From NCBI RefSeq assembly GCF_003601975.1, contig NZ_QZWZ01000010.1, forward strand, positions 124,001 to 188,000: 64,000 nucleotides of DNA, in the 5' to 3' direction. The notes under the pieces were generated by a model. That model saw nothing but the letters and a program-made list of their open reading frames with translations. It was not told where the DNA came from and did no database searches. Position 1 is the stretch's first letter; each line of letters begins with the position of its first letter. This DNA comes from Mesorhizobium waimense (lineage in GTDB: Bacteria > Pseudomonadota > Alphaproteobacteria > Rhizobiales > Rhizobiaceae). A program made the translations under genes and the position numbers. Below are positions 1 to 64,000 of this stretch, in pieces.

Positions 1-552
1 GGCGGCGAAAGCGGCGGCAGCACCCGCCGCGGCGACGATAATGCCGCCGATCGCCGGGCCGACGCTGCGCGTCAGATTGAAGCCCAGTGAGTTCAGCGCG
101 ACGGCTGCCGGCAGCTTGGCGCGCGGCACCATATCGCCGACCGAGGCCTGCCATGACGGATTGTTCAGCGCCGTGCCGCTGTCGATCAGGAAGGTGAAGG
201 CAAGAAGCGTCCACGGCGTTATCAAGCCGAGGTAAGTGAAGATGGTCAGAAGCACCGAAACGACCAGCATGAAAGTCTGTGCGACCAGCATCACCTTGCG
301 ACGGTCGAAGCTGTCGGCGATGGCGCCCGCAACCAGCGCAAACAGCATGATCGGCAAGGTGGTCGAGGCCTGGACGAGCGCGACCTGATAGGACGAGGTG
401 GCGATCGAGGTCATCATCCAGGCGGCGCCGACGCCCTGGATTAGGCCGCCGAAATTCGACACCAGGCTGGCCGACCATACGGCCCGGAAAATGCCGTGCC
501 GGAAGGGCGCCAGCGCCGAGACGCGTTCGCCGCCCGGCTCGTCATCGATCAT
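1..552 (-). CDS. MFS transporter, 5' part (cut by window edge)
   Basis: The minus strand is open from an ATG at 552 to the window edge, giving the first 184 residues. They contain several hydrophobic helices and, between helices 2 and 3, the sequence GAIADSFDRRKVM, which matches the MFS motif-A loop (GxxxDRxGRR type). The long opening and the ...NNPSWQASVGDMVPR... stretch resemble the enterobactin-exporter-like (EntS/MFS_3) group, so this is probably an inner-membrane proton-driven exporter. The substrate cannot be inferred. A GGCGGGA sequence lies about 8 bases before the ATG. It is transcribed in the same direction as the asnB-type gene to its right but is separated from it by 167 bp. Confidence 0.75.
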   Translation of the reverse strand, partial: MIDDEPGGERVSALAPFRHGIFRAVWSASLVSNFGGLIQGVGAAWMMTSIATSSYQVALVQASTTLPIMLFALVAGAIADSFDRRKVMLVAQTFMLVVSVLLTIFTYLGLITPWTLLAFTFLIDSGTALNNPSWQASVGDMVPRAKLPAAVALNSLGFNLTRSVGPAIGGIIVAAAGAAAAFAA

Positions 553-719
553 CAATACTGTCCCGCCTGATTACGTCCGTACCCCTCACCGTCATGCCAC
601 CCATGGAGGCTGAGCAGACGAACACCACTTCGAAAAAGGCCATGGTCCAACAACAGGATAGCACGGCAAAAATACGTCCGGACGCAACTAATCCAAAGGT
701 CTTGCCGCTCTGGACCAAT

Positions 720-2591
720 TTACGTCTGATCATTCCTGGCCGCGGCGTGCAGTGTCTCGGTGAGTTTTTCCGTCGTCTCGCCGCCGGCATGGAGGCGCAG
801 GAAGAGTTCCATGCCGACAAGCCTCAGCCTCGAGGCCACGTCACGCCTGGCCAGCCCGACAAAATCGTCGATGGAAGCGGCAGGCCATTTCATCGCATCG
901 CGCAAGAACCCGCCACGCAGCAGACCATGAATGCCGGCGGTGAAGTGGGGCGAGATCTCGAAGCCGACCTTGGGCGCATGGATGTTTTCGCGCGGGATGT
1001 GTTTTTCGGCGACCTTCTTCAAAAGCCATTTTCCGGTTTTGTCGCGGTATTTGTGGCGCCTCGGCAGATGGATCGCGTAGTCGATCAACCGGTTTTCGAG
1101 GAACGGAACCCTGAGTTCCACCGAGGCCGCCATGCTCAGCCGGTCGTGCCGGTGCAGCAGGTCCTGCAAATGCGAGTACATGTCGAAGAAGCAGCTTCCC
1201 AGGAAGGCTCGGTCGGTCAGTGGCGTCACCGGCTGAAGCCGGTCGAAGATTTCGGGCTGCAGGAAATTCAGGTCCGGCGACAAGGCCCGCAGGACCGCAT
1301 TGTGGCTCCAGCCTCCGCCATGGCCGATCGACCTGCTGAATGGCGCCTGGCGAAGGCGCTGAAATTTCCGGTCCAGCCAGCGCTTCGAGCGAAACAGCCG
1401 CGCCGGCCAGGACCACGCACGCCAGGCTCTCATGCTTGAGGCCTGCCACGCGTAGCCGCCAAAAAGCTCGTCGGCGCCTTCGCCGGTCAGCAGAACCTTG
1501 ACGCCGTCGGCCCGACACTGTTCGGCCATCGCCATTAGCCCGACATGGCTTGCATGCCAGCCGTCGCTTTCGAGATGCCAGATCACTTTTGGCCAGAGCT
1601 CGAAGAACCGGTTCCTGTCGACCGGCACCCGGCGCAGGCTGACGCCGACATGGCGGCCGGTCCGTTCGGCGTTCGCGGCCTCGCTGTGGCCGAGAAGGGG
1701 GTCGACGACATAGCCGTGGATTTCTGGCCTGAACCGCTTCGCCAGTGCGGTGATCAGGCCGGAATCGACCCCGCCGCTGCAGGCCGCGGCGATGCTGGTG
1801 TCGGCAATGCAGTGAAGCTCGACGCTGTCTTCGAGCAGTGTCTGGAGCGTCGCCATCTGCACCGCATCGGAGGCGGTATCGCCGGTGATGCGCGCCGTCT
1901 CCAGCACATCGAGTACATGCCAGAAGCGGCGCTTCTCAATGCCGCCATCGGTGATCTTCCACAGGCCGGCGGGCGGCAGCCGCTCGATCCCCTCGAACAG
2001 GCTGTAGCTGGAGTCGCGGCTCTGCCACGCGAGCCGCAAGGTGATCTCGCGCGCGTCGACGCGGCACGGGAAACCCTCGCAGGCAAGGATTGCCTTGTCC
2101 TCCGACGCAAACAGGATCCGTCCGCCTGTCTCGGCAACCGACATCGGCTTGATGCCGAGCCGGTCGCGGGCAAGCCACAATGCGGAACTGCGCACGTCGA
2201 AATAGGCGAAGGAAAACATGCCGTCGAATAGCGGCACGGCCTTCTCCGGGCCCCAGTGATGCAGGGCCTGCAGAACCACTTCCGCGTCGGAGACGGAGCG
2301 AAAGACGCGACCCTCCGCCTCGAGGACCTGGCGCAGCGTCCGGTAATTGTAGACTTCGCCATTGTAGACCAGCACGCCCTGACCGCATGCGGTCAGCATC
2401 GGCTCGCGGGCAGCGGGCGAGGGGTCGATGATGGCAAGCCTGCGGTGACCCAAGGCGAGCCGCCCGCTGCTCCAGCTGTCGTGGTCGTCCGGACCGCGAT
2501 GTGCCAGCGCCTGCATCATGCGGGCGATGTCCGAAAGGTCAGCGATGCCGATCGGGTCGCGCTTTCGCCAGACGCCGGCTATTCCGCACAT
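720..2591 (-). CDS. asnB: Asparagine synthase (glutamine-hydrolysing) family amidotransferase
   Basis: This 623-residue protein starts MCGIAGVW, so Cys2 becomes the N-terminal nucleophile of a class II glutamine amidotransferase domain (about residues 1-220). A C-terminal AsnB synthetase domain follows with the PP-loop ATP site CSGGVDSG near residue 270. It would transfer glutamine-derived ammonia to an adenylated carboxylate. True AsnB makes asparagine, but in rhizobia many paralogues of this length amidate sugars or peptides in polysaccharide or secondary-metabolite pathways, so the substrate is open. It sits next to fliQ, where flhA is found in other rhizobia, and shows no functional link to flagella. 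Confidence 0.85.
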   Translation of the reverse strand: MCGIAGVWRKRDPIGIADLSDIARMMQALAHRGPDDHDSWSSGRLALGHRRLAIIDPSPAAREPMLTACGQGVLVYNGEVYNYRTLRQVLEAEGRVFRSVSDAEVVLQALHHWGPEKAVPLFDGMFSFAYFDVRSSALWLARDRLGIKPMSVAETGGRILFASEDKAILACEGFPCRVDAREITLRLAWQSRDSSYSLFEGIERLPPAGLWKITDGGIEKRRFWHVLDVLETARITGDTASDAVQMATLQTLLEDSVELHCIADTSIAAACSGGVDSGLITALAKRFRPEIHGYVVDPLLGHSEAANAERTGRHVGVSLRRVPVDRNRFFELWPKVIWHLESDGWHASHVGLMAMAEQCRADGVKVLLTGEGADELFGGYAWQASSMRAWRAWSWPARLFRSKRWLDRKFQRLRQAPFSRSIGHGGGWSHNAVLRALSPDLNFLQPEIFDRLQPVTPLTDRAFLGSCFFDMYSHLQDLLHRHDRLSMAASVELRVPFLENRLIDYAIHLPRRHKYRDKTGKWLLKKVAEKHIPRENIHAPKVGFEISPHFTAGIHGLLRGGFLRDAMKWPAASIDDFVGLARRDVASRLRLVGMELFLRLHAGGETTEKLTETLHAAARNDQT

Positions 2592-2759
2592 GGCCTGCCT
2601 GCCGGTCTTGCCTGGTCCATGGTTTTCCGGGAATCACCAAGGCTGAAAACATCGGGGGCCGAGCTGTTGGCCGACCCGGCAGGCAATCTAGCTGGAACGC
2701 GGCCAGCCGCAAGCCGTTGCAGGATTTCTGCCCCTGTGTATGAGCCGGCTAACCCCGCG

Positions 2760-3026
2760 CTAGAAGCCGTTTTCGATGCGCTCGAAGATGACGTTGGTGA
2801 AGGCCGATATCTGGCCGCCGATAAACGGGCCGGTCAACGCCACCACCAGCATTATGGCGACGATCTTGGGCACGAAGGTCAGGGTGATTTCTTGGATCTG
2901 CGTCAGGGCCTGGATCAAGGCGATGCCGATGCCGACCGCCATCGCCACCAGCACCACGGGAGCGGATGCGGTCAGCACCGTCCACACCGCGTATTGGACG
3001 ATATCAAGGGCGTCGGCCTCGTTCAT
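2760..3026 (-). CDS. fliQ: Flagellar export gate protein FliQ
   Basis: FliQ is a small inner-membrane subunit of the flagellar type III export gate, assembling with FliP and FliR. The 88-residue product has the family's two hydrophobic hairpin helices (about residues 14-36 and 50-75) and the typical LIQALTQIQEITLTFVPKI segment between them. Length equals the family norm. It is the last flagellar gene of the flgE-flgK-flgL-flaF-flbT-flgD-fliQ run; FlgD ends 27 bp upstream. FliR and FlhA, its usual partners in rhizobial gene order, do not follow, and an asnB gene comes next. Confidence 0.95.
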   Translation of the reverse strand: MNEADALDIVQYAVWTVLTASAPVVLVAMAVGIGIALIQALTQIQEITLTFVPKIVAIMLVVALTGPFIGGQISAFTNVIFERIENGF

Positions 3027-3053
3027 GCGATGGACCCCGGCTTGATGTCGGCG

Positions 3054-3461
3054 TCAGCTGGCGGCCTTGACCGAGACGCCCGAGGTCACCGGAACTTCCG
3101 TGCCGTTCTCCAGCACCGCGATAAGACCGCTGCTGGCGAGGCGCACCGAGGCCACGGTGCCTGATGTGTTGCCGTCGGCGGAGGTTATCGAACGGCCGAT
3201 CAAGGCATCGGCCTGCGACAATGCCGAGGACTGCATGATCTGGTCAAGCTTGGTGTTGGTCTGCACCGATTGCTCGACCTGCGAGAAGGTGGCGAGCTGG
3301 GCGACATACTGCGTCGAATCCATCGGCTTGGTCGGATCCTGGTTCTTCATCTCGGCGATCAGCAGCTTCAGGAACGACTGATAGTCGACCGCAGTCTTGG
3401 AGGTCGAAGTGGTGGTCGAATTGGCGCCGGTCGGTATGGTGGTCGTCATGTCAACGGTCAT
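3054..3461 (-). CDS. flgD: Flagellar hook-capping protein FlgD
   Basis: FlgD is exported and caps the growing hook while FlgE subunits polymerise. The 135-residue product carries the conserved N-terminal block YQSFLKLLIAEMKNQDP followed by MDSTQYVAQLATFSQVEQ. After it only a short tudor-like tail remains (ending near VTSGVSVKAAS), so it is the short alphaproteobacterial form and not the roughly 230-residue enterobacterial form. Its ATG overlaps the TAA stop of flbT (TAATG arrangement), so translation is probably coupled. Confidence 0.93.
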   Translation of the reverse strand: MTVDMTTTIPTGANSTTTSTSKTAVDYQSFLKLLIAEMKNQDPTKPMDSTQYVAQLATFSQVEQSVQTNTKLDQIMQSSALSQADALIGRSITSADGNTSGTVASVRLASSGLIAVLENGTEVPVTSGVSVKAAS

Positions 3462-3904
3462 TAGTGTCGGGCTCCCACGGCCAGCGAGCGCGGCGCACCC
3501 GCAACATCGTCATTGCCGCCAAGCGCGCGGCGTTCGAGTGGATAAAGCGCCCGGATCGCCTTCAGCGCCTCATAGATATGATCCTCGCCGACCATTCGGT
3601 CGATCTGCTTCAGCGCGCTGCAGATCCGTTCGTCCTCGAAACTCGCCAGCAGCATGGGCAGCGAGCGGCGGAACATGTCGCGCGCCTCGGCGGCCGCCTG
3701 CGGGTTCATCAGCATGACCTGCAGGATGAAATAAAGCTGCTTGAGCGGTGTCGACGCCTCGTCGGCCTGGATGACATGGCTTTCGAGCAGGAACTGCACG
3801 TCGTTCATCAGCTCGATGGCGACCTTGCGGTCGACGCGAATGACGGCGCCGTTGATGTAGATCTTCTCGTTCGGCTTCAGCGATATCTTCAGCGTGTTGG
3901 TCAT
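3461..3904 (-). CDS. flbT: Flagellin synthesis post-transcriptional regulator FlbT
   Basis: The 147-residue product starts MTNTLKISLKPNEKIYINGAV, the FlbT family opening. In Caulobacter FlbT binds the 5' untranslated leader of flagellin mRNA and lowers its stability; in Brucella it acts positively on flagellin production. The frame is open further upstream, but the ATG at 3904 is preferred because it overlaps the flaF stop in an ATGA arrangement and gives the normal family length. Targets could be the two flagellin leaders near 17140 and 18300, both of which contain hairpins. Confidence 0.93.
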   Translation of the reverse strand: MTNTLKISLKPNEKIYINGAVIRVDRKVAIELMNDVQFLLESHVIQADEASTPLKQLYFILQVMLMNPQAAAEARDMFRRSLPMLLASFEDERICSALKQIDRMVGEDHIYEALKAIRALYPLERRALGGNDDVAGAPRSLAVGARH

Positions 3905-4248
3905 TGAATGCCGTCCCGGATGATCTGGGACACTTCGATCAGGCCTTCGAAATTGTTGGTGCGGCCCTGGCGGATGTCCTCGGCTTCGCGCAGCAGCCAC
4001 AGACCGATGGAGATCAGGTTGGCGCGTAGTTCCTTGGGCAATGCATTGTCGCTCGAGCCGAGATCCTCGACAAAGGTTGTCCATACCCGGTTGGTGAAGT
4101 GCAGCGCCTCGGCTGCTTGCATCGAACCATGGCCGACGGCCGCCGCCGCCGCCAGCATGTCGATCGAGCGGGTGAGCAGCTGCCGCTCCCGGTCCTTTGC
4201 GTCGGCGACGGAGTCGGTCTGGATGTCGGCGTAGGAGAATTGGTACAT
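3901..4248 (-). CDS. flaF: Flagellar biosynthesis regulator FlaF
   Basis: FlaF is a small helical protein of alphaproteobacteria required for flagellin synthesis or secretion and working with FlbT. The 115-residue product begins MYQFSYADIQTDS and includes the family-like segment NRVWTTFVEDLGSSDNALPKELRANLISIGLWLLREAE, here quoted only to show its helical character at about residues 51-92. It lies between flgL and flbT, the standard rhizobial order, and shares a four-base stop/start overlap with flbT. Confidence 0.92.
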   Translation of the reverse strand: MYQFSYADIQTDSVADAKDRERQLLTRSIDMLAAAAAVGHGSMQAAEALHFTNRVWTTFVEDLGSSDNALPKELRANLISIGLWLLREAEDIRQGRTNNFEGLIEVSQIIRDGIQ

Positions 4249-4279
4249 CTTGGGAGCTCTGCCGTTCCGGTGGGTGGTT

Positions 4280-5332
4280 TCAGGTCAGGTAGTTCAACAG
4301 GCTGAGTTGCTGCAGGCGCGCCGTCAGCGCGAAGGACGTCTCGATATGCTGCGTCAGGTCGGCGACGCGGGTCGCGGCTTCGGCGGGATCGACGCCTACG
4401 AGGTCGATGATATGCTTCTCGAACAGATCGACCTGCGTCTTCATGCGGTCGGTGGCGTCGGACACGCGGTTCTGGGCGAGGCCGGCCTCGGACCGCACCT
4501 GGACAAGTCCGCCGATGGCCTCGCCGACCAGCGTTTGGGCGCGGCTGGTGACCGAAGTCCTCGCCGCCTGGCTGATAGTGCTGCTGGAAAGCAGGCTGGT
4601 GACCATGGCCGATGCCATGGCGAGCTTGCGGATGCCTTCTTCATTGGCGCTGACCGAGGTTTCGGTGGTTTCGTTGAGCGCGATGCGGCTGGTGATCTGC
4701 TCATCGGTGGCGTTCGACCAAGTGCCTTGCCAGCCCGAGCCGAGGAACTGCGGCTCGACGCTTGTGGTGATGAAATCATCCATCTGGGCAGCGGTGATGC
4801 CGGCCGCGGCCGGATCGCCCTGCGCGAAACCGAAATAGGCGACGAAGGAAGCGTCGAAGGCAGCCTTGGCGGGGGAGCCGGCGGCGGTGAAATCATCGAT
4901 CGGCTTGACGTCGGTGTTGGTGCCGGCAAACAGATACTCGCCATTCACGCCGGTGTTGAGGATTCCCGTCATCTGTTGCAGCGCCGAGGCGCCGGCGGAC
5001 TGGGTGATGCTGGTCGAGGAATCGCCAGATACGGCGCTGGTCAGGGCCGAGAGGAAACTCTGCGCGACATCGGAGAGCTGGCCAAGCGAATCCTGGGTCG
5101 ATGTGAGCCGGGCGGCGACCAGCGCATTGGAATCAATGATGCCGTTCAGCCGGTCGAGATCGCGCTGGAAGGTCACGGCCTGGGTCGTGCGCCCGCCCAG
5201 CGCCAGCCCGACATCGGCGACCTGACCGGTCGACGCCTCTTTCGTCGCCTTGACCAGGTCGGCCTGCATGCGCATCTGCTGATAGCGCATGGCATTGGAC
5301 ATTGCAGCTGAGGAGACGGATGTGGCTTTCAT
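4280..5332 (-). CDS. flgL: Hook-filament junction protein FlgL (HAP3)
   Basis: FlgL forms the second junction ring between hook and filament. The 350-residue product has flagellin-like terminal helices: the N-terminus (MKATSVSSAAMSNAMRYQQ) and a C-terminal heptad region ending LTARLQQLSLLNYLT. The middle (about residues 80-230) is the variable surface domain. Only three bases separate it from the flgK stop, so both are co-transcribed, in the usual flgE-flgK-flgL order. Confidence 0.92.
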   Translation of the reverse strand: MKATSVSSAAMSNAMRYQQMRMQADLVKATKEASTGQVADVGLALGGRTTQAVTFQRDLDRLNGIIDSNALVAARLTSTQDSLGQLSDVAQSFLSALTSAVSGDSSTSITQSAGASALQQMTGILNTGVNGEYLFAGTNTDVKPIDDFTAAGSPAKAAFDASFVAYFGFAQGDPAAAGITAAQMDDFITTSVEPQFLGSGWQGTWSNATDEQITSRIALNETTETSVSANEEGIRKLAMASAMVTSLLSSSTISQAARTSVTSRAQTLVGEAIGGLVQVRSEAGLAQNRVSDATDRMKTQVDLFEKHIIDLVGVDPAEAATRVADLTQHIETSFALTARLQQLSLLNYLT

Positions 5333-5335
5333 GGA

Positions 5336-6787
5336 TTATCCCACTGCATCGAGCAGGGCTGACAGCATGTCGTCGACGGTCTTCATCATGCGCGCAGAGG
5401 CCTGATAGGTGTGTTCGAGATCGAGCAGCAGCGACATTTCCTGGTCGACGTTCACGCCGGTGTCGTTGGACAGCGCCTCGGCCGTGCGCGTGGCCAGCGC
5501 TTCCTTGGCGTCGGCGGTCGTCGAGGCCTGCTGGCGCACGCCTTCGAACCAGCCGATGGCGTTGGCGGCATAGTCGGAGACGCTTGATGTCGTCGTGATG
5601 CCGGCGGCGGCATCGAAGACCATCGGCTGGTCGAGCCTGTCGCCATAGGCGATCAAAAGGTCGGAATAGGATGAGCCGCTGGTGTTGAGGATATAGGCCG
5701 CGCCGTTGGCGCCGCCGTCGCGCAGCAGCGCCGGGTCGCCGCCGGCGCTCGGATCCATCGCCGTGTTGACGCTGATCGAACCGGCAAGGCCATTGACCAG
5801 CGTGCCGGCCGCCGGCACGGCGGGCGCGCCGGACCAGGTGAACAGGCCGGCCGCATCGGTCTGGGACGGCGCGGTTTCGGCGAAGGCGCTGATGAGACCG
5901 CGCGCGGTCTCGTCGAGCTGGCTCTGCATGGTTGCGGCGACGCTGTCGCGCAAGGTGATCAGGCCGGCGAGCTTGCCGACGGCGCTGGTGTTGCCGCCGG
6001 TGCCGGCGGAGACCGGCACGTTGTCGATATAGATGGTGTTGCCAGGGGTGCCGGCGGTGTAGCCGGCTGACGGCGTGAAGCTCACCGAGCGCGGCACGGT
6101 CTCGAACAGCGTCGTGCCGTCGTTGGTGGTGATGACCATGTCGTTGTCGCCGCGCGTAAAGGTCGAGACGGGGACATATTCGGCAATCTTCTTCAGCAGC
6201 GCGTCGCGCTGGTCGAGCGCGTCGGACACGTCGGTGCCCGAACGGGTTCCGGAGATGACGGACTTGTTGGCGTCCTGGAACTGGCTGAGCAGCGAGTTGA
6301 GGTCATCGACGGCGGTGGCGATCTGGCGGTCGGTCTGGGTGCGAAAATCCTGGATCGCCGTGGCGCCGTCGTTCAGCGAGCGTACGACATCCTTGGCTGC
6401 GTCGATGACGCTGGCGCCGAGATTCTGGTTGGACGGCGTCGTCGCGTAGAGCTGCAGCGCATTCTGCAGATTGGCGATCGCGGTTGAAGGCGAGGAGGCG
6501 TTGTCGACGCCGTTCACAGCGAGATCCAGCTGGTCCATGCCGTTGTAGAGCGCGCTCTGGCCGCTCCATGCCGAGAGCGCGCTGAGGTTCTGGCGAAACA
6601 GAAGGTCGTTGGCCGCCCGCTGGATCTCGACCGAACGGGCGCCGGGCGCCGTGCTGGTGATGACCGCGGTGCGGCGGGCGTAATCCGGATTGGAGGCATC
6701 GGCGACGTTGCGGGAGACGATGCTGGTCTGTTTTGACGTAGCCAGAAGCGACGACTGGGCGATGCTCAATGCGGAAGACAGCGACAT
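5336..6787 (-). CDS. flgK: Hook-filament junction protein FlgK (HAP1)
   Basis: FlgK forms the first junction ring on top of the hook. The 483-residue protein opens MSLSSALSIAQSSLLATSKQ and shows the rod/hook-family motif VSRNVADASNPDYARR near residue 25. It closes with LLDLEHTYQASARMMKTVDDMLSALLDAVG, the FlgK/FlgE/FlgG C-terminal helix at about residues 453-483. Length is at the short end for the family, as in other rhizobia. It lies between flgE and flgL. Confidence 0.93.
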   Translation of the reverse strand: MSLSSALSIAQSSLLATSKQTSIVSRNVADASNPDYARRTAVITSTAPGARSVEIQRAANDLLFRQNLSALSAWSGQSALYNGMDQLDLAVNGVDNASSPSTAIANLQNALQLYATTPSNQNLGASVIDAAKDVVRSLNDGATAIQDFRTQTDRQIATAVDDLNSLLSQFQDANKSVISGTRSGTDVSDALDQRDALLKKIAEYVPVSTFTRGDNDMVITTNDGTTLFETVPRSVSFTPSAGYTAGTPGNTIYIDNVPVSAGTGGNTSAVGKLAGLITLRDSVAATMQSQLDETARGLISAFAETAPSQTDAAGLFTWSGAPAVPAAGTLVNGLAGSISVNTAMDPSAGGDPALLRDGGANGAAYILNTSGSSYSDLLIAYGDRLDQPMVFDAAAGITTTSSVSDYAANAIGWFEGVRQQASTTADAKEALATRTAEALSNDTGVNVDQEMSLLLDLEHTYQASARMMKTVDDMLSALLDAVG

Positions 6788-6817
6788 GCGGCTCTTTCAC
6801 GGGCGGACGCCCGTCGT

Positions 6818-8071
6818 TTATCTCTTCAGGTTGACAAGGACGTCCATCAGGTCGGAACCCGTCTGGAATACTTTCGAATTGGCGGTGTAGCTGCGCTGCG
6901 CCGCGATCATGTTGGTGAGTTCCTCGGCGATGTCGACGTTGGAATTCTCGAGTGCGCCGGAGACGATCGAGCCGAGCTTGCCTTCATTGGCGAAGCCGAT
7001 GCGCACCGCGCCGGAATCCGCGCTCTGCGAATAGACGTTGCCAGGCAAGGCGGTGAGGCGGTCGGGGCTGGTCACGTCAGCCAGCGGGATCTTGTAGAGC
7101 GGCTTGGTGGAGCCGTCCTCATATTGCGCGTAGATGACGCCATCCGAGCCGATATCGATCTTCTCGATGGTGCTGGGCGCGTTGCCGTTGACCGTCGCAT
7201 CGGAGACCGTATAGCCGGTGCCGAGCTGGGTGAGCTTGGCCAGATCGAGGTTCATGGCCGCGCCGTTAGGCACGGTGAAAGAGACGCTGTCGACGGCGCC
7301 GGTGAGCTTGCCTGTGGTCGTGTCGAAGGTCAGGTTGGCCGAGCCCAGCGCGCCACCCGTATAAGGGAAGGAGGTGCCGGCGGTGGCCTGGGACTGATCG
7401 AAGACCGAGACTTCCCAGGTGCCCGTTCCGGTGTTGGTGAAATAGACGTCGAGCAGCACCTTATTGCCGAGATTGTCGTAAGCCACCAGCGACGATTTCG
7501 AGGTGTATTCGGCCGTCGGGCTGTTGGTGGAGGGCAGGGCGCCGGAGGGCGGGGTGGAGTTCGCCGGCAGATTGCCGGTGAAGGTGCCCTCGGTGCTTGG
7601 GGTCGCGGTCATCTCCTGGTCGGAGATCTGCACCGGCACGAGGCCCTCGAAGCCGTTGGCGGTAGCGGCCGGCACACCGTTGGCGTAGCTGTAGGCCATC
7701 AGCTGGTAGCCGGCGGCATTGACCAGCTTGCCTTCGGCATCCGGAACGAAGGCGCCGGCGCGGGTGAGGAAAGGCGTTCCGCTCGGATCCTGCACGACAA
7801 AGAAACCATCGCCGTTGACAGCCAGGTCCGACACCGATGTGGTGTACTGCAGCACGCCCTGGGCGCTGATAGAGGACCGGATCGTGGTGGTGACGCCGCC
7901 CGAATTGTAGGCGCCGCCGGTGCTCGGCATCACCAGTGTCGAGAATTCGGCAGAGGAGCGCTTGTAGCCGGTGGTGTCGGAATTGGCGATGTTGTCGGCG
8001 ACGGTCGACAGGCGGTTTGCCTGCGCGTTCATACCGGAAACGCCGGTCCGCATCATTCCGTACAGGCTCAT
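6818..8071 (-). CDS. flgE: Flagellar hook protein FlgE
   Basis: FlgE polymerises into the hook. The 417-residue product has the N-terminal rod-family motif ANRLSTVADNIANSDTTGYKR at about residues 18-38, a central insertion domain, and the C-terminal block ELTNMIAAQRSYTANSKVFQ followed by TGSDLMDVLVNLKR. It is the first structural gene after the regulator gene ftcR; the 95-bp gap (8072-8166) holds a small G/C hairpin at about 8095-8110 and presumably the promoter of the hook operon, consistent with FtcR/Rem control of flgE in Brucella and Sinorhizobium. Confidence 0.95.
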   Translation of the reverse strand: MSLYGMMRTGVSGMNAQANRLSTVADNIANSDTTGYKRSSAEFSTLVMPSTGGAYNSGGVTTTIRSSISAQGVLQYTTSVSDLAVNGDGFFVVQDPSGTPFLTRAGAFVPDAEGKLVNAAGYQLMAYSYANGVPAATANGFEGLVPVQISDQEMTATPSTEGTFTGNLPANSTPPSGALPSTNSPTAEYTSKSSLVAYDNLGNKVLLDVYFTNTGTGTWEVSVFDQSQATAGTSFPYTGGALGSANLTFDTTTGKLTGAVDSVSFTVPNGAAMNLDLAKLTQLGTGYTVSDATVNGNAPSTIEKIDIGSDGVIYAQYEDGSTKPLYKIPLADVTSPDRLTALPGNVYSQSADSGAVRIGFANEGKLGSIVSGALENSNVDIAEELTNMIAAQRSYTANSKVFQTGSDLMDVLVNLKR

Positions 8072-8166
8072 CGAAACGTCTCCTCAATGCCCCGTGAGAG
8101 TGGGGTCCATGACAGTGGTCGCGAGCCTATGCCCTTTGTCTTGCGCGAGGCTGGCGGGCACAGACA

Positions 8167-8835
8167 TCAGAACACCAGCCGGTAGCCGAGGAAGCGCTTG
8201 GAATCGATCGGGTCGTGGCCGAGCTTTTCGCGCAGCTTCTTGCGCAGCTTGCTGATATGGCTTTCCACCACGTTCTCCTCGACCTCCTCGTCGAAGATGC
8301 CGTAGATGGCGTTGAAGACCTGGGTCTTGGTGACGCGCCGTCCGCGATTGCTGGCCAGATATTCGAGGATGCGGCGTTCGCGGCGCGGCAAGGGCAACGG
8401 CTGGCCTTCGATCTCGGGATCGCGGCCATCCATGAAGATGCGCATCGAGCCGACCTCGGTATAGGCGACGTCTTCCTGAGCGCGGCGGCGGATGGCGGTG
8501 ATGCGGGCCAGGATTTCGCGGATGTGGACCGGCTTGCGGATGACGTCGTCGACGCCGCTCTCGAACAAGCGCAGCGTGTTTTCGAGCGAGTGCTGCTCGC
8601 TCAGCGCAATGACAGGTGCGCCGGTGCGGTCACGGATCTGGCGTGGAGAGATTGCACCTTCGCGGCAGTCGCCGATGAGGAAGGCTCTGACCGAGCGCAG
8701 ATCGATGTCGGCCGCCGAGTTCACCCATTCCCCGAATTCGCCTGGAGCGAAGCCGGCACAGGCGACGCCTTCGCGATCGAAAAGTGAGTTGTAGCCTTCA
8801 GTTACGAGCTCTCGCTCGTCAACGATCACGATCAT
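8167..8835 (-). CDS. ftcR: Flagellar OmpR-type response regulator FtcR/Rem
   Basis: This 222-residue orphan response regulator matches the FtcR (Brucella) / Rem (Sinorhizobium) master activator of late flagellar genes. The receiver looks complete: acidic pair Asp6-Glu7, candidate phospho-acceptor Asp56, Ser79 and Lys101 (VIRKPVH). A winged-helix DNA-binding domain follows (about 125-222) with [13 protein letters not shown] as recognition helix and FLGYRLVF at the end. No histidine kinase gene is nearby. It sits between the transglycosylase gene and flgE as in other rhizobia. Upstream, 8836-9068 is an AT-richer non-coding stretch that should contain its promoter. Confidence 0.9.
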
Positions 8836-9068
8836 CGGCCCGCCCTCCGAATCAGCTCATTTGCCCCGTAGAAAAAGGCGTATCCGGTGGCGGGAATCCT
8901 GAACAACCGTCATTTCTTGTAGCTATTTTCTTGGGAGTTTTTTTGGGACGCGTAAATAAGCGCGGTCGCATGGGTGCGTCGGCGGTGTATCGGCAGCTAA
9001 GTCTTGCGGGGACGCGTCTGCCTTCAGCATGGTTGGGGAAGCCGGTGTGACTGTCACCCAGTTAGCAA

Positions 9069-9659
9069 CTATTGGTTGCAGAAACCGCGAGCGTTGGCTG
9101 TCCACTTGCCGAAGCCGGTGGCGACCATGTTGGCGATGACGCGGCAGACATAGATCTTCTGCGCGGGATCGTTGTCGGGCCCGGCATGGTAGCGGGCCAC
9201 CGCCATCGACCAGGTCAGGTGACGGGCATGGAGACTGGCCAGGAACCGCGCCGCGTAGTCGACGTTCTGGCGCGGGTCGAGCATGTCGCCGGCGCTGCTG
9301 AAATGTGAGGCGTGATAGTGGTGGTTGATCTGCATGCAGCCGAGATCGATCAGCGTCTTGCCTTCGCGGCGGGCAGTCTCGAACGTTGCCAAGGCCTCGG
9401 CCCGGCTCCTGGGGAATACAGCTTTTCCCTCTATGTTCAAGGCGTTAGGCCGGAGGCTGCCCTTGTTGCCGGTTTCGGTCAGTCCGACGGCATAGAGGAT
9501 GCCGGCGGGTACGCCGTAACGGTCGGCGGCGCGCAGGATCTCCGGCTCGCAAGGGTTGCCGGCCGCGTTCGCGGCGCCGGCGGCGACGCTAGATAAACAT
9601 ACCGTCGCCAGTGCGCTCGCGAGCAGGCGAAACAGCACGGCCGATTTCCTGTGCATCAT
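9069..9659 (-). CDS. Periplasmic lytic transglycosylase of the flagellar cluster
   Basis: The 196-residue product starts MMHRKSAVLFRLLASALATV and has a clear signal peptide ending near the AGAANA|AGNPC region. The rest is a lysozyme-like SLT domain: candidate catalytic Glu in the YAVGLTETGN segment, IDLGCMQIN, and VARYHAGPDN. It should cleave peptidoglycan glycan strands, most simply to let the rod or hook pass the wall, since the cluster lacks a FlgJ muramidase. The start at 9659 is chosen because the signal peptide begins there; this overlaps the end of fliK by 71 bp. A longer in-frame opening exists but runs inside fliK. Confidence 0.82.
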   Translation of the reverse strand: MMHRKSAVLFRLLASALATVCLSSVAAGAANAAGNPCEPEILRAADRYGVPAGILYAVGLTETGNKGSLRPNALNIEGKAVFPRSRAEALATFETARREGKTLIDLGCMQINHHYHASHFSSAGDMLDPRQNVDYAARFLASLHARHLTWSMAVARYHAGPDNDPAQKIYVCRVIANMVATGFGKWTANARGFCNQ

Positions 9660-10977
9660 TGGGGTAGTTCCTTCCCGGCTGCTGACCACCGGAACCGGCG
9701 TTGCCGCCGCTCGGGTCGCCGGACTGAAAAGCGGACTGTTCACGCCCCGTCGACATCGGCAGGGAACTGCTTGCATCGGCGCGGGCGACCGTAGGCACTG
9801 CTATCGAAGGTTGCAGGATCGCGACCTTGTCGACGTCAAAGCCGAGCCCGCGCAACGACTTGACGATGGCCGCGCTGTCGGCCGCCAGACGGCGGTATGC
9901 CTCGTGGGTTTCGGGCTTCAATTCGATCGAAAGCTGCTCGCCGGCAAGCCGCAGGCTGGCGGTGACCATGCCAAGCTCGGCCGGGTGAAGCTCGATCTTC
10001 AGAATATGTGTCGGAACGGCAACAGAGCTGGCCGTCTGCGGGCTCGTGGAGGCCGTCGAAAACGCCTGACGCAGGCTGCTGTCGGACGCGATGGCGTCAA
10101 TCAGGACCGATGTCGTCTGGCTCATAGGGCTTTGCGCCGGCGCCGGGAAGCTTTGCTCGGCGACGACATCGATGCGAGCGGCGGACGTAGCCTGTTTTCC
10201 CTGTTCGGAGGGCATTGCCGATCTGATGGCTTCAAGGCTCTTCGACCCAGGCGCGGACCGCTTTGCCGGCGATGCCGGCTCTGTCGCCGTCTGGTCCTTC
10301 GGCAGGATCGTTGTCTCGTCATCTGGACGCGGTGGCCCCTTGAGGACGGAACCGACGACGTCCGGCTGCCGGAGCTGCCCTGGAAGGCTCACACCGTTGG
10401 CGGTGCGTTCGGACTTTGAGACGGAGCCGGCATCGTGCGCATCGGGGCCGGAGCTCGAGCGGGATTTCTTCAAGGAGGAAAGCTGCTGCGCGGACGGTGG
10501 CTGGCTTTCGAGCGTCGGCTCGGTTGTCTCCCCGTCGGTCGTGGCCGCGCTTCCTTCCGTCTTGGCCGCCGCCGAGAATTGCCGGATGTCATGCAGGGCC
10601 ATCAGCAATGGCAGGCGGTCCTGAAGCGGTGCCACATTCGCGCCTTGCACGGCCGGTTCCGCGTCGTCGGCTGTCTTGCCCGTATTGGTGTCGGCATCCT
10701 CCTTCGGGATCCTGCCGGCGGACTGCTTAGGCGTAGCAGCTTTGGCTGACGGTTCGTGGTCGGGCTGCACCTTGCCAAGGTTCACCGACGCACCCTTGAC
10801 CCATCGTGCGCCCTGCACTGCGCGGTCGGTCGGCTGGCCTTCTGGCCTGGCCGGCTTTTCGGTGCCGCGCACCATGTCGTCGAAGCTTGACGTCTCGCTG
10901 CTGCTGTTCGCCGCCGCCTTGGACGGCGCGCGCGTGGAAACAAGTCCCGGAAGGGCTTGGCCGAGGCTGGTGGTCAT
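9589..10977 (-). CDS. fliK: Hook-length control protein FliK (rhizobial MotD)
   Basis: The 462-residue product is Ser/Ala/Pro-rich and low-complexity for about 320 residues and then has a compact FliK C-terminal hook-length domain (HILKIELHPAELGMVTASLR ... LSIELKPETHEAYRRL). Proteins in this position were first named MotD in Sinorhizobium and are functional FliK equivalents that measure hook length and switch export specificity. The ATG overlaps the motC stop (ATGA). The tail is disordered and ends TGDGMFI inside the start of the transglycosylase gene. Confidence 0.85.
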   Translation of the reverse strand: MTTSLGQALPGLVSTRAPSKAAANSSSETSSFDDMVRGTEKPARPEGQPTDRAVQGARWVKGASVNLGKVQPDHEPSAKAATPKQSAGRIPKEDADTNTGKTADDAEPAVQGANVAPLQDRLPLLMALHDIRQFSAAAKTEGSAATTDGETTEPTLESQPPSAQQLSSLKKSRSSSGPDAHDAGSVSKSERTANGVSLPGQLRQPDVVGSVLKGPPRPDDETTILPKDQTATEPASPAKRSAPGSKSLEAIRSAMPSEQGKQATSAARIDVVAEQSFPAPAQSPMSQTTSVLIDAIASDSSLRQAFSTASTSPQTASSVAVPTHILKIELHPAELGMVTASLRLAGEQLSIELKPETHEAYRRLAADSAAIVKSLRGLGFDVDKVAILQPSIAVPTVARADASSSLPMSTGREQSAFQSGDPSGGNAGSGGQQPGRNYPNDAQEIGRAVSPARERTGDGMFI

Positions 10978-12431
10978 TTCGGAGCGGCTCCAAGCATCTG
11001 GTCGATCAGGTCGAGTCGATGGCGCGTGTTGATCATCGCCGCGTCGGTGGGATCGTGCGGATCGAGGCCGGTAGCCGATGCCGATGCCGATGCCGATTGC
11101 GGCGCCGGCGCATCGGTGGACGCGGCCAGTGCAGCGGCAGGTGCGGAGCCCTGCGCCGGCGCCGCCGGGGAGGCAGGAGCCGCTGCCGATGCATCCGGCG
11201 ATACGGCGACCACGGCCGGCGCCTCCGACGGCTTTGCGGCAGGGGCGGATGCTTCCAACGCCGGTTGCTCGGACATCACGCCTTCGACCGGCGGCAGGCC
11301 AGCCTCGTCGGACTTGTCTGCGGCGGCGATCTCGGTCTCGGATCTCGGCACTGCCGCGGCAGGGACGGGTTCTTCGGCGGGGAGAGCGGCGGGCGGCGCG
11401 ACCATTTCGCCGGCAATGGCTTGCGCGGCGTCGAGCAAGTCGCGGTCGCTTTGCGAAAGCCTGCTGCGGTCGATCTTGCCCAGCTTGGCGCGCACGTCGC
11501 CGATCGTGCCCGACGTCACGGTGGACAGGCTGGAGTAGAGCTGGGCGCGCGGATCGTTCTCGTTGTTGTTGCCGTTGCGGCCCTGCTCGGCCCTCGCCGC
11601 GGCAAAGGTGGAGAGATCCGTCAGTCCGTCGATCGCCGCCCGTCGGGCGATACGCAGATAGATCACCTTCTCGCGTTCGGGATCCATCATCGAGGTGATG
11701 TCGGCGAGCTTGTCCTGGCTGATCGCCATGTGCAGCGTGATGATGCCCGAAACGAAAGAGTCCGCGAACTGGCTGGCATAGGGCGAATAGAGATAGCTCG
11801 CGACATACTGGGTGGAAGCAAGCGCGAAGCGCGCCGCGTCGCCTTGCACGGCAGCGATGCCGACGGAGCGGCGAAGTGCGGCTTCCTCGACCAGCGTGCC
11901 GGGGCTGAGCAGGCGGGCGTCGTCGAGCAGAGCGAGTGCCGCGGCCGGCTCGTCGGTGGCGAGCAGCGAGCCCTTGACCAGCGCTACGAAAGCGCCGAGG
12001 TCGCTCGGCAGCGTCATCGGATCGATCGCCTTCAGCGCCTCTATCGCCTTAGCCGGCCGGCCGTTCAGATAGTCGATGATGCCCTTGGCGATGGCGTGGC
12101 TTTGCGGATCCGCCTCGGCGCGCGAAGTCGCCGCCTCGACCGTGACCGGGTTGCCGCCGCTCATGCCGTAGACGAGCAAGGCGCGGAAATTCTTCGGCTC
12201 CTTGAAATCCTCGGCATCCGCCGCGCGCAGGCGCGTGTCGACCATTTCCAGCAGCTTGGCCTGCATCGGCAGCGCCGCATGGTCGCCGGCGGCAATGCGA
12301 TCCTGCATGAGCTGCAGCGAGCGCACCAGTTGATAGGGCTGCAAGGCCTCCTCGGCAAACCCCGTCGAGGGCGGCCCGGCGGTCAGCAGCAGCAGGCCGA
12401 TGGCGCGGCCGATGACGGTCGCACCTCTCAT
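10974..12431 (-). CDS. motC: Periplasmic motility protein MotC
   Basis: MotC is a rhizobial periplasmic protein that binds MotB and is needed for motor rotation. The 485-residue product has an N-terminal signal peptide (MRGATVIGRAIGLLLLTAGP ... GFAEE), a helical repeat-like body to about residue 350, then an Ala/Pro/Ser-rich linker containing an ASASASAS run, and a short C-terminal helix (MINTRHRLDLIDQML). The start at 12431 is chosen because its ATG overlaps the motB stop by four bases and a signal peptide follows at once. Its chaperone MotE is encoded at 20418-21005. Confidence 0.9.
   Translation of the reverse strand: MRGATVIGRAIGLLLLTAGPPSTGFAEEALQPYQLVRSLQLMQDRIAAGDHAALPMQAKLLEMVDTRLRAADAEDFKEPKNFRALLVYGMSGGNPVTVEAATSRAEADPQSHAIAKGIIDYLNGRPAKAIEALKAIDPMTLPSDLGAFVALVKGSLLATDEPAAALALLDDARLLSPGTLVEEAALRRSVGIAAVQGDAARFALASTQYVASYLYSPYASQFADSFVSGIITLHMAISQDKLADITSMMDPEREKVIYLRIARRAAIDGLTDLSTFAAARAEQGRNGNNNENDPRAQLYSSLSTVTSGTIGDVRAKLGKIDRSRLSQSDRDLLDAAQAIAGEMVAPPAALPAEEPVPAAAVPRSETEIAAADKSDEAGLPPVEGVMSEQPALEASAPAAKPSEAPAVVAVSPDASAAAPASPAAPAQGSAPAAALAASTDAPAPQSASASASATGLDPHDPTDAAMINTRHRLDLIDQMLGAAPK
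11074..11097. repeat. Hexanucleotide repeat (GCCGAT x4) in motC
   Basis: Four exact tandem copies of gccgat on the plus strand lie inside motC and encode the alternating Ala-Ser run of its C-terminal linker. The repeat is in frame (6 bp = 2 codons), so copy-number change would lengthen or shorten the linker without a frameshift. Confidence 0.9.
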
Positions 12432-13807
12432 CCGCCACTCGTCATCAGGATCTCGATGCGGCGGTTCGCGGCCGACATCGGATCGGCCGGATCCTTCGGC
12501 TGACGGTCGGCAAAGCCGGCGACCTCGGTGATGCGGCGCTCGTCGACGCCGCCGCGCACCAGCATGTAATAGGCAGAGTGGGCTCGCGCCGTGGACAGCC
12601 GCCAATTGTCGTAGGTTTCGCTGCGGAACGGCCGCGCATCGGTATGGCCGTTGATGCTGATCGTGCCCTTCTGGCCGTTGACGATGCGGCCGATCTTCTC
12701 CATCGCCAGCACCAGTTCGCGCCTCGGCATGGCCGAGCCGATCTCGAACATGCCGAAATCGAGTTGGTCGGTGATGGAGATCACGACACCCTTGTCGGTT
12801 GCCTCGACCGAGACACCGTCATGCAGCTTGTCGCCCGGCTTGAAGGCCTCGGCCAGCTGTTGCTTGACCTCGGCCGCGGCCTTGACGGTAGCGGCGCTCG
12901 GCGCCTTTTCGCCGGCATCGGTCTTTGCGGTCTCCTCGACCTTAGCGGTTTCGACTTTTGCCGCGTTTTCGCTCTTTGACGCCGGCTCGGCCTTCGCGGT
13001 GATTTCCGGTTTTGCCGCTTCGGTCTTTGCGGACGGCGCCAGTTTCGGTCCCGTCTTGTCCGGCGCGGATCTTGCCAATGGCTCTAGAGGTGCTGCCGTC
13101 ACGGGCGGCGCCGGCGGCACGGCCTTGACCTTCGGCACCCGACTTTGTGCGACCTTGTCGCCGGCCTTCACCGGATCGCCTTCGATCCTGGTGCGTTCGG
13201 CACTTGCCTCGGCGCCCGGCGCGGCCACCTGCTGCGACCAGAAGTCCGGCGCGAACGGATCGCGGTAGGATACGCCGCCGGAGGCACCGGTTGCCGGGCC
13301 GGCATTCTGCACCCCGCCATCGCCCTTCTCGCTGACGTTCTGCATCACGCCGGTGTCGGCGGCGATCTCCGACAGGACCGCGTAGGGGTCAGCAAACATC
13401 TGTTCGTCGGAGCGGTCCGACTTGTGCGAAGATTCCTTGGTCTGCCTTTGGTCCGAAGATCCGGCGGCGCCTTGGCCATCCTCGCCGGCCTTGCTGACCC
13501 CGTCCTGCGGGTTGTCGGCCGTCAGCCCGACCTTGCTCGGGCCATCGCCGACATCTTCCAGTCCCTTGCGGCTGGAATTGCGGTCGATCAGCTCGACCGG
13601 ATTGAAGTAGCTGGCGACGGCCGCCTTGGTCTGCTCGTTGGCGGCGTTGATCAGCCACATGACGAGGAAGAAGCACATCATGGCGGTCATGAAATCGGCA
13701 AACGCGATCTTCCAGACGCCGCCATGATGGCCGTCGTCGTGGTCGTCATGATTGCGCTTGACGATGATGATCTCGTGCCTGGCTTCGCCGGCGTCGACAG
13801 CGCTCAT
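12428..13807 (-). CDS. motB: Flagellar stator protein MotB
   Basis: MotB anchors the stator to peptidoglycan. The 459-residue product has a His/Asp-rich cytoplasmic N-terminus (HDDHDDGHHGG), one membrane helix (about 32-56) containing the proton-path aspartate Asp38 in FADFMTAMMCFF, and a C-terminal OmpA-like peptidoglycan-binding domain (SINGHTDARPF ... WRLSTARAHSAYYML). Between them is an unusually long linker of about 220 residues, part of it a Lys/Ala/Glu repeat. The ATG overlaps the stop of the upstream fliH-like gene (ATGA). Confidence 0.93.
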   Translation of the reverse strand: MSAVDAGEARHEIIIVKRNHDDHDDGHHGGVWKIAFADFMTAMMCFFLVMWLINAANEQTKAAVASYFNPVELIDRNSSRKGLEDVGDGPSKVGLTADNPQDGVSKAGEDGQGAAGSSDQRQTKESSHKSDRSDEQMFADPYAVLSEIAADTGVMQNVSEKGDGGVQNAGPATGASGGVSYRDPFAPDFWSQQVAAPGAEASAERTRIEGDPVKAGDKVAQSRVPKVKAVPPAPPVTAAPLEPLARSAPDKTGPKLAPSAKTEAAKPEITAKAEPASKSENAAKVETAKVEETAKTDAGEKAPSAATVKAAAEVKQQLAEAFKPGDKLHDGVSVEATDKGVVISITDQLDFGMFEIGSAMPRRELVLAMEKIGRIVNGQKGTISINGHTDARPFRSETYDNWRLSTARAHSAYYMLVRGGVDERRITEVAGFADRQPKDPADPMSAANRRIEILMTSGG

Positions 13808-14430
13808 GACAGGATCTCGGACAGGGAAGCCGACCATTCGGCGATGCGCGTCTCGAAGACCGTTTCATCGATGCCAATTGTCAGGTCGAAACCTGAACTC
13901 TCGACAAAGTCGAGTTGCGCGGCACGCGGGCCGAGAGAGGTCTTCAGCGTTTCGAACAGCGAAAGCGGGCCGCGCACGGCGATGCGCACTGCCTCGGAGT
14001 CGGCGATGGCCTCGCCGATGGTGCGGGCAAGAGCCTCGATCGAGCGCTTCTGCAGCTCGTCGGTGACGATGCCGCTGACGATGCGGCCGACCGTGGCGCC
14101 GACAAGGCCGGTCACGCGTACCTCCATCGCCTCGATGCGAGCGGCGACGGCGGTGCCGAGATCGCCGCCGAAGCTGTCGAGAAAGGCTTTCGCTTCCTCG
14201 ATATTGGCCTGGCGCTCGGCGTCGAGCACGGCCTGGTGGTCGACGGCAAGACGCGCTTCCAATGCTGCCTCAGCCTCGGCGACGGCTTCGGCGATCAGCG
14301 TGCCGATATCGGCCTGCGGCGCGGGCGCTTCCGGCTTGCGCTCGGCTTCGCTCGCGGCCTGAGGCTGAGCGCCGCGCTGGGCACGCGTGCCGAAATCCGG
14401 CAGAAGGTCGAAGAGGGCGGCTGAGGCCAT
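13804..14430 (-). CDS. fliH: FliH-like export ATPase regulator
   Basis: This 208-residue protein is Ala/Glu-rich and predicted largely helical (for example AEAVAEAEAALEARLAVDHQ), followed by a globular C-terminal half ending IDETVFETRIAEWSASLSEILS. Size, composition and its place directly after fliF suggest FliH, which holds the FliI ATPase at the export gate. Sequence similarity to classical FliH is weak by eye, so the name rests largely on context. It is separated from fliF by 3 bases and overlaps motB by 4. Confidence 0.65.
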   Translation of the reverse strand: MASAALFDLLPDFGTRAQRGAQPQAASEAERKPEAPAPQADIGTLIAEAVAEAEAALEARLAVDHQAVLDAERQANIEEAKAFLDSFGGDLGTAVAARIEAMEVRVTGLVGATVGRIVSGIVTDELQKRSIEALARTIGEAIADSEAVRIAVRGPLSLFETLKTSLGPRAAQLDFVESSGFDLTIGIDETVFETRIAEWSASLSEILS

Positions 14431-14433
14431 GGT

Positions 14434-16080
14434 CTATCCCGCGACTTCCTGGGCGGCCCATTTGCGCAGGATATGCGCGGTGCGCTCCTCATTGAGGTCG
14501 ACCATGCGGGCAAGGCGGTCTTGCGGCGCGGGCCTGATCTTCTGGCGAAGGTCGTCAAGCGGAGTGGAGCCGGGGCGGGTGCCCGGCAGGGCGACCGGAG
14601 CGGCCGCCGTTTCGAGAGCGGCGGGCTCGGGCGTCGGCAGCGAACGCTGCACGTCCTCGAAGCTCGGACCGGCGAGGGCTGGCGTTGCCTTTGCCGTCAG
14701 CGCAGCTGCCATCGGCCTCAGACCGAAGAAAGCCACCAGGAACACCACGACGATGAAGGCGCCGGCGTTGATGAGGGTGCCGGCATGCGTTCCGATCGAT
14801 GCCAGCATGCCAGGCTGTTCGATCGGCTCGCCGTCCAGCCCGTCGATGAACTCGACGGCCGAGACGTCGATAACGTCGCCGCGCTTGTCGTCGAAGCCGG
14901 TGGCCGACGCCACCATCTTCTGGATGTCGGCAACGCGTTTGGCTATCTGCTCGGGCGTTGCGTCCTTGCCGAGGATGGTCGCCAGCCGCTGCTGATTGAC
15001 GACGACGGCGATCGACATCTTGGTGACCGAATAGCCGTTGGAGACGGTGGCGATCTTCTTTGAATTGATTTCGTAGTTGGTGATCTCCTCCTTGCGGTCG
15101 TTCTGGGAGGAGGATTGCGGGCCCTCGGTGCTGGTGGTCTGGGTCTCCGGCAGATTCTGCTCGACGCTGGTCGGGGCCGAGGCCTGCTTCTGGTTGTTGT
15201 TCTCATTGGCCCGCACCGACTGCACGGAACGTTCGACGCGCGACTCCGGATCGAAGATCGTCTCTTCGGTCTGGCGGGTGTCGGTGTTGACGTCGGCCTT
15301 GACGCTGGCACGGAAATTGTCGGGACCGAGATAGGGGGTCAGCGCGCGGCGGATGTTGTCGCCGATCTGCGCCTCTACCGTCTGCTCGACGCCCAGCGTG
15401 CGGGCGGCGCTGGTGTTGGACGGGTCGTCGCCGGCGGCCAGAAGGTTGCCGTTGGAATCGAGCACCGTCACCTTGTCGGCTGAGAGGCCGGGAACGGCGG
15501 CGGCGACGAGATGGCGGATCGACATGGCGCTCTTTTGGGCGTCGATGCCGGAATAGCGAATGACCACCGAGGCGGAGGGCTGCTGTTCGTCGCGGCGGAA
15601 ATTGGCGCGCTCTGACATGACGATGTGGACGCGCGCCGCCTTGATGCCGGCAATCGACTGGATGGTGCGCGCGATCTCGCCTTCCAGCGCCCGCACCCGG
15701 GTGATCTGCTGCATGAAGGATGTCAGGCCGAGCGAGCCGACATTGTCGAACAGCTCGTAACCGGCATTGGCGCTGGTCGGCAGACCCTTCTCGGCAAGCA
15801 GCATGCGCGCCTGCGCGGTGGTGCCGGCCGGCACCAGCACGGTGGTGCCGTCGGGGCCGACGTCGAAGCCGATGCCGGCTTCGCCCAGCACCAGGCCGAT
15901 CTGGTTCACGTCGGAGCGTTCAAGCCCGACATAGAGCGTCTCGTAGGCCGGGCGGTTGAGATAGACCGAGGCGACACCGATGACGGCCATGACAAGCGCG
16001 GCGATGCCGCCCAGCATGGCGAGGCGCCTGACGCCAAATCCCTGGAGATTCGAGATGATGCTCTGGATCTGTTCCGGCAC
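14434..16080 (-). CDS. fliF: Flagellar MS-ring protein FliF
   Basis: FliF builds the membrane-embedded MS ring. The 548-residue product has two membrane helices (about 20-42 and 440-462) flanking a large periplasmic region with YscJ/FliF-type ring motifs (AYETLYVGLERSDVNQI; LLAEKGLPTSANAGYELFD). The C-terminus carries the FliG-binding tail with VDLNEERTAHILRKW. It starts with GTG at 16080, with GGGAG ten bases upstream. In Sinorhizobium fliF precedes visN; here it heads the fliH-motB-motC-fliK run, downstream of the flagellin genes. Confidence 0.94.
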   Translation of the reverse strand: MPEQIQSIISNLQGFGVRRLAMLGGIAALVMAVIGVASVYLNRPAYETLYVGLERSDVNQIGLVLGEAGIGFDVGPDGTTVLVPAGTTAQARMLLAEKGLPTSANAGYELFDNVGSLGLTSFMQQITRVRALEGEIARTIQSIAGIKAARVHIVMSERANFRRDEQQPSASVVIRYSGIDAQKSAMSIRHLVAAAVPGLSADKVTVLDSNGNLLAAGDDPSNTSAARTLGVEQTVEAQIGDNIRRALTPYLGPDNFRASVKADVNTDTRQTEETIFDPESRVERSVQSVRANENNNQKQASAPTSVEQNLPETQTTSTEGPQSSSQNDRKEEITNYEINSKKIATVSNGYSVTKMSIAVVVNQQRLATILGKDATPEQIAKRVADIQKMVASATGFDDKRGDVIDVSAVEFIDGLDGEPIEQPGMLASIGTHAGTLINAGAFIVVVFLVAFFGLRPMAAALTAKATPALAGPSFEDVQRSLPTPEPAALETAAAPVALPGTRPGSTPLDDLRQKIRPAPQDRLARMVDLNEERTAHILRKWAAQEVAG

Positions 16081-16159
16081 GATTCAACGGCTCCCAGTAA
16101 GACTGTCCGTGGGAACACTAGACCGCGAAGCTTGTGCGAGGATGATAGGCGGAAACGAA

Positions 16160-16184
16160 AAGGCCGCGCCCCAGGCGCGGCCTT
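16160..16184 (-). terminator. Rho-independent terminator after flagellin gene 1
   Basis: An 11-bp perfect stem (16160-16170 with 16174-16184) around a 3-base loop, followed on the minus strand by TTCGTTT. It lies 50 bp after the flagellin stop and 80 bp before fliF, so fliF needs its own promoter or read-through. Confidence 0.88.
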
Positions 16185-16233
16185 CAATCCGAAGAAAAAG
16201 CTTGTCAATCCGAATGGAAAAACTTGCTTGGGC

Positions 16234-17118
16234 CTAGCTCTTGAACAGCGACAGGATGGACTGCGAGTTGCCGTTGGCGATGGACAGCGCCTGGATGCCG
16301 AGCTGCTGCTGGACCTGGAGGGCCTGCAGGCGGGTCGATTCCTTGTTCATGTCGGCATCGACCAGTGCGCCGACGCCCTTGTCGATCGAGTCGCTGAGGT
16401 TTGACAGGAAGCTCTTCTGGGTGTCGATGCGCGACTTGGCGGCGCCGAGATAGGCAGCACCGGTCGACAGTCTGGCAAGCGCGGTTTCAACGTTACCGAG
16501 TGCGGTGTCGATGGCGGCGTCGGCGACCGCGGCGGCGCTCGGATCGAAGAAGGTCGTGGCCAGCAGGCCGCCGACGATGCCGCCCGTGCCGGCGACGTCG
16601 AGGACCTGGGTGTCGGCAGCCGTGACATCGATCGTGTCGATGGTGACGGTCGCGCCGGATCGGTTGTAGGAAGCAACGATCTTCAGGTCCGATGTGGCGG
16701 CGCCGTCATTCTGCAGCAGGTTCGAGCCGGCATAGCTGGCATTGGTGACCGACGACTTGATCTGGTCCTGGATAGCCTTGATTTCCGTCGCGATCTTCTG
16801 CTGGTTGTCCTGGCTGGCGCCACGGGCGGTGACGAGCTTGGCCTTGATCAGGTCGACCTGGTCCTTGATGTCGGTGATGGCGGTGTAGGCGGTGTCGACC
16901 TTGCCGGCGCCGAGGCCGAGCGAGTCCTGAACGGCCGAAAGCGCCTTGTTGTCGGATTTCATCGAGGTGGCGATCGACCAGTAGGCGGCGTTGTCGCTGG
17001 CGGTGGCGACGCGGTAGCCGGTCGAAATGCGGGCCTGCGTCGTTTCAAGCTGCTTGTTGGTGGCGTTGAGACTCTGAAGCGCGGTCAGCGCCGCGGCGTT
17101 GGTCATGATGCTTGCCAA
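16234..17118 (-). CDS. fla: Flagellin 1 (TTG start)
   Basis: A 294-residue filament subunit with the conserved D0/D1 helices at both ends (N-terminal ALTALQSLNATNKQLETTQA; C-terminal LQVQQQLGIQALSIANGNSQ then SILSLFKS) and a small central domain, typical of rhizobial flagellins. By eye it differs from the neighbouring flagellin at 21 of 294 positions. Alignment with flagellin 2 puts the start at TTG (17118), supported by AGAGG 6 bases upstream; the next ATG (17106) has no such site. Its leader contains a 7-bp hairpin, and the promoter region shares an 18-19-base block with that of flagellin 2. Confidence 0.95.
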   Translation of the reverse strand: MASIMTNAAALTALQSLNATNKQLETTQARISTGYRVATASDNAAYWSIATSMKSDNKALSAVQDSLGLGAGKVDTAYTAITDIKDQVDLIKAKLVTARGASQDNQQKIATEIKAIQDQIKSSVTNASYAGSNLLQNDGAATSDLKIVASYNRSGATVTIDTIDVTAADTQVLDVAGTGGIVGGLLATTFFDPSAAAVADAAIDTALGNVETALARLSTGAAYLGAAKSRIDTQKSFLSNLSDSIDKGVGALVDADMNKESTRLQALQVQQQLGIQALSIANGNSQSILSLFKS

Positions 17119-17139
17119 GATACACCTCTTCTCAAAGCA

Positions 17140-17158
17140 GGCATGCCTCGCGCATGCC
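17140..17158 (-). promoter_or_regulatory. Leader hairpin of flagellin gene 1
   Basis: GGCATGC (17140-17146) pairs with GCATGCC (17152-17158) around a 5-base loop. It lies 21 bp upstream of the TTG start and immediately before the ribosome binding site, where it could affect mRNA stability or translation. A role as an FlbT-responsive element is inference. Confidence 0.5.
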
Positions 17159-17215
17159 GGTCAACCTGTTCGGCGAAAGCGTCATGCCTGTCGACCAACT
17201 GGTGGTCTGCCCGTC

Positions 17216-17233
17216 CTAAGCGAATGGTTAACC
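17216..17233 (-). promoter_or_regulatory. Shared flagellin promoter element, copy 1
   Basis: On the minus strand it reads GGTTAACCATTCGCTTAG, closely matching GGTTAACCGTCCGATTTAG upstream of flagellin gene 2. The first part lies within a perfect 12-bp palindrome ATGGTTAACCAT (17224-17235). It lies about 100-115 bp from the start codon, a position suited to an activator site; which regulator binds is unknown. Confidence 0.5.
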
Positions 17234-17310
17234 ATGAGTATCGCGATATCGTTAATGGCGCGTTAAAACCATGCTTTGACAACGAAAAACGGCAGCATCT
17301 TCACAACGAA

Positions 17311-17339
17311 ATCGGGCCGCGCTGATGGCGCGGCCCGAT
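17311..17339 (-). terminator. Rho-independent terminator after flagellin gene 2
   Basis: A 12-bp perfect stem (17311-17322 with 17328-17339) with a 5-base loop, followed on the minus strand by TTCGTTG. It lies 27 bp downstream of the flagellin 2 stop, so the two flagellin genes are separate transcription units. Confidence 0.87.
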
Positions 17340-17365
17340 GCAGATAACTGAAGTCTGGTAAGCGA

Positions 17366-18250
17366 TCAGCCGCGGAACAGCGACAGGATGGACTGCGAGT
17401 TGCCGTTGGCGATCGACAGCGCCTGGATACCGAGCTGCTGCTGGACCTGGAGGGCCTGCAGGCGGGTCGATTCCTTGTTCATGTCGGCATCGACCAGTGC
17501 GCCGACGCCCTTGTCGATCGAGTCGCTGAGGTTCGACAGGAAGCTCTTCTGGGTGTCGATACGCGACTTGGCGGCGCCGAGCGAGGCAGCGCCGGTGGAC
17601 AGTGCGCTGAGCGCCGTTTCAACGTTGCCGAGTGCGGTGTCGATGGCGGTGTCGGCGACCGCAGCTGCGCTCGGGTCGAAGAAGGTCGTGGCCAGCAGGC
17701 CACCGACGATGCCGCCCGTGCCGGCGACGTCGAGAACCTGGGTGTCGGCAGCCGCGACATCGATCGTGTCGATGGTGACGGTCGCGCCGGTTCGGTTGTA
17801 GGAAGCGACGATCTTCAGGTCCGATGTGGCAGCGCCGTCGGTCTGCAGAAGGTTCGAGCCGGCAAAGTTGGCGTTGGTGACCGACGACTTGATCTGCGCC
17901 TGGATGGCGTTAATTTCGGTCGCGATCTTCTGCTGGTCTTCCTGGCTGGCGCCACGGGCGGTGACGAGCTTGGACTTGATCAGGTCGACCTGGTCCTTGA
18001 TGTCATTGATGGCGGTGTAGGCGGTGTCGACCTTGCCGGCGCCGAGGCCGAGCGAGTCCTGAACGGCCGAAAGCGCCTTGTTGTCGGACTTCATCGAGGT
18101 GGCGATCGACCAGTAGGCAGCGTTGTCGCTGGCGGTGGCGACGCGGTAGCCGGTCGAAATGCGGGCCTGCGTCATTTCAAGCTGCTTGTTGGTGGAGTTC
18201 AGGCTCTGCAGCGCGGTCAGCGCCGAGGCGTTGGTCATGATACTGGACAT
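17366..18250 (-). CDS. fla: Flagellin 2
   Basis: A 294-residue flagellin about 93% identical by eye to flagellin 1, with the same terminal helices and length. It starts with ATG at 18250, with AAGG about 11 bases upstream. The leader carries a stable 8-bp hairpin (18288-18308) and an A-rich spacer. The two copies are arranged head to tail with independent terminators, the pattern of a recent local duplication followed by slight divergence, mostly in the central domain and near residues 82-137. Rhizobia often build filaments from several flagellins, and the copies may not be interchangeable. Confidence 0.96.
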   Translation of the reverse strand: MSSIMTNASALTALQSLNSTNKQLEMTQARISTGYRVATASDNAAYWSIATSMKSDNKALSAVQDSLGLGAGKVDTAYTAINDIKDQVDLIKSKLVTARGASQEDQQKIATEINAIQAQIKSSVTNANFAGSNLLQTDGAATSDLKIVASYNRTGATVTIDTIDVAAADTQVLDVAGTGGIVGGLLATTFFDPSAAAVADTAIDTALGNVETALSALSTGAASLGAAKSRIDTQKSFLSNLSDSIDKGVGALVDADMNKESTRLQALQVQQQLGIQALSIANGNSQSILSLFRG

Positions 18251-18287
18251 GGCTACTCGTACCTTGTTTTTACACGTGTTTTTTTGA

Positions 18288-18308
18288 CATACCGGCTTGT
18301 CCGGTATG
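18288..18308 (-). promoter_or_regulatory. Leader hairpin of flagellin gene 2
   Basis: CATACCGG (18288-18295) and CCGGTATG (18301-18308) form an 8-bp stem with a 5-base loop. On the flagellin mRNA it is followed by TC and seven As, so it is not a terminator. It lies 38 bp before the ATG and is a candidate mRNA-stability or FlbT target site (inference). Confidence 0.5.
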
Positions 18309-18391
18309 ACGGTGCGGCATCATGCCAATGATCGTTAGTTGAGATCACCCGCCATCTGGGGGGACTATGCTGGCAAGTCCCTACCAAAGCG

Positions 18392-18410
18392 CTAAATCGG
18401 ACGGTTAACC
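18392..18410 (-). promoter_or_regulatory. Shared flagellin promoter element, copy 2
   Basis: Minus-strand GGTTAACCGTCCGATTTAG, 160 bp upstream of the flagellin 2 ATG. The first ten bases with their flank form the palindrome CGGTTAACCG (18402-18411). Compare the copy at 17216-17233. Confidence 0.5.
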
Positions 18411-18460
18411 GAAAATATATTGCGCGAAGTTCTTGCAGGCGCCGCGTTTGGCCGGGCGGG

Positions 18461-19192
18461 TCAGGTGAAAGATCGCACCAGGCTGCCGACAAGCAGGTTC
18501 CAGCCGTCGATCAGCACGAAGAACAGGATCTTGAACGGCAACGACACGACGGTCGGCGGCAGCATCATCATGCCCATGGCCATGGTGATGGTGGCGACGA
18601 TCAGGTCGATGACGAGGAAGGGCAGCACGATCAGGAAGCCGATCTCGAAGCCGCGGCGGATCTCCGAGATCATGAAGGCCGGCACCAGGATGCGCAGGTC
18701 GACGGTCTCCTTTGCAACGACCTGGCCGCGCTCGCGGGCAAGGTCGGCGAAGAGGTCGAAATCCTTGTCGCGCACATTGCGCAGCATGAAGGTGCGGAAC
18801 GGATCCGAAATCTTCTCGAATGCCTCGGTCTGGCTGATCTGGTTGTCCATCAGCGGCTTGACGCCGGTGTTCCAGGCCTGGTCGAAGGTCGGCGCCATCA
18901 CATAGAAAGTCATGAACAGCGACAGCGAGATAAGGATCAAATTGGCCGGCGTCGATTGCAGGCCGATGCCGGCGCGCAGGATCGAGAAAGCGATGACAAA
19001 GCGGGTGAAGCTCGTCACCATGATCAGCAGGCCCGGCGCCACCGACAGCACGGTGAGCAGGCCGAACATCTGGATGATGTAGCCGACGGTGGTGCCGTCG
19101 GCCTTGCCGATACCGCCGAGATCCAGCTGCTGGGCTCCGGCGACGGATGTGGCGACGATCAACAGCGCCGCGGCGACAAGAAATCTTCTCAT
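18461..19192 (-). CDS. fliP: Flagellar export gate protein FliP
   Basis: FliP is the main subunit of the FliPQR export gate. The 243-residue product has a cleavable signal peptide (MRRFLVAAALLIVATSVAGAQ), then hydrophobic helices including SVAPGLLIMVTSFTRFVIAFSIL, the highly conserved FliP block at about residues 55-77, and the C-terminal SFIRSF-like end (LLVGSLVRSFT). It overlaps fliL by 4 bases and is the last gene of the flgF-to-fliP operon; the flagellin 2 promoter region follows. Confidence 0.95.
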   Translation of the reverse strand: MRRFLVAAALLIVATSVAGAQQLDLGGIGKADGTTVGYIIQMFGLLTVLSVAPGLLIMVTSFTRFVIAFSILRAGIGLQSTPANLILISLSLFMTFYVMAPTFDQAWNTGVKPLMDNQISQTEAFEKISDPFRTFMLRNVRDKDFDLFADLARERGQVVAKETVDLRILVPAFMISEIRRGFEIGFLIVLPFLVIDLIVATITMAMGMMMLPPTVVSLPFKILFFVLIDGWNLLVGSLVRSFT

Positions 19193-19689
19193 TCGAGCAG
19201 CAATGTCCTGATCAGAATCTGTTTGGCATGACCGCCGCTGCGGATGGCGGCGCGCTCCTCGAGGTCGGCTTTCAGATGCTGGTAGCCGCTGGCGCCCTCG
19301 ATCTGATGCATCTTCATCGTGCGCACCAGAGCCAGCAGATCCTGGTGGATCTCCTCGGTCATCGCCGAAGGCTGCGGCGCGTCATAGACCACCGATGCCT
19401 CCAACCTTATCCAGATCTCGGACGGCGCGGCGAGGTTGGTGGTGATCGGTGGTAGCGCGACAAGCGCCGGTCCGGCCTCGGTTCCGTGACCTTCGGCGCC
19501 TGCGGTCTTGCCGGTGCTGCCTTCGTTTTCCGGAGCCACCGGTACCGGCACCGGCCCTCCAGCGGCTTTCAGGTAGCCGCCGGACATCCAGCCCATGCCG
19601 ATGGCGGCGCCCGTCATCGCCAGAAGCATGGCGAGTTGGATGACAAGGGAAGGTCCCTTTTTTGGCTCGACCTGTTCGACATTCGCCAT
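19189..19689 (-). CDS. fliL: Flagellar basal-body-associated protein FliL
   Basis: FliL is a single-pass inner-membrane protein that rings the stator and improves torque. The 166-residue product has one N-terminal membrane helix (about 15-35) and a periplasmic domain after a Gly/Pro-rich linker; the end IRSGGHAKQILIRTLLLE is typical, with the RSGGHAKQILI stretch just before the C-terminus. It lies between flgH and fliP, overlapping fliP by 4 bases. Confidence 0.9.
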   Translation of the reverse strand: MANVEQVEPKKGPSLVIQLAMLLAMTGAAIGMGWMSGGYLKAAGGPVPVPVAPENEGSTGKTAGAEGHGTEAGPALVALPPITTNLAAPSEIWIRLEASVVYDAPQPSAMTEEIHQDLLALVRTMKMHQIEGASGYQHLKADLEERAAIRSGGHAKQILIRTLLLE

Positions 19690-19716
19690 GGCTTGGTTTT
19701 CCCCTACCGGCCCGCG

Positions 19717-20421
19717 CTAGAAAGGCAGGACCTGATCGAGGACCTGCTGGCCGTAAGCCGGCTGCTGGACCTCGCTGACGCGGCCACGGCCGCCATAGGA
19801 GATGCGCGCCTCGGCGATACGTTCGTAGGAGATGGTGTTCTCCGCGCCGATGTCGGACGGCCGCACCATGCCGGCGATGGTCAGCACCCTGAGTTCGTAG
19901 TTGACGCGCACTTCCTGCGAGCCCCGGATCATCAGATTGCCGTTGGGCAGGACCTCGGTGACCACGGCGGCGACGTTCAGCTCGAGGTTTTCCGAGCGCT
20001 TGATTTCACCGTCCGCGTTGGTCTCTGTGCTGGAACTGAGGCCGGCGTCGCCCTTGCCGCTTGTGCTGTTGCCTTCCCATCCGAGCGTGACGTCATAGCC
20101 AAGCTTGCGTGCGGCGGTGCGGCTCCTGTCGTTCTGGTTCTTGAAGTTCGCCTTGTCGTTGAGCTTGATCTTGACCGTCAGGATGTCGCCATCGCGCAGT
20201 GCGCGCGGATCGGTGAACAGCCGGCTCTGGCGATCATCCCAAAGCGAGAATTTCTTCACTGGCGCCGGCGGTGCTTCAGGATAGCTATAGGGGGCGTTGA
20301 CGCTGCCTGTGATGCCTGAGCCGACCGGCGACAGCGCAGGCTCCCGGCCGACCTCCTTGAGATCGGTGCCGCAGCCGGACAGCAGGGCGACGCCAAGCAG
20401 GATGAGCGTACTGCGGATCAT
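19717..20421 (-). CDS. flgH: Flagellar L-ring lipoprotein FlgH
   Basis: FlgH forms the outer-membrane L ring. The 234-residue product starts MIRSTLILLGVALLSGCGTD, a lipoprotein signal with lipobox LLSGC, so Cys17 would be acylated. The body has the FlgH features SLWDDRQSRLFTDPRALRDGDILTV and the end VQQPAYGQQVLDQVLPF. The start at 20421 is fixed by the lipobox and by the ATGA overlap with motE; a much longer open frame upstream has no signal and lies inside motE. Confidence 0.95.
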   Translation of the reverse strand: MIRSTLILLGVALLSGCGTDLKEVGREPALSPVGSGITGSVNAPYSYPEAPPAPVKKFSLWDDRQSRLFTDPRALRDGDILTVKIKLNDKANFKNQNDRSRTAARKLGYDVTLGWEGNSTSGKGDAGLSSSTETNADGEIKRSENLELNVAAVVTEVLPNGNLMIRGSQEVRVNYELRVLTIAGMVRPSDIGAENTISYERIAEARISYGGRGRVSEVQQPAYGQQVLDQVLPF

Positions 20422-21005
20422 GACGGATCTACCCTTCGCGCCGCGCTGGCCATGATGCCGGTGAGCGCTGCCGCCGCCTTCTGGTCCATTTCGTTGAGGA
20501 TGACGCCGGCTTTGCGCGAATCGAGTTTCATCAGGATGGCGGCGGCGAGGTCGACATTGACCATCGCCAGGCGTTCGGCCGCGGCGTCGGGCTTCATGCC
20601 GGCATAGATCTTGACGACGCCGTCCTCGGCGCGCGCCAGGAACACCTCGCGCCGCTTCAGCCATTGCTCGTATTCGGCGCGCTTTTCTTCCAGCGCCTTC
20701 ATGCGCTGGTCGATGCCGGCCTGCAGTTCTTTGAGCTCCTGCGCCTGCAGCGCATAGCGGCGGTCGCGCGCGGCGTCGGCGATGTTGGAACAGAAGCGCT
20801 GGATCTCGCTTTCGTCCGGCGCCTTCTCCTTCGTCAATTGCTGCGGTGCCGCCGGCGCCTGCCCGCCGGGCAGCACCTGGCGCTCGGCCTCCTCGGTGCG
20901 GGCCGGGCCGATGTTTAGGAGCATGGCGGCGAGGGCCGAAGCGAGAAGCGTCGGCGCGGCGAAGCGAGAGTTCGGTTTCGCGGAGAAAGGATCGATCATC
21001 GGCAT
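20418..21005 (-). CDS. motE: MotC chaperone MotE
   Basis: MotE is a periplasmic chaperone for MotC folding and stability in rhizobia. The 195-residue product has an N-terminal signal peptide (SRFAAPTLLASALAAMLLNIG), then a long charged coiled coil (about 75-135, ELKELQAGIDQRMKALEEKR), and a MgtE-N/FliG-like C-terminal segment (ADAAAERLAMVNVDLAAAIL, MKLDSRKAGVILNEMD) ending ASAARRVDPS. It lies between flgI and flgH, as in Sinorhizobium, and overlaps flgH by 4 bases. Confidence 0.88.
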   Translation of the reverse strand: MPMIDPFSAKPNSRFAAPTLLASALAAMLLNIGPARTEEAERQVLPGGQAPAAPQQLTKEKAPDESEIQRFCSNIADAARDRRYALQAQELKELQAGIDQRMKALEEKRAEYEQWLKRREVFLARAEDGVVKIYAGMKPDAAAERLAMVNVDLAAAILMKLDSRKAGVILNEMDQKAAAALTGIMASAARRVDPS

Positions 21006-21008
21006 GGC

Positions 21009-22250
21009 CTATTGGAGAACCAGGTCGGCCTGCAGGGCGCCGGCCGACTTGATGCCTTGCAGGATGGCAATGATGCCGTCCGGCTTGACGCCGAGACGGT
21101 TGAGGCCGGAAACGAGCGTTTCGAGGTTGGGTCCGTCGAGCACGGCGACGCGCGCGTCGGGCCGGGTGGCCTCGATGGCGGTGAAGGGCTCGACCGCGGT
21201 TTCGCCCTTGGAGAAGGGCTCGGGCTGAACGACCCTCGGCGCCTCGGTGATGCGCACGGTGAGCGTGCCGTGGCTGATGGCGACCCGCGATATCTTGACG
21301 TCGTTGCCGATGACGATGGTGCCGGTGCGCTCGTCGATGACGACGCGGGCCGGCGTGTCCGATTCGACGACGAGATTTTCGATCTCGGCGTAGAAGCGCG
21401 CCGCCGAGACGTTCTTCGGCCTTCTGATCTGCACGGTGCGGGCGTCGCGTTCGGCGGCCACGCGCAGGCCGAAACGCTGCGCTGTGTAGTCGTTGATGGC
21501 GTCGGCGATGCGAATGGCGGTCGAGAAATCAGGGTTGCGCAGCTGCAAGGTGAGCACGGCCTGGTCGTCGAACTCGGCCTGCACCGAACGCTCGACGATT
21601 GCGCCGTTCGGCACCCGTCCGGCGGTCGGCACGCCTTGCGTCAGTTGCTCGGCCTGGCCCTGGGCGGTGAAACCCGAAACGATGACGGATCCCTGGCCCA
21701 CGGCATAGATCTCGCCGTCTGCGGCCTTCAGCGGCGTCATGATCAGCGTGCCGCCGGCCAGCGATGTCGCATCGCCCATCGAGGAGACGTCAATATCGAT
21801 GCGGGCTCCCGACTCGACGAAGGCCGGCATGTTGGCGGTGACAATGACGGCGGCGACGTTCTTGGCGCGGGCGCTGCCGCCCTCGGTGGCGATGCCGAGG
21901 TTTTCAAGCATGGCGCGGATCGACTGTTCGGTGAAAGGCGAATTGCGCAGGCTGTCGCCCGACCCGGCCAGGCCGATGACCAGACCGTAGCCGACAAGCT
22001 GGTTGTCGCGCGCGCTCTGCAACTGGGCGATGTCCTTGATGCGCGACGCCACCTGACCCGGTGGCAGCGAGCTCGGCCCGTTCGACACCCGGAACATGCG
22101 GCTGGTGGTGGCCGGGTCGTATTCCGGATCGTTGAAGGCGCCGCCGTTCCGGGCGGCGAGCTCGCGCTTGGCCTTGGGGGTCAGCCCGTCGGCCAGTGCC
22201 GGCTGCAGGCCGAGAATGGCCGCCAGCAGTAAGGCAAGTCCGCGCGTCAT
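21009..22250 (-). CDS. flgI: Flagellar P-ring protein FlgI with N-terminal insertion
   Basis: FlgI forms the periplasmic P ring. The signal peptide (MTRGLALLLAAILGLQPALA) is followed by about 50 extra residues (from DGLTPKAKRELAARNGG to PPGQVAS) before the usual mature start RIKDIAQLQSARDNQLVGYG. The rest is canonical, ending LQGIKSAGALQADLVLQ. At 413 residues it is about 40 longer than most FlgI proteins. The ATG overlaps the flgA stop by 4 bases. Confidence 0.95.
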   Translation of the reverse strand: MTRGLALLLAAILGLQPALADGLTPKAKRELAARNGGAFNDPEYDPATTSRMFRVSNGPSSLPPGQVASRIKDIAQLQSARDNQLVGYGLVIGLAGSGDSLRNSPFTEQSIRAMLENLGIATEGGSARAKNVAAVIVTANMPAFVESGARIDIDVSSMGDATSLAGGTLIMTPLKAADGEIYAVGQGSVIVSGFTAQGQAEQLTQGVPTAGRVPNGAIVERSVQAEFDDQAVLTLQLRNPDFSTAIRIADAINDYTAQRFGLRVAAERDARTVQIRRPKNVSAARFYAEIENLVVESDTPARVVIDERTGTIVIGNDVKISRVAISHGTLTVRITEAPRVVQPEPFSKGETAVEPFTAIEATRPDARVAVLDGPNLETLVSGLNRLGVKPDGIIAILQGIKSAGALQADLVLQ

Positions 22251-22786
22251 GTCGCACTGACCTTGATGGTCCCGTCGGCCATCACCGTACCGGAGATGAT
22301 CTTGCCGCTGTCGAGGTTGCGGACCTTGACGAGGTCGCCGGCAGCACCCGGCTGCAGGGTGACGCCTGAAGCCGAGATGGTCAGCCCGCCGGCGGTGAAA
22401 TAGATCTGCACGGCGGCGCCCTGTTCGACCAGCCAGGCGTCGCGGATGGCGGCGGTGGGAATGTAGCGGCCGGGCAGCAGCGTGCGCTTGGCGACCTTGC
22501 CCTGAAGCTCCTCGGCCCGCGTGGCCATCGCATCGGGCTTGTGCTTGCCCGGCAAAAGCGTCACCTGCTTCAGGGCGCCGAGCTCGACCGTTTCGCCCGG
22601 ATAGATGACCCGGTTGGGGATCAGCACGACTTCGCTGACGGTCTGATTGCTGGCGATCTGATTGGCCGACTGATTGGCCGACTGATTGGCCGACTCCTGG
22701 GCAACAGCCGGCACGCCGCCGACCACCAGCGCCAGGATCAGCGCGGTGCGGCGGAGTGCGGAGCGGGAGGTCGGCGCGGCCATCAT
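22247..22786 (-). CDS. flgA: P-ring assembly chaperone FlgA
   Basis: FlgA is the periplasmic chaperone for P-ring assembly. The 179-residue product has a signal peptide (TALILALVVGGVPAVAQ) and a SAF domain with VVLIPNRVIYPGETVELG and a C-terminal VRNLDSGKIISGTVMADGTI. Just after the signal there are three SANQ repeats, encoded by an exact 12-bp tandem repeat. It lies upstream of flgI with a 4-base overlap and 3 bases after flgG. Confidence 0.92.
   Translation of the reverse strand: MMAAPTSRSALRRTALILALVVGGVPAVAQESANQSANQSANQIASNQTVSEVVLIPNRVIYPGETVELGALKQVTLLPGKHKPDAMATRAEELQGKVAKRTLLPGRYIPTAAIRDAWLVEQGAAVQIYFTAGGLTISASGVTLQPGAAGDLVKVRNLDSGKIISGTVMADGTIKVSAT
22658..22693. repeat. Three 12-bp tandem repeats in flgA
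   Basis: Three exact copies of ctgattggccga (plus strand) encode a SANQ-type repeat just after the FlgA signal peptide. The unit is in frame (4 codons). A partial related copy (ctgattgctggcga) lies just before it. Confidence 0.93.
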
Positions 22787-22789
22787 CGT

Positions 22790-23578
22790 TTACCTGATGT
22801 TCTTGGACACCACCGAGGCCATGTCGTCGGCGGCCTGGATGACCTTGGAGTTCATCTCGTAGGCGCGCTGCGCCGAGATCAGTTCGGTGATTTCCTTGAC
22901 CGGGTCGACATTGGACGCCTCGAGATAACCCTGTTCGACCGTGGCGAAGCCCGGGTCGCCGGGCACGCCGACATTGGCCGGACCCGAAGCCGCCGTCTCC
23001 TGGAACAGATTGTCGCCGAGTGGCGCGAGACCCGCTTCGTTGGCGAAGTTGGCGAGCTGGAGCTGGCCGAGAAGCTGGAGGTCGGTCTGGCCATCGATGC
23101 GGGCGAAGACCTGGCCCGTCTTGTTGACGATGACTTCGACCGCATCGGCTGGCACGGTGATGGCCGGGACTACGTTGGCGCCATCGACGGTCACGAGCTG
23201 GCCGGTGGCGTTGGTGTTGAAGGCGCCGGCGCGGCTGTAGAGCGTGCCGCCATCGGCGCCCTCGATCTGGAACCAGCCCCTGCCGGTCAGCGCCATGTCG
23301 AAGCTGTTGCCGGTGCTGGTCAGCTCGCCCTGGGTGTGGACGTTGCGCACGGCCGTCGTCTTGACGCCGAGACCGATCGAGACGCCTTCCGGCACCAGTG
23401 AGGTGTTGGCGCGGTTGGGCACGCCCTGAGTGCGGTCGACCTGATAGAGCAGGTCGGAGAATTCGGCCCGGGCGCGCTTGTAGCCGGTGGTGTTGATGTT
23501 GGCGATGTTGTTGGCGATGACTTCCAGATTTGTCTGCTGGGCGTTCATGCCGGTGGCGGCGATGGCGAGTGCTTTCAT
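22790..23578 (-). CDS. flgG: Distal rod protein FlgG
   Basis: FlgG forms the distal rod of the basal body. The 262-residue product, the family norm, opens [20 protein letters not shown] with the rod motif [20 protein letters not shown], has the FlgG-type [12 protein letters not shown] segment, and closes with [20 protein letters not shown] then [16 protein letters not shown]. It lies between fliE and flgA in one operon. Confidence 0.96.
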
Positions 23579-23587
23579 GATGCGGTC

Positions 23588-23923
23588 CTAAATGCCCATG
23601 CGGCTGACTTCGAGGTAGGCCGAGACGACCTTGTCGCGGATGGCGACCGCCGTCTGCAGGGCCTGCTGGGCGTTCATGACGGCGTCGACGACCTGGCGCG
23701 TATCGGCGTCGCCGCTAAGCGCCTTGATCGATACCTGCTCGGCATTCTGCAAGGTGTTGACGGTCTTCGATGCGGCATGGCTCAGCGCCTCGGCAAAGGA
23801 CGTGCCGACATTCTCCGTGGCCTGCGGCGACACGATGCGCTGGAACAGCCCCGTCGCCCCTTCGGCGCCATCGGTCACCGGTTTGAGCTGAACGACGCCG
23901 ATGTTGCCGATGCCGCTGATCAT
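23588..23923 (-). CDS. fliE: MS-ring/rod junction protein FliE
   Basis: FliE joins the MS ring to the rod and is the first exported subunit. The 111-residue product has the conserved C-terminal half: VNTLQNAEQVSIKALSGDAD, TRQVVDAVMNAQQALQTAVA, and the end VVSAYLEVSRMGI. Its ATG overlaps the flgC TAA stop by one base, so the two are translationally coupled. Confidence 0.95.
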   Translation of the reverse strand: MISGIGNIGVVQLKPVTDGAEGATGLFQRIVSPQATENVGTSFAEALSHAASKTVNTLQNAEQVSIKALSGDADTRQVVDAVMNAQQALQTAVAIRDKVVSAYLEVSRMGI

Positions 23924-24339
23924 TACTGGTTCCTCATCAGGTCGATGGTCATGGAAATCAGGTCGCGCGCCTGCTTGATGACCTGAAGATTGGCCTCATA
24001 GGAGCGGTTGGCCTCGCTCATGTCGGCCATTTCGATCAGCACGTTGACGTTGGGCATCTTGACGTAGCCCTTGTCGTCGGCGGCTTCGTTGCCGGGCTGG
24101 AATTCAACGGGAAAATCCGAGGGGTCGCGGGCGATCGAGTTGACCTCGACGAGCGACCCGCCGGATGAGCGGTCGAGCTCGGAGGCAAAGCTGATGGTCT
24201 TGCGGCGATAGGGATCGGAGCCCGGAGTTGTGCCCGTCGACTGGGCGTTGGCGAGGTTTTCCGAGACCACGCGCAGGCGCTCCGACTGGGCGCCGAGGCC
24301 GGATGCGGCGACTTTGAGGGCTGCGGTCAGCGCGTCCAT
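23923..24339 (-). CDS. flgC: Proximal rod protein FlgC
   Basis: FlgC is a proximal rod subunit. The 138-residue product shows [19 protein letters not shown] near residue 18, PYRRKTISF at about residues 44-52, and the C-terminal [20 protein letters not shown] then [15 protein letters not shown], all typical of FlgC. It starts one base after the flgB stop and overlaps fliE. Confidence 0.95.
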
Positions 24340-24340
24340 G

Positions 24341-24721
24341 TCAGCTCTTCACCGCCATCATCATCATGGAATGGAAAGCCTTGACGATCGCGGTGTTCAG
24401 CTCGAACGAGCGGCGGACTTCACCGGCCTTCATCAGTTCGTCTTCCAATACTACCGTATTCTTCGACGGCATGATCGACCCGGTGGTTTCCTCCGGCTTG
24501 ATGGTGAAGCCGGCATTGGTCGCTTCAGTGCCGAGGTGGCCGGCCTGGGTGGCCTGCAGCGAAACCGCCGTGCGGTCGAGGACCTTTTCGAAGGGCTCGA
24601 CATCGCCTGCGGTGTAGCCCGGCGTGTTGGCGTTGGCGATGTTGGAGGCAATGGCGGACTGGCGCACGGCCAGCCACTGCGACTGCTTGGTGGCAAGATC
24701 GAAAAGGTTGACGGGCTCCAT
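24341..24721 (-). CDS. flgB: Proximal rod protein FlgB
   Basis: FlgB is a proximal rod subunit. The 126-residue product has [20 protein letters not shown] (rod motif, about residues 24-43) and the C-terminal [21 protein letters not shown]. The ATG at 24721 is chosen over an in-frame ATG eight codons earlier because GGAG lies 8 bases before it and [13 protein letters not shown] is the family-like start. The gap to the previous gene (24722-24815) contains a 7-bp inverted repeat at 24745-24766. Confidence 0.94.
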
Positions 24722-24815
24722 GGGAATCTCCGGGCGGGTACGCACAAGACTAGGCTGCCAGTCTTGCGCGGACCTTGCGCTGAGCCTGTGTCAGCAGGGC
24801 GCGGCCCTGCCGCGG

Positions 24816-25613
24816 CTATTTGGAGAGCTCGATCACCTGGTCGGTGCTGGTGACCATGACCCATTTGCCGCCGCGCTGCTCGATCGACGAGACGCGGCTG
24901 GAATCCGGTAGCACCGAACCGCGCTGGACGATCCACAGGCCGGCGTCGTCCTCGATCATGGCGCGGCCGTTGGCGACGTGCACCATGCGGAATTTGCCGG
25001 CATCGGCCGGGAAGGGCTGCTGCTCGAGACCGGGCGCCTGGTCGGGATCCTCGGGCTGATCGGGCAAGGTGCCGGTGGCGAACAGATCGATGTCCGGGAT
25101 GTCCTTGGCCGTCAGCGGCGCGCCGCGATTTTCCAGCTGCGAGCCGCCGCTCACGCGACCGGCATTGGCGCCGCTGCCGCCGAAGGCGATCGCCTGCACG
25201 CCGAACTGTTCCTGGTTGAAGAAGATGTACCAGGGAAACAGCGCGCAGATCAGACCGAGCGTGATGCCGAGGGCAGCGACGACAAAATCGCTGCGCCGGT
25301 CGGGCTTCGTTCCCAATCGGGGAAATTCCACCTTTGGCGGTTGCGGCCATTCGGTGCGCGGAAACAGCCCGTCGATGAGCGAGTCGCGGCTGGCCTCTGT
25401 CATCTCGGCAGCCTCGGCCTGAGGAACCCTAGGCAGGGGAGGCTTGGCAGCCCTGGCCAGAGCAGCCTCAGCTTTGGCAACCCAGGCCCTGGCAGAAAGT
25501 GCCTTGGCAATTCTCGCTTCGTCAGCCTTGGCCTGTTCCTTGGCGTTGGCCTCGGCGATCATCTCGCGCAAGATGCGCTCGGTGTATTGACGCTCACTCT
25601 CCTGCATCGCCAT
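24816..25613 (-). CDS. Conserved single-pass membrane protein of the flagellar operon (unknown function)
   Basis: I do not recognise a named family. The 265-residue product has a highly charged Ala-rich helical N-terminus (about 1-70), one membrane helix at about 110-133 (SDFVVAALGITLGLICALFPWYIFF), and a C-terminal domain of about 130 residues ending VMVTSTDQVIELSK that should lie in the periplasm. A protein of this kind lies between fliI and flgB in related rhizobia, so a role in export or rod assembly is plausible. It overlaps the fliI stop by 20 bp, and 94 bp separate it from flgB. Confidence 0.75.
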   Translation of the reverse strand: MAMQESERQYTERILREMIAEANAKEQAKADEARIAKALSARAWVAKAEAALARAAKPPLPRVPQAEAAEMTEASRDSLIDGLFPRTEWPQPPKVEFPRLGTKPDRRSDFVVAALGITLGLICALFPWYIFFNQEQFGVQAIAFGGSGANAGRVSGGSQLENRGAPLTAKDIPDIDLFATGTLPDQPEDPDQAPGLEQQPFPADAGKFRMVHVANGRAMIEDDAGLWIVQRGSVLPDSSRVSSIEQRGGKWVMVTSTDQVIELSK

Positions 25614-27015
25614 TCTGCTTTCCCTTCAGGTGGCGGGCGAGATCGGCGAACGGATCGACCGACGCGCGGTCCCTCGGCGACTGCGTCAGCGCCTCGTAGA
25701 TCAGCGGCACCTGGCGCACGGCGATGTCGAGCTCGGCATCGGCGCCGCCTTGATAGGCGCCGAGCAGACGGATGTCGCGCGTGTCCTCGAACCGCGAGAT
25801 CATCGACTTCAGCCGGGTTACCAGCATGCGCTGCTCGGGGCTCCATGCCTTGTCGGCCAGGCGCGAGATCGACGACAGCGGATTGACCGGCGGATAGCGG
25901 CCCTGTTCGGCGATCGAGCGGTCGAGCACGACATGGCCGTCGAGGATGCCGCGCACCGAATCGGCGACCGGGTCGTTGTGGTCGTCGCCGTCGACCAGCA
26001 CCGAAATGATGGCGGTGATCGATCCTTTGCCTTCGACCCCTGGGCCCTCGATGCCGGGTCCGGCCCTCTCGAGCAGCTTGGGCAGATCGGTGAAAACCGA
26101 GGCCGGGTAGCCGCGCGCGACCGGCGGCTCGCCGGTCCCCGTCGCCACCTCGCGCAGCGCATGGGCGAAGCGGGTGATCGAATCCAGCACCAGAAGCACG
26201 CGGTGGCCCTGGTCGCGAAAATGCTCGGCGACGCGCATGGCGGTGTCGGGCGCACGTCGGCGCATCATCGCGCTCTCGTCGCTGGTGGCGACGACGGCCA
26301 CGGTCTTGGCCATGCTCTCGGCGCCGATCGTGTCCTCGAGGAACTCGCGCACCTCACGGCCGCGTTCGCCGATGAGCGCCACGACGACCGTATCGAAGGC
26401 GTCGGCGCCGGCGAGCATGGCCAGCAGCGTCGACTTGCCGACGCCCGATCCGGCAAAGACACCGAGACGCTGGCCAAAGCAGAGCGGAGTGAAGATGTCG
26501 ATGATCCGAACGCCGGTCATGAAGGCGGTGCCGACGCGCTGCCGCGCCATGGCGCCCGGTGTCGTCGTGCCTTCGCCCACGGCGATGCCCGATCTCACCA
26601 GCGGCGGACCGCCGTCGATGACGCGGGTCAGCGCGTCGATGGCACGTCCGCGCCACGAAGCGTGCGGCGTCACCGTCAGCGGGCCGCGCCGGAACACGGC
26701 ATCGCCGATGCCGGCATCGGCGCTGCGTTCGAAAGGCGCCACGACGACCTCGTCGCGAGCGATCTTGACGATCTCGCCACGGCGCGTACCGGCATGGCCG
26801 CGCTGCTCGACGATGTCGCCCAGCCTGGCGATGCCCGACAGGCCGCGCACCTTGTAATGCGTCGGCGAGATTTCGGCGACGCGGCCGCCGCGCCGCAACA
26901 ACGCATCTGGGTCATCGAACCGGTGCCAGATATGCTCCAGCGCCGCCAGCCGGTCCTGCGGCGCGGCGTCGGGCTGCTTTTCGAGGGCGCGTATCGAGGG
27001 CAGGCCGGTCGACAT
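25594..27015 (-). CDS. fliI: Flagellar export ATPase FliI
   Basis: FliI is the hexameric ATPase of the flagellar type III exporter. The 473-residue product has the Walker A sequence AGSGVGKST near residue 190, the Walker B strand VLLVLDSITRFAHALREV about 90 residues later, and the export-ATPase segment GYPASVFTDLPKLLERAG. The start MSTGLPSIRALE (27015) is chosen because it follows the flgF stop by 4 bases and fits family length; an in-frame ATG 16 codons earlier lies inside flgF. Confidence 0.96.
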   Translation of the reverse strand: MSTGLPSIRALEKQPDAAPQDRLAALEHIWHRFDDPDALLRRGGRVAEISPTHYKVRGLSGIARLGDIVEQRGHAGTRRGEIVKIARDEVVVAPFERSADAGIGDAVFRRGPLTVTPHASWRGRAIDALTRVIDGGPPLVRSGIAVGEGTTTPGAMARQRVGTAFMTGVRIIDIFTPLCFGQRLGVFAGSGVGKSTLLAMLAGADAFDTVVVALIGERGREVREFLEDTIGAESMAKTVAVVATSDESAMMRRRAPDTAMRVAEHFRDQGHRVLLVLDSITRFAHALREVATGTGEPPVARGYPASVFTDLPKLLERAGPGIEGPGVEGKGSITAIISVLVDGDDHNDPVADSVRGILDGHVVLDRSIAEQGRYPPVNPLSSISRLADKAWSPEQRMLVTRLKSMISRFEDTRDIRLLGAYQGGADAELDIAVRQVPLIYEALTQSPRDRASVDPFADLARHLKGKQNGDAGE

Positions 27016-27019
27016 GCCG

Positions 27020-27742
27020 CTACTTGGAGCCGAGCGTCTTGATCGCGTCGTCGGTGGTCGCATCGGCCTGGCGTATCAGCGCCGCGGTGTTCTCGAAGGC
27101 GCGCTGGACCATGATCAGTCGGGTCATTTCCAGCACCGGATTGACGTTGGATTCCTCGAGGAACCCTTGCGCGACACCAACATCGGGTCGGTCTGTGACC
27201 GGCTCCGGCGTGCGCGCCGGAACGATGCCCGAATTGCCGTAGCGGACAAAGTTCTGTCCGGGGTCGAAATCGTAGAGACCGATCGCGCCGACGAGCTGAT
27301 CGCCCTGGCGCAGCGAGCCGTCGGCACCGGCCTTGGGTGGGCCGTTGCGCGGGTCGAGCTGGATCGGCGCGCCGCCGCTGTCGAGCACCGGATGGCCCTC
27401 GATCGACATCAGTTCGCCGGCATCGTTCATCGAGAAGCGACCGTCGCGCGTCATCACCGTGCCGACGGGCGTCTCGATGGCGAACCAGGCGTCGCCCTGG
27501 ATGGCAAAGTCGAAGGGATTGCCGGTCTCGGTCATCGGGCCGTGCGCATTGGAAAGATAGGTGTTGCCGGAAGAGGCGAAAGAAACGGACTTCGGTCCGG
27601 TGCCGGAGACGACGTCTTCGAATTTCACGCCGGTGGCACGAAAGCCGATGGTCGAGGCGTTGGCGACATTGTCGGCGATGGTGTCAAGCCGGCGCTCGAG
27701 CGCGATCTGCGACGACAGAGCTACGTAGAGGCTGTCCTGCAT
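27020..27742 (-). CDS. flgF: Proximal rod protein FlgF
   Basis: FlgF is a rod protein. The 240-residue product begins MQDSLYVALSSQIALERRLD with the rod motif TIADNVANASTIGFRATGVK and ends EMTRLIMVQRAFENTAALIR followed by a short tail. The GDAWFAIETPVGTVMTRDGR segment is typical of FlgF/FlgG. It follows the DUF1217 gene by 7 bases and precedes fliI by 4. Confidence 0.95.
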   Translation of the reverse strand: MQDSLYVALSSQIALERRLDTIADNVANASTIGFRATGVKFEDVVSGTGPKSVSFASSGNTYLSNAHGPMTETGNPFDFAIQGDAWFAIETPVGTVMTRDGRFSMNDAGELMSIEGHPVLDSGGAPIQLDPRNGPPKAGADGSLRQGDQLVGAIGLYDFDPGQNFVRYGNSGIVPARTPEPVTDRPDVGVAQGFLEESNVNPVLEMTRLIMVQRAFENTAALIRQADATTDDAIKTLGSK

Positions 27743-27749
27743 AGTGTTC

Positions 27750-28526
27750 TCAGAACCTCAGTTTCTGCATGGCCATCATCAGATCGGTCGATATGCCGAC
27801 CGTGGTCGGCTGGGCGAAGAGCACGCTGACCGATGTCTGCGCCGTCGAGGTCGGGTTGTTGATCTCCCACATGCTGGTGAAGCGGGTGAGGAACTTGCTC
27901 AGCTTTTCGGGGTCGGCGAAATCGGCGATGTCCAGCTTCTGCTCGAACGCCTGCGCCTGCTTGTCGATGTCGGCGGAGGCGAAGGAATCGGGCAGGCCGA
28001 GCGCGTTGCGAACCACGCTGGCAAGCGCAGTATCGGCAAGCACGTCGTACCAGTTGGTGATGCTGGACGCCTTGCGGTCGAAGTACAGCGCCAGCCGCAC
28101 GCCTTCATTGGTCTCGCCGGCATTTTCCTCCAGCGTCTGGCGCATGTATTTGTCGACCGTGCCCTGCTGGGCGGCGGGGAACAGCGTGGCGGTATCGTCG
28201 TAGGCGGCGAAATTGAACGCCTTGACGAATTCGGCGTAGCGCTTGTCGGTCAGCTTGTTGGCGAAGCTGTCCTCGTCGGCGACGCCTTCCTTCAGTGCCT
28301 TGACCATGAATGCCTTGGCATAAGCCATGTCGCCGAGGCCGAATGCCTTCATGGCATAGGTGAAAAGGCGGGTGTCCTTGACGAAATCGTCGATCGTTTT
28401 GACGTTGCCGATGTTGGCAAGATAGTAATCGGTGTCGCGCTTCACGACGGGCTGTGCCTCGACCTGGTCGAGTGCCTTGGGGATGTCCTTGGCGATAAGC
28501 TGGTAGCTCGTATAGGTGTTCAACAC
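27750..28526 (-). CDS. DUF1217 flagellar-cluster protein
   Basis: A 258-residue DUF1217 protein, a family found in alphaproteobacterial flagellar clusters. It opens LNTYTSYQLIAKDIPKALDQ and has recurring helical blocks (FVKDTRLFTYAMKAFGLGDM; FVKAFNFAAYDD), ending MMAMQKLRF. The biochemical role is not established. The start is the GTG at 28526, with GGAGG six bases upstream; the open frame extends further upstream but through the promoter region. It is first in the long minus-strand operon ending at fliP and diverges from motA. Confidence 0.82.
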   Translation of the reverse strand: MLNTYTSYQLIAKDIPKALDQVEAQPVVKRDTDYYLANIGNVKTIDDFVKDTRLFTYAMKAFGLGDMAYAKAFMVKALKEGVADEDSFANKLTDKRYAEFVKAFNFAAYDDTATLFPAAQQGTVDKYMRQTLEENAGETNEGVRLALYFDRKASSITNWYDVLADTALASVVRNALGLPDSFASADIDKQAQAFEQKLDIADFADPEKLSKFLTRFTSMWEINNPTSTAQTSVSVLFAQPTTVGISTDLMMAMQKLRF

Positions 28527-28576
28527 GCTGCGCCTCCGGCCGAAGCTATCCCTGGACAATAGCCTCACTTCCTTGC

Positions 28577-28624
28577 GCGAAGCTGAATCGGTGTCGGACA
28601 TGTTCGCGACACTCAGTGCTTCGC
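28577..28624. promoter_or_regulatory. Nested dyad in the divergent flgF/motA operon promoter region
   Basis: Two inverted repeats are nested around the same centre: outer GCGAAGC (28577-28583) with GCTTCGC (28618-28624), inner GTGTCG (28591-28596) with CGACAC (28607-28612). The centre is about 75 bp before the DUF1217 start and 101 bp before the motA start. The symmetry suggests a shared operator, possibly for VisNR or FtcR (inference). Confidence 0.55.
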
Positions 28625-28701
28625 GACATCGGGGATTCAAGCCTCACACAAGGCACGGAGACTATCCGTTGATGCTGAAGTGACATGCGGAAGGATCTTG
28701 C

Positions 28702-29577
28702 GTGGGCATTCTGATCGGACTGGTGGTGACGCTCGGCTGCGTTCTCGGCGGCTTCATGGCCATGGGCGGCCATCTTCATGTGCTGATGCAGCCGTGGGAA
28801 GCGGTGATCATCTGCGGTGCGGCACTTGGCACCTTTCTCGTCGCCAACCCGATGAAGACCGTCAAGGATACCGGCAAAGGCATTCTCGAAGCCTTCAAGC
28901 AGGCTGTACCGAAGGAGCGGGACTATCTCGAAACGCTCGGCGTATTGCACAGCCTGATGCGCGAGCTACGGTCCAAGTCACGCAGCGAGGTCGAGGCGCA
29001 TATCGACAATCCGGAGGAATCGGCGATCTTCCAGGCATTCCCGACGGTGCTGCACAACCATGACCTGACGCATTTCATTTGCGACTACTGCCGCATCATC
29101 ATCATCGGCAATGCGCGCTCGCATGAGATCGAGGCGCTGATGGACGAGGAGATCCATACTATCAAGACCGACAAGATGAAGGCCTATCATGCCCTGGTGG
29201 CGGTGGGTGACGGCCTGCCTGCGCTTGGCATCGTGGCCGCCGTGCTCGGCGTGGTCAAGGCGATGGGCGCGCTCGACCAGTCGCCGGAAATCCTCGGCGG
29301 CCTGATCGGCGCGGCGCTTGTCGGAACCTTCCTCGGCATCTTCCTGTCCTATGCGCTGGTCGGGCCGGTCGCCACCAAGATCAAGACCGTGCGTGAGAAG
29401 CGGAACCGGCTCTACATCATCGTCAAGCAGACCTTGCTGGCCTATATGAACGGCGCCCTGCCGCAGGTCGCGATCGAGTTCGGGCGCAAGACCATCTCGT
29501 CCTACGAGCGGCCGACGATCGACGCCGTCGAGCAGAGCACGATGAACGCCGGCACGGCCGAGAAGAAAGCGGCCTGA
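28702..29577 (+). CDS. motA: Flagellar stator protein MotA
   Basis: MotA is the proton-channel stator subunit. The 291-residue product has four hydrophobic segments (about 2-22, 30-48, 170-195, 205-228) with a large cytoplasmic loop between 2 and 3, and the conserved [20 protein letters not shown] stretch. The start is GTG at 28702 preceded by GAAGGA. It heads the plus-strand motA-fliM-fliN-fliG-flhB operon, while its partner MotB is encoded about 15 kb away. Confidence 0.95.
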
Positions 29578-29608
29578 GCATGCGCAGCGACAGAGGCCGT
29601 TCGCCGTC

Positions 29609-30544
29609 ATGACCAGTCCAGGCAGTCCGTCCGAGACCCGTTCCCTGATCATCGAACGCCTGGTCGGCGACAGCGGCGAGGCCGCTCATGTCATCGGCGC
29701 CGGGCGCGGGATGGCCGAGCGCGCTGTGCCGCTTCTGCAGAAGAGCCTTGCCGGTGAGCTTGGCGCTCAAGTCACCGTCGACCTGCGCGCGGTCGAAGTA
29801 AGCCGCGTTCCCGATGCGCGCGCGTATGCCGGCGATACCTTCGCCATGACCATCGTTGCCTCGCCGACGTCGTCCGACGCCATGACGCTGGTGATCGATG
29901 CGCCCGCTATCGCGGTGATGGTCTGTGCCCTGTTCGGAGGCGATCCGGACCTGCCGGTCTCGCCGATCGAGCGCGAGCTGTCGCAGATCGAGACCGACGT
30001 CGCGACGACGGTGTTCCAGGAAGTCGCGCAGGCCCTGAACGGATCGGGCAGGCGCTCGCTCGAGCTGCGGCTGCCGGTACAGCGCGCGATGTCGGGTGCG
30101 GAGGCCAGGCGGCGCGTGCTGCGCGACGGAGCGGCGGTCCGCATGGTGTTCGGCATCTCGACGCCGACCGATAGCGGCACGGTCACGGTGATGATCCCGC
30201 AACGCATCCTGCTTGCCACCCGTGGCGGCGCGGCCGGTGCCAATGACGACCAGACGACGGGGTCCGACTGGCGGGCCCGCTTCTCGGAAGAGGTGATGCG
30301 CTCGACGGTGGCGCTAGAAGCAACCATGCCGCTCGCGCGGCTGACGCTTGGCGACCTCGCCAGCCTCGAGGTCGGGCAGATCATCGAATTCGAGGAGACT
30401 GCGCAATCGCAGGCGCGGCTCAGCGCGCGCGACAAGACGCTGTTCGTTTGCGAGTTCGGCAAGCTCGGCCAGAATTACACCGTCCGCGTCCGCCATCCCT
30501 ACGATGCCGGGCAGGACTTCATCGACGGGCTGATGCCGGGCTGA
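29609..30544 (+). CDS. fliM: Flagellar motor switch protein FliM
   Basis: FliM links phosphorylated CheY to the switch. The 311-residue product has a CheC-like middle domain ([20 protein letters not shown] ... VDAP-type core) and a C-terminal SpoA domain ([20 protein letters not shown] ... [16 protein letters not shown]). The canonical N-terminal CheY-binding peptide (LSQxEIDALL) is not visible; the N-terminus reads [20 protein letters not shown]. It lies 31 bp after motA and 34 bp before fliN. Confidence 0.9.
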
Positions 30545-30578
30545 CGCCGGCAGGCTCGAGTTTTTTGGGAGACGATCA

Positions 30579-30965
30579 ATGGCCAAGACCAAGGTGGAAG
30601 CCGACCTCGACCAGCCGGACGAGCAACTCGACCGTGCCATCGAGGAACTGCGCGGCGTTCTCCAGGAAGAGGAGAAGCGTCCGGACGTTGCCTTGCGCGC
30701 GGCATCGGGTGCCAATTCGAACATTATCATGACCATCCCGGTCGATGTGCAGATCATCCTCGGCAGCACCGAAATGCCGGTGTCCGAGCTGATGGCGTTG
30801 CAGAAGGGCTCGACGGTGGCGCTCAACCGGCGCATCGGCGAACCTGTCGACGTGGTGGTCAACGGCCGCAAGATCGCGCGCGGCGAGATCACCGTGCTCG
30901 AAAGCGACCCATCGCGCTTCGGCATCAGGCTGACCGAAATCATCGCGGCCACGAAGAGCGCATAG
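30579..30965 (+). CDS. fliN: Flagellar motor switch protein FliN
   Basis: FliN is the lower C-ring subunit and helps deliver export cargo. The 128-residue product has a charged variable N-terminus (about 1-45) and one SpoA domain: [55 protein letters not shown]. Length and domain are normal. It is preceded by GGGAG and lies between fliM and fliG. Confidence 0.95.
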
Positions 30966-30995
30966 GATAACCGGCGTGCCGCAGGGACAGACAGC

Positions 30996-32009
30996 ATGAC
31001 GACGCTTACCACGCTGACGCGCCCGCAGAAGGCCGCCGCCATACTGGTGGCAATGGGCAAGCCCTCGGCCAGCCGGCTGCTGAAATTCTTCAAGCAGAAG
31101 GAACTGAAGGCGCTGATCGAGGGGGCGCGGCTGCTGCGCACGATTCCGCAGAGCGACCTCGAACGCATCGTCGCCGAATTCGAGGCCGAGTTCACCGAAG
31201 GCGCGGGACTGCTCGATTCCGCCGACAGGATGGACACGATCCTCAATGAATCGCTGTCGCCGGAAGAAATGAGTGCCATCATGGGCGACAAGAAATTCGA
31301 GGTGGCGCCGGAGCGGCCGCAGCCGATCTGGCCCGATCTGGAGAAGCTCGAGCCGGCGCGGCTCGGCACCTTCCTCGCCTGCGAGCACGCACAGACCGCG
31401 GCCATGGTGCTGTCGAAGCTTGCCCCGCAAGCGGCGGCGAACGTACTGCTGACGATGGCAAAGCCGATGCGCGGCGGGATCATCAAGCGCATGGTGACGA
31501 TGGCGACCATTCCGGATGCGGCCGCGAAGATCGTCGAAAGCCAATTGCGCTCGAGCTTGCTGTCGCAAGCTGCGACCAAGGATATTTCGGCAGGCCAGGC
31601 GCGGGTCGCCAGCGTGCTCAACGAAATGGACAAGCCGCAGCTCGAAGAGGTCATGCAGGATCTGGAGGAGGCTGGCACGCCCGATTTGGATGGCGTCAGG
31701 TCGCGGCTGTTCGCCTTCGACGACCTGCCGTTGCTGACCCAGAAGGCACGGGTGCTTCTGTTCGACGGGCTGTCGACGGAGCTAGTCACGCTGGCACTGC
31801 GCGGCGCGCCGCCAGCGCTGACCGAATCTGTGCTGTCGGCAATCGGCGCACGCTCGCGGCGCATGATCGAAGCCGAACTCGGGCAGGGCTCGGAAGGCAT
31901 CGCCCTTGCCGATATCATGGCGGCCCGCAAGACGATTGCGGTGGCGACGATCCGGCTGTCGCGCGAGGGGGCTTTCGAGCTGCCCGCGACGCAGAACGCT
32001 GCAGCCTGA
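30996..32009 (+). CDS. fliG: Flagellar motor switch protein FliG
   Basis: FliG carries the torque residues facing MotA. The 337-residue product has three helical domains; PQKAAAILVAMGKPSASRLL is the N-terminal FliF-binding region and LAPQAAANVLLTMAKPMRGG the middle domain. The C-terminal domain includes FAFDDLPLLTQKARVLLFDG, the FliG torque helix segment, and LIEAELGQGSE-like ARSRRMIEAELGQGSEGIAL. It lies between fliN and flhB. Confidence 0.95.
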   Translation: MTTLTTLTRPQKAAAILVAMGKPSASRLLKFFKQKELKALIEGARLLRTIPQSDLERIVAEFEAEFTEGAGLLDSADRMDTILNESLSPEEMSAIMGDKKFEVAPERPQPIWPDLEKLEPARLGTFLACEHAQTAAMVLSKLAPQAAANVLLTMAKPMRGGIIKRMVTMATIPDAAAKIVESQLRSSLLSQAATKDISAGQARVASVLNEMDKPQLEEVMQDLEEAGTPDLDGVRSRLFAFDDLPLLTQKARVLLFDGLSTELVTLALRGAPPALTESVLSAIGARSRRMIEAELGQGSEGIALADIMAARKTIAVATIRLSREGAFELPATQNAAA

Positions 32010-32033
32010 TGACAACGAGTGGGCTAGTCCAAG

Positions 32034-33116
32034 ATGGCTGAGGCGGCCGACAAGGACTCGAAAACCGAGGAAGCCACAGAAAAGAAGATCCGAGACACAA
32101 TCGAACAGGGCAAGCTGCCCCATTCGCGCGAGACCGCCCTCTTCACGTCCTTCGTCGCCATACTGGTGTTTACCGTCTTCTACGCCAAGGACGCCATCGT
32201 CGACCTTGGTATGTTCCTGTCGATGTTCCTGGAGAAGCCGGAAGCCTGGCCGATGGACACCGAGACCGATGTCATCGCGCTCTACAAGACCGTCATGATC
32301 GAGATCGGCCGCGCTGTCGTCAGCCTGCTGGTGCTGCTGGTGGTGGCCGGCGTCGGCGCTTCGGTGTTCCAGAACATGCCGCAATTCGTCGGCGAGCGGG
32401 TCAGGCCGCAACTGTCGCGCATTTCGGTCACCAAGGGCTGGAGCCGGCTGTTCGGCGTGCAGGGCTTCGTCGAGTTCCTGAAATCGCTGGGCAAGCTCGG
32501 CTTTGCCGTCGTCGTGCTCTTCTTCACGCTGTCGGAGGACCACCGCAAGCTGCTCGCCGGGATGATCACCAACCCGGTCGCCTTCGGCCTTGTCATCCGG
32601 GGCATCGCCGTCGACATCCTGGTGGCGATCATCTTCGTCATGGGACTGATTGCGACGGTCGACCTGGTCTGGTCACGCTTCCACTGGAAACAGGACCTGC
32701 GCATGAGCAAGCAGGAGGTCAAGGACGAGATGAAGCAGGCGGAAGGCGATCCGATCGTCAAGTCGCGGCTCAGATCGCTGGCGCGCGACCGCGCACGCAA
32801 GCGGATGATGACGGCGGTGCCGCGCGCGACGCTGATCATTGCCAACCCGACCCATTTCTCGATCGCGCTGAAATACGTCCGCGACGAGGATGCGGCGCCG
32901 CTGGTGCTGGCCAAGGGCCAGGATCTGGTGGCGCTCAAGATCCGCGAGATCGCCAGGGAGAACAATATCCCGATCTTCGAGGACGTTGCGCTTGCCCGCT
33001 CCATGTACAAGCAAGTTTCGGTTGATAGCGTGATCCCGTCGCAATTCTATCAGGCCGTCGCCGAGCTGGTGCGGATCGTCTACTCGAAAAAGGCAGAGCG
33101 CAGACTGACCTCATGA
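32034..33116 (+). CDS. flhB: Flagellar export switch protein FlhB
   Basis: FlhB sets export substrate specificity. The 360-residue product has an N-terminal KTEEATEKKIRDTIEQGKLP, four membrane helices (about 35-58, 88-115, 145-167, 185-210), and a cytoplasmic domain with the autocleavage site Asn271-Pro-Thr-His (LIIANPTHFSIALKY). It overlaps the following small orf by 4 bases, suggesting translational coupling. Confidence 0.96.
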   Translation: MAEAADKDSKTEEATEKKIRDTIEQGKLPHSRETALFTSFVAILVFTVFYAKDAIVDLGMFLSMFLEKPEAWPMDTETDVIALYKTVMIEIGRAVVSLLVLLVVAGVGASVFQNMPQFVGERVRPQLSRISVTKGWSRLFGVQGFVEFLKSLGKLGFAVVVLFFTLSEDHRKLLAGMITNPVAFGLVIRGIAVDILVAIIFVMGLIATVDLVWSRFHWKQDLRMSKQEVKDEMKQAEGDPIVKSRLRSLARDRARKRMMTAVPRATLIIANPTHFSIALKYVRDEDAAPLVLAKGQDLVALKIREIARENNIPIFEDVALARSMYKQVSVDSVIPSQFYQAVAELVRIVYSKKAERRLTS

Positions 33117-33547
33117 ACCGGCAACCTTACGCAAAATCCCGCGAGATCATCGTCGCCAGCGCCATCGAGCAGGTGATCGCCGAGCTCCGGCTGATCGATG
33201 TCGCCGACTACATCGCCTTCATCCGGCTGGAACATTTCGCCTGCCTGTCGGACCTGGTGGATTCGGCGGCCGAGCTGTTCTTCATGGCCGGCACGCTCAG
33301 GCTCGGCCATGGCGGCGAGGCCCATGTCGACTGGAGCGGCAGTCCGCGCATCGTGCTGGATCTGGAGCTCAGGCCGCCCGGCGTCACCGTCTATTTCCAG
33401 CTGACGCTGAGCGAAGACAAGTCTTCGGTGGCGGTCAATTACGTGTCGTTCGAAAAGCCTGGCGAAAACCCCGAGCACAACACCGCCTTGCTGGAAGCGG
33501 TGATCGACCAGGCACGCATCCGCAGGACCGAGCCGCTCGCCTTCTAA
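33113..33547 (+). CDS. Small conserved orf coupled to flhB (unknown function)
   Basis: A 144-residue soluble protein with no recognised domain, beginning MNRQPYAKSREIIVASAIEQ and ending IRRTEPLAF. It is rich in beta-strand-like segments after about residue 65 (VDWSGSPRIVLDLELRPPGV). The ATG overlaps the flhB stop (ATGA), so it is the last cistron of the motA operon. A small orf next to flhB and visR is conserved in rhizobia, which argues for a motility role, but none is known to me. Confidence 0.75.
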   Translation: MNRQPYAKSREIIVASAIEQVIAELRLIDVADYIAFIRLEHFACLSDLVDSAAELFFMAGTLRLGHGGEAHVDWSGSPRIVLDLELRPPGVTVYFQLTLSEDKSSVAVNYVSFEKPGENPEHNTALLEAVIDQARIRRTEPLAF

Positions 33548-33670
33548 AATCAGGCACTTGTTGGTGGGGAGTACATCGCGCCGGGCACGCTTCGTGCGCC
33601 CGCGTTTCAGGATGTTCTTGCCGCCGAACCGTCGACCGCCCTCGGTCATTTCCGATGCGAATTCCCAAGC

Positions 33671-34441
33671 CTATTCGATCAGCCCCAGCCGTAGTGCCTT
33701 GGCCACCGCCTGGTTGCGGTTGACGGCGTTGAGCTTCTGCGTCGACTGGGTCAGGTATTGGTTGGCGGTGTGCACCGACAGCTTCAGCAGCTTTGCGATC
33801 TCCTCGCTGGTGTTGCCGTTGGCGGTCAGCTTCAGGCATTCGAGCTCGCGCTTGGAGATCGACCGCATCCTGCCGGCGTCGCTCGGGCGCATGCGGGCGA
33901 CCGCGGCAAACAGCGTGAAGCTGCGCGCATGGATTTCGTAGAGCGAGTCTTGCGGCAAGACGATTTCCGAGCCCAGGAAAACGACAAGCCCGCACTGGCC
34001 GCGATCGGCATGAACGGGGAAGGCAATGCCATTGGTGCCCGGCGCCAAAGGTGCGGTCCGTTCCGACCAGGCGAGGTCCTTGAAGGTTTCCTGCGAGCTG
34101 GCAATGCCGTCGTCGGTCCACCAGCGCGGCGCCGTCGAAATGCGGGTGTGGCGCACCATGTCCTCGCCATTGGCGCCGGAGATGAATTTGGTCGCTACGG
34201 CCGTGCTGGGATAGTCGGAATCGAAGCAGGGGACGAGACGTGCCCGCTCGGCCGATGGACTGACGAAGAACAGGCCGAAGGCCGAGGCGTTGATGTCGAC
34301 GGCGATCCAGCGGCAGCGGCGCACGGCATCCGGAATGGTAACGGCGTGATGCGTTTCGGAACCGAGCGAGAAGGCACCGAACGGATTGCGCTGCTCGTTG
34401 AAAAGGGCTTCGGCCGCTTCCTTGACAAGTGCGTGTTTCAA
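33671..34441 (-). CDS. visR: LuxR-type motility master regulator VisR
   Basis: VisR pairs with VisN to form the global activator of rhizobial motility genes. The 256-residue product has an N-terminal sensor-like domain (about 1-185) and a LuxR-type HTH: SISKRELECLKLTANGNTSE followed by EIAKLLKLSVHTANQYLTQS. The start is inferred as TTG at 34441 because it overlaps the visN stop (TTTGA) and gives family length; longer openings lie inside visN. It converges with the flhB-orf transcript; the 123-bp gap has a weak GC hairpin near 33585-33597. Confidence 0.88.
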   Translation of the reverse strand: MKHALVKEAAEALFNEQRNPFGAFSLGSETHHAVTIPDAVRRCRWIAVDINASAFGLFFVSPSAERARLVPCFDSDYPSTAVATKFISGANGEDMVRHTRISTAPRWWTDDGIASSQETFKDLAWSERTAPLAPGTNGIAFPVHADRGQCGLVVFLGSEIVLPQDSLYEIHARSFTLFAAVARMRPSDAGRMRSISKRELECLKLTANGNTSEEIAKLLKLSVHTANQYLTQSTQKLNAVNRNQAVAKALRLGLIE

Positions 34442-35217
34442 ATGATGCCGCTCCTGATCGCTGTCGCGATGGCCATCGCGCGGTTGCTGGCCGCGAATTT
34501 CTGAATGGCGTGGGTGATGTAGCTGTTGACGGTGTTCGACGAGACGCCAAGGATCAGTGCGACCTCGTCCGTTGTCTTGCCCTCGGACACCCAGAACAGG
34601 CATTCGCGCTCGCGGTCGGAGAGCGGATCCTGCATGGCGGCCGCGGCGATCAGCTGCGGGATGGTGGAGAGCGCGTAGCAGCACTTCAACTGAGCCTTCA
34701 TCAGCGCCGGCTGGTCGATCTTGCCCGGTTCGGCGGCCGAAAACAGTGCGAACAGACGCTGGCGACCGACGTTCAGCCTGAGCGAGTAGATCTCGGCATG
34801 GCCGAGCACGTCAAGAAGGCGGGCCTCCTCGCCAGTGAGCAGTCCACCAGTGTCAGGGGCACGGGCTGCCACCAGCGCCTGCGGGCGGATGCCGGGCGCC
34901 GCGGTCAGCGGGCCCTGGGCGAGGCCGCCAATCAGCCGTTTGCCGATGAGCTCGATGGCGTCGAAGATCCAGTTGGAGGACACGATGCGCGCGTCGTTGC
35001 GGTCCTGGTCGTGGACGATGGCGACCAGCATGTAGCTGTCGGCGCCGATCTCGGCGGCAAGCTGCATGAAAAAGCTGGTCAGATCGCCGCGAGACGTCAG
35101 GCGCAACGGTTCGGATTGGAGAAGCGCGGCGGGACTGCCCATTTTTATGCTTTGGCCGGAATCGATCCATGTGCCCGGTGCTGGCTTTGCCAGCGGCCGA
35201 ACCCGAATACGCATCAC
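34438..35217 (-). CDS. visN: LuxR-type motility master regulator VisN
   Basis: VisN is the partner of VisR. The 259-residue product has a GAF-like N-terminal domain and a C-terminal LuxR HTH: DPLSDRERECLFWVSEGKTT followed by DEVALILGVSSNTVNSYITH. The start is uncertain: ATG at 35217 is the longest, but ATG at 35142 (MGSPAALLQSEPLRL) gives a more typical 234 residues, and neither has a strong ribosome site. visN and visR overlap and should be one transcript. Confidence 0.87.
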   Translation of the reverse strand: MMRIRVRPLAKPAPGTWIDSGQSIKMGSPAALLQSEPLRLTSRGDLTSFFMQLAAEIGADSYMLVAIVHDQDRNDARIVSSNWIFDAIELIGKRLIGGLAQGPLTAAPGIRPQALVAARAPDTGGLLTGEEARLLDVLGHAEIYSLRLNVGRQRLFALFSAAEPGKIDQPALMKAQLKCCYALSTIPQLIAAAAMQDPLSDRERECLFWVSEGKTTDEVALILGVSSNTVNSYITHAIQKFAASNRAMAIATAIRSGII

Positions 35218-35596
35218 TTTGACGAAGACACACTCTGGGCGCGGTTAGCGCCCAACCAGGCCGAATCCATTCAGGGAACGCGAAGCCGTCCGCGTCTGGT
35301 GCCGGACGATGCCGGTACTTGAGACTTTGGGTTGGTCGCCGCGCCCCCCAAGGACCGGCTGATTCGGGTCTAATCTACCCGCAGATGAATCCGACATCAA
35401 ACGCGATTTGACAAAATCGAATCCGATGGACTCCGATCGCGACTCAGCGACCGCTTCATGCAGCGTTCGGCCGGATTTTTCGATGGGAAAAGCAGGAGCC
35501 GGCGCGGACCCGCGGTATCGGCGCACGCCTGATTCCGGTAGGATTCGCGGGAGCGGCAGGATGGGCGTCCACTGCCGGGGACTTAGCGGGGCAACA
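35218..35596. other. Intergenic region between visN and the TMEM43-like gene
   Basis: A 379-bp divergent region. It holds a 7-bp inverted repeat TGGGCGC (35236-35242) / GCGCCCA (35248-35254) just upstream of visN, probably part of the visN promoter region. The right part has short open frames on both strands with no family resemblance or ribosome site; I regard it as non-coding. The TMEM43-like frame is open through 35408 but its N-terminal extension is low-complexity and unsupported. Confidence 0.6.
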
Positions 35597-36790
35597 ATGA
35601 GCGATTCATTTCGGGAAGTGACATCCGTTTCGTGGTTCGGGCGGATCAAGCGCGCGGTCGGCGGGGTGGTCTTCGGCCTGCTGTTGATCGTGCTGATGGT
35701 CATCGGCCTGTTCTGGAACGAGGGCCGCGCCGTGCAGACGGCGCGCTCGCTGGCCGAGGGGTCGGGCACCGTCGTCTCCGTCGGGGCCGACAGCGTCGAT
35801 GCAGGCAATGACGGCAAGCTCGTGCATGTCACCGGACCGGTTACGGCGGACAGCGGCCTTGCCGATCCGGATTTCGGCATAGCGGCGCAAGGGCTGCGGC
35901 TGTCGCGCAGCGTCGAGATGTATCAGTGGAAGGAAGAGCAGAAGTCGGAGACGACGAAGAAGCTCGGCGGGGGCGAGGAGACAGTGACGACCTACAGCTA
36001 TTCCAGGGTGTGGGACGACAGTCAGATCGACTCGGCGGATTTCAAGAAACCCGACGGCCATCAGAATCCGCCGATGGCGATCCACAGCAAGACCTTCCAG
36101 ATTCCGGACGGCAAGCTCGGCGCCTTCACGCTCGACACGCCGGTGCTCGATCGCATCGAAGGCGACAAGGAATTTTCGCTGTCGTCCAGCCAATCGGCCG
36201 CGATCAAGGCTGCCTATAGCGGCACAAAGCCCGTCGGCATCGTCGACGGCAGGATCTACCTCGGCGCCGATACGACATCCCCGACGCTGGGCGACTATCG
36301 CATCGGCTATGATTTGGCGCCGCTCGGCGTGGTCAGCATCGTCGCGCGCCAGAGCGGCAGCCAGTTCGAACCCTACCAGACGGTGGCCGGCGACCAGCTG
36401 CTGATGGTCGATATCGGCGACGTGCCGGCGGCAAAGATGTTCGCCGACGCGGTCTCCGAAAACACTCTGATCACCTGGCTGCTGCGGGCCGTCGGGCTAT
36501 TGCTGCTGACGATCGGCTTCGCCCTGCTGCTTGGCCCGATTGGCGTCATCCTCGACGTCATTCCATTCCTCGGCAGCATCGCGCGGATGGGAACCGGCAT
36601 CATTGCCTTCTTTCTAGCGATCCTGGTCGGCACGACGACGATCGCCATCGCCTGGTTCTGGTACCGGCCGCTGCTGGCGGTAGGCATTTTGGCGGCAGGC
36701 CTCATCGCCGCGGCGGCGGTCTACTATCTCGGCCGGTCGCGCAGGGCGGCCGCTCCGGCGGCCGCGCCAAGTGTTGGTACTCCGACCTGA
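35597..36790 (+). CDS. TMEM43 family membrane protein
   Basis: A 397-residue protein with one membrane helix near the N-terminus (about 22-43, VVFGLLLIVLMVIGLFWNEG), a large soluble domain, and four hydrophobic segments clustered at the C-terminus (about 295-385). This layout and the N-terminal WNEGRAV stretch match TMEM43/LUMA-type proteins (DUF1625), found in bacteria and in the animal nuclear envelope; the bacterial function is unknown. The start MSDSFREVTSVSW (35597) follows a GCGGGG sequence and avoids a non-conserved extension. It is convergent with aphA. Confidence 0.78.
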   Translation: MSDSFREVTSVSWFGRIKRAVGGVVFGLLLIVLMVIGLFWNEGRAVQTARSLAEGSGTVVSVGADSVDAGNDGKLVHVTGPVTADSGLADPDFGIAAQGLRLSRSVEMYQWKEEQKSETTKKLGGGEETVTTYSYSRVWDDSQIDSADFKKPDGHQNPPMAIHSKTFQIPDGKLGAFTLDTPVLDRIEGDKEFSLSSSQSAAIKAAYSGTKPVGIVDGRIYLGADTTSPTLGDYRIGYDLAPLGVVSIVARQSGSQFEPYQTVAGDQLLMVDIGDVPAAKMFADAVSENTLITWLLRAVGLLLLTIGFALLLGPIGVILDVIPFLGSIARMGTGIIAFFLAILVGTTTIAIAWFWYRPLLAVGILAAGLIAAAAVYYLGRSRRAAAPAAAPSVGTPT

Positions 36791-36829
36791 TCGCGAGAGC
36801 CGCGCGGGTTTGCCGCCCGGGTCTGGCTG

Positions 36830-37861
<1,032 letters not shown>

Positions 37862-37884
37862 AAAATTCCTCTCGAAGTCCGAAA

Positions 37885-38538
37885 TCAGTCAAGATTGAGA
37901 TAGGGGCTCACCAAAGCGAGCCACATGGTTTCCACATCGTCCTCAATGAGGTCGAATGTCCTGCGATCTTTTTTCAACCCCACAAGCCGGCAGACGTGTC
38001 CGACCTCCATCATCACCACGCCGAGCCGGCTGGCGACCTTGTCTTCTAGGGCCGGGTTCACATGCTGCAGCCATGCGGCGTAGAGGGCGATGATCTGGTC
38101 GTCATATTCGTTCTGGATCGGCCTGAGGTCGGCGTTGCCGGAGATAGCCTCGATCACCGGCATCAGGCTGGCGTTGTCGAGATAGAGCCTGGACGTGTCG
38201 ATGAAGAGCTTGCGTACTTCCTGCCGAAACTCCTCGCGGTTGGTGGGCGGAGCGACCTTGATGCGCTTCGCGATCACCTCGGGAAACGATGACAGCCAGC
38301 GCCTGGCGAGGTCGAGAAGAATGGCTTCCTTGTTGGGAAAGTATTGGTAGACCGAACCGACCGACAAGCCGGCGCGCCGCGCAATGGCGAGCGTCGTAGG
38401 GGTCTTGGTTCCTTGCTCCCGCGTCAAGATCAGCGTCGCGTCGAGAATCCTGTCGACCAGCTTGCTCGACCGTTGTTGCCGAGGCTGCTTGCGCGGCTCG
38501 AGCGCTATCCTGGTTTCGCGGCTGAGACTGCGCTTCAC
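37885..38538 (-). CDS. TetR family transcriptional regulator
   Basis: A 217-residue TetR-type repressor: HTH at about residues 25-75 (ILDATLILTREQGTKTPTTL, AIARRAGLSVGSVYQYFPNK) and a variable ligand domain. The start is inferred as GTG at 38538 (VKRSLSRETRIALE) with GAGGA nine bases upstream; the frame is open further but through the promoter region. It is followed by aphA and diverges from the amidohydrolase gene, so it probably controls both. Confidence 0.85.
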   Translation of the reverse strand: MKRSLSRETRIALEPRKQPRQQRSSKLVDRILDATLILTREQGTKTPTTLAIARRAGLSVGSVYQYFPNKEAILLDLARRWLSSFPEVIAKRIKVAPPTNREEFRQEVRKLFIDTSRLYLDNASLMPVIEAISGNADLRPIQNEYDDQIIALYAAWLQHVNPALEDKVASRLGVVMMEVGHVCRLVGLKKDRRTFDLIEDDVETMWLALVSPYLNLD

Positions 38539-38599
38539 GGCTCGATATCCTCGTTCCCCGCCCGGTCTCAACACAGGGGCAGGGTGCTGTCCACTATCA

Positions 38600-38645
38600 T
38601 TCGAAATTCCGAACGTTGACAAACGCGAATAATTAGTCGCATTCT
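38600..38645 (+). promoter_or_regulatory. Candidate promoter and TetR operator before the amidohydrolase gene
   Basis: A near-palindrome TTCGAAATTCCGAA (38600-38613, one mismatched pair) is followed by TTGACA (38616-38621) and, 18 bp on, CATTCT (38640-38645), which resembles a sigma70 promoter. A TetR dimer bound here would overlap the -35 region. The ATG is at 38796, so the leader would be about 145 bases. Confidence 0.4.
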
Positions 38646-38795
38646 TTATCCACGCTGTCTCCAGGGATAACAAGGGGAATTTCGAAGACAGCGCGCTGGC
38701 ATCACTTTTGTCCGATGGCGCCGCTCCAGCGGAGTGGCAAGGTCGTTGGACAGAGCGTCGTCGGTTCAGTCAGCCGTCAAAAGCGCGGAGTCGCG

Positions 38796-40475
38796 ATGTC
38801 TGTCACGGGTGCGGGTCATAGTGCTGATCTGATCGTCATCAACGGTCGTGTAAAGACCATGGACGATGACAATCCCGCCGCCGAGGCCGTTGCCATCAAG
38901 GACGGTACCATCGTCGCCATTGGCAGCCGCGCCTCCATCGACGAGCTTAGGGGAACGGCAACCAAGGTCATCGACGCTAAGGGCGGTTCGGTCTTGCCCG
39001 GTTTCATCGAAGCCCACATGCATCTGTTCTCCGGTGCGGCAGAGCTTGCCCATCTGCAGTTATCTGGCGTCCACGGGTTTGAGGCGCTGCAAAGAGCGAT
39101 CCGCGATTATGCATCAACACAGCCCGACGCGAAGATGCTGGTCGGACAGGGCGTTGACTATACCGTGCTCGGCGACGAGCGGGTGTCCCGGCATCATCTC
39201 GACGCCATCCTGCCCGATCGCCCGTTCTGCATGGCCGCTCCCGATCATCACACCATGTGGGCCAACACCAAAGCGCTGAAAATGGCCGGTATCCTGCACG
39301 GGCGCACACTCGGTCCGGGCAACGAGATCGTCATGGGCGACGATGACCTTGCCGCCGGCGAATTGCGCGAGGGCGAGGCCTTCGGCCCAGTGCTCGACCT
39401 TGCCGGCGAAGGCCGGGTGCGGCTGGGGCTGGCGACCGGCGGCGAGCCGGACCCGATGCCGACCGCTGCTGAGCGCGCCGCTGACCGTGACATCATGCGG
39501 CGCGGGCTTGCCTGGTGCGCGCGCCACGGCATCACCTCGATTCAGAACATGGATGGCAACCTCTACCAGCTCGAGTTGCTGGCCGAGATCGACGCCGAGG
39601 AAGGCCTGCCCTGCCGGGTGCAGATACCGTTCCACTACAAGAACTTCATGACCCTCGACATGCTCGACAAGGCGTCTGTCATGGCCGAGCGCTATCATAG
39701 CGAATGGCTGTCGTCGGGCATGGTGAAGGTGTTTTACGACGGCGTTCTTGATTCATGGACGGCGGTGATGGTCGAGCCCTATGCCGACCGTCCGGACTGG
39801 GTGGGCGAGCCGCTTTTCACGCCGCAGCAGTTCATCGATCTGGCGGTGGCCGTCGACAAACGTGGGCTGCAGATGGCGGTGCATTCGATCGGCGACGGCG
39901 CCGTGCGTGTGGTGCTCGACGGCTACGAGACGGCGCAGAAGGCAAACGGCAAGCGCGACAGCCGGCATCGCGTCGAACATATCGAGGTCACGACCGAAGC
40001 CGATGTGCCGCGTTTTGCCGAGCTTGGCGTCATCGCTTCGATGCAGCCGCCGCATCCGCCGGGCGCCATGGATTTTCCGCTGGAGCCGACCGTGTCGCGC
40101 ATCGGGCCGGCCCGCTGGCCGCTAAGTTACGCCTGGCGGACACTGAAGGATGCCGGTGCGCGGGTCGTCTTCGCCTCCGACTGGCCGGTGTCGCCGATCG
40201 ATCCGATCCTGGGCATTCAGGCGGCATTGCTGCGCAAACCATGGGCAGCAAGCGACCCGGACCAGAGCTTCTCGCTGCATGAATCGCTTGCCGCCTATAC
40301 GATCGAAGGTGCCTATGCCGAATTCGCCGAACATCGCAAAGGTGTGCTGAAACCTGGATACCTGGCCGATCTGGTGGTGCTCTCAGCCGATATTGAAACG
40401 AGCGCGCCGGAAGTGCTGCATACAGTGCGGCCGGTGACGACCATCTGTGGTGGCAAGGTGACCTATCAGGCGTGA
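38796..40475 (+). CDS. YtcJ-type metal-dependent amidohydrolase
   Basis: A 559-residue amidohydrolase of the amidohydro_3/YtcJ group. It shows the N-terminal beta domain (LIVINGRVKTMDDDNP), the metal-binding HxH (FIEAHMHLFSG), later His ligands (MAVHSIGDGAVR and SRHRVEHIE), and the C-terminal catalytic Asp region (VVFASDWPVSPIDP). It hydrolyses an amide or ester bond; specificity cannot be read from sequence. The start MSVTGAGHS (38796) has GGAG six bases before it. It is divergent from the TetR gene and upstream of the ABC genes. Confidence 0.85.
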   Translation: MSVTGAGHSADLIVINGRVKTMDDDNPAAEAVAIKDGTIVAIGSRASIDELRGTATKVIDAKGGSVLPGFIEAHMHLFSGAAELAHLQLSGVHGFEALQRAIRDYASTQPDAKMLVGQGVDYTVLGDERVSRHHLDAILPDRPFCMAAPDHHTMWANTKALKMAGILHGRTLGPGNEIVMGDDDLAAGELREGEAFGPVLDLAGEGRVRLGLATGGEPDPMPTAAERAADRDIMRRGLAWCARHGITSIQNMDGNLYQLELLAEIDAEEGLPCRVQIPFHYKNFMTLDMLDKASVMAERYHSEWLSSGMVKVFYDGVLDSWTAVMVEPYADRPDWVGEPLFTPQQFIDLAVAVDKRGLQMAVHSIGDGAVRVVLDGYETAQKANGKRDSRHRVEHIEVTTEADVPRFAELGVIASMQPPHPPGAMDFPLEPTVSRIGPARWPLSYAWRTLKDAGARVVFASDWPVSPIDPILGIQAALLRKPWAASDPDQSFSLHESLAAYTIEGAYAEFAEHRKGVLKPGYLADLVVLSADIETSAPEVLHTVRPVTTICGGKVTYQA

Positions 40476-40587
40476 CGGTGGCATGGAGCTTGCTTTCTGA
40501 ATCGACATTCAACTGGTTGCCAAGCCCATCGGCATGTGGTGACAATCGAACAACAACGAGACCTGCCGCCAAGAGCAGGCTTTATCA

Positions 40588-41694
40588 GTGGGGTACTGCG
40601 TGCCGGAACAATCGGGTAGAAATGCGATCGAAGTCCGTGGCGTGCGCAAGGTGTTTGGCTCCGGCGAGAGCCAGGTCGCCGCTCTCGACACGGTCTCGGT
40701 GCCGATCCGCGAAAACGAATTCTTCACGCTGCTCGGCCCCTCAGGCTGCGGAAAGACGACGCTGCTCAGGCTGATCGCCGGCTTCGACTTTCCAAGTGCC
40801 GGCGAAATCCTGCTTTATGGCGACGACATCGCGCCGCTGCCGCCGTTCAAGCGGCCGGTCAATACCGTGTTCCAGTCCTATGCGCTGTTCCCGCATATGA
40901 CGGTGGCGCAGAATATCGGCTTTGGCCTGGAAATGCTGGGCAAGCCGAAGGCCGAAATCAAGGCGCGCGTCGACGCGATGCTGAAACTGGTCAAGATGGA
41001 GGCGTTGGCGGGGCGCCGCACCAGCCAGATCTCCGGCGGCCAGCAGCAGCGCGTGGCGCTGGCGCGGGCGCTCGCACCGCAGCCGAAGGTGCTGCTGCTC
41101 GACGAGCCGCTCTCGGCACTAGACTACAAATTGCGCAAGGAGATGCAGATCGAGCTGAAGCGGTTGCAGCACGAGACAGGCATCACCTTCATCTTCGTCA
41201 CCCACGACCAGGAAGAAGCGCTGACGATGTCCGACCGCATCGCGGTGATGTCGTCGGGCAAGATCCTGCAGGTCGGTTCGCCGTGGGATATCTACGACAA
41301 GCCGGCGGAGCGCTTCGTCGCCGACTTCATCGGCGAAACCAATTTCCTGACCGCGGCCATCACCGGCATGGGCAACGGCAAGGCACGGGCGACGCTCAAA
41401 TCCGGGGCGACGATCGACGCGACCGTGGCCGAAGGTTTCCAGCCGAAGGACAATGCCACCGTGGTGGTGAGGCCCGAGCACGCCAAGCTGACAAAGGGCA
41501 AGGGCGACCTGACCGGTACGGTCGAAAATGTCGTCTATTTCGGCACCGACACGCATATCCATGTCCAACTGGACAGCGGCGAAGCCTTCACCGTGCGCCA
41601 GCAGAACACGCGCAGCGCCGGCTGCGGGTTCGAGCGCGGCGACAAGGTCGGCATTTCGATCGGCAATGATGCCGCGCAAGTGCTGAGGGACTGA
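40588..41694 (+). CDS. potA: ABC importer ATPase, PotA-like
   Basis: A 368-residue ABC ATPase with Walker [13 protein letters not shown]-loop region [12 protein letters not shown], signature [14 protein letters not shown], Walker [12 protein letters not shown], and H-loop [12 protein letters not shown]-terminal TOBE/regulatory domain follows (about 285-368). The PotA/CysA subfamily energises import of polyamines, putrescine-like compounds or opines. The start is GTG at 40588; an in-frame GTG at 40600 is an alternative. The stop overlaps the permease start. Confidence 0.92.
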
Positions 41695-42614
41695 TGGCAA
41701 GCGCGGAGGAAGTCGCCAAGGCGGCCGAGCGACGCGACGTTCGCGATCGCTGGCTGTTGTCGGCGCCGGCGCTGTTGATCATCCTTTTTGCGGCGACCGG
41801 TCCGTTGCTGATCGTGCTGGTCTATTCGTTCCTGACGCCGGGTTCCTACGGCGACGTCAGATGGCAGTTCTCGCCGGAGGCCTGGGTGTCGGTGTTCATG
41901 GAACGCGACATCTTCGACGACACGCTTTCGATTGCCGCCGCCCACGTCACCATTTTCTGGCGCTCAATCAAGCTGGCGATCGTGACGACGATCGCGACTT
42001 TGGCGCTGGGTTTCCCGACAGCCTATTTCATGGCGACGCGCAGCGAAAAGACGCGCGATCTCTGGCTGTTCCTGATCACCATACCGTTCTGGACCAACCT
42101 TCTGATCCGCACCTTCGCGGTGCTGCAGATCATTCGCAACGAAGGCATCGTCAACGCGATCCTGCTCAAGCTCGGCATCGTCTCGGCGCCGATCCAGATC
42201 CTGTATACCGATACAGCGATCCTGATCGGCATGGCCTATGTCTACCTGCCGCTGATGGTGTTGCCGATCTATGCCAGCATGGAGAAGCTCGATTTTCGCT
42301 TGGTCGAGGCGGGTTATGACCTCTACGCGACACGCTTCAAGGTGCTGCGCCGGATCATTTTCCCGCTGGTCAAGCCTGGCGTCATAGCCGGCTCCATTCT
42401 GGTCTTCATTCCGGCGCTCGGCGCCTATGTGACGCCGAGCGTGCTCGGCGGCGGCAAGAACATGATGCTGTCCAACCTGATCGAATTGCAATTCGGTCAG
42501 GGCCGCAACTGGCCGCTCGGCTCGGCGCTGTCGATCGCCGTAATGGTCATCGTCATGGTCGCCCTGCTTGCCTATGTGCGCAATGCCGGCAGATCCGAGG
42601 TGCGGCATGGCTAG
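41694..42614 (+). CDS. potB: ABC importer permease, PotB-like
   Basis: A 306-residue inner-membrane permease with about six hydrophobic helices and the BPD_transp EAA loop (EAGYDLYATRFKVLRRIIFP) before the last helices. The DLWLFLITIPFWTNLLIRTF segment is typical of PotB/PotH. The ATG overlaps the ATPase stop and the end overlaps the next permease by 8 bp, so the genes are translationally linked. Confidence 0.92.
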   Translation: MASAEEVAKAAERRDVRDRWLLSAPALLIILFAATGPLLIVLVYSFLTPGSYGDVRWQFSPEAWVSVFMERDIFDDTLSIAAAHVTIFWRSIKLAIVTTIATLALGFPTAYFMATRSEKTRDLWLFLITIPFWTNLLIRTFAVLQIIRNEGIVNAILLKLGIVSAPIQILYTDTAILIGMAYVYLPLMVLPIYASMEKLDFRLVEAGYDLYATRFKVLRRIIFPLVKPGVIAGSILVFIPALGAYVTPSVLGGGKNMMLSNLIELQFGQGRNWPLGSALSIAVMVIVMVALLAYVRNAGRSEVRHG

Positions 42615-43407
42615 CAGCTTCTCCATCAAGCATCAGCCGGGATTCACCGCGATCGCGGCGACCTGCTTTATCGTGCTCTACCTGCCGATCGTCGTGCTGG
42701 TCGTCTATGCGTTCAATGCGGCGACTTCGACGTCCGAATGGGGCGGCTTTTCGCTCAAATGGTTCCAGTCGGCGTGGCAGAACACGCAGGTGATCGACGC
42801 GACGCTGCGCTCGTTCCAGATCGGCGCCATCGCGGCGACCCTTGCGACCATCGCCGCCACCATGGCGGCACTGGCCACCACCCGCACGGCAGCCTATCCG
42901 GGCCTGACCTTCAAATATGCGGCGATCAACCAGCCGCTGATGGTGCCCGAGATCGTCACCGGCGTGGCGCTGCTGATCTTCTTCTCGCGCGTCAAGATAT
43001 TCACCGGCTATTCCGGTCTTGGCTATCTGATCGCCGCACATACGGCGTTCTGCATCCCCTTCGCCTATCTGCCGATCCGCGCGCGGCTGGAGAATATGGA
43101 TCTGACGCTGGAGCGCGCCGCAGCCGATCTCTATGCGACGCCGTGGCGGACATTCCGGCGCATCACGCTGCCGCTGCTGTGGCCCGGCATATTGGCCGGG
43201 CTGATGCTGGCCTTCGTCATCTCGCTCGACGATGTTGTCATCACCGAGTTCGTCAAATCGGGCGGCCAGGATACGTTGCCGACCTACATGCTCGGCCAGA
43301 TAAGGCGGGGGATAACGCCTGAGATAAACGCGATTTCGACCGTGTTCCTGCTCTTGTCGGTCGCCATCGTGACGTTGTTTTTCTTGATCAGCAGGAAACG
43401 GGACTGA
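42607..43407 (+). CDS. potC: ABC importer permease, PotC-like
   Basis: A 266-residue permease, partner of the PotB-like protein. It has helices from residue 13 on, the MVPEIVTGVALLIFFSRVKI segment and the EAA loop ERAAADLYATPWRTFRRITL then PLLWPGILAGLMLAFV, characteristic of PotC/PotI. The start MASSFSIKH (42607) overlaps the potB stop by 8 bp; a longer opening inside potB is rejected. Confidence 0.92.
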   Translation: MASSFSIKHQPGFTAIAATCFIVLYLPIVVLVVYAFNAATSTSEWGGFSLKWFQSAWQNTQVIDATLRSFQIGAIAATLATIAATMAALATTRTAAYPGLTFKYAAINQPLMVPEIVTGVALLIFFSRVKIFTGYSGLGYLIAAHTAFCIPFAYLPIRARLENMDLTLERAAADLYATPWRTFRRITLPLLWPGILAGLMLAFVISLDDVVITEFVKSGGQDTLPTYMLGQIRRGITPEINAISTVFLLLSVAIVTLFFLISRKRD

Positions 43408-43430
43408 ACCTACAAATGGGAGCTAAATCC

Positions 43431-44465
43431 ATGAACTGGAAGACAACAGCGACCGCCATGGGGTTGGCGCTGCTCGCAACGACGAGCCTCGCTCGCGCCG
43501 ACGGCGAACTGAACATCTACAATTGGGGCAATTACACCAGCCCCGATGTGATCAAGAAGTTCGAAGCCAAGTACAACATCAAGGTCACCATCACCGATTA
43601 CGATTCGAACGATACGGCGCTGGCCAAGGTGCGTCAGGGCGGCACCGGCTTCGACATCGCGGTGCCTTCGCAGACCTACGTGCCGATCTGGATCAAGGAA
43701 GGCCTCGTGCTGGAAACCGATCCGGGCAAGATGGAGAATTTCAAGAACGTGGCGCCTGAATGGGCCAACCCCGAATTCGATCCCGGCCGCAAATATTCGG
43801 TGCCGTGGGCGCTCGGTACGGTCGGCGTCGTCGTCAACACCGATGTCTACAAGGGGCCGGCGGACAGCTGGGGTATCATCTTCAACACGCCAGATGAGCT
43901 CAAGGGCAAGGTCAATGTCGTCCCCGAAATGAACGACGTGATCTTCGCGGCGATCAAATATGTCGGCGGCCAGCAGTGCACCACCGACAAGGAGGTCTTG
44001 AAGAAGGTACGCGACACGCTTGTCGCGGCCAAGCCGAACTGGATCGCCATGGAATACAACACCATCGAGAAGATGGGCGCCGGCGATTTCAAGGCGACCA
44101 GCGACTGGAACGGGTCGGCGCTGCGCCAGCGGCTGGCCAACCCGGCCATCCACTACTTCTATCCGAAGGAAGGCTATGGCCTGTGGAGCGACAACCTGGT
44201 CGTTCTCAAGGAGGCCAAGAATGTCGAGAATGCCAAGCTGTTCCAGAACTTCATCATGGATCCTGAGAACGCCGCCGGCCTGTCGGCTTTCCACCGCTAC
44301 GCCAATGCCATCACCGGCTCCGACAAATACATGCCGGCCGACATGAAGGATGCGCCGGAAGTGGTCATTCCGGAGGCCGACAAGCCGCATGCCGAGCTGC
44401 AGCTGATGTGCCCGCCGGACGTCCAGGATCTCTACACCAAAATCTGGACCGAACTGCAGAAGTAG
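43431..44465 (+). CDS. Periplasmic polyamine-type binding protein (PotD/PotF-like)
   Basis: A 344-residue extracellular solute-binding protein with a signal peptide cleaved after about residue 24 (LATTSLARA|DGE). The mature start GELNIYNWGNYTSPDVIKKF and VRQGGTGFDIAVPSQTYVPI are typical of the PotD/PotF spermidine/putrescine family. It completes the importer. The start MNWKTT (43431) is chosen because GGGAG lies eight bases upstream; the ATG five codons earlier overlaps that site. A strong terminator follows. Confidence 0.9.
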   Translation: MNWKTTATAMGLALLATTSLARADGELNIYNWGNYTSPDVIKKFEAKYNIKVTITDYDSNDTALAKVRQGGTGFDIAVPSQTYVPIWIKEGLVLETDPGKMENFKNVAPEWANPEFDPGRKYSVPWALGTVGVVVNTDVYKGPADSWGIIFNTPDELKGKVNVVPEMNDVIFAAIKYVGGQQCTTDKEVLKKVRDTLVAAKPNWIAMEYNTIEKMGAGDFKATSDWNGSALRQRLANPAIHYFYPKEGYGLWSDNLVVLKEAKNVENAKLFQNFIMDPENAAGLSAFHRYANAITGSDKYMPADMKDAPEVVIPEADKPHAELQLMCPPDVQDLYTKIWTELQK

Positions 44466-44476
44466 TTGCATCGTGG

Positions 44477-44510
44477 CGGACCCGGCGGCAGCCGCCGCCG
44501 GGTCCGTTTT
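44477..44510 (+). terminator. Rho-independent terminator after the ABC operon
   Basis: A 13-bp perfect stem (44477-44489 with 44494-44506) with a 4-base loop, followed by TTTT. It lies 12 bp after the binding-protein stop and should end or attenuate transcription before the serine hydrolase genes. Confidence 0.93.
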
Positions 44511-44529
44511 CTCGTCAGGACATGAAGTC

Positions 44530-45726
44530 ATGGACTCCTACCGCAACTCCGATCCCCGGCCCCCGATCATGCAGGGCTCGCCGCCAGCCATGGTGCCGCC
44601 GCGGCTCGATTGGGACCGAGGCCCTTGGAACCGCTGGGCATTCCAGCACATCCGCGAGTTCCTGCCGACCGCCGAGGTTTGGCGCGGGCACGGCCATCGC
44701 CGCCGGCTCGAACTGGCCGAGGTCGATCTCGACGCGCTGCCGGTGGAGGACAGCACAGGCTCGGCAACGACACTCGCCGGGCTGCTCGACGAGACCTATA
44801 CGGACGGTTTCCTTGTGCTCAAGGACGGCAGAATAGCCTATGAGCGCTATTTCAACGGCATGGACGAGCGCACGCTGCATCTGTCGCAGTCGATGGCGAA
44901 GTCGGTGACCGCCTCGGTGTTCGGCATACTGGCTGGACGCGGCCTGATCGACCCGGCGCTGCCGGTGACGACCTATCTGCCGGAGCTCGGGTCCACCGGC
45001 TGGGCGGGCGCCAGCGTGCAGCATGTGCTCGACATGACTACCGGCGTGCGCTTTTCCGAAGAATACACCGATCCCTATTCCGAGATCGGCCAGGTCGATG
45101 TCGCCACCGGCTGGAAACCGGTGCCGCCCGACAGCGACCCGGCGTTCCAATGGCCGTCGCATATGTTCGAGCTGATCCTAGGACTGAAGGAGAAGACCCG
45201 ACCGCACGGCGAGGCCTTCGAGTACCGCTCGATCGAGACCGATGTGCTCGCCTTCATCATGGAGCGGGTGACCGGCAAGCGGCTGCCGCAACTGGTTTCC
45301 GAAGAGCTTTGGCAAAAGCTCGGCGCGGACGAAAGCGCCTGCTTCACCGTCGATAGTGCGGGTTACGCCGTGGCCGACGGCGGCTTCAATGCGACGCTGC
45401 GCGACTATGGCCGCTTCGGCCAGCTGATCCTCGACAATGGCGGCGGCGTGGTGCCGGCCGACTGGATCGAGGCGACGCGCAATGGCAAGCATGCGCCCGA
45501 CTTCAATCCCAGCCTGCCGGACGGCAGCTATCGCAACCAGTTCTGGATCGAGGATCCGCGCTCGCGCGCGCTGATGTGCCGGGGCGTGTTCGGGCAGATG
45601 ATCCACATCGACTGGGACACGAGGATGGTGGTGGTGAAGCTTTCGACCTATCCGGATTTCACCAACATCGCCTATTCGGTGGCGACGCTGAAGGCCGTGC
45701 ACGCCATCGCCGCGGCGCTCGCCTGA
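44530..45726 (+). CDS. NylB/beta-lactamase-fold serine hydrolase 1
   Basis: A 398-residue class C beta-lactamase-fold hydrolase. The nucleophile motif is Ser121-Met-Ala-Lys124 (LSQSMAKSVTA) and the second motif YRSIETD (Tyr then Ser). The overall sequence resembles 6-aminohexanoate-dimer hydrolase (NylB) and its esterase relatives, which cleave linear amides or esters. No signal peptide is seen. The start (44530) follows AGGA; a longer opening at 44473 would overlap the terminator. A paralogue follows at once. Confidence 0.85.
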   Translation: MDSYRNSDPRPPIMQGSPPAMVPPRLDWDRGPWNRWAFQHIREFLPTAEVWRGHGHRRRLELAEVDLDALPVEDSTGSATTLAGLLDETYTDGFLVLKDGRIAYERYFNGMDERTLHLSQSMAKSVTASVFGILAGRGLIDPALPVTTYLPELGSTGWAGASVQHVLDMTTGVRFSEEYTDPYSEIGQVDVATGWKPVPPDSDPAFQWPSHMFELILGLKEKTRPHGEAFEYRSIETDVLAFIMERVTGKRLPQLVSEELWQKLGADESACFTVDSAGYAVADGGFNATLRDYGRFGQLILDNGGGVVPADWIEATRNGKHAPDFNPSLPDGSYRNQFWIEDPRSRALMCRGVFGQMIHIDWDTRMVVVKLSTYPDFTNIAYSVATLKAVHAIAAALA

Positions 45727-45759
45727 ATCTCCAGGAAAAAAGATCCGGAAGGATATGCC

Positions 45760-46938
45760 ATGACCGGCAAGACCGCGTTCGAGACCAGATGTGGCTTTGC
45801 CCGCAGTGCGGTGCTGCTTTCGAACTGGCGCGAAAACCCGTTCAATCGCTGGTCGTTCCAGAATGTCGGCGAGCTGGTGCCAAGCGCGCCTGTCGCGGCG
45901 TCAGGCGGCACAGAGCCGCCTCGGCAAGAACTCGGAAGCCTGCTTGGCGAAAAAGTCAGCCTGGCGAGCGGGCCGGAAACCGTGGCGTCCTTCCTCGCGC
46001 GTTCCGACACCGACGCGCTGACGATCATGAAGGCCGGTACGATCGTTGGCGACTGGTTCGCGCCCCATATGGATTTCGGCGGACGCCACATCATCTTCTC
46101 GATCAGCAAGTCCTTCACCGCCATTCTCGCCGGCATATTGGAAGGCGAGGGGATTTTCGACCCGGAAGCGCCTGTCATCAGCTACGTTCCGGAAGCTAGG
46201 GGTTCCGCCTATGGCGATGCGAGCATCCGGCATGTGCTCGACATGAGCGTCAGCCTTGACTTCGAAGAGGCCTATCTCGATCCTGAAAGTGCCTTTGCCC
46301 GCTATCGCCGCGCCACGCTGTGGAACCCGGGCGGCGGCACCGAAAGCCTGCGCGAATTCATCCTGACGCTGCAGCGGCTGGCCGAGCCGCATGGCCAGAC
46401 CTTCCGCTATCGCTCGCCCAATTCCGATCTGCTTGGCATGCTGGTCGAGCGCGCCTCCGGCAAGCGACTGACAGATCTGCTGCGCGAGAAATTGTGGCTG
46501 CCGCTCGGTGCTGCGAGCGAAGCTTCGATTACGGTCGACATGGAAGGCACGGCGCGCACGGCCGGTGGTATTTCGGTGACGCCGCGCGATCTGGCGCGTG
46601 TCGGCGAGATGATGCGGCAGGGCGGCACGGCCAATGGCCGCCGTGTCGTGCCGGAGGCCTGGGTGCGCGACACGGTCGAAACAGGCGGCAGTTCCGAAGC
46701 CTGGCAGCGCGGCACGATGGCCTTCCTGTTTCCCGAAGGACGCTACCGCAACAAATGGTACCAGACGGGGGCGCAAAGCGGCGCCTTCTGCGGCATCGGC
46801 ATCCATGGCCAGTGGCTGTACGTCAATCCGAAAGCAGAAGTGGTGATCGCCAAGATGTCGTCGCAGCCGGTGCCGGTCGACGACCAGCTCGATGTCGAGG
46901 CGGCCGCCTTTTTCGAGGCGCTCAGCCGGATGGTCTGA
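45760..46938 (+). CDS. NylB/beta-lactamase-fold serine hydrolase 2
   Basis: A 392-residue paralogue of the preceding gene, with the nucleophile motif Ser114-Ile-Ser-Lys117 (IFSISKSFTA) and the YRSPNSD motif. The proteins share layout (WRENPFNRWSFQN versus RGPWNRWAFQH near the N-terminus) but are well diverged, so this is an old duplication. It begins after GGAAGGATATGCC, 33 bp after the first hydrolase, in one operon. No signal peptide is seen, so it is probably cytoplasmic and acts on imported substrate. Confidence 0.84.
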   Translation: MTGKTAFETRCGFARSAVLLSNWRENPFNRWSFQNVGELVPSAPVAASGGTEPPRQELGSLLGEKVSLASGPETVASFLARSDTDALTIMKAGTIVGDWFAPHMDFGGRHIIFSISKSFTAILAGILEGEGIFDPEAPVISYVPEARGSAYGDASIRHVLDMSVSLDFEEAYLDPESAFARYRRATLWNPGGGTESLREFILTLQRLAEPHGQTFRYRSPNSDLLGMLVERASGKRLTDLLREKLWLPLGAASEASITVDMEGTARTAGGISVTPRDLARVGEMMRQGGTANGRRVVPEAWVRDTVETGGSSEAWQRGTMAFLFPEGRYRNKWYQTGAQSGAFCGIGIHGQWLYVNPKAEVVIAKMSSQPVPVDDQLDVEAAAFFEALSRMV

Positions 46939-47064
46939 GGCGTTCCGCGCCCGCCCGCGGTACGCTTTCCTGTGGACCCGCTGGTTGGCTGAAAACAGCG
47001 CGGTTGGCGGCGTGGACATCCCGGCCTATGGTCGCCGCTCTTTTCGACAAAGCATGAGACCAGC

Positions 47065-49383
47065 ATGGCATCCGACATCAAGCGCATCGCGGCGATCATC
47101 GCGGCCGAGATCGGCGCGCGGCCCGAACAGGCCGCGGCGGCGATCGGCCTGCTGGACGAGGGTGCAACGGTGCCGTTCGTGGCGCGCTATCGCAAGGAGG
47201 TCACCGGCGGGCTCGACGATACGCAGTTGCGCGACCTTGCCGAGCGACTGGCCTATCTGCGCGAGCTCGACGCGCGCCGCGACACCATCCTTGGCTCCAT
47301 TCGCGAGCAGGGCAAGCTGACCGAGGAGCTTGAACAGAAGATCGCGGCCGCCGCCACAAAGGCTGAGCTCGAAGACATCTACCTGCCTTACAAGCCGAAG
47401 CGGCGGACCAAGGCCGAGATCGCCAGGGAGCGCGGGCTGGGGCCGCTGGCCGAAGCCATTCTTGCCGACCGCTCGGCGGAGCCTGCCGAATTGGCGCTCG
47501 CCTATGTCACCGAAGACGTGGCGGACGCCAAGGCGGCGCTCGATGGCGCGCGTGACATCCTGTCGGAGCAGTTTGCCGAGAATGCCGATCTAGTTGGCAA
47601 GCTGCGGAGCTACATGAAGGAGCGGGCCTTCCTGCGGGCCAGGGTCGTCGATGGCAAGCAGGAGGCCGGCGCGAAATTCTCCGACTATTTCGATCATGTC
47701 GAGCGCTGGGCGAACGTGCCCAGCCATCGTGCGCTGGCGATGCTACGTGGCCGCAACGAGGAGGTGTTGTCGCTCGACATCGAGGTCGACGCCGACGACG
47801 CCTCGCCGGTGAAACCGGTCGAGCGGATGATCGCCAATGCCTATACCATCGGCGGCAGCCTGCCGGGCGATCGCTGGCTGATGGAGGTTGCCGGCTGGAC
47901 CTGGCGGATAAAACTGTCGCTGCACCTGACGCTCGATCTGATGCGAGACCTGCGCGAGCGGGCCGAGGAAGAGGCGATCCACGTCTTTGCCCGCAATCTG
48001 AAGGATTTGCTGCTTGCAGCCCCGGCCGGGTCGCGGCCGACGATGGGGCTCGATCCGGGTATCCGCACCGGCGTCAAGGTGGCGGTGGTCGACGGTACCG
48101 GCAAGCTGGTGGCGACGACGACGGTCTATCCGTTCCCGCCCAGGAACGATGTGCGCGGCACGCAGGCCGAGCTGGCGAAGCTCGTCCGCCTGCACAAGGT
48201 CGAGCTGATTTCGATCGGCAACGGCACCGGCAGCCGCGAGACGGAAAAGCTTGTGGCCGACATGTTGTCCGATATGCCAACGGATGGCCCGCAGCCACTC
48301 AAGGTGATCGTCAGCGAGGCGGGCGCCTCGGTCTATTCCGCGTCGGCAACGGCAGCGGCGGAGTTTCCCGGCCTCGACGTGTCGCTGCGTGGTGCAGTGT
48401 CGATCGCGCGGCGCCTGCAGGATCCGCTGGCCGAACTGGTCAAGATCGAGCCGAAGTCGATCGGCGTCGGCCAGTACCAGCACGATGTCGACCAGTACCG
48501 GCTCGGCCGCTCGCTGGAAGCGGTGGTCGAGGACGCGGTCAATGCCGTCGGCGTCGATCTCAACACGGCATCGGCGCCGCTCTTGGCGAGGGTTTCCGGC
48601 CTTGGCGCGTCGCTTGCCGACGCCATCGTAGCGCATCGCGATGCGGCCGGCCCGTTCGCCAGCCGGAAGGATCTGCTCAAAGTCTCCCGCCTTGGACCGC
48701 GCGCATTCGAGCAATGCGCCGGCTTCCTGCGCATCCCGAACGGCCTGGAGCCGCTCGATGCTTCCTCCGTGCATCCCGAAGCCTATGGCGTGGCCAAGAA
48801 GATCGTCGCCGCCTGCGGTCGCGACCTGCGCTCGCTGATGGGCGACAGTGCTGCGCTCAAGGCGCTCGACCCGCGCGTCTTCGTCGACGAGCGGTTCGGC
48901 CTGCCGACGGTGCGCGACATATTGGCGGAATTGGAAAAGCCCGGTCGCGATCCGCGCCCCGGTTTCAAGACCGCGACCTTCGCCGACGGTATCGACGACA
49001 TCAAGGATCTGAAGCCCGGCATGCTGCTCGAAGGCACCGTCACCAATGTCGCCGCCTTCGGCGCTTTCGTCGATATCGGCGTGCATCAGGACGGCTTGGT
49101 GCACGTCTCGCAACTGGCCGACCGTTTCGTCAAGGATGCGCATGAGGTGGTCAAGGCCGGCGACGTGGTGAAGGTGCGCGTCGTCGACGTCGACATCAAG
49201 CGCAAGCGCATTGCTCTCTCCATGCGCAAGGACGGTGACGGTGGCGCCTCCCGCAGCGGGCCGCGAGACAATGGCGGCGGCAAGCCGACGCCGCGTTCGC
49301 CGGCACCGCAGCGCCAGCCGGAACGACCGGCCCAGCAGGGCGCGTTCGGCGCAGCCTTGTCCGAGGCGTTGAAGCGGAAGTAG
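47065..49383 (+). CDS. tex: Tex-type RNA-binding transcription accessory protein
   Basis: A 772-residue Tex protein: N-terminal helical domain with [20 protein letters not shown] and [17 protein letters not shown], a YqgF-like domain ([16 protein letters not shown], about 331-346), helix-hairpin-helix motifs ([20 protein letters not shown]), and a C-terminal S1 RNA-binding domain from about residue 652 ([20 protein letters not shown]). Tex affects transcription of long or toxic genes and RNA metabolism. It stands alone, convergent with the LysR gene; the preceding 126 bp (46939-47064) is non-coding. Confidence 0.96.
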
Positions 49384-50280
49384 CTATCTCTCCACCGGCA
49401 GATGGCCCAGCAGCCAGTCGCGGAAACTGGCGACGGGCGGATGGCTGCGCTTGTCGTGCGGTACGACCAGATAATAGGCGCTGCGGCTCTGCATTGGTCG
49501 ACCCGGGGCCGGCACGAGCTGGCCGCGCTGCAATTCGACCGCAATCAGGATCTGCGGCAGCAGCGCTACGCCAAGCCCGGCCATGCAGGCCTGGGCGGCG
49601 GTGCCGAATTGTTCGAACTGCATGCCCGGTCCGGTCGGCGCGCTCAAACCTTGGTGCTCGAACCATTCGGTCCAGGCGCCGGGACGGGTTGCCATATGCA
49701 GCAGCGGCAGGCGGCCGATACCGGCTGCAGTCGCGATCTCGCGCCCAGCCAGGAATTCGGGCGACGCGACCGGCGCCACCGTCTCGCGCATCAGCAGCGT
49801 GGAGTCGGCCTCCGGCCAGTCGGGCAGGCCGTAATGGATGGCGGCATCCAGCCTTTCCCGGGCGAAGTCGAAACGGCCGATGCGGGTAACGAAGTTGATG
49901 GTGATGTCGGGGTTGTTTTCGACGAAATCCGGGATCAGCGGCATCAGCCAGCGGGTGCCGAAGGTCGGCAGGATCGCCAGGTTCAGGATACCAATATGCC
50001 GATTGCTCATCAATCCAAGGGCCGCATCGCGCAACTGGCCAAGCGCGGAGCGCACCGCTTCGGCATAGATTTCGCCCGCTGTCGACAGCCGGACATTGCG
50101 GCTGTCACGCTCGAACAACCGGCGGCCGAACTGTTCTTCCAGAAGCCCTATCTGCCGGCTGACGGCGCCCTGGGTCAGATCGAGCTCGCGGGCGGCAGCG
50201 GTGAAAGAACCGAGGCGCGCCACCGCCTCGAAGGCGGCAAGGGCGCTTATGTTGGGCAAAAGGCGACGCTGGACGTTCAT
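49384..50280 (-). CDS. LysR-type regulator divergent from gcdH (GcdR-like)
   Basis: A 298-residue LysR regulator with N-terminal winged helix (LAAFEAVARLGSFTAAAREL, DLTQGAVSRQIGLLEEQFGR) and a periplasmic-binding-like effector domain, in the GcvA-like subgroup. It faces glutaryl-CoA dehydrogenase across 110 bp containing a T-N11-A dyad. LysR genes in this position (GcdR) activate gcdH in response to glutarate. The start is ATG at 50280; the frame continues two codons to a TTG. Confidence 0.88.
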   Translation of the reverse strand: MNVQRRLLPNISALAAFEAVARLGSFTAAARELDLTQGAVSRQIGLLEEQFGRRLFERDSRNVRLSTAGEIYAEAVRSALGQLRDAALGLMSNRHIGILNLAILPTFGTRWLMPLIPDFVENNPDITINFVTRIGRFDFARERLDAAIHYGLPDWPEADSTLLMRETVAPVASPEFLAGREIATAAGIGRLPLLHMATRPGAWTEWFEHQGLSAPTGPGMQFEQFGTAAQACMAGLGVALLPQILIAVELQRGQLVPAPGRPMQSRSAYYLVVPHDKRSHPPVASFRDWLLGHLPVER

Positions 50281-50316
50281 GATCAATTACTAACGCTCAT
50301 TGATCGGTGATGCAAT
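50281..50316. promoter_or_regulatory. Candidate LysR box between gcdR-like gene and gcdH
   Basis: GATCAAT (50281-50287) and ATTGATC (50299-50305) are perfect inverted repeats with an 11-base spacer, matching the T-N11-A LysR-type site. A second dyad ATTG-N10-CAAT (50299-50316) shares its arm. The site abuts the regulator ATG and lies 86 bp before the gcdH ATG, as expected for autoregulation plus activation. Confidence 0.6.
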
Positions 50317-50390
50317 TTCGTTTGATTTTTTCGAGGCGGAGGCGGATAAGCCGGGCACTTCAAGATTTTCGTTTGGGAGAGACCGAGGCC

Positions 50391-51581
50391 ATGGCTGCCG
50401 ACAAGAACGCGTTCGTCTGGGAAGACCCTTTCCTGATCGAGAACCAGCTTTCGGAAGACGAGCGCATGGTGCGCGACGGTGCGGCGGCATTTGCCGCCGA
50501 CAAGCTGGCGCCGCGGATCGAGGAGGCCTACCTCGAGGAAAAGACCGATGCCGGCATCTTCCGCGAGATGGGCGAGGCCGGTCTGCTCGGCATCACCATC
50601 CCCGAAGAATATGGCGGCCTCGGCGCCAACTATGTCACCTACGGTCTGGTGGCGCGTGAAGTAGAGCGTGTCGACTCCGGCTACCGCTCGATGATGAGCG
50701 TGCAGTCGTCGCTGGTCATGTATCCGATCCATGCCTATGGCTCGGAGGCACAGCGCAAGAAATACCTGCCGAAGTTGGCCTCGGGCGAATGGATCGGCTG
50801 CTTTGGCCTGACCGAGCCGGATGCCGGTTCCGATCCGGGCGGCATGAAGACGCGCGCCGAAAAGACCGCGAACGGCTACAAGCTCTCCGGCTCGAAGATG
50901 TGGATTTCCAACGCGCCGATCGCCGACGTCTTCGTCGTCTGGGCGAAATCGTCAGCGCATAACAATGAGATCCGTGGCTTCGTGCTGGAAAAGGGCATGA
51001 AGGGGCTTTCGGCACCGAAGATCGGCGGCAAGCTCAGCCTGCGCGCTTCGATCACCGGCGAAGTGGTGATGGAAGGCGTCGAGGTTGGCGAAGACGCACT
51101 GCTGCCCAACGTTTCGGGGCTCAAGGGACCCTTCGGCTGCCTCAACCGGGCGCGCTACGGCATTTCCTGGGGTGCGATGGGCGCGGCCGAGGATTGCTGG
51201 CACCGGGCTCGGCAATACGGCCTCGACCGCAAGCAGTTCGGCAAGCCGCTGGCCGGCACACAGTTGTTCCAGAAAAAGCTCGCCGACATGCAGACCGAAA
51301 TTGCGCTCGGCTTGCAGGGCTCGCTGCGCGTCGGGCGGCTGATGGACGAGGGAAAGATGGCGCCCGAGATGATCTCGATCGTCAAGCGCAACAATTGCGG
51401 CAAGGCGCTCGATATCGCCCGCCAGGCCCGCGACATGCATGGCGGCAACGGTATCCAGATCGGCTACCACGTCATGCGCCACGCGCAGAACCTGGAGACG
51501 GTCAACACCTATGAAGGCACGCATGACGTGCATGCGCTGATCCTCGGAAGGGCGCAGACGGGGATCCAGGCGTTTTTCTAA
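50391..51581 (+). CDS. gcdH: Glutaryl-CoA dehydrogenase
   Basis: A 396-residue acyl-CoA dehydrogenase that oxidises and decarboxylates glutaryl-CoA to crotonyl-CoA in lysine and tryptophan degradation. It shows [20 protein letters not shown] and [18 protein letters not shown] (FAD-binding region) and the GcdH-typical C-terminal [20 protein letters not shown] containing the catalytic base Glu. The start [13 protein letters not shown] (50391) fits the family length; the longer opening is out of the conserved region. Confidence 0.95.
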
Positions 51582-51702
51582 GCGAGCGCAGCCGGCAATG
51601 CTGCTTAAATTAGGTGCAGCGCAACATCTCTGCTTGGAGAATGCCCAGCACTTGTGTCAGGGTTCGGCGAATTCGTTTTGAAACGCCGATCTCCGGGGCA
51701 CC

Positions 51703-54700
51703 ATGGCAATTCTGGCAGCCGTCTACCACCTGACCCACTACAAATACGACCGGCCTGTGGTTCTCGGCCCTCAGGTGATCAGGCTGCAGCCGGCGCCGCA
51801 TTCCCGCACCAAGGTGCTCAGCCATTCGCTGAAGGTCGAGCCCAAGAACCACTTCGTCAATCTGCAGCAGGATCCCTACGGCAATTTCCTCGCCCGTTTC
51901 GTCTTTCCGGAGCCGGTCACGGAGTTGAAGATCGAGGTCGACCTCGTCGCCGACATGACGGTTTACAATCCGTTCGATTTCTTCGTCGAGCCCTCGGTCG
52001 AGACGTTTCCGTTCGAATACCCGGAAGAGATCAGGGACGATCTCGCCATCTACCGGACACCGGAGCCGGCCGGACCGTTGCTGTCCGCCTTCCTCGGGAC
52101 AATCGATCGCAGCGCCAAAAACACCGTCGATTTCCTCGTCGACCTCAATGCGCGGCTGCAGCGCGAGATCGCCTACATCGTGCGCATGGAAACCGGCGTC
52201 TTCTCGCCCGAGGAGACGCTGGCCGCCGCCAAGGGATCGTGCCGGGATTCGAGCTGGCTGCTGGTGCAGATCCTGCGCAACCTCGGCATCGCCGCGCGTT
52301 TCGTCTCCGGCTATTTGGTCCAGCTCAGGCCCGATCTGGTCGCGCTTGACGGACCGCCGGGCACGGCGGTCGATTTCACCGATCTGCATGCCTGGTGCGA
52401 GGTCTATATTCCGGGCGCCGGCTGGATCGGCTTCGACCCGACCTCGGGCCTGCTCACCGGCGAAAGCCATGTGCCGCTGGCGGCGACGCCGCATTTCCGC
52501 AATGCCGCCCCCATCTCCGGCATGGCGAGCTTCGCCAATGTCGAGTTCGGCTTCGACATGCGGGTCGACCGTATCGCCGAGCATCCGCGCATCACCAGGC
52601 CGTTCTCCGACGAAAGCTGGCAGGCGCTGGATGCGCTGGGCAACGAGGTAGACGCCGCGCTTCAAGCCGGCGATGTCAGGCTGACCATGGGCGGCGAGCC
52701 GACCTTCGTGTCGATCGATGATTTCGAGTCGGCCGAGTGGAACACCGCTGCCGTCGGCCCGACCAAGCGCGAGAAGGCCGATGCGCTGATCCGGAAACTG
52801 CGCGAACGCTTCGCGCCGGGCGGTTTTTTGCACTACGGGCAGGGCAAATGGTATCCGGGCGAGAGCCTGCCGCGCTGGACCTTCTCGCTCTACTGGCGCA
52901 CCGATGGCGAGCCGGTGTGGAGCGACCCGTCGCTGATCGCGCGCGAAAAGAGCGACGCAGATATCGGGCCGCAGCATGCAGAAAGCCTGCTGACGGCGAT
53001 TGCCGGCGAACTCGGCATCGACAAGGAGATGGTCAGCGAAGCCTATGAGGATCCGGCCGAATGGCTGCTCAAGGAAGGCAAGCTGCCCGACAATGTCGAC
53101 CCGTCCAACTCGAAGCTGGAAGACCCGGAAGAGCGCAGCCGCATGGCAAAAGTGTTCGAGCGCGGGCTGACCAAACCGTCGGGTTACGTGCTGCCGGTAC
53201 AGCGCTGGAACAGCCAGGCATCGGAGCCGCGCTGGCGCTCCGAGAAATGGAAGACACGGCGCGGCCGCCTGTTCCTGGTGCCGGGCGATTCACCGGTCGG
53301 CTACCGTCTGCCACTCGGCACGCTGCCCTATGTGCCGCCGGCGCAATTCCCCTACATCGTGCCGGTCGATCCGTCGCTGCCGCGCGGGCCGCTGCCGGCG
53401 CGCGAAGCCATCTTGCCCGCAGCGTCGCCGGGCGAGCTTGAAGGCGCCGACGAAATGGCGCGTCGCCAGCAAGCAGTGTCATTCACGGCCACGACCGGTC
53501 AGCAGGACCGGGTCGAGCAGGAGATCACCGAAATCGGCGGCGCGGTGCGCACAGCACTTTCGGTCGAGTCGCGTGACGGGCGGCTCTGCGTGTTCATGCC
53601 GCCGGTCGAGGCGCTGGAAGATTATCTTGAACTGGTAGCGGCGGCCGAAAATGCGGCCAAGGCGATCGGCCTGCCTGTGCATATCGAGGGTTATGGCCCA
53701 CCGCACGACCCGCGCCTCAATGTCATCCGCGTGGCTCCCGATCCCGGCGTCATCGAAGTCAACATCCACCCGGCTGCGAACTGGCAGGATTGCGTGGCGA
53801 CGACGACGGCGATCTACGAGGAGGCGCGGCAGACGCGGCTTGGCGCCGACAAATTCATGATCGACGGCCGCCATACCGGCACCGGCGGCGGCAACCATGT
53901 CGTGGTCGGCGGCGCGACTCCCGACGACAGCCCGTTCCTGCGCCGCCCCGATTTGCTGAAGAGCTTGGTGCTGCAATGGCAGCGCCACCCGTCGCTCTCC
54001 TATCTGTTTTCGGGCCTGTTCATTGGCCCGACCAGCCAGGCGCCGCGCTTCGACGAGGCGCGCCACGATTCGCTCTACGAGCTCGAGATCGCGATGGCGC
54101 AGGTGCCGCACCCGGACAAGGGCGCGTCACCCTTGCCGTGGCTGGTCGACAGGCTGTTCCGAAACCTGTTGACCGACGTCACCGGCAACACGCACCGCTC
54201 GGAAATCTGCATCGACAAATTGTTTTCGCCGGATGGGCCGACCGGCCGACTCGGCCTGGTCGAATTCCGTGGCTTCGAGATGCCGCCCAATGCACGTATG
54301 AGCCTGGCGCAGCAGCTCTTGGTCCGCGCGATTATCGCGCGGACCTGGAAGAACCCGCTCGACGGCCGCTTCGTGCGCTGGGGAACGTCGCTGCACGATC
54401 GCTTCATGCTGCCGCATCATGTCTGGGCGGATTTCCTTGACGTGCTCGACGATCTCAAGCTGAACGGCTTCGAATTCCGCCCCGAATGGTTCAACGCACA
54501 GCTCGAATTCCGTTTTCCGTTCTGCGGCGAGGTCCAGCATGCGGGCATCAAGCTGGAATTGCGGCAAGCACTGGAGCCCTGGCACGTGATGGGCGAGCAG
54601 GGCGCCATCGGCGGCACCGTGCGTTTCGTCGATTCCTCCGTCGAGCGGCTGCAAGTCAAGACCGAAGGCCTCAACCCGGAGCGCCATGCAATCGTCTGCA

Positions 54701-55062
54701 ATGGCCGCATCGTGCCGATGAAGGTCACCGACAACCGTGAGGTCGCGGTGGCCGGCGTCCGCTTCAAGGCCTGGCAGCCGGCTTCGGGCCTGCATCCGGC
54801 GCTGCCGGTCAACACGCCGCTGATCTTCGACATCTATGACCGCTGGTCGGGCCGCGCGGTCGGCGGCTGCGTCTATCATGTCGCGCATCCAGGCGGGCGC
54901 AGCTACGACACCTTCCCGGTCAATGGCAACGAGGCCGAGGCGCGGCGGCTCGCCCGCTTCGAGCCGCGCGGCCATACGCCGTCCGGCTACGCGCTGCACA
55001 ACGAAGAAGCCTCTGAAGATTTCCCGATGACCCTTGACCTCAGGCGGCCACCAAGACTCTGA
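51703..55062 (+). CDS. Transglutaminase-DUF2126 fusion protein
   Basis: A 1,119-residue protein. The N-terminal 290 residues are a transglutaminase-like cysteine peptidase with an intact triad: Cys180 (KGSCRDSSW), His229 (TDLHAWCEV), Asp245 (WIGFDPTSG). The remainder is DUF2126, with [20 protein letters not shown] (about 329), a glycine-rich [13 protein letters not shown], and [23 protein letters not shown]2126 is thought to be related to carboxylate-amine-ligase enzymes. The protein is cytoplasmic, with no signal. It starts a three-gene unit with the ATP-grasp/alpha-E gene 7 bp downstream. The exact reaction is unknown. Confidence 0.87.
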
Positions 55063-55068
55063 TCAACG

Positions 55069-57480
55069 ATGGCAAAGGGGAATCAGAAGAAGATACGCGG
55101 CAAGCCGCTGACGCACAGTCTGCTGGAGCACTACCAGCCGATCGACGGCGTCGTCGACGAGATGGTCGATGCCTCAGGCAATCCGCGTCCGGTCTGGCAG
55201 GATTTCATCGAGGCGCTGGAGGAACTGGGGCCGGAAAAGCTCGGACAGCGCTTCGCCCGGGCCGACCAGTATCTGCGCGACGCCGGCGTCTACTACCGCG
55301 TCTACGACAAGGCCGGCGCCAATGAGCGGGAATGGCCGCTGGCGCATGTCCCGCTGCTGATCGAGGAAAAGGAATGGGCCGACATCAGTACCGGCCTCGT
55401 GCAGCGCGCCGATCTGTTCGAAGAGGTATTGGCCGATATATACGGGTCGAACCGGCTGATCGACAAAGGCATTCTGCCGGCCGGGCTGGTCGCGGCGAGC
55501 CCCGAATATTTGCGGCCCGTCGTCGGCACCAGGCCGGCCAGCGGCCATTTCCTCCACATGCTCGCCTTCGAACTCGGCCGCGGTCCGGACGGACGCTGGT
55601 GGGTGCTGGGCGACCGTACGCAGGCGCCGTCGGGGGCGGGCTTTGCGCTGGAGAACCGCGTCGCCACGACGCGCGCGCTGTCCGACATCTATGGCGAGAT
55701 GCATGTGCATCGGCTTGCCGGTTTCTTCCGCCGTTTCCGCGACGCGCTGATCGGCATGGCCAAGGTATCGGGCGGCCGCGTCGCCATCCTGACGCCAGGC
55801 CCGCTCAACGAAACCTATTACGAGCACGCCTACATCGCCCGCTATCTCGGCATCATGCTGCTCGAGGGCGAGGACCTGACGGTCTCGGGCGGCAGGCTGA
55901 TGGTACGCACGGTTTCGGGGTTGAAGCCGGTCGGCGTACTGTGGCGGCGGCTCGACGCCGCCTTCGCCGATCCACTGGAGCTCAGGCCGGACTCGCAGAT
56001 CGGCACGCCGGGGCTGGTCGAGGCGATCCGCCGGGGCGCGGTTTCGGCCGTCAACGCCCTCGGTTCCGGCCTGCTGGAGACGCGGGCGCTGCAGTCGTTC
56101 CTGCCGAGGATTGCGCGCGAGTTGCGGGGCGAGGAGCTTCTCTTGCCCAGCGTCGCGACATGGTGGTGCGGGCAAGAGAACGAGCGCCGGCATGTGCTCG
56201 CCAACCTCGACCGCATGGTTGTCGGTCCGGCGTTGTCGACGCGGCTTGCCTTCGAGGATGACGATTCGACCCGGCTGGGGTCGACACTGTCCGACGAGGA
56301 ACGAGCCGAGCTGGTCGCCCGGATCGAGAGCGATGGCGGCGGGTTCGTCGGCCAGGAAGCGGTGACGCTGTCGACCACGCCGGTCTATGTCGGCGGCTGG
56401 CTGGAGCCGCGGCCGGCCAGCCTGCGCGTCTATCTGGCGCGGACGCCGGAAGGCTGGACGGTGATGCCCGGCGGCTTCGCCCGCGTCGGCTTTTCGCTCG
56501 ATCCGACGGCTATCGCCATGCAGCGCGGCGGCCAGGCGGCGGATGTATGGGTGGTCAGCGACCGGCCGGTGGAGCGCGAGACGCTGCTGCCGCAGGAGCA
56601 CGACAGCTTCACCCGCACCATGCCGGGCAGCCTGCCCAGCCGCGCGGCGGAAAACCTGACATGGCTCGGCCGCTACATCGAGCGATCGGAAGACACGGTG
56701 CGTATCCTGCGGGCCTACCACGTACGGCTGGCCGAGACTTCCGACCCCGAGATGCCGCTGCTTGCCGACGTCAGGGACTATCTCGAACCTTTCGGCATCG
56801 ACGTCGAATCGGCGATCCCGCTCGGCCTGATCAGCACGCTGGACAGCGCCGTCTACAGCGCCGGCCAGATCCGCGACCGGTTTTCGCCCGATGGCTGGCT
56901 GGCACTGAAGGATCTGTCGAAAACGATCCATCAATTCGCGAAAACCGTCGCGCCAGGCGACGATGCGACGCGGGCAATGACGGTGATCCTGCGCAAGCTC
57001 GCCGGTTTTTCCGGCCTGCTGCACGAGAACATGTACCGCTTCACGGGCTGGCGTTTCTTGGAAATCGGCCGGCGGCTGGAACGTGGTATCCAGATCGCCC
57101 GCACGCTGGCGTGCCTGACCAGGACCGGAGCGCCGGACGGGGCGCTCGACATGATGCTGGAGATCGGCGACAGCGTCATGACCCATCGCCGGCAATATCC
57201 GGTGCAGGCCGGGCGGCGCACGGTGATCGATCTCCTGGCACTCGATCCGCTCAATCCGCGCTCGATCCTGTTCCAGCTCGAGCGGCTGAAAGCCGAAATC
57301 GGGCTGTTGCCCACCGTCGGCGGCGAGGGACATATGTCGCCGGCGGCCAAGGAGATCCTGCAGCTCAACACGGCGATCGCCGTCATGGAACCTTCAGACA
57401 TGACGGCGAATGCACTCGACGATCTCGCCGGCGAGATCGGCGGCCTCTACAACAGCCTCGCCAAGGCCTATTTCGGATAA
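55069..57480 (+). CDS. Circularly permuted ATP-grasp plus alpha-E domain protein
   Basis: An 803-residue protein. The N-terminal about 480 residues match the circularly permuted type-2 ATP-grasp family (RPVVGTRPASGHFLHMLAFE, WWVLGDRTQAPSGAGFALEN, VAILTPGPLNETYYEHAYIA). The C-terminal about 280 residues (from 524, SRAAENLTWLGRYIERSEDT) are the all-helical alpha-E domain. ATP-grasp proteins of this group are predicted to ligate amino acids or peptides. Here it is a single fused polypeptide; in many genomes the two halves are separate genes. It lies between two transglutaminase-type genes. Confidence 0.88.
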   Translation: MAKGNQKKIRGKPLTHSLLEHYQPIDGVVDEMVDASGNPRPVWQDFIEALEELGPEKLGQRFARADQYLRDAGVYYRVYDKAGANEREWPLAHVPLLIEEKEWADISTGLVQRADLFEEVLADIYGSNRLIDKGILPAGLVAASPEYLRPVVGTRPASGHFLHMLAFELGRGPDGRWWVLGDRTQAPSGAGFALENRVATTRALSDIYGEMHVHRLAGFFRRFRDALIGMAKVSGGRVAILTPGPLNETYYEHAYIARYLGIMLLEGEDLTVSGGRLMVRTVSGLKPVGVLWRRLDAAFADPLELRPDSQIGTPGLVEAIRRGAVSAVNALGSGLLETRALQSFLPRIARELRGEELLLPSVATWWCGQENERRHVLANLDRMVVGPALSTRLAFEDDDSTRLGSTLSDEERAELVARIESDGGGFVGQEAVTLSTTPVYVGGWLEPRPASLRVYLARTPEGWTVMPGGFARVGFSLDPTAIAMQRGGQAADVWVVSDRPVERETLLPQEHDSFTRTMPGSLPSRAAENLTWLGRYIERSEDTVRILRAYHVRLAETSDPEMPLLADVRDYLEPFGIDVESAIPLGLISTLDSAVYSAGQIRDRFSPDGWLALKDLSKTIHQFAKTVAPGDDATRAMTVILRKLAGFSGLLHENMYRFTGWRFLEIGRRLERGIQIARTLACLTRTGAPDGALDMMLEIGDSVMTHRRQYPVQAGRRTVIDLLALDPLNPRSILFQLERLKAEIGLLPTVGGEGHMSPAAKEILQLNTAIAVMEPSDMTANALDDLAGEIGGLYNSLAKAYFG

Positions 57481-57493
57481 GACCAAGGCAGCC

Positions 57494-58378
57494 ATGCTCT
57501 ACGACATCAGGCTTCATCTGAGCTACGACTACGATGCCGCGGCCGGCGGCGGCCGCCATCAGGTGCGCGTGCTGCCGCCGACCATATCAGGTGTGCAGCG
57601 GGTGGTTGCCGCGTCCCTGTCCTTTGCGCCGGCGCCCAGCGAACGCGCGGACTTTTGCGACTTCTTCGGTAACAACGTCACCTCGATCGCTGTTCGCGAT
57701 GCCCATGATGCTTTGGACATAAGGATGAGCGCGCGCGTGTCCGTGTCGCGCCCGGAGCCCGGGCTCGACGTGTCGCCCGGCATAGACCGGCTGAAGGAGG
57801 AACTCGGCGCGGTGCGGTCGCTGGCGCCCGATGCGCCGCATCACTTTCTCGCCGCCAGCGACCATGCTGGCATCGATGCGGCGATCACAGCATACGCGCA
57901 AGCGAGCGTCCTGGGCTCGACCGCCGGCACGGTCATGGACCTGTGCAACCGTATTCATCGCGATTTCACCTATGACGGCAAGGCGACCACGGTCCAGACC
58001 CGCGCCAGCGATGCCTTCGGCCTGAAGCGGGGCGTCTGCCAGGATTTCTCGCATATCATGATCGCCGGCCTGCGTGGCCTCGGCATTCCGGCCGGCTATG
58101 TCAGCGGCTTCCTGCGCACCATTCCGCCTAAGGGCAAACCCCGGCTGGAAGGCGCCGACGCCATGCATGCCTGGGTGAAGGCATGGTGCGGCCGCGATGC
58201 CGGCTGGCAGGAATTCGATCCGACCAATGGCATGCGGGCGAGCAACGACCACATCACTGTCGGTTACGGCCGCGACTATTCCGACGTGGCGCCGATCGTC
58301 GGCGTGCTGAAGACCACGGGCGGACAGGTCGGCGAGCAAGCGGTCGACGTCATTCCGGTCGCCCTCGAGAAAGTCTGA
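57494..58378 (+). CDS. Transglutaminase-like cysteine peptidase
   Basis: A 294-residue protein with an N-terminal beta domain (MLYDIRLHLSYDYD) and a transglutaminase core with intact triad: Cys182 (RGVCQDFSH), His225 (DAMHAWVKA), Asp242 (WQEFDPTNG). These enzymes usually hydrolyse or transfer at amide bonds; here probably a peptidase or transpeptidase acting on the product of the neighbouring ATP-grasp enzyme. The start 57494 is 13 bp after the preceding stop. No export signal is seen. Confidence 0.88.
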   Translation: MLYDIRLHLSYDYDAAAGGGRHQVRVLPPTISGVQRVVAASLSFAPAPSERADFCDFFGNNVTSIAVRDAHDALDIRMSARVSVSRPEPGLDVSPGIDRLKEELGAVRSLAPDAPHHFLAASDHAGIDAAITAYAQASVLGSTAGTVMDLCNRIHRDFTYDGKATTVQTRASDAFGLKRGVCQDFSHIMIAGLRGLGIPAGYVSGFLRTIPPKGKPRLEGADAMHAWVKAWCGRDAGWQEFDPTNGMRASNDHITVGYGRDYSDVAPIVGVLKTTGGQVGEQAVDVIPVALEKV

Positions 58379-58486
58379 CCGGATCCCAGGCTCAGGCTGT
58401 TCGTAAATCTCCGGGCGAGCAAAGACTGCTTCTCAAACGCCGATGCTGCCGTTATCTTGGGCACAGGGGTTGGGGCCGCCGGACGC

Positions 58487-59446
58487 ATGCGCCGGCGCGG
58501 AGTTTTACCATTGAAAGCGGTCAGCGTCATCATTCCGGCACATAATGCGGCGGCCACGATAGCCGGCACGCTGGCGTCGCTTCGTTCAGAGGCGGCGGTC
58601 ATCGGCGAAGTGCTGCTGGTCGACGATGCGTCCTCGGACGGCACTGCTGCGGTGGCTGAGGACGCCGCCGCGCGGCTGGCCTTGCCGCTGCGCGTGATTG
58701 CGTCGAGTTGCCGGGACGCCGGTGGTGCCCGCAACCTGGCCCTGGCGCAGACGGACTGCCCGTGGATTTACATGATCGATGCCGATGATCTGCATCTGGA
58801 AGGCGGCCTGAGATCGCTGCTTTCGCGAAGCGAGGCGCAACCGAGAGCCGAGATGGTGGTCGGCGCCTTTCGCCGGCGCACCAAGGGCGAGCATCACCAG
58901 TTCAAATTGCCGTACGGCTATACGGCCACCGGCATCGCCAACGCCTCGGCCTATCTGGAAGGTCAGGTTCGCTCGATCGCGGTCGGCAGCGCGCTGGTGT
59001 CCCGGCGCGCGGTCGGCGAGACGCGGTTCCCGACCGCGCTCGCCTATGACGAGGACACGCTGTTCTGGGCGCGGCTGATGTGCCGGGCCCCGCTTGCCGT
59101 CATTACACAGCCAGTCATGACCTACTTCGTCTCGGCGGAGCGCTCCGACGACCGTTTCACGATCAAACCGGCACAACGCTTCCTCGCCTGGCGCCACGCC
59201 TTGCGTCAGCTCACCGACTGCGGCATCGCCAAGTCGACGCTGAAAACAAGGGAAGGCCTGGTCGCGCTCAAGATCGCCCGCGTCCACTATGCGCGCGGCG
59301 ACTTTGCCACGGCAGCGCGGTTCCTTGCCGTAGCCAAGGCCGCACCCAAGGTCCCCTCGGACATATGGCGCTGCATGCGCTACCAGTTCAAGCTCGCGGT
59401 GCGGCGCCGTTTCTCCATTTCGCACGTCCTGCTGCAAAGTGCCTGA
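58487..59446 (+). CDS. Family 2 glycosyltransferase A
   Basis: A 319-residue GT-A fold glycosyltransferase: VSVIIPAHNAAATIAGTLAS at the N-terminus, IGEVLLVDDASSDGTAAVAE, and a DxD-type IYMIDADDLHLEGG. It should transfer a sugar in envelope polysaccharide or glycolipid synthesis. No membrane helix is evident. The start may instead be TTG at 58511 (MKAVSVIIP), which has GGAG eight bases upstream. The end overlaps the next gene. Confidence 0.85.
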   Translation: MRRRGVLPLKAVSVIIPAHNAAATIAGTLASLRSEAAVIGEVLLVDDASSDGTAAVAEDAAARLALPLRVIASSCRDAGGARNLALAQTDCPWIYMIDADDLHLEGGLRSLLSRSEAQPRAEMVVGAFRRRTKGEHHQFKLPYGYTATGIANASAYLEGQVRSIAVGSALVSRRAVGETRFPTALAYDEDTLFWARLMCRAPLAVITQPVMTYFVSAERSDDRFTIKPAQRFLAWRHALRQLTDCGIAKSTLKTREGLVALKIARVHYARGDFATAARFLAVAKAAPKVPSDIWRCMRYQFKLAVRRRFSISHVLLQSA

Positions 59447-60320
59447 TTCACACCGGCCGAAGCTTGCCGTGGTCGTCATTGGCTACCGCGCGCCGGCTCA
59501 AATAGTCGATGCGGTGACATCTCTGCTTGATCAGAACACGCCGCTCGAGATCGTTGTGGTCAACTCAGGTGGCGGGGAAGTGCTGGCACTGTTGGCTGGC
59601 GCGGGGATCAAGGTGCCGGTGATCGAGGTCAGTCGAAGGCTGTTTGTTGGTGCGGCCCGCAATGTCGGCATTGCGGCGACACAGGCGCCCTTCGTTGCTT
59701 TTCTTGCCGACGACTGCCTCGCCTGTCCCGGCTGGGCGGAGGCACGGATAGAGCGGCATCTGGCCGGCGACCGCATGGTGGCGAGCGCCATCGTGAACAG
59801 CCATCCGCGCAATCTGATTGCCTGTGCGGCTCATCTGATCATGTACATGCGGCGGCTTCCCGGTTTGCCGGCGGATCGTGCGCTGCGATACGGCGTGTCG
59901 TTCGATCGCCGGCTGTTCGATGAATACGGCTTGTTCGATGAAACGATGCGAGCCGGCGAAGATACCAACTTTCTTGAGAGGCTGGCGCGGGCACCTCTGC
60001 CGGTTTGGGAGCCGCGTGTGCAAACGGTGCATCGCAACGAAACAAGCCTGATGCGACTGTTTGCCGATCAATACAGGCGTGGATATCGACGCGGTGACTA
60101 CCTTGTCGCATCCAGCCCAAAGACGCCGTTCCGATTTTTTCGCGACACGTTTCACGACCGGCATAATGTCCGCAAGCTGGCGAAAATCGGGCTTTCCGGA
60201 CGGGATCGAACCTTCGCGATGATGTCGCTGCCAATTGTCTGGCTGGCGCTGCTGGTCAAATCCGTGGGCGTTTATGCCGGCGCGCGCGACGGTGCGAAAG
60301 CGGGCAAGCGACCGCAATGA
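59439..60320 (+). CDS. Family 2 glycosyltransferase B
   Basis: A 293-residue GT2-like enzyme with a GTG start overlapping the previous stop. It has LAVVVIGYRAPAQIVDAVTS, a nucleotide-binding RRLFVGAARNVGIAATQAPF, DD motif FLADDCLACPGW, and a candidate acidic residue in AGEDTNFLERL. A hydrophobic C-terminal stretch (about 260-280) suggests membrane association. It overlaps the following gene by four bases, so the three glycosyltransferase genes form one operon. Confidence 0.83.
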   Translation: MPDSHRPKLAVVVIGYRAPAQIVDAVTSLLDQNTPLEIVVVNSGGGEVLALLAGAGIKVPVIEVSRRLFVGAARNVGIAATQAPFVAFLADDCLACPGWAEARIERHLAGDRMVASAIVNSHPRNLIACAAHLIMYMRRLPGLPADRALRYGVSFDRRLFDEYGLFDETMRAGEDTNFLERLARAPLPVWEPRVQTVHRNETSLMRLFADQYRRGYRRGDYLVASSPKTPFRFFRDTFHDRHNVRKLAKIGLSGRDRTFAMMSLPIVWLALLVKSVGVYAGARDGAKAGKRPQ

Positions 60321-61063
60321 TAACATCCCACATAAAACCCCAACGTCCGCGACGGAAATTGTTCCCTCAGCAGAGAGTTGTCGCAGTGTTCAGCTATCGC
60401 TTTGACGCGCATCTGGTTCCCGATCTGATCGCCAATCTTGATCCGATCGTCGATGGCTGGATTGCCTATGACGATCGCAGGGCGACGGAGGCTTTCAGCA
60501 GCGAGCCGCTTCGGCGGCACGCCCTGCTCGCGGCAGCGCGCGGCGCTGCGGCCGATTGGATTTTGGCTGTCGATCCCGACGAGCGGCTGGAACGCGGCGC
60601 GGCGGAGCGGATCGCAAAATTGACGAGCGTCTACAGGCGAATTGCCTGGGGGTTCAGACTCCGTGAAATGTATTCGCCGATCGACTACCGCGTTGATGGG
60701 CTATGGGGCGAAAAAATTCAGTACCGCCTGTTCAAAGCCTACGACCCGGCAAACTGCCAGTTCAAGGATTTTCATGATCTCTGGTATCCTTCCAGTGTTG
60801 GTTTCAAAGCCAGGGATAGTGGGCTCAACCTCTATCATCTGAAAATGATCGAGCCCAAGCGTCGGATCGCCCGCCGTGATCTTTATGACCACCTCGATCC
60901 GGGGCATTTGCTTCAGGACGTGGGCTACGACTACCTCGCCGACGAGGCGGGGGCGGTCTTTGAACGCATTTCGCCCGGGCGCGAGTACCATCCACCTCAT
61001 GTCGACGATGGCGGCCTGTGGATGGCCGACATTGCAGCCGGGATGCACGGCCGGCAAACCTGA
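60317..61063 (+). CDS. Glycosyltransferase-like protein C
   Basis: A 248-residue protein related to GT2-type enzymes that lack the usual N-terminal half. It has VVAVFSYRFDAHLVPDLIAN, AYDDRRATEAFS and a DxD-like WILAVDPDERLERG at about residues 81-94, then a basic C-terminal half (LKMIEPKRRIARRDLYDHLD). It probably handles a sugar donor but is more divergent than its neighbours. The ATG overlaps the previous stop. The next 84 bp (61064-61147) are non-coding. Confidence 0.72.
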   Translation: MITSHIKPQRPRRKLFPQQRVVAVFSYRFDAHLVPDLIANLDPIVDGWIAYDDRRATEAFSSEPLRRHALLAAARGAAADWILAVDPDERLERGAAERIAKLTSVYRRIAWGFRLREMYSPIDYRVDGLWGEKIQYRLFKAYDPANCQFKDFHDLWYPSSVGFKARDSGLNLYHLKMIEPKRRIARRDLYDHLDPGHLLQDVGYDYLADEAGAVFERISPGREYHPPHVDDGGLWMADIAAGMHGRQT

Positions 61064-61147
61064 TCGGTCAATCCCGAAAACATTCCCTGACGACGGAACC
61101 TGCCGTCGATCCGTTGCTTATCTACGCGGAATTCCCGCGGAGAGGAC

Positions 61148-62254
61148 ATGCTGGACAAATCGGGGTCGTCACACGAGCAATCGGCCGGCAGGAAGGTTGC
61201 ACCAGGCAATGGAGCGCCGACGAACGGCGCACAGGTTTCCGCCAACCAGGCGTCGCTGACCTATGTTTCCGACAGCGAAGCCGGCATTCGCCGCCTCAGG
61301 GCAGGCAAGGGTTTCTCCTACAAGGGCCCGAACGACCGCACGGTGGGCGAGAGCACCATCGCGCGCATCAAGGCGCTTGCCATACCGCCGGCCTGGACCG
61401 ATGTGTGGATCTCGCCCGATCCGGACGGCCACATCCAGGCGACCGGCCGCGACCAGCGCGGGCGCAAGCAGTATCGCTACCATCCACTATGGGCCGAGGA
61501 GCGCGACGGGGCCAAATATTCGAGCCTGGTCGCCTTTGCCGAAAGCCTGCCCGAACTGCGCCGCCGGATCGATGCCGATCTGCGCCGCCATGGCCTGCCG
61601 GCGGAACGCGTCGTCGCGGCGGTGGTCTGGCTGCTCGACAACACCATGATCCGCGTCGGCAACGCCGCCTATGCGCGCGACAACAAGAGTTTCGGACTGA
61701 CCACGCTGCGCGACCGCCATGTCGACATCAAGGGCACCAGCCTGCGCTTTGCCTTCAAGGGCAAATCCGGCAAGGAATGGAAATTGAAACTGGTCGATCG
61801 CCGGATCGCCAGGATCGTGCGCGGCGCACAGGACCTGCCGGGGCAGAAGCTGTTCCAGTATCTCGACGAGGACGGCAACAGGCATCCCGTGCGTTCCGAC
61901 GACGTCAATCGCTACATCCGCGATGCAGCCGGCGCGGATTTCAGCTCCAAGCACTTCCGCACCTGGGGCGGCACGATCCATGCCGCCTCGCTGTTTGCGC
62001 AGACGGAGGTTCCCGAAAGCCAGGCGCAAATCAAGCGGACGACGAATGCTGTCATCGACAAGGTCGCGGAGCGGCTGGGCAATACGCGCGCCATCTGCCG
62101 CAAATGCTACATCCATCCGACGGTCTTCGAGGCCTGGTCGCAAGGGCGGCTGCTCGCTGAAATGGCGCAAGCGAACAAACGCAAACGGGCGATACCGGGG
62201 CTCGATGACGAGGAGACGCTGATCCTGCGATGGCTGAAGATGCAGGAGAGCTAA
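61148..62254 (+). CDS. Poxvirus-type DNA topoisomerase IB
   Basis: A 368-residue type IB topoisomerase of the bacterial/poxviral group. Conserved features are the N-terminal RRLRAGKGFSYKGPNDRTVG, catalytic Arg and Lys segments (ARDNKSFGLTTLRDRHVDIK; FKGKSGKEWKLKL), FRTWGGTIHAASLF, and the active-site Tyr near residue 320 (CRKCYIHPTVFEAW). It relaxes supercoils by a 3'-phosphotyrosyl intermediate. It is a single gene, not obviously linked to the glycosyltransferases; the poorly conserved first about 40 residues may be disordered. Confidence 0.92.
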   Translation: MLDKSGSSHEQSAGRKVAPGNGAPTNGAQVSANQASLTYVSDSEAGIRRLRAGKGFSYKGPNDRTVGESTIARIKALAIPPAWTDVWISPDPDGHIQATGRDQRGRKQYRYHPLWAEERDGAKYSSLVAFAESLPELRRRIDADLRRHGLPAERVVAAVVWLLDNTMIRVGNAAYARDNKSFGLTTLRDRHVDIKGTSLRFAFKGKSGKEWKLKLVDRRIARIVRGAQDLPGQKLFQYLDEDGNRHPVRSDDVNRYIRDAAGADFSSKHFRTWGGTIHAASLFAQTEVPESQAQIKRTTNAVIDKVAERLGNTRAICRKCYIHPTVFEAWSQGRLLAEMAQANKRKRAIPGLDDEETLILRWLKMQES

Positions 62255-62322
62255 CGCGGGCGGGCGAGTTCCTTGCTGGTTCCCGGTGCGCCATCGCAGG
62301 TCGAATTTTTTTATCGACCTTA

Positions 62323-62349
62323 TGTCGGGAACGGTCCTACTGTCTCGTC
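62323..62349 (+). promoter_or_regulatory. Candidate ECF-sigma promoter upstream of the DGPF gene
   Basis: TGTCGG (62323-62328) and CGTC (62346-62349) are separated by 17 bp. ECF42-type sigma factors are reported to recognise TGTCGA / CG(T or A)C-like elements, and the sigma gene is in the same operon. Autoregulation is inferred. Confidence 0.45.
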
Positions 62350-62373
62350 CTTTGACAGAGAAAAGGACCGATC

Positions 62374-62748
62374 ATGCTCTACGCTATCCTCTGCTATGCT
62401 TCCGAAGACGTCGTTTGCTCCTGGAGCAAGGAGCAGGATGATGAGGTCATGGCCAATCTCCTCAACGTCCAGGAAAAATACGCCACGGCCGGCCGACTTG
62501 GCCCGGTGGCGCGGCTTTTGCCGACAACCGCCGCGACAACGCTGCGCAAGGTCAAGGGCGAATCCGTCGTCATCGACGGCCCGTTTGCCGAAACCAAGGA
62601 ACAGTTCCTCGGCTTCTACACGCTCGAATGCGCCGATCTCGACGAGGCCGTGGAGTTCGCCCGCGAACTCTCCGAGGTCAACCCCAGCGGCGGCTCCTAC
62701 GAAATAAGGCCGGTTTCGGTCTTCAACCCGAGCACGGCTGCCGCATGA
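62374..62748 (+). CDS. DGPF (YCII-related) domain protein
   Basis: A 124-residue YCII-superfamily protein with the DGPF motif (VVIDGPFAETKEQFLGFYTL). Such proteins are almost always encoded next to ECF42 sigma factors and are thought to act with them. The ATG at 62374 has AAGGA six bases upstream; the TGA stop overlaps the sigma factor ATG by four bases. A candidate sigma-type promoter lies 25-50 bp upstream. Confidence 0.86.
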   Translation: MLYAILCYASEDVVCSWSKEQDDEVMANLLNVQEKYATAGRLGPVARLLPTTAATTLRKVKGESVVIDGPFAETKEQFLGFYTLECADLDEAVEFARELSEVNPSGGSYEIRPVSVFNPSTAAA

Positions 62749-64000
62749 CCGAGCTTGCCTGGATCAGCAACGCGATCAGCACCGCCCGTCCGCAGGCGAT
62801 GGGTGCGCTGCTGCGCTACTTCCGCGACCTCGATGCCGCGGAAGAGGCTTTCCAGGACGCATGCCTGCGGGCGCTGAAGAACTGGCCGAAAAACGGCCCG
62901 CCGCGCGATCCCGCCGCCTGGCTGATCTTCGTCGGCCGCAACAGCGGCATCGATGCGGTGCGCAAGCGCTCCAAGCAGGCGCCGCTGCCCGAGGAGGACC
63001 AGATCTCCGACCTCGAGGACGCCGAAAGCGATATCGCCGAGCGGCTGGACGGCGCGCATTATCGCGACGACATTTTGCGGCTCTTGTTCATCTGCTGCCA
63101 CCCGGATCTACCGGCGACGCAGCAGATCGCGGTCGCGTTGCGGATCGTCTCCGGCATCACCGTCAAGCAGATCGCGCGTGCCTTCCTGGTCGGCGAAAGC
63201 GCCATGGAGCAGCGCATCACCCGCGCCAAGGCGCGTATTGCCGACGCCGGCGTGCCGTTCGAGACGCCGGGCGCGGTCGAGCGCTCGGAGCGGCTCGCGG
63301 CTGTCGCCGCCATGGTCTACCTGATCTTCAACGAAGGCTATTCGACCAACAGCGGCGAGGCGCCGGCGCGCGCTCCGCTGTGCGAGGAGGCGATCCGGCT
63401 GGCGCGGCTGCTGCTCAGGCTGTTCCAGACCGAGCCGGAGATCATGGGATTGACGGCGCTGCTTTTGCTCCAGCATGCGCGGGCGCCGGCTCGCTTCGAC
63501 GAAAACGGCGAGATCGTGCTGCTCGAGGACCAGGACCGCAGCCTGTGGAGCCGCAAGATGATCGACGAGGGCCTGGCGCTGGTCGACAAGGCGCTGCGCC
63601 ATCAAAAGCCCGGCCCCTATCAGGTGCAGGCGGCGATCGCCGCGCTGCATGCGCGGGCGGAGAAGCCCGAGGATACCGACTGGACCGAGATCGACCTGCT
63701 CTACAGCCTGCTCGAGCAGATGCAGCCGTCGCCGGTGGTAACGCTGAACCGCGCAGTCGCGGTGGCCAAGGTGCGCGGACCGGAGGCAGCCCTTGCCATG
63801 ATCGAGCCGCTCGAGCAGAGGCTGTCCGGCTATTTCCACTTCTTCGGCCTCAAGGGCGGCCTGCTGATGCAGCTTGGCCGCGGCGAGGAGGCGCGTGTCG
63901 CCTTCGACCGTGCGATTGCGCTTGCCAACACCGCAGCGGAAGCCGCCCATATCCGCATGCATATCGACCGGCTGATGAAGGAAGGCGCGGCGAAGGCCGC
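62745..64000 (+). CDS. ECF42-type RNA polymerase sigma factor (3' end beyond window)
   Basis: The 5' 418 codons of an RpoE/SigJ-like sigma factor. The region 2 core is LDAAEEAFQDACLRALKNWP, with LIFVGRNSGIDAVRKRSKQA, and region 4 lies around VSGITVKQIARAFLVGESAM. A long C-terminal extension follows (about residues 190 on), with TPR-like helices (MIDEGLALVDKALRHQKPGP; LNRAVAVAKVRGPEAALAMI), typical of the ECF42 group. It overlaps the DGPF gene and runs off the right edge, so its true end is not visible. Confidence 0.88.
   Translation, partial: MTELAWISNAISTARPQAMGALLRYFRDLDAAEEAFQDACLRALKNWPKNGPPRDPAAWLIFVGRNSGIDAVRKRSKQAPLPEEDQISDLEDAESDIAERLDGAHYRDDILRLLFICCHPDLPATQQIAVALRIVSGITVKQIARAFLVGESAMEQRITRAKARIADAGVPFETPGAVERSERLAAVAAMVYLIFNEGYSTNSGEAPARAPLCEEAIRLARLLLRLFQTEPEIMGLTALLLLQHARAPARFDENGEIVLLEDQDRSLWSRKMIDEGLALVDKALRHQKPGPYQVQAAIAALHARAEKPEDTDWTEIDLLYSLLEQMQPSPVVTLNRAVAVAKVRGPEAALAMIEPLEQRLSGYFHFFGLKGGLLMQLGRGEEARVAFDRAIALANTAAEAAHIRMHIDRLMKEGAAKA

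Follow-up and report, generated by a model that had tools for sequence, protein, structure and literature searches.

Back-to-back candidate Rem boxes, rather than a nested dyad, between the divergent orf38-flgF and motA operons of Mesorhizobium, and their recurrence in the flagellar regulon and the family

Rem is described as an OmpR-like regulator with no obvious partner kinase that is activated by VisNR (PMC8429497; PMC9812332; PMC4018554). In S. meliloti the class II genes activated by it are described as including orf38, fliM and assembly genes, and the described target of VisNR is rem (PMC8429497). For FtcR of Brucella a ChIP-derived motif, TGTGGGCA, is given (PMC9456535), and sites of the OmpR/PhoB family are described as typically being direct repeats 11 bp apart, centre to centre (PMC3798270). 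A printed consensus of the Rem box was not found in the literature searched, Rotter 2006 and Tambalo 2010 being out of reach. The available text of the S. meliloti start-site map (PMC3616915) contains no flagellar motif, and that of the Agrobacterium start-site paper (PMC10469942) no Rem motif.

The window, the 64,000-nucleotide stretch of Mesorhizobium DNA analysed here, contains two divergent motility operons separated by a short gap. The original prediction placed this gap between the flgF and motA operons, which is true of the operons, but the gene adjoining the gap on the left is orf38, with flgF behind it. This first gene of the flgF operon encodes a DUF1217 protein (27750-28526, - strand; Pfam PF06748, E 5e-59). 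Its GTG start at 28526 was chosen in our analysis from the GGAGG upstream, and provided that orf38 starts there the predicted gap size of 175 bp is correct. On the right lies motA (28702-29577, + strand), which scores above the cut-off of NCBIfam TIGR03818. VisN and VisR are both encoded in the window, as is a response regulator of the Rem/FtcR type (8167-8835, - strand) with a receiver and a Trans_reg_C domain (OmpR/PhoB type), the candidate binder of the boxes described below. Its neighbours in the window are SLT, FliK and MotB, a neighbourhood as described for FtcR homologues (PMC8639532).

A nested dyad had been reported at 28577-28624 in the gap, and the letters and coordinates of all four arms were confirmed. 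The outer arms are GCGAAGC (28577-28583) and GCTTCGC (28618-28624), extendable to 8 nt (28576-28583 and 28618-28625), and the inner arms are GTGTCG (28591-28596) and CGACAC (28607-28612). However, the two pairs do not have the same centre, as had been claimed; their axes are at 28600.5 and 28601.5, 1 bp apart. Under a strict common axis there is no nested dyad in 28524-28701 (178 bp), and when an offset of up to 1 bp is allowed the reported dyad is the only one. With that offset a nested dyad was present in 0.6% of 4000 dinucleotide-preserving shuffles of this interval. Such symmetry is thus unlikely by chance in one chosen gap, as predicted, but not over a window; four nested dyads occur in the 64 kb (in 3 of 359 fixed blocks), so one is expected somewhere in a window. 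An arm of at least 7 nt within a span of 60 bp was seen in 33% of 4000 shuffles. The folding energy computed for the dyad as RNA is about -24 to -25 kcal/mol, with a z of -2.4 to -2.8. No terminator-like site was found in 28400-28800, and Rfam gave no match to a known structured RNA in 28300-28900 up to E 1.

Positions 28400-28850 were used as query in a DNA search against 24 other genomes of the genus. The gap region was matched in 21 of these, and a weak match to the motA side was obtained in one genome of another family. After orientation, the alignment showed two strongly conserved blocks, here called boxes, with a spacer between them that cannot be aligned. This first set comprised 24 loci, the fragment L025 being left out of alignments and counts; a second set of 80 loci, overlapping with the first, was found via MotA in catalogued genomes. 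Both boxes were present in 22 of the 24 loci (the exceptions being L023 and L024) and in 77 of the 80. The three of the second set without both strict boxes (L167, L189 and L193) are, like L024, second motA genes in loci that gave no match to orf38. All four copies have kept the motA box and lack the left box, and thus each box belongs to its own gene.

The original prediction had itself named a lack of arm conservation between related strains as the finding that would tell against the dyad. All four arms are present in the window alone among the 24 loci, and in none of the 77 loci with both boxes. The left outer arm was found in 27 of the 77, because it overlaps a conserved box. The right outer arm and both inner arms sit inside a hypervariable spacer (28590-28633), which is 44 nt long here and 12-46 nt (median 15) in the 77 loci; between the boxes there is no conserved sequence. 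The right outer arm is shared only with M. amorphae CCNWGS0123, which has both outer arms and misses the inner pair. The locus nearest by MotA (99% identical), that of M. amorphae CCBAU 01570, has neither the right outer arm nor CGACAC, and its spacer measures 23 nt versus 44 nt in the window. As the window spacer contains a 9-bp direct repeat (28603-28611 and 28620-28628, at a distance of 17 bp), a small duplication or deletion probably explains this difference in length. The 46-nt spacer of locus L150 carries, by eye, an unrelated inverted repeat of its own, showing that long spacers can bear symmetries without conservation.

The dyad was consequently rejected as an operator, its four arms occurring together in 0 of 77 loci. 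It was also rejected as the strong hairpin that had been proposed for either leader; besides being unconserved, it lies upstream of both predicted -10 elements (see below) and would therefore be part of neither leader. Judged by these comparisons, the dyad arose by ordinary coincidence in a spacer of unusual length.

The two boxes are inverted, measure 21-22 bp and flank the spacer, one for each divergent operon. The conserved box of the orf38(DUF1217)-flgF-fliI operon (28569-28589, - strand) reads GATTCAGCTTCGCGCAAGGAA in the sense of the operon, and that of the motA-fliM operon (28634-28655, + strand) reads GATTCAAGCCTCACACAAGGCA, with an 11-bp direct repeat of a CAAG half-site. Read in the direction of the operon to which it belongs, each block in the window consists of GATTCA(A)GCYTCRCRCAAGGMA followed by CTAT. 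The core is of the YYTCRCRCAAG type and has a fixed distance of 9 nt to a -10-like CTA, which belongs to CTATTG (28557-28562, - strand) in the predicted orf38 promoter and to CTATCC (28662-28667, + strand) in the predicted motA promoter. The TA lies exactly 9 nt past CAAG in 77 of 77 loci at motA and likewise in 77 of 77 at orf38. A simple scan for the sigma-70 consensus gave no sites in 28400-28800.

The window was scanned with a matrix derived from the boxes of motA and orf38. Sites with a box and a -10 element were recovered upstream of flgE (8127-8154, - strand, between rem and flgE; rank 3), fliF (16118-16145, - strand; rank 5) and flgB (24750-24777, - strand; rank 6). The flgB site has the clearest 11-bp direct repeat, CGCAAGGTCCG CGCAAGACTGG. 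Rank 4 was taken by 17145-17170 (+ strand), close to flagellin genes that lie on the opposite strand, which counts against the Rem model. Of 17 loci, the window among them, 15 have the flgE site, 16 the fliF site and 16 the flgB site, and the CAAG-to-TA distance was exactly 9 nt at 14 of 15 flgE, 16 of 16 fliF and 16 of 16 flgB sites. Conversely, when only these three sites went into the matrix, the boxes of motA and orf38 came 4th and 5th in the window, next after the three sites themselves. When the half-site was compared with the sequence 11 bp upstream, the mean match (of 6 positions) was 4.0 at motA, 3.7 at flgE and 5.0 at flgB, where the direct repeat is clear. It was only 2.1 at orf38 and 2.25 at fliF, where the repeat is weak, and this counts against the Rem model.

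In the complete genome (8.15 Mb) the pattern YYCRCRCAAG-N9-MTA has 11 matches, 6 of which stand in a single flagellar cluster in front of flagellar operons (flhA, flgE, fliF, flgB, orf38 and motA). The reversed control gave 13 matches, so that only the clustering exceeds the control; looser patterns were too common to serve alone. In approximately 57 kb of the flagellar cluster of S. meliloti Ak57, six distinct matches were found, all upstream of flagellar operons. They precede flgB, motA, fliF, flgE, flhA (placed by tblastn) and the operon that contains motB, and the reversed cluster sequences contained no match. At orf38 of S. meliloti the core is present and the TA at 9 nt is absent, which again counts against the Rem model. 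A box upstream of rem was found neither in the window nor in S. meliloti. The record carrying this cluster, CP090106.1 (3.7 Mb), is titled pSymB of S. meliloti Ak57; it is chromosome-sized and the title looks wrong. In the same record an IS4-like ISRm16 transposase gene lies between flgB and the flagellar protein gene behind fliI.

For the breadth in the family, 60 of 100 genomes with MotA (the window's included) were chosen before their upstream DNA was seen. One genome per genus was taken from the top of the identity ranking, with some skipped, and one distant genome was added; the most divergent genomes of the family were mostly left out. The strict core was present at motA in 59 of the 60 genera, at orf38 in 52 and at both in 51, versus 0 and 0 in reversed sequences. 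With one mismatch allowed the numbers rose to 60 and 58, but those of the reversed control also rose, to 5 and 14. Of the 52 orf38 boxes in this set only 32 have the TA at 9 nt, which counts against the Rem model.

Rem was detected (E <= 1e-40) in all 61 flagellated genomes outside the genus, i.e. 60 of the family and G025 of another family. Orthologues were found in 62 of 65 genomes searched, the three misses being genomes without the gap region; these three Mesorhizobium genomes thus lack both the region and Rem. At E <= 1e-12 VisN went undetected in 14 of the 61 genomes, 13 of them in the family. Of these 13 family genera, 12 have retained the strict motA box. The strict orf38 box is present in 6 of the 13, versus 46 of the 47 genera with VisN, a difference not accounted for by a pure Rem model; we read this loss as drift in a divergent lineage. 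In several genera without detectable VisN (L244, L246, L247, L263 and L265) the left box has one-mismatch forms, e.g. CTGGCGCAAG, and the motA box is strict.

Among the genome matches listed, the recurrent one outside the cluster lies upstream of an open frame of 58 residues with no Pfam match. This frame (G000:C230:195-368) is located outside the window, begins with MERFVEDYQKRR and is kept in 23 of 25 genomes of the genus. Upstream of it stands the direct-repeat box GCAAGTTCCACGCAAGC. Of the 20 Mesorhizobium genomes with Rem, 19 have both CAAG half-sites intact; none of the three without Rem has, although the latter have retained the 58-residue gene. In these three genomes 15, 11 and 16 of the 21 columns of the box are kept, and 49, 50 and 49 of 59 other conserved upstream columns. 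The decay of the box is a modest excess and its link to Rem only suggestive; the breakage in the three genomes may represent only one or two independent losses. Among 24 further genomes of the family that were matched by the 58-residue gene, many of them weakly, the strict box with TA was present in 3.

The boxes are conserved, have a fixed spacing, recur at flagellar operons and co-occur with Rem. We consider it probable that the gap consists of back-to-back class II promoters carrying candidate activation sites for Rem (FtcR group), as the sequence comparisons suggest. Each box, with the core YYCRCRCAAG, would stand in for a -35 element, with the -10-like CTA at a fixed distance, and is best viewed as a pair of CAAG half-sites arranged head to tail, roughly one turn of the helix from each other. 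We infer that a dimer of Rem, an orphan OmpR/PhoB-type protein (FtcR/LafR/ActR group) whose gene lies 20 kb away in the cluster, binds each box. Each Rem site would overlap its own -35 region, and Rem bound there would recruit RNA polymerase. The orf38-flgF-fliI and motA-fliM operons would then be switched on together with flgE, fliF, flgB and flhA. The idea of the original prediction that a single regulator coordinates both operons from the gap is thereby retained, although not through the dyad but through the other, conserved boxes. Of the binders it offered, FtcR stands as a candidate, with the orthologue Rem as best supported through these boxes, whereas VisNR is disfavoured as the direct binder.

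The LuxR-type pair VisN/VisR might bind the boxes directly in the place of Rem. Both proteins are encoded in the window, and genera with VisN have the strict orf38 box more often than those without; an operator of VisNR should co-occur with VisN. Such an operator should also precede rem, the described VisNR target (PMC8429497), yet rem has no box in the window or in S. meliloti, and the strict motA box persists in 12 of the 13 family genera without detectable VisN, even if the orf38 box nonetheless correlates with it. Because the motA box persists and rem is boxless, we regard direct binding by VisNR as very unlikely; direct repeats 11 bp apart would, moreover, suit a protein of the OmpR/PhoB type. 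Alternatively, the box could be the -35 half of a promoter that a special sigma factor reads without an activator at that site. The fixed 9 nt to the -10-like CTA would also suit a bipartite promoter, and the simple scan revealed no ordinary sigma-70 promoter. This we consider very unlikely, as the half-sites are repeated at 11 bp at motA, flgE and flgB, and Rem is described as activator of these genes (PMC8429497; PMC9812332; PMC4018554).

That the dyad is after all a functional operator or hairpin, specific to the lineage of the M. amorphae group, seems highly improbable. It is matched by only 0.6% of the shuffles, its fold has a z of about -2.4, and M. amorphae CCNWGS0123 retains both outer arms. 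That strain lacks the inner pair, however, and M. amorphae CCBAU 01570 lacks the right outer arm and CGACAC. Furthermore, the arms are off-centre, the window contains four such dyads and this one lies upstream of both predicted starts.

In place of a strain-specific symmetry, a compact definition is obtained of the likely Rem target site in rhizobia and relatives, and the divergent pair of candidate Rem boxes generalises to the predicted regulon and to the family. We give an even chance to the joint proposal, namely that a previously undescribed Rem DNA code shared by the family (head-to-tail CAAG half-sites, 9 nt to the -10) defines the early flagellar regulon of about sixty genera and takes in the 58-residue gene outside the cluster. 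If the definition of the target site is right, the direct Rem regulon would be predictable from sequence, and it would be explained how genes of the flagellar base and of the motor are switched on jointly from a single gap. Direct targets of Rem could be separated from those of VisNR, and members outside the cluster could be found.

Compared with known systems, the box differs from the Brucella FtcR promoters in that it does not match the ChIP motif as given for FtcR; TGTGGGCA is absent from both strands of the whole window, which counts against the Rem/FtcR model. The regulators nevertheless belong to one orthologous group, and fliF, described as a direct target of FtcR (PMC9456535), carries the box here. 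Direct repeats at the 11-bp distance of OmpR/PhoB-family operators (such as the ArcA and PhoB boxes) are clear at motA, flgE and flgB and weak at orf38 and fliF, and the half-site here has a different sequence, with a CAAG core. The VisNR-Rem class II promoters of S. meliloti and R. leguminosarum are similar in having the same operons, the same gene order and a Rem orthologue in the cluster, and in the VisNR-Rem cascade of S. meliloti the same box precedes the flagellar operons.
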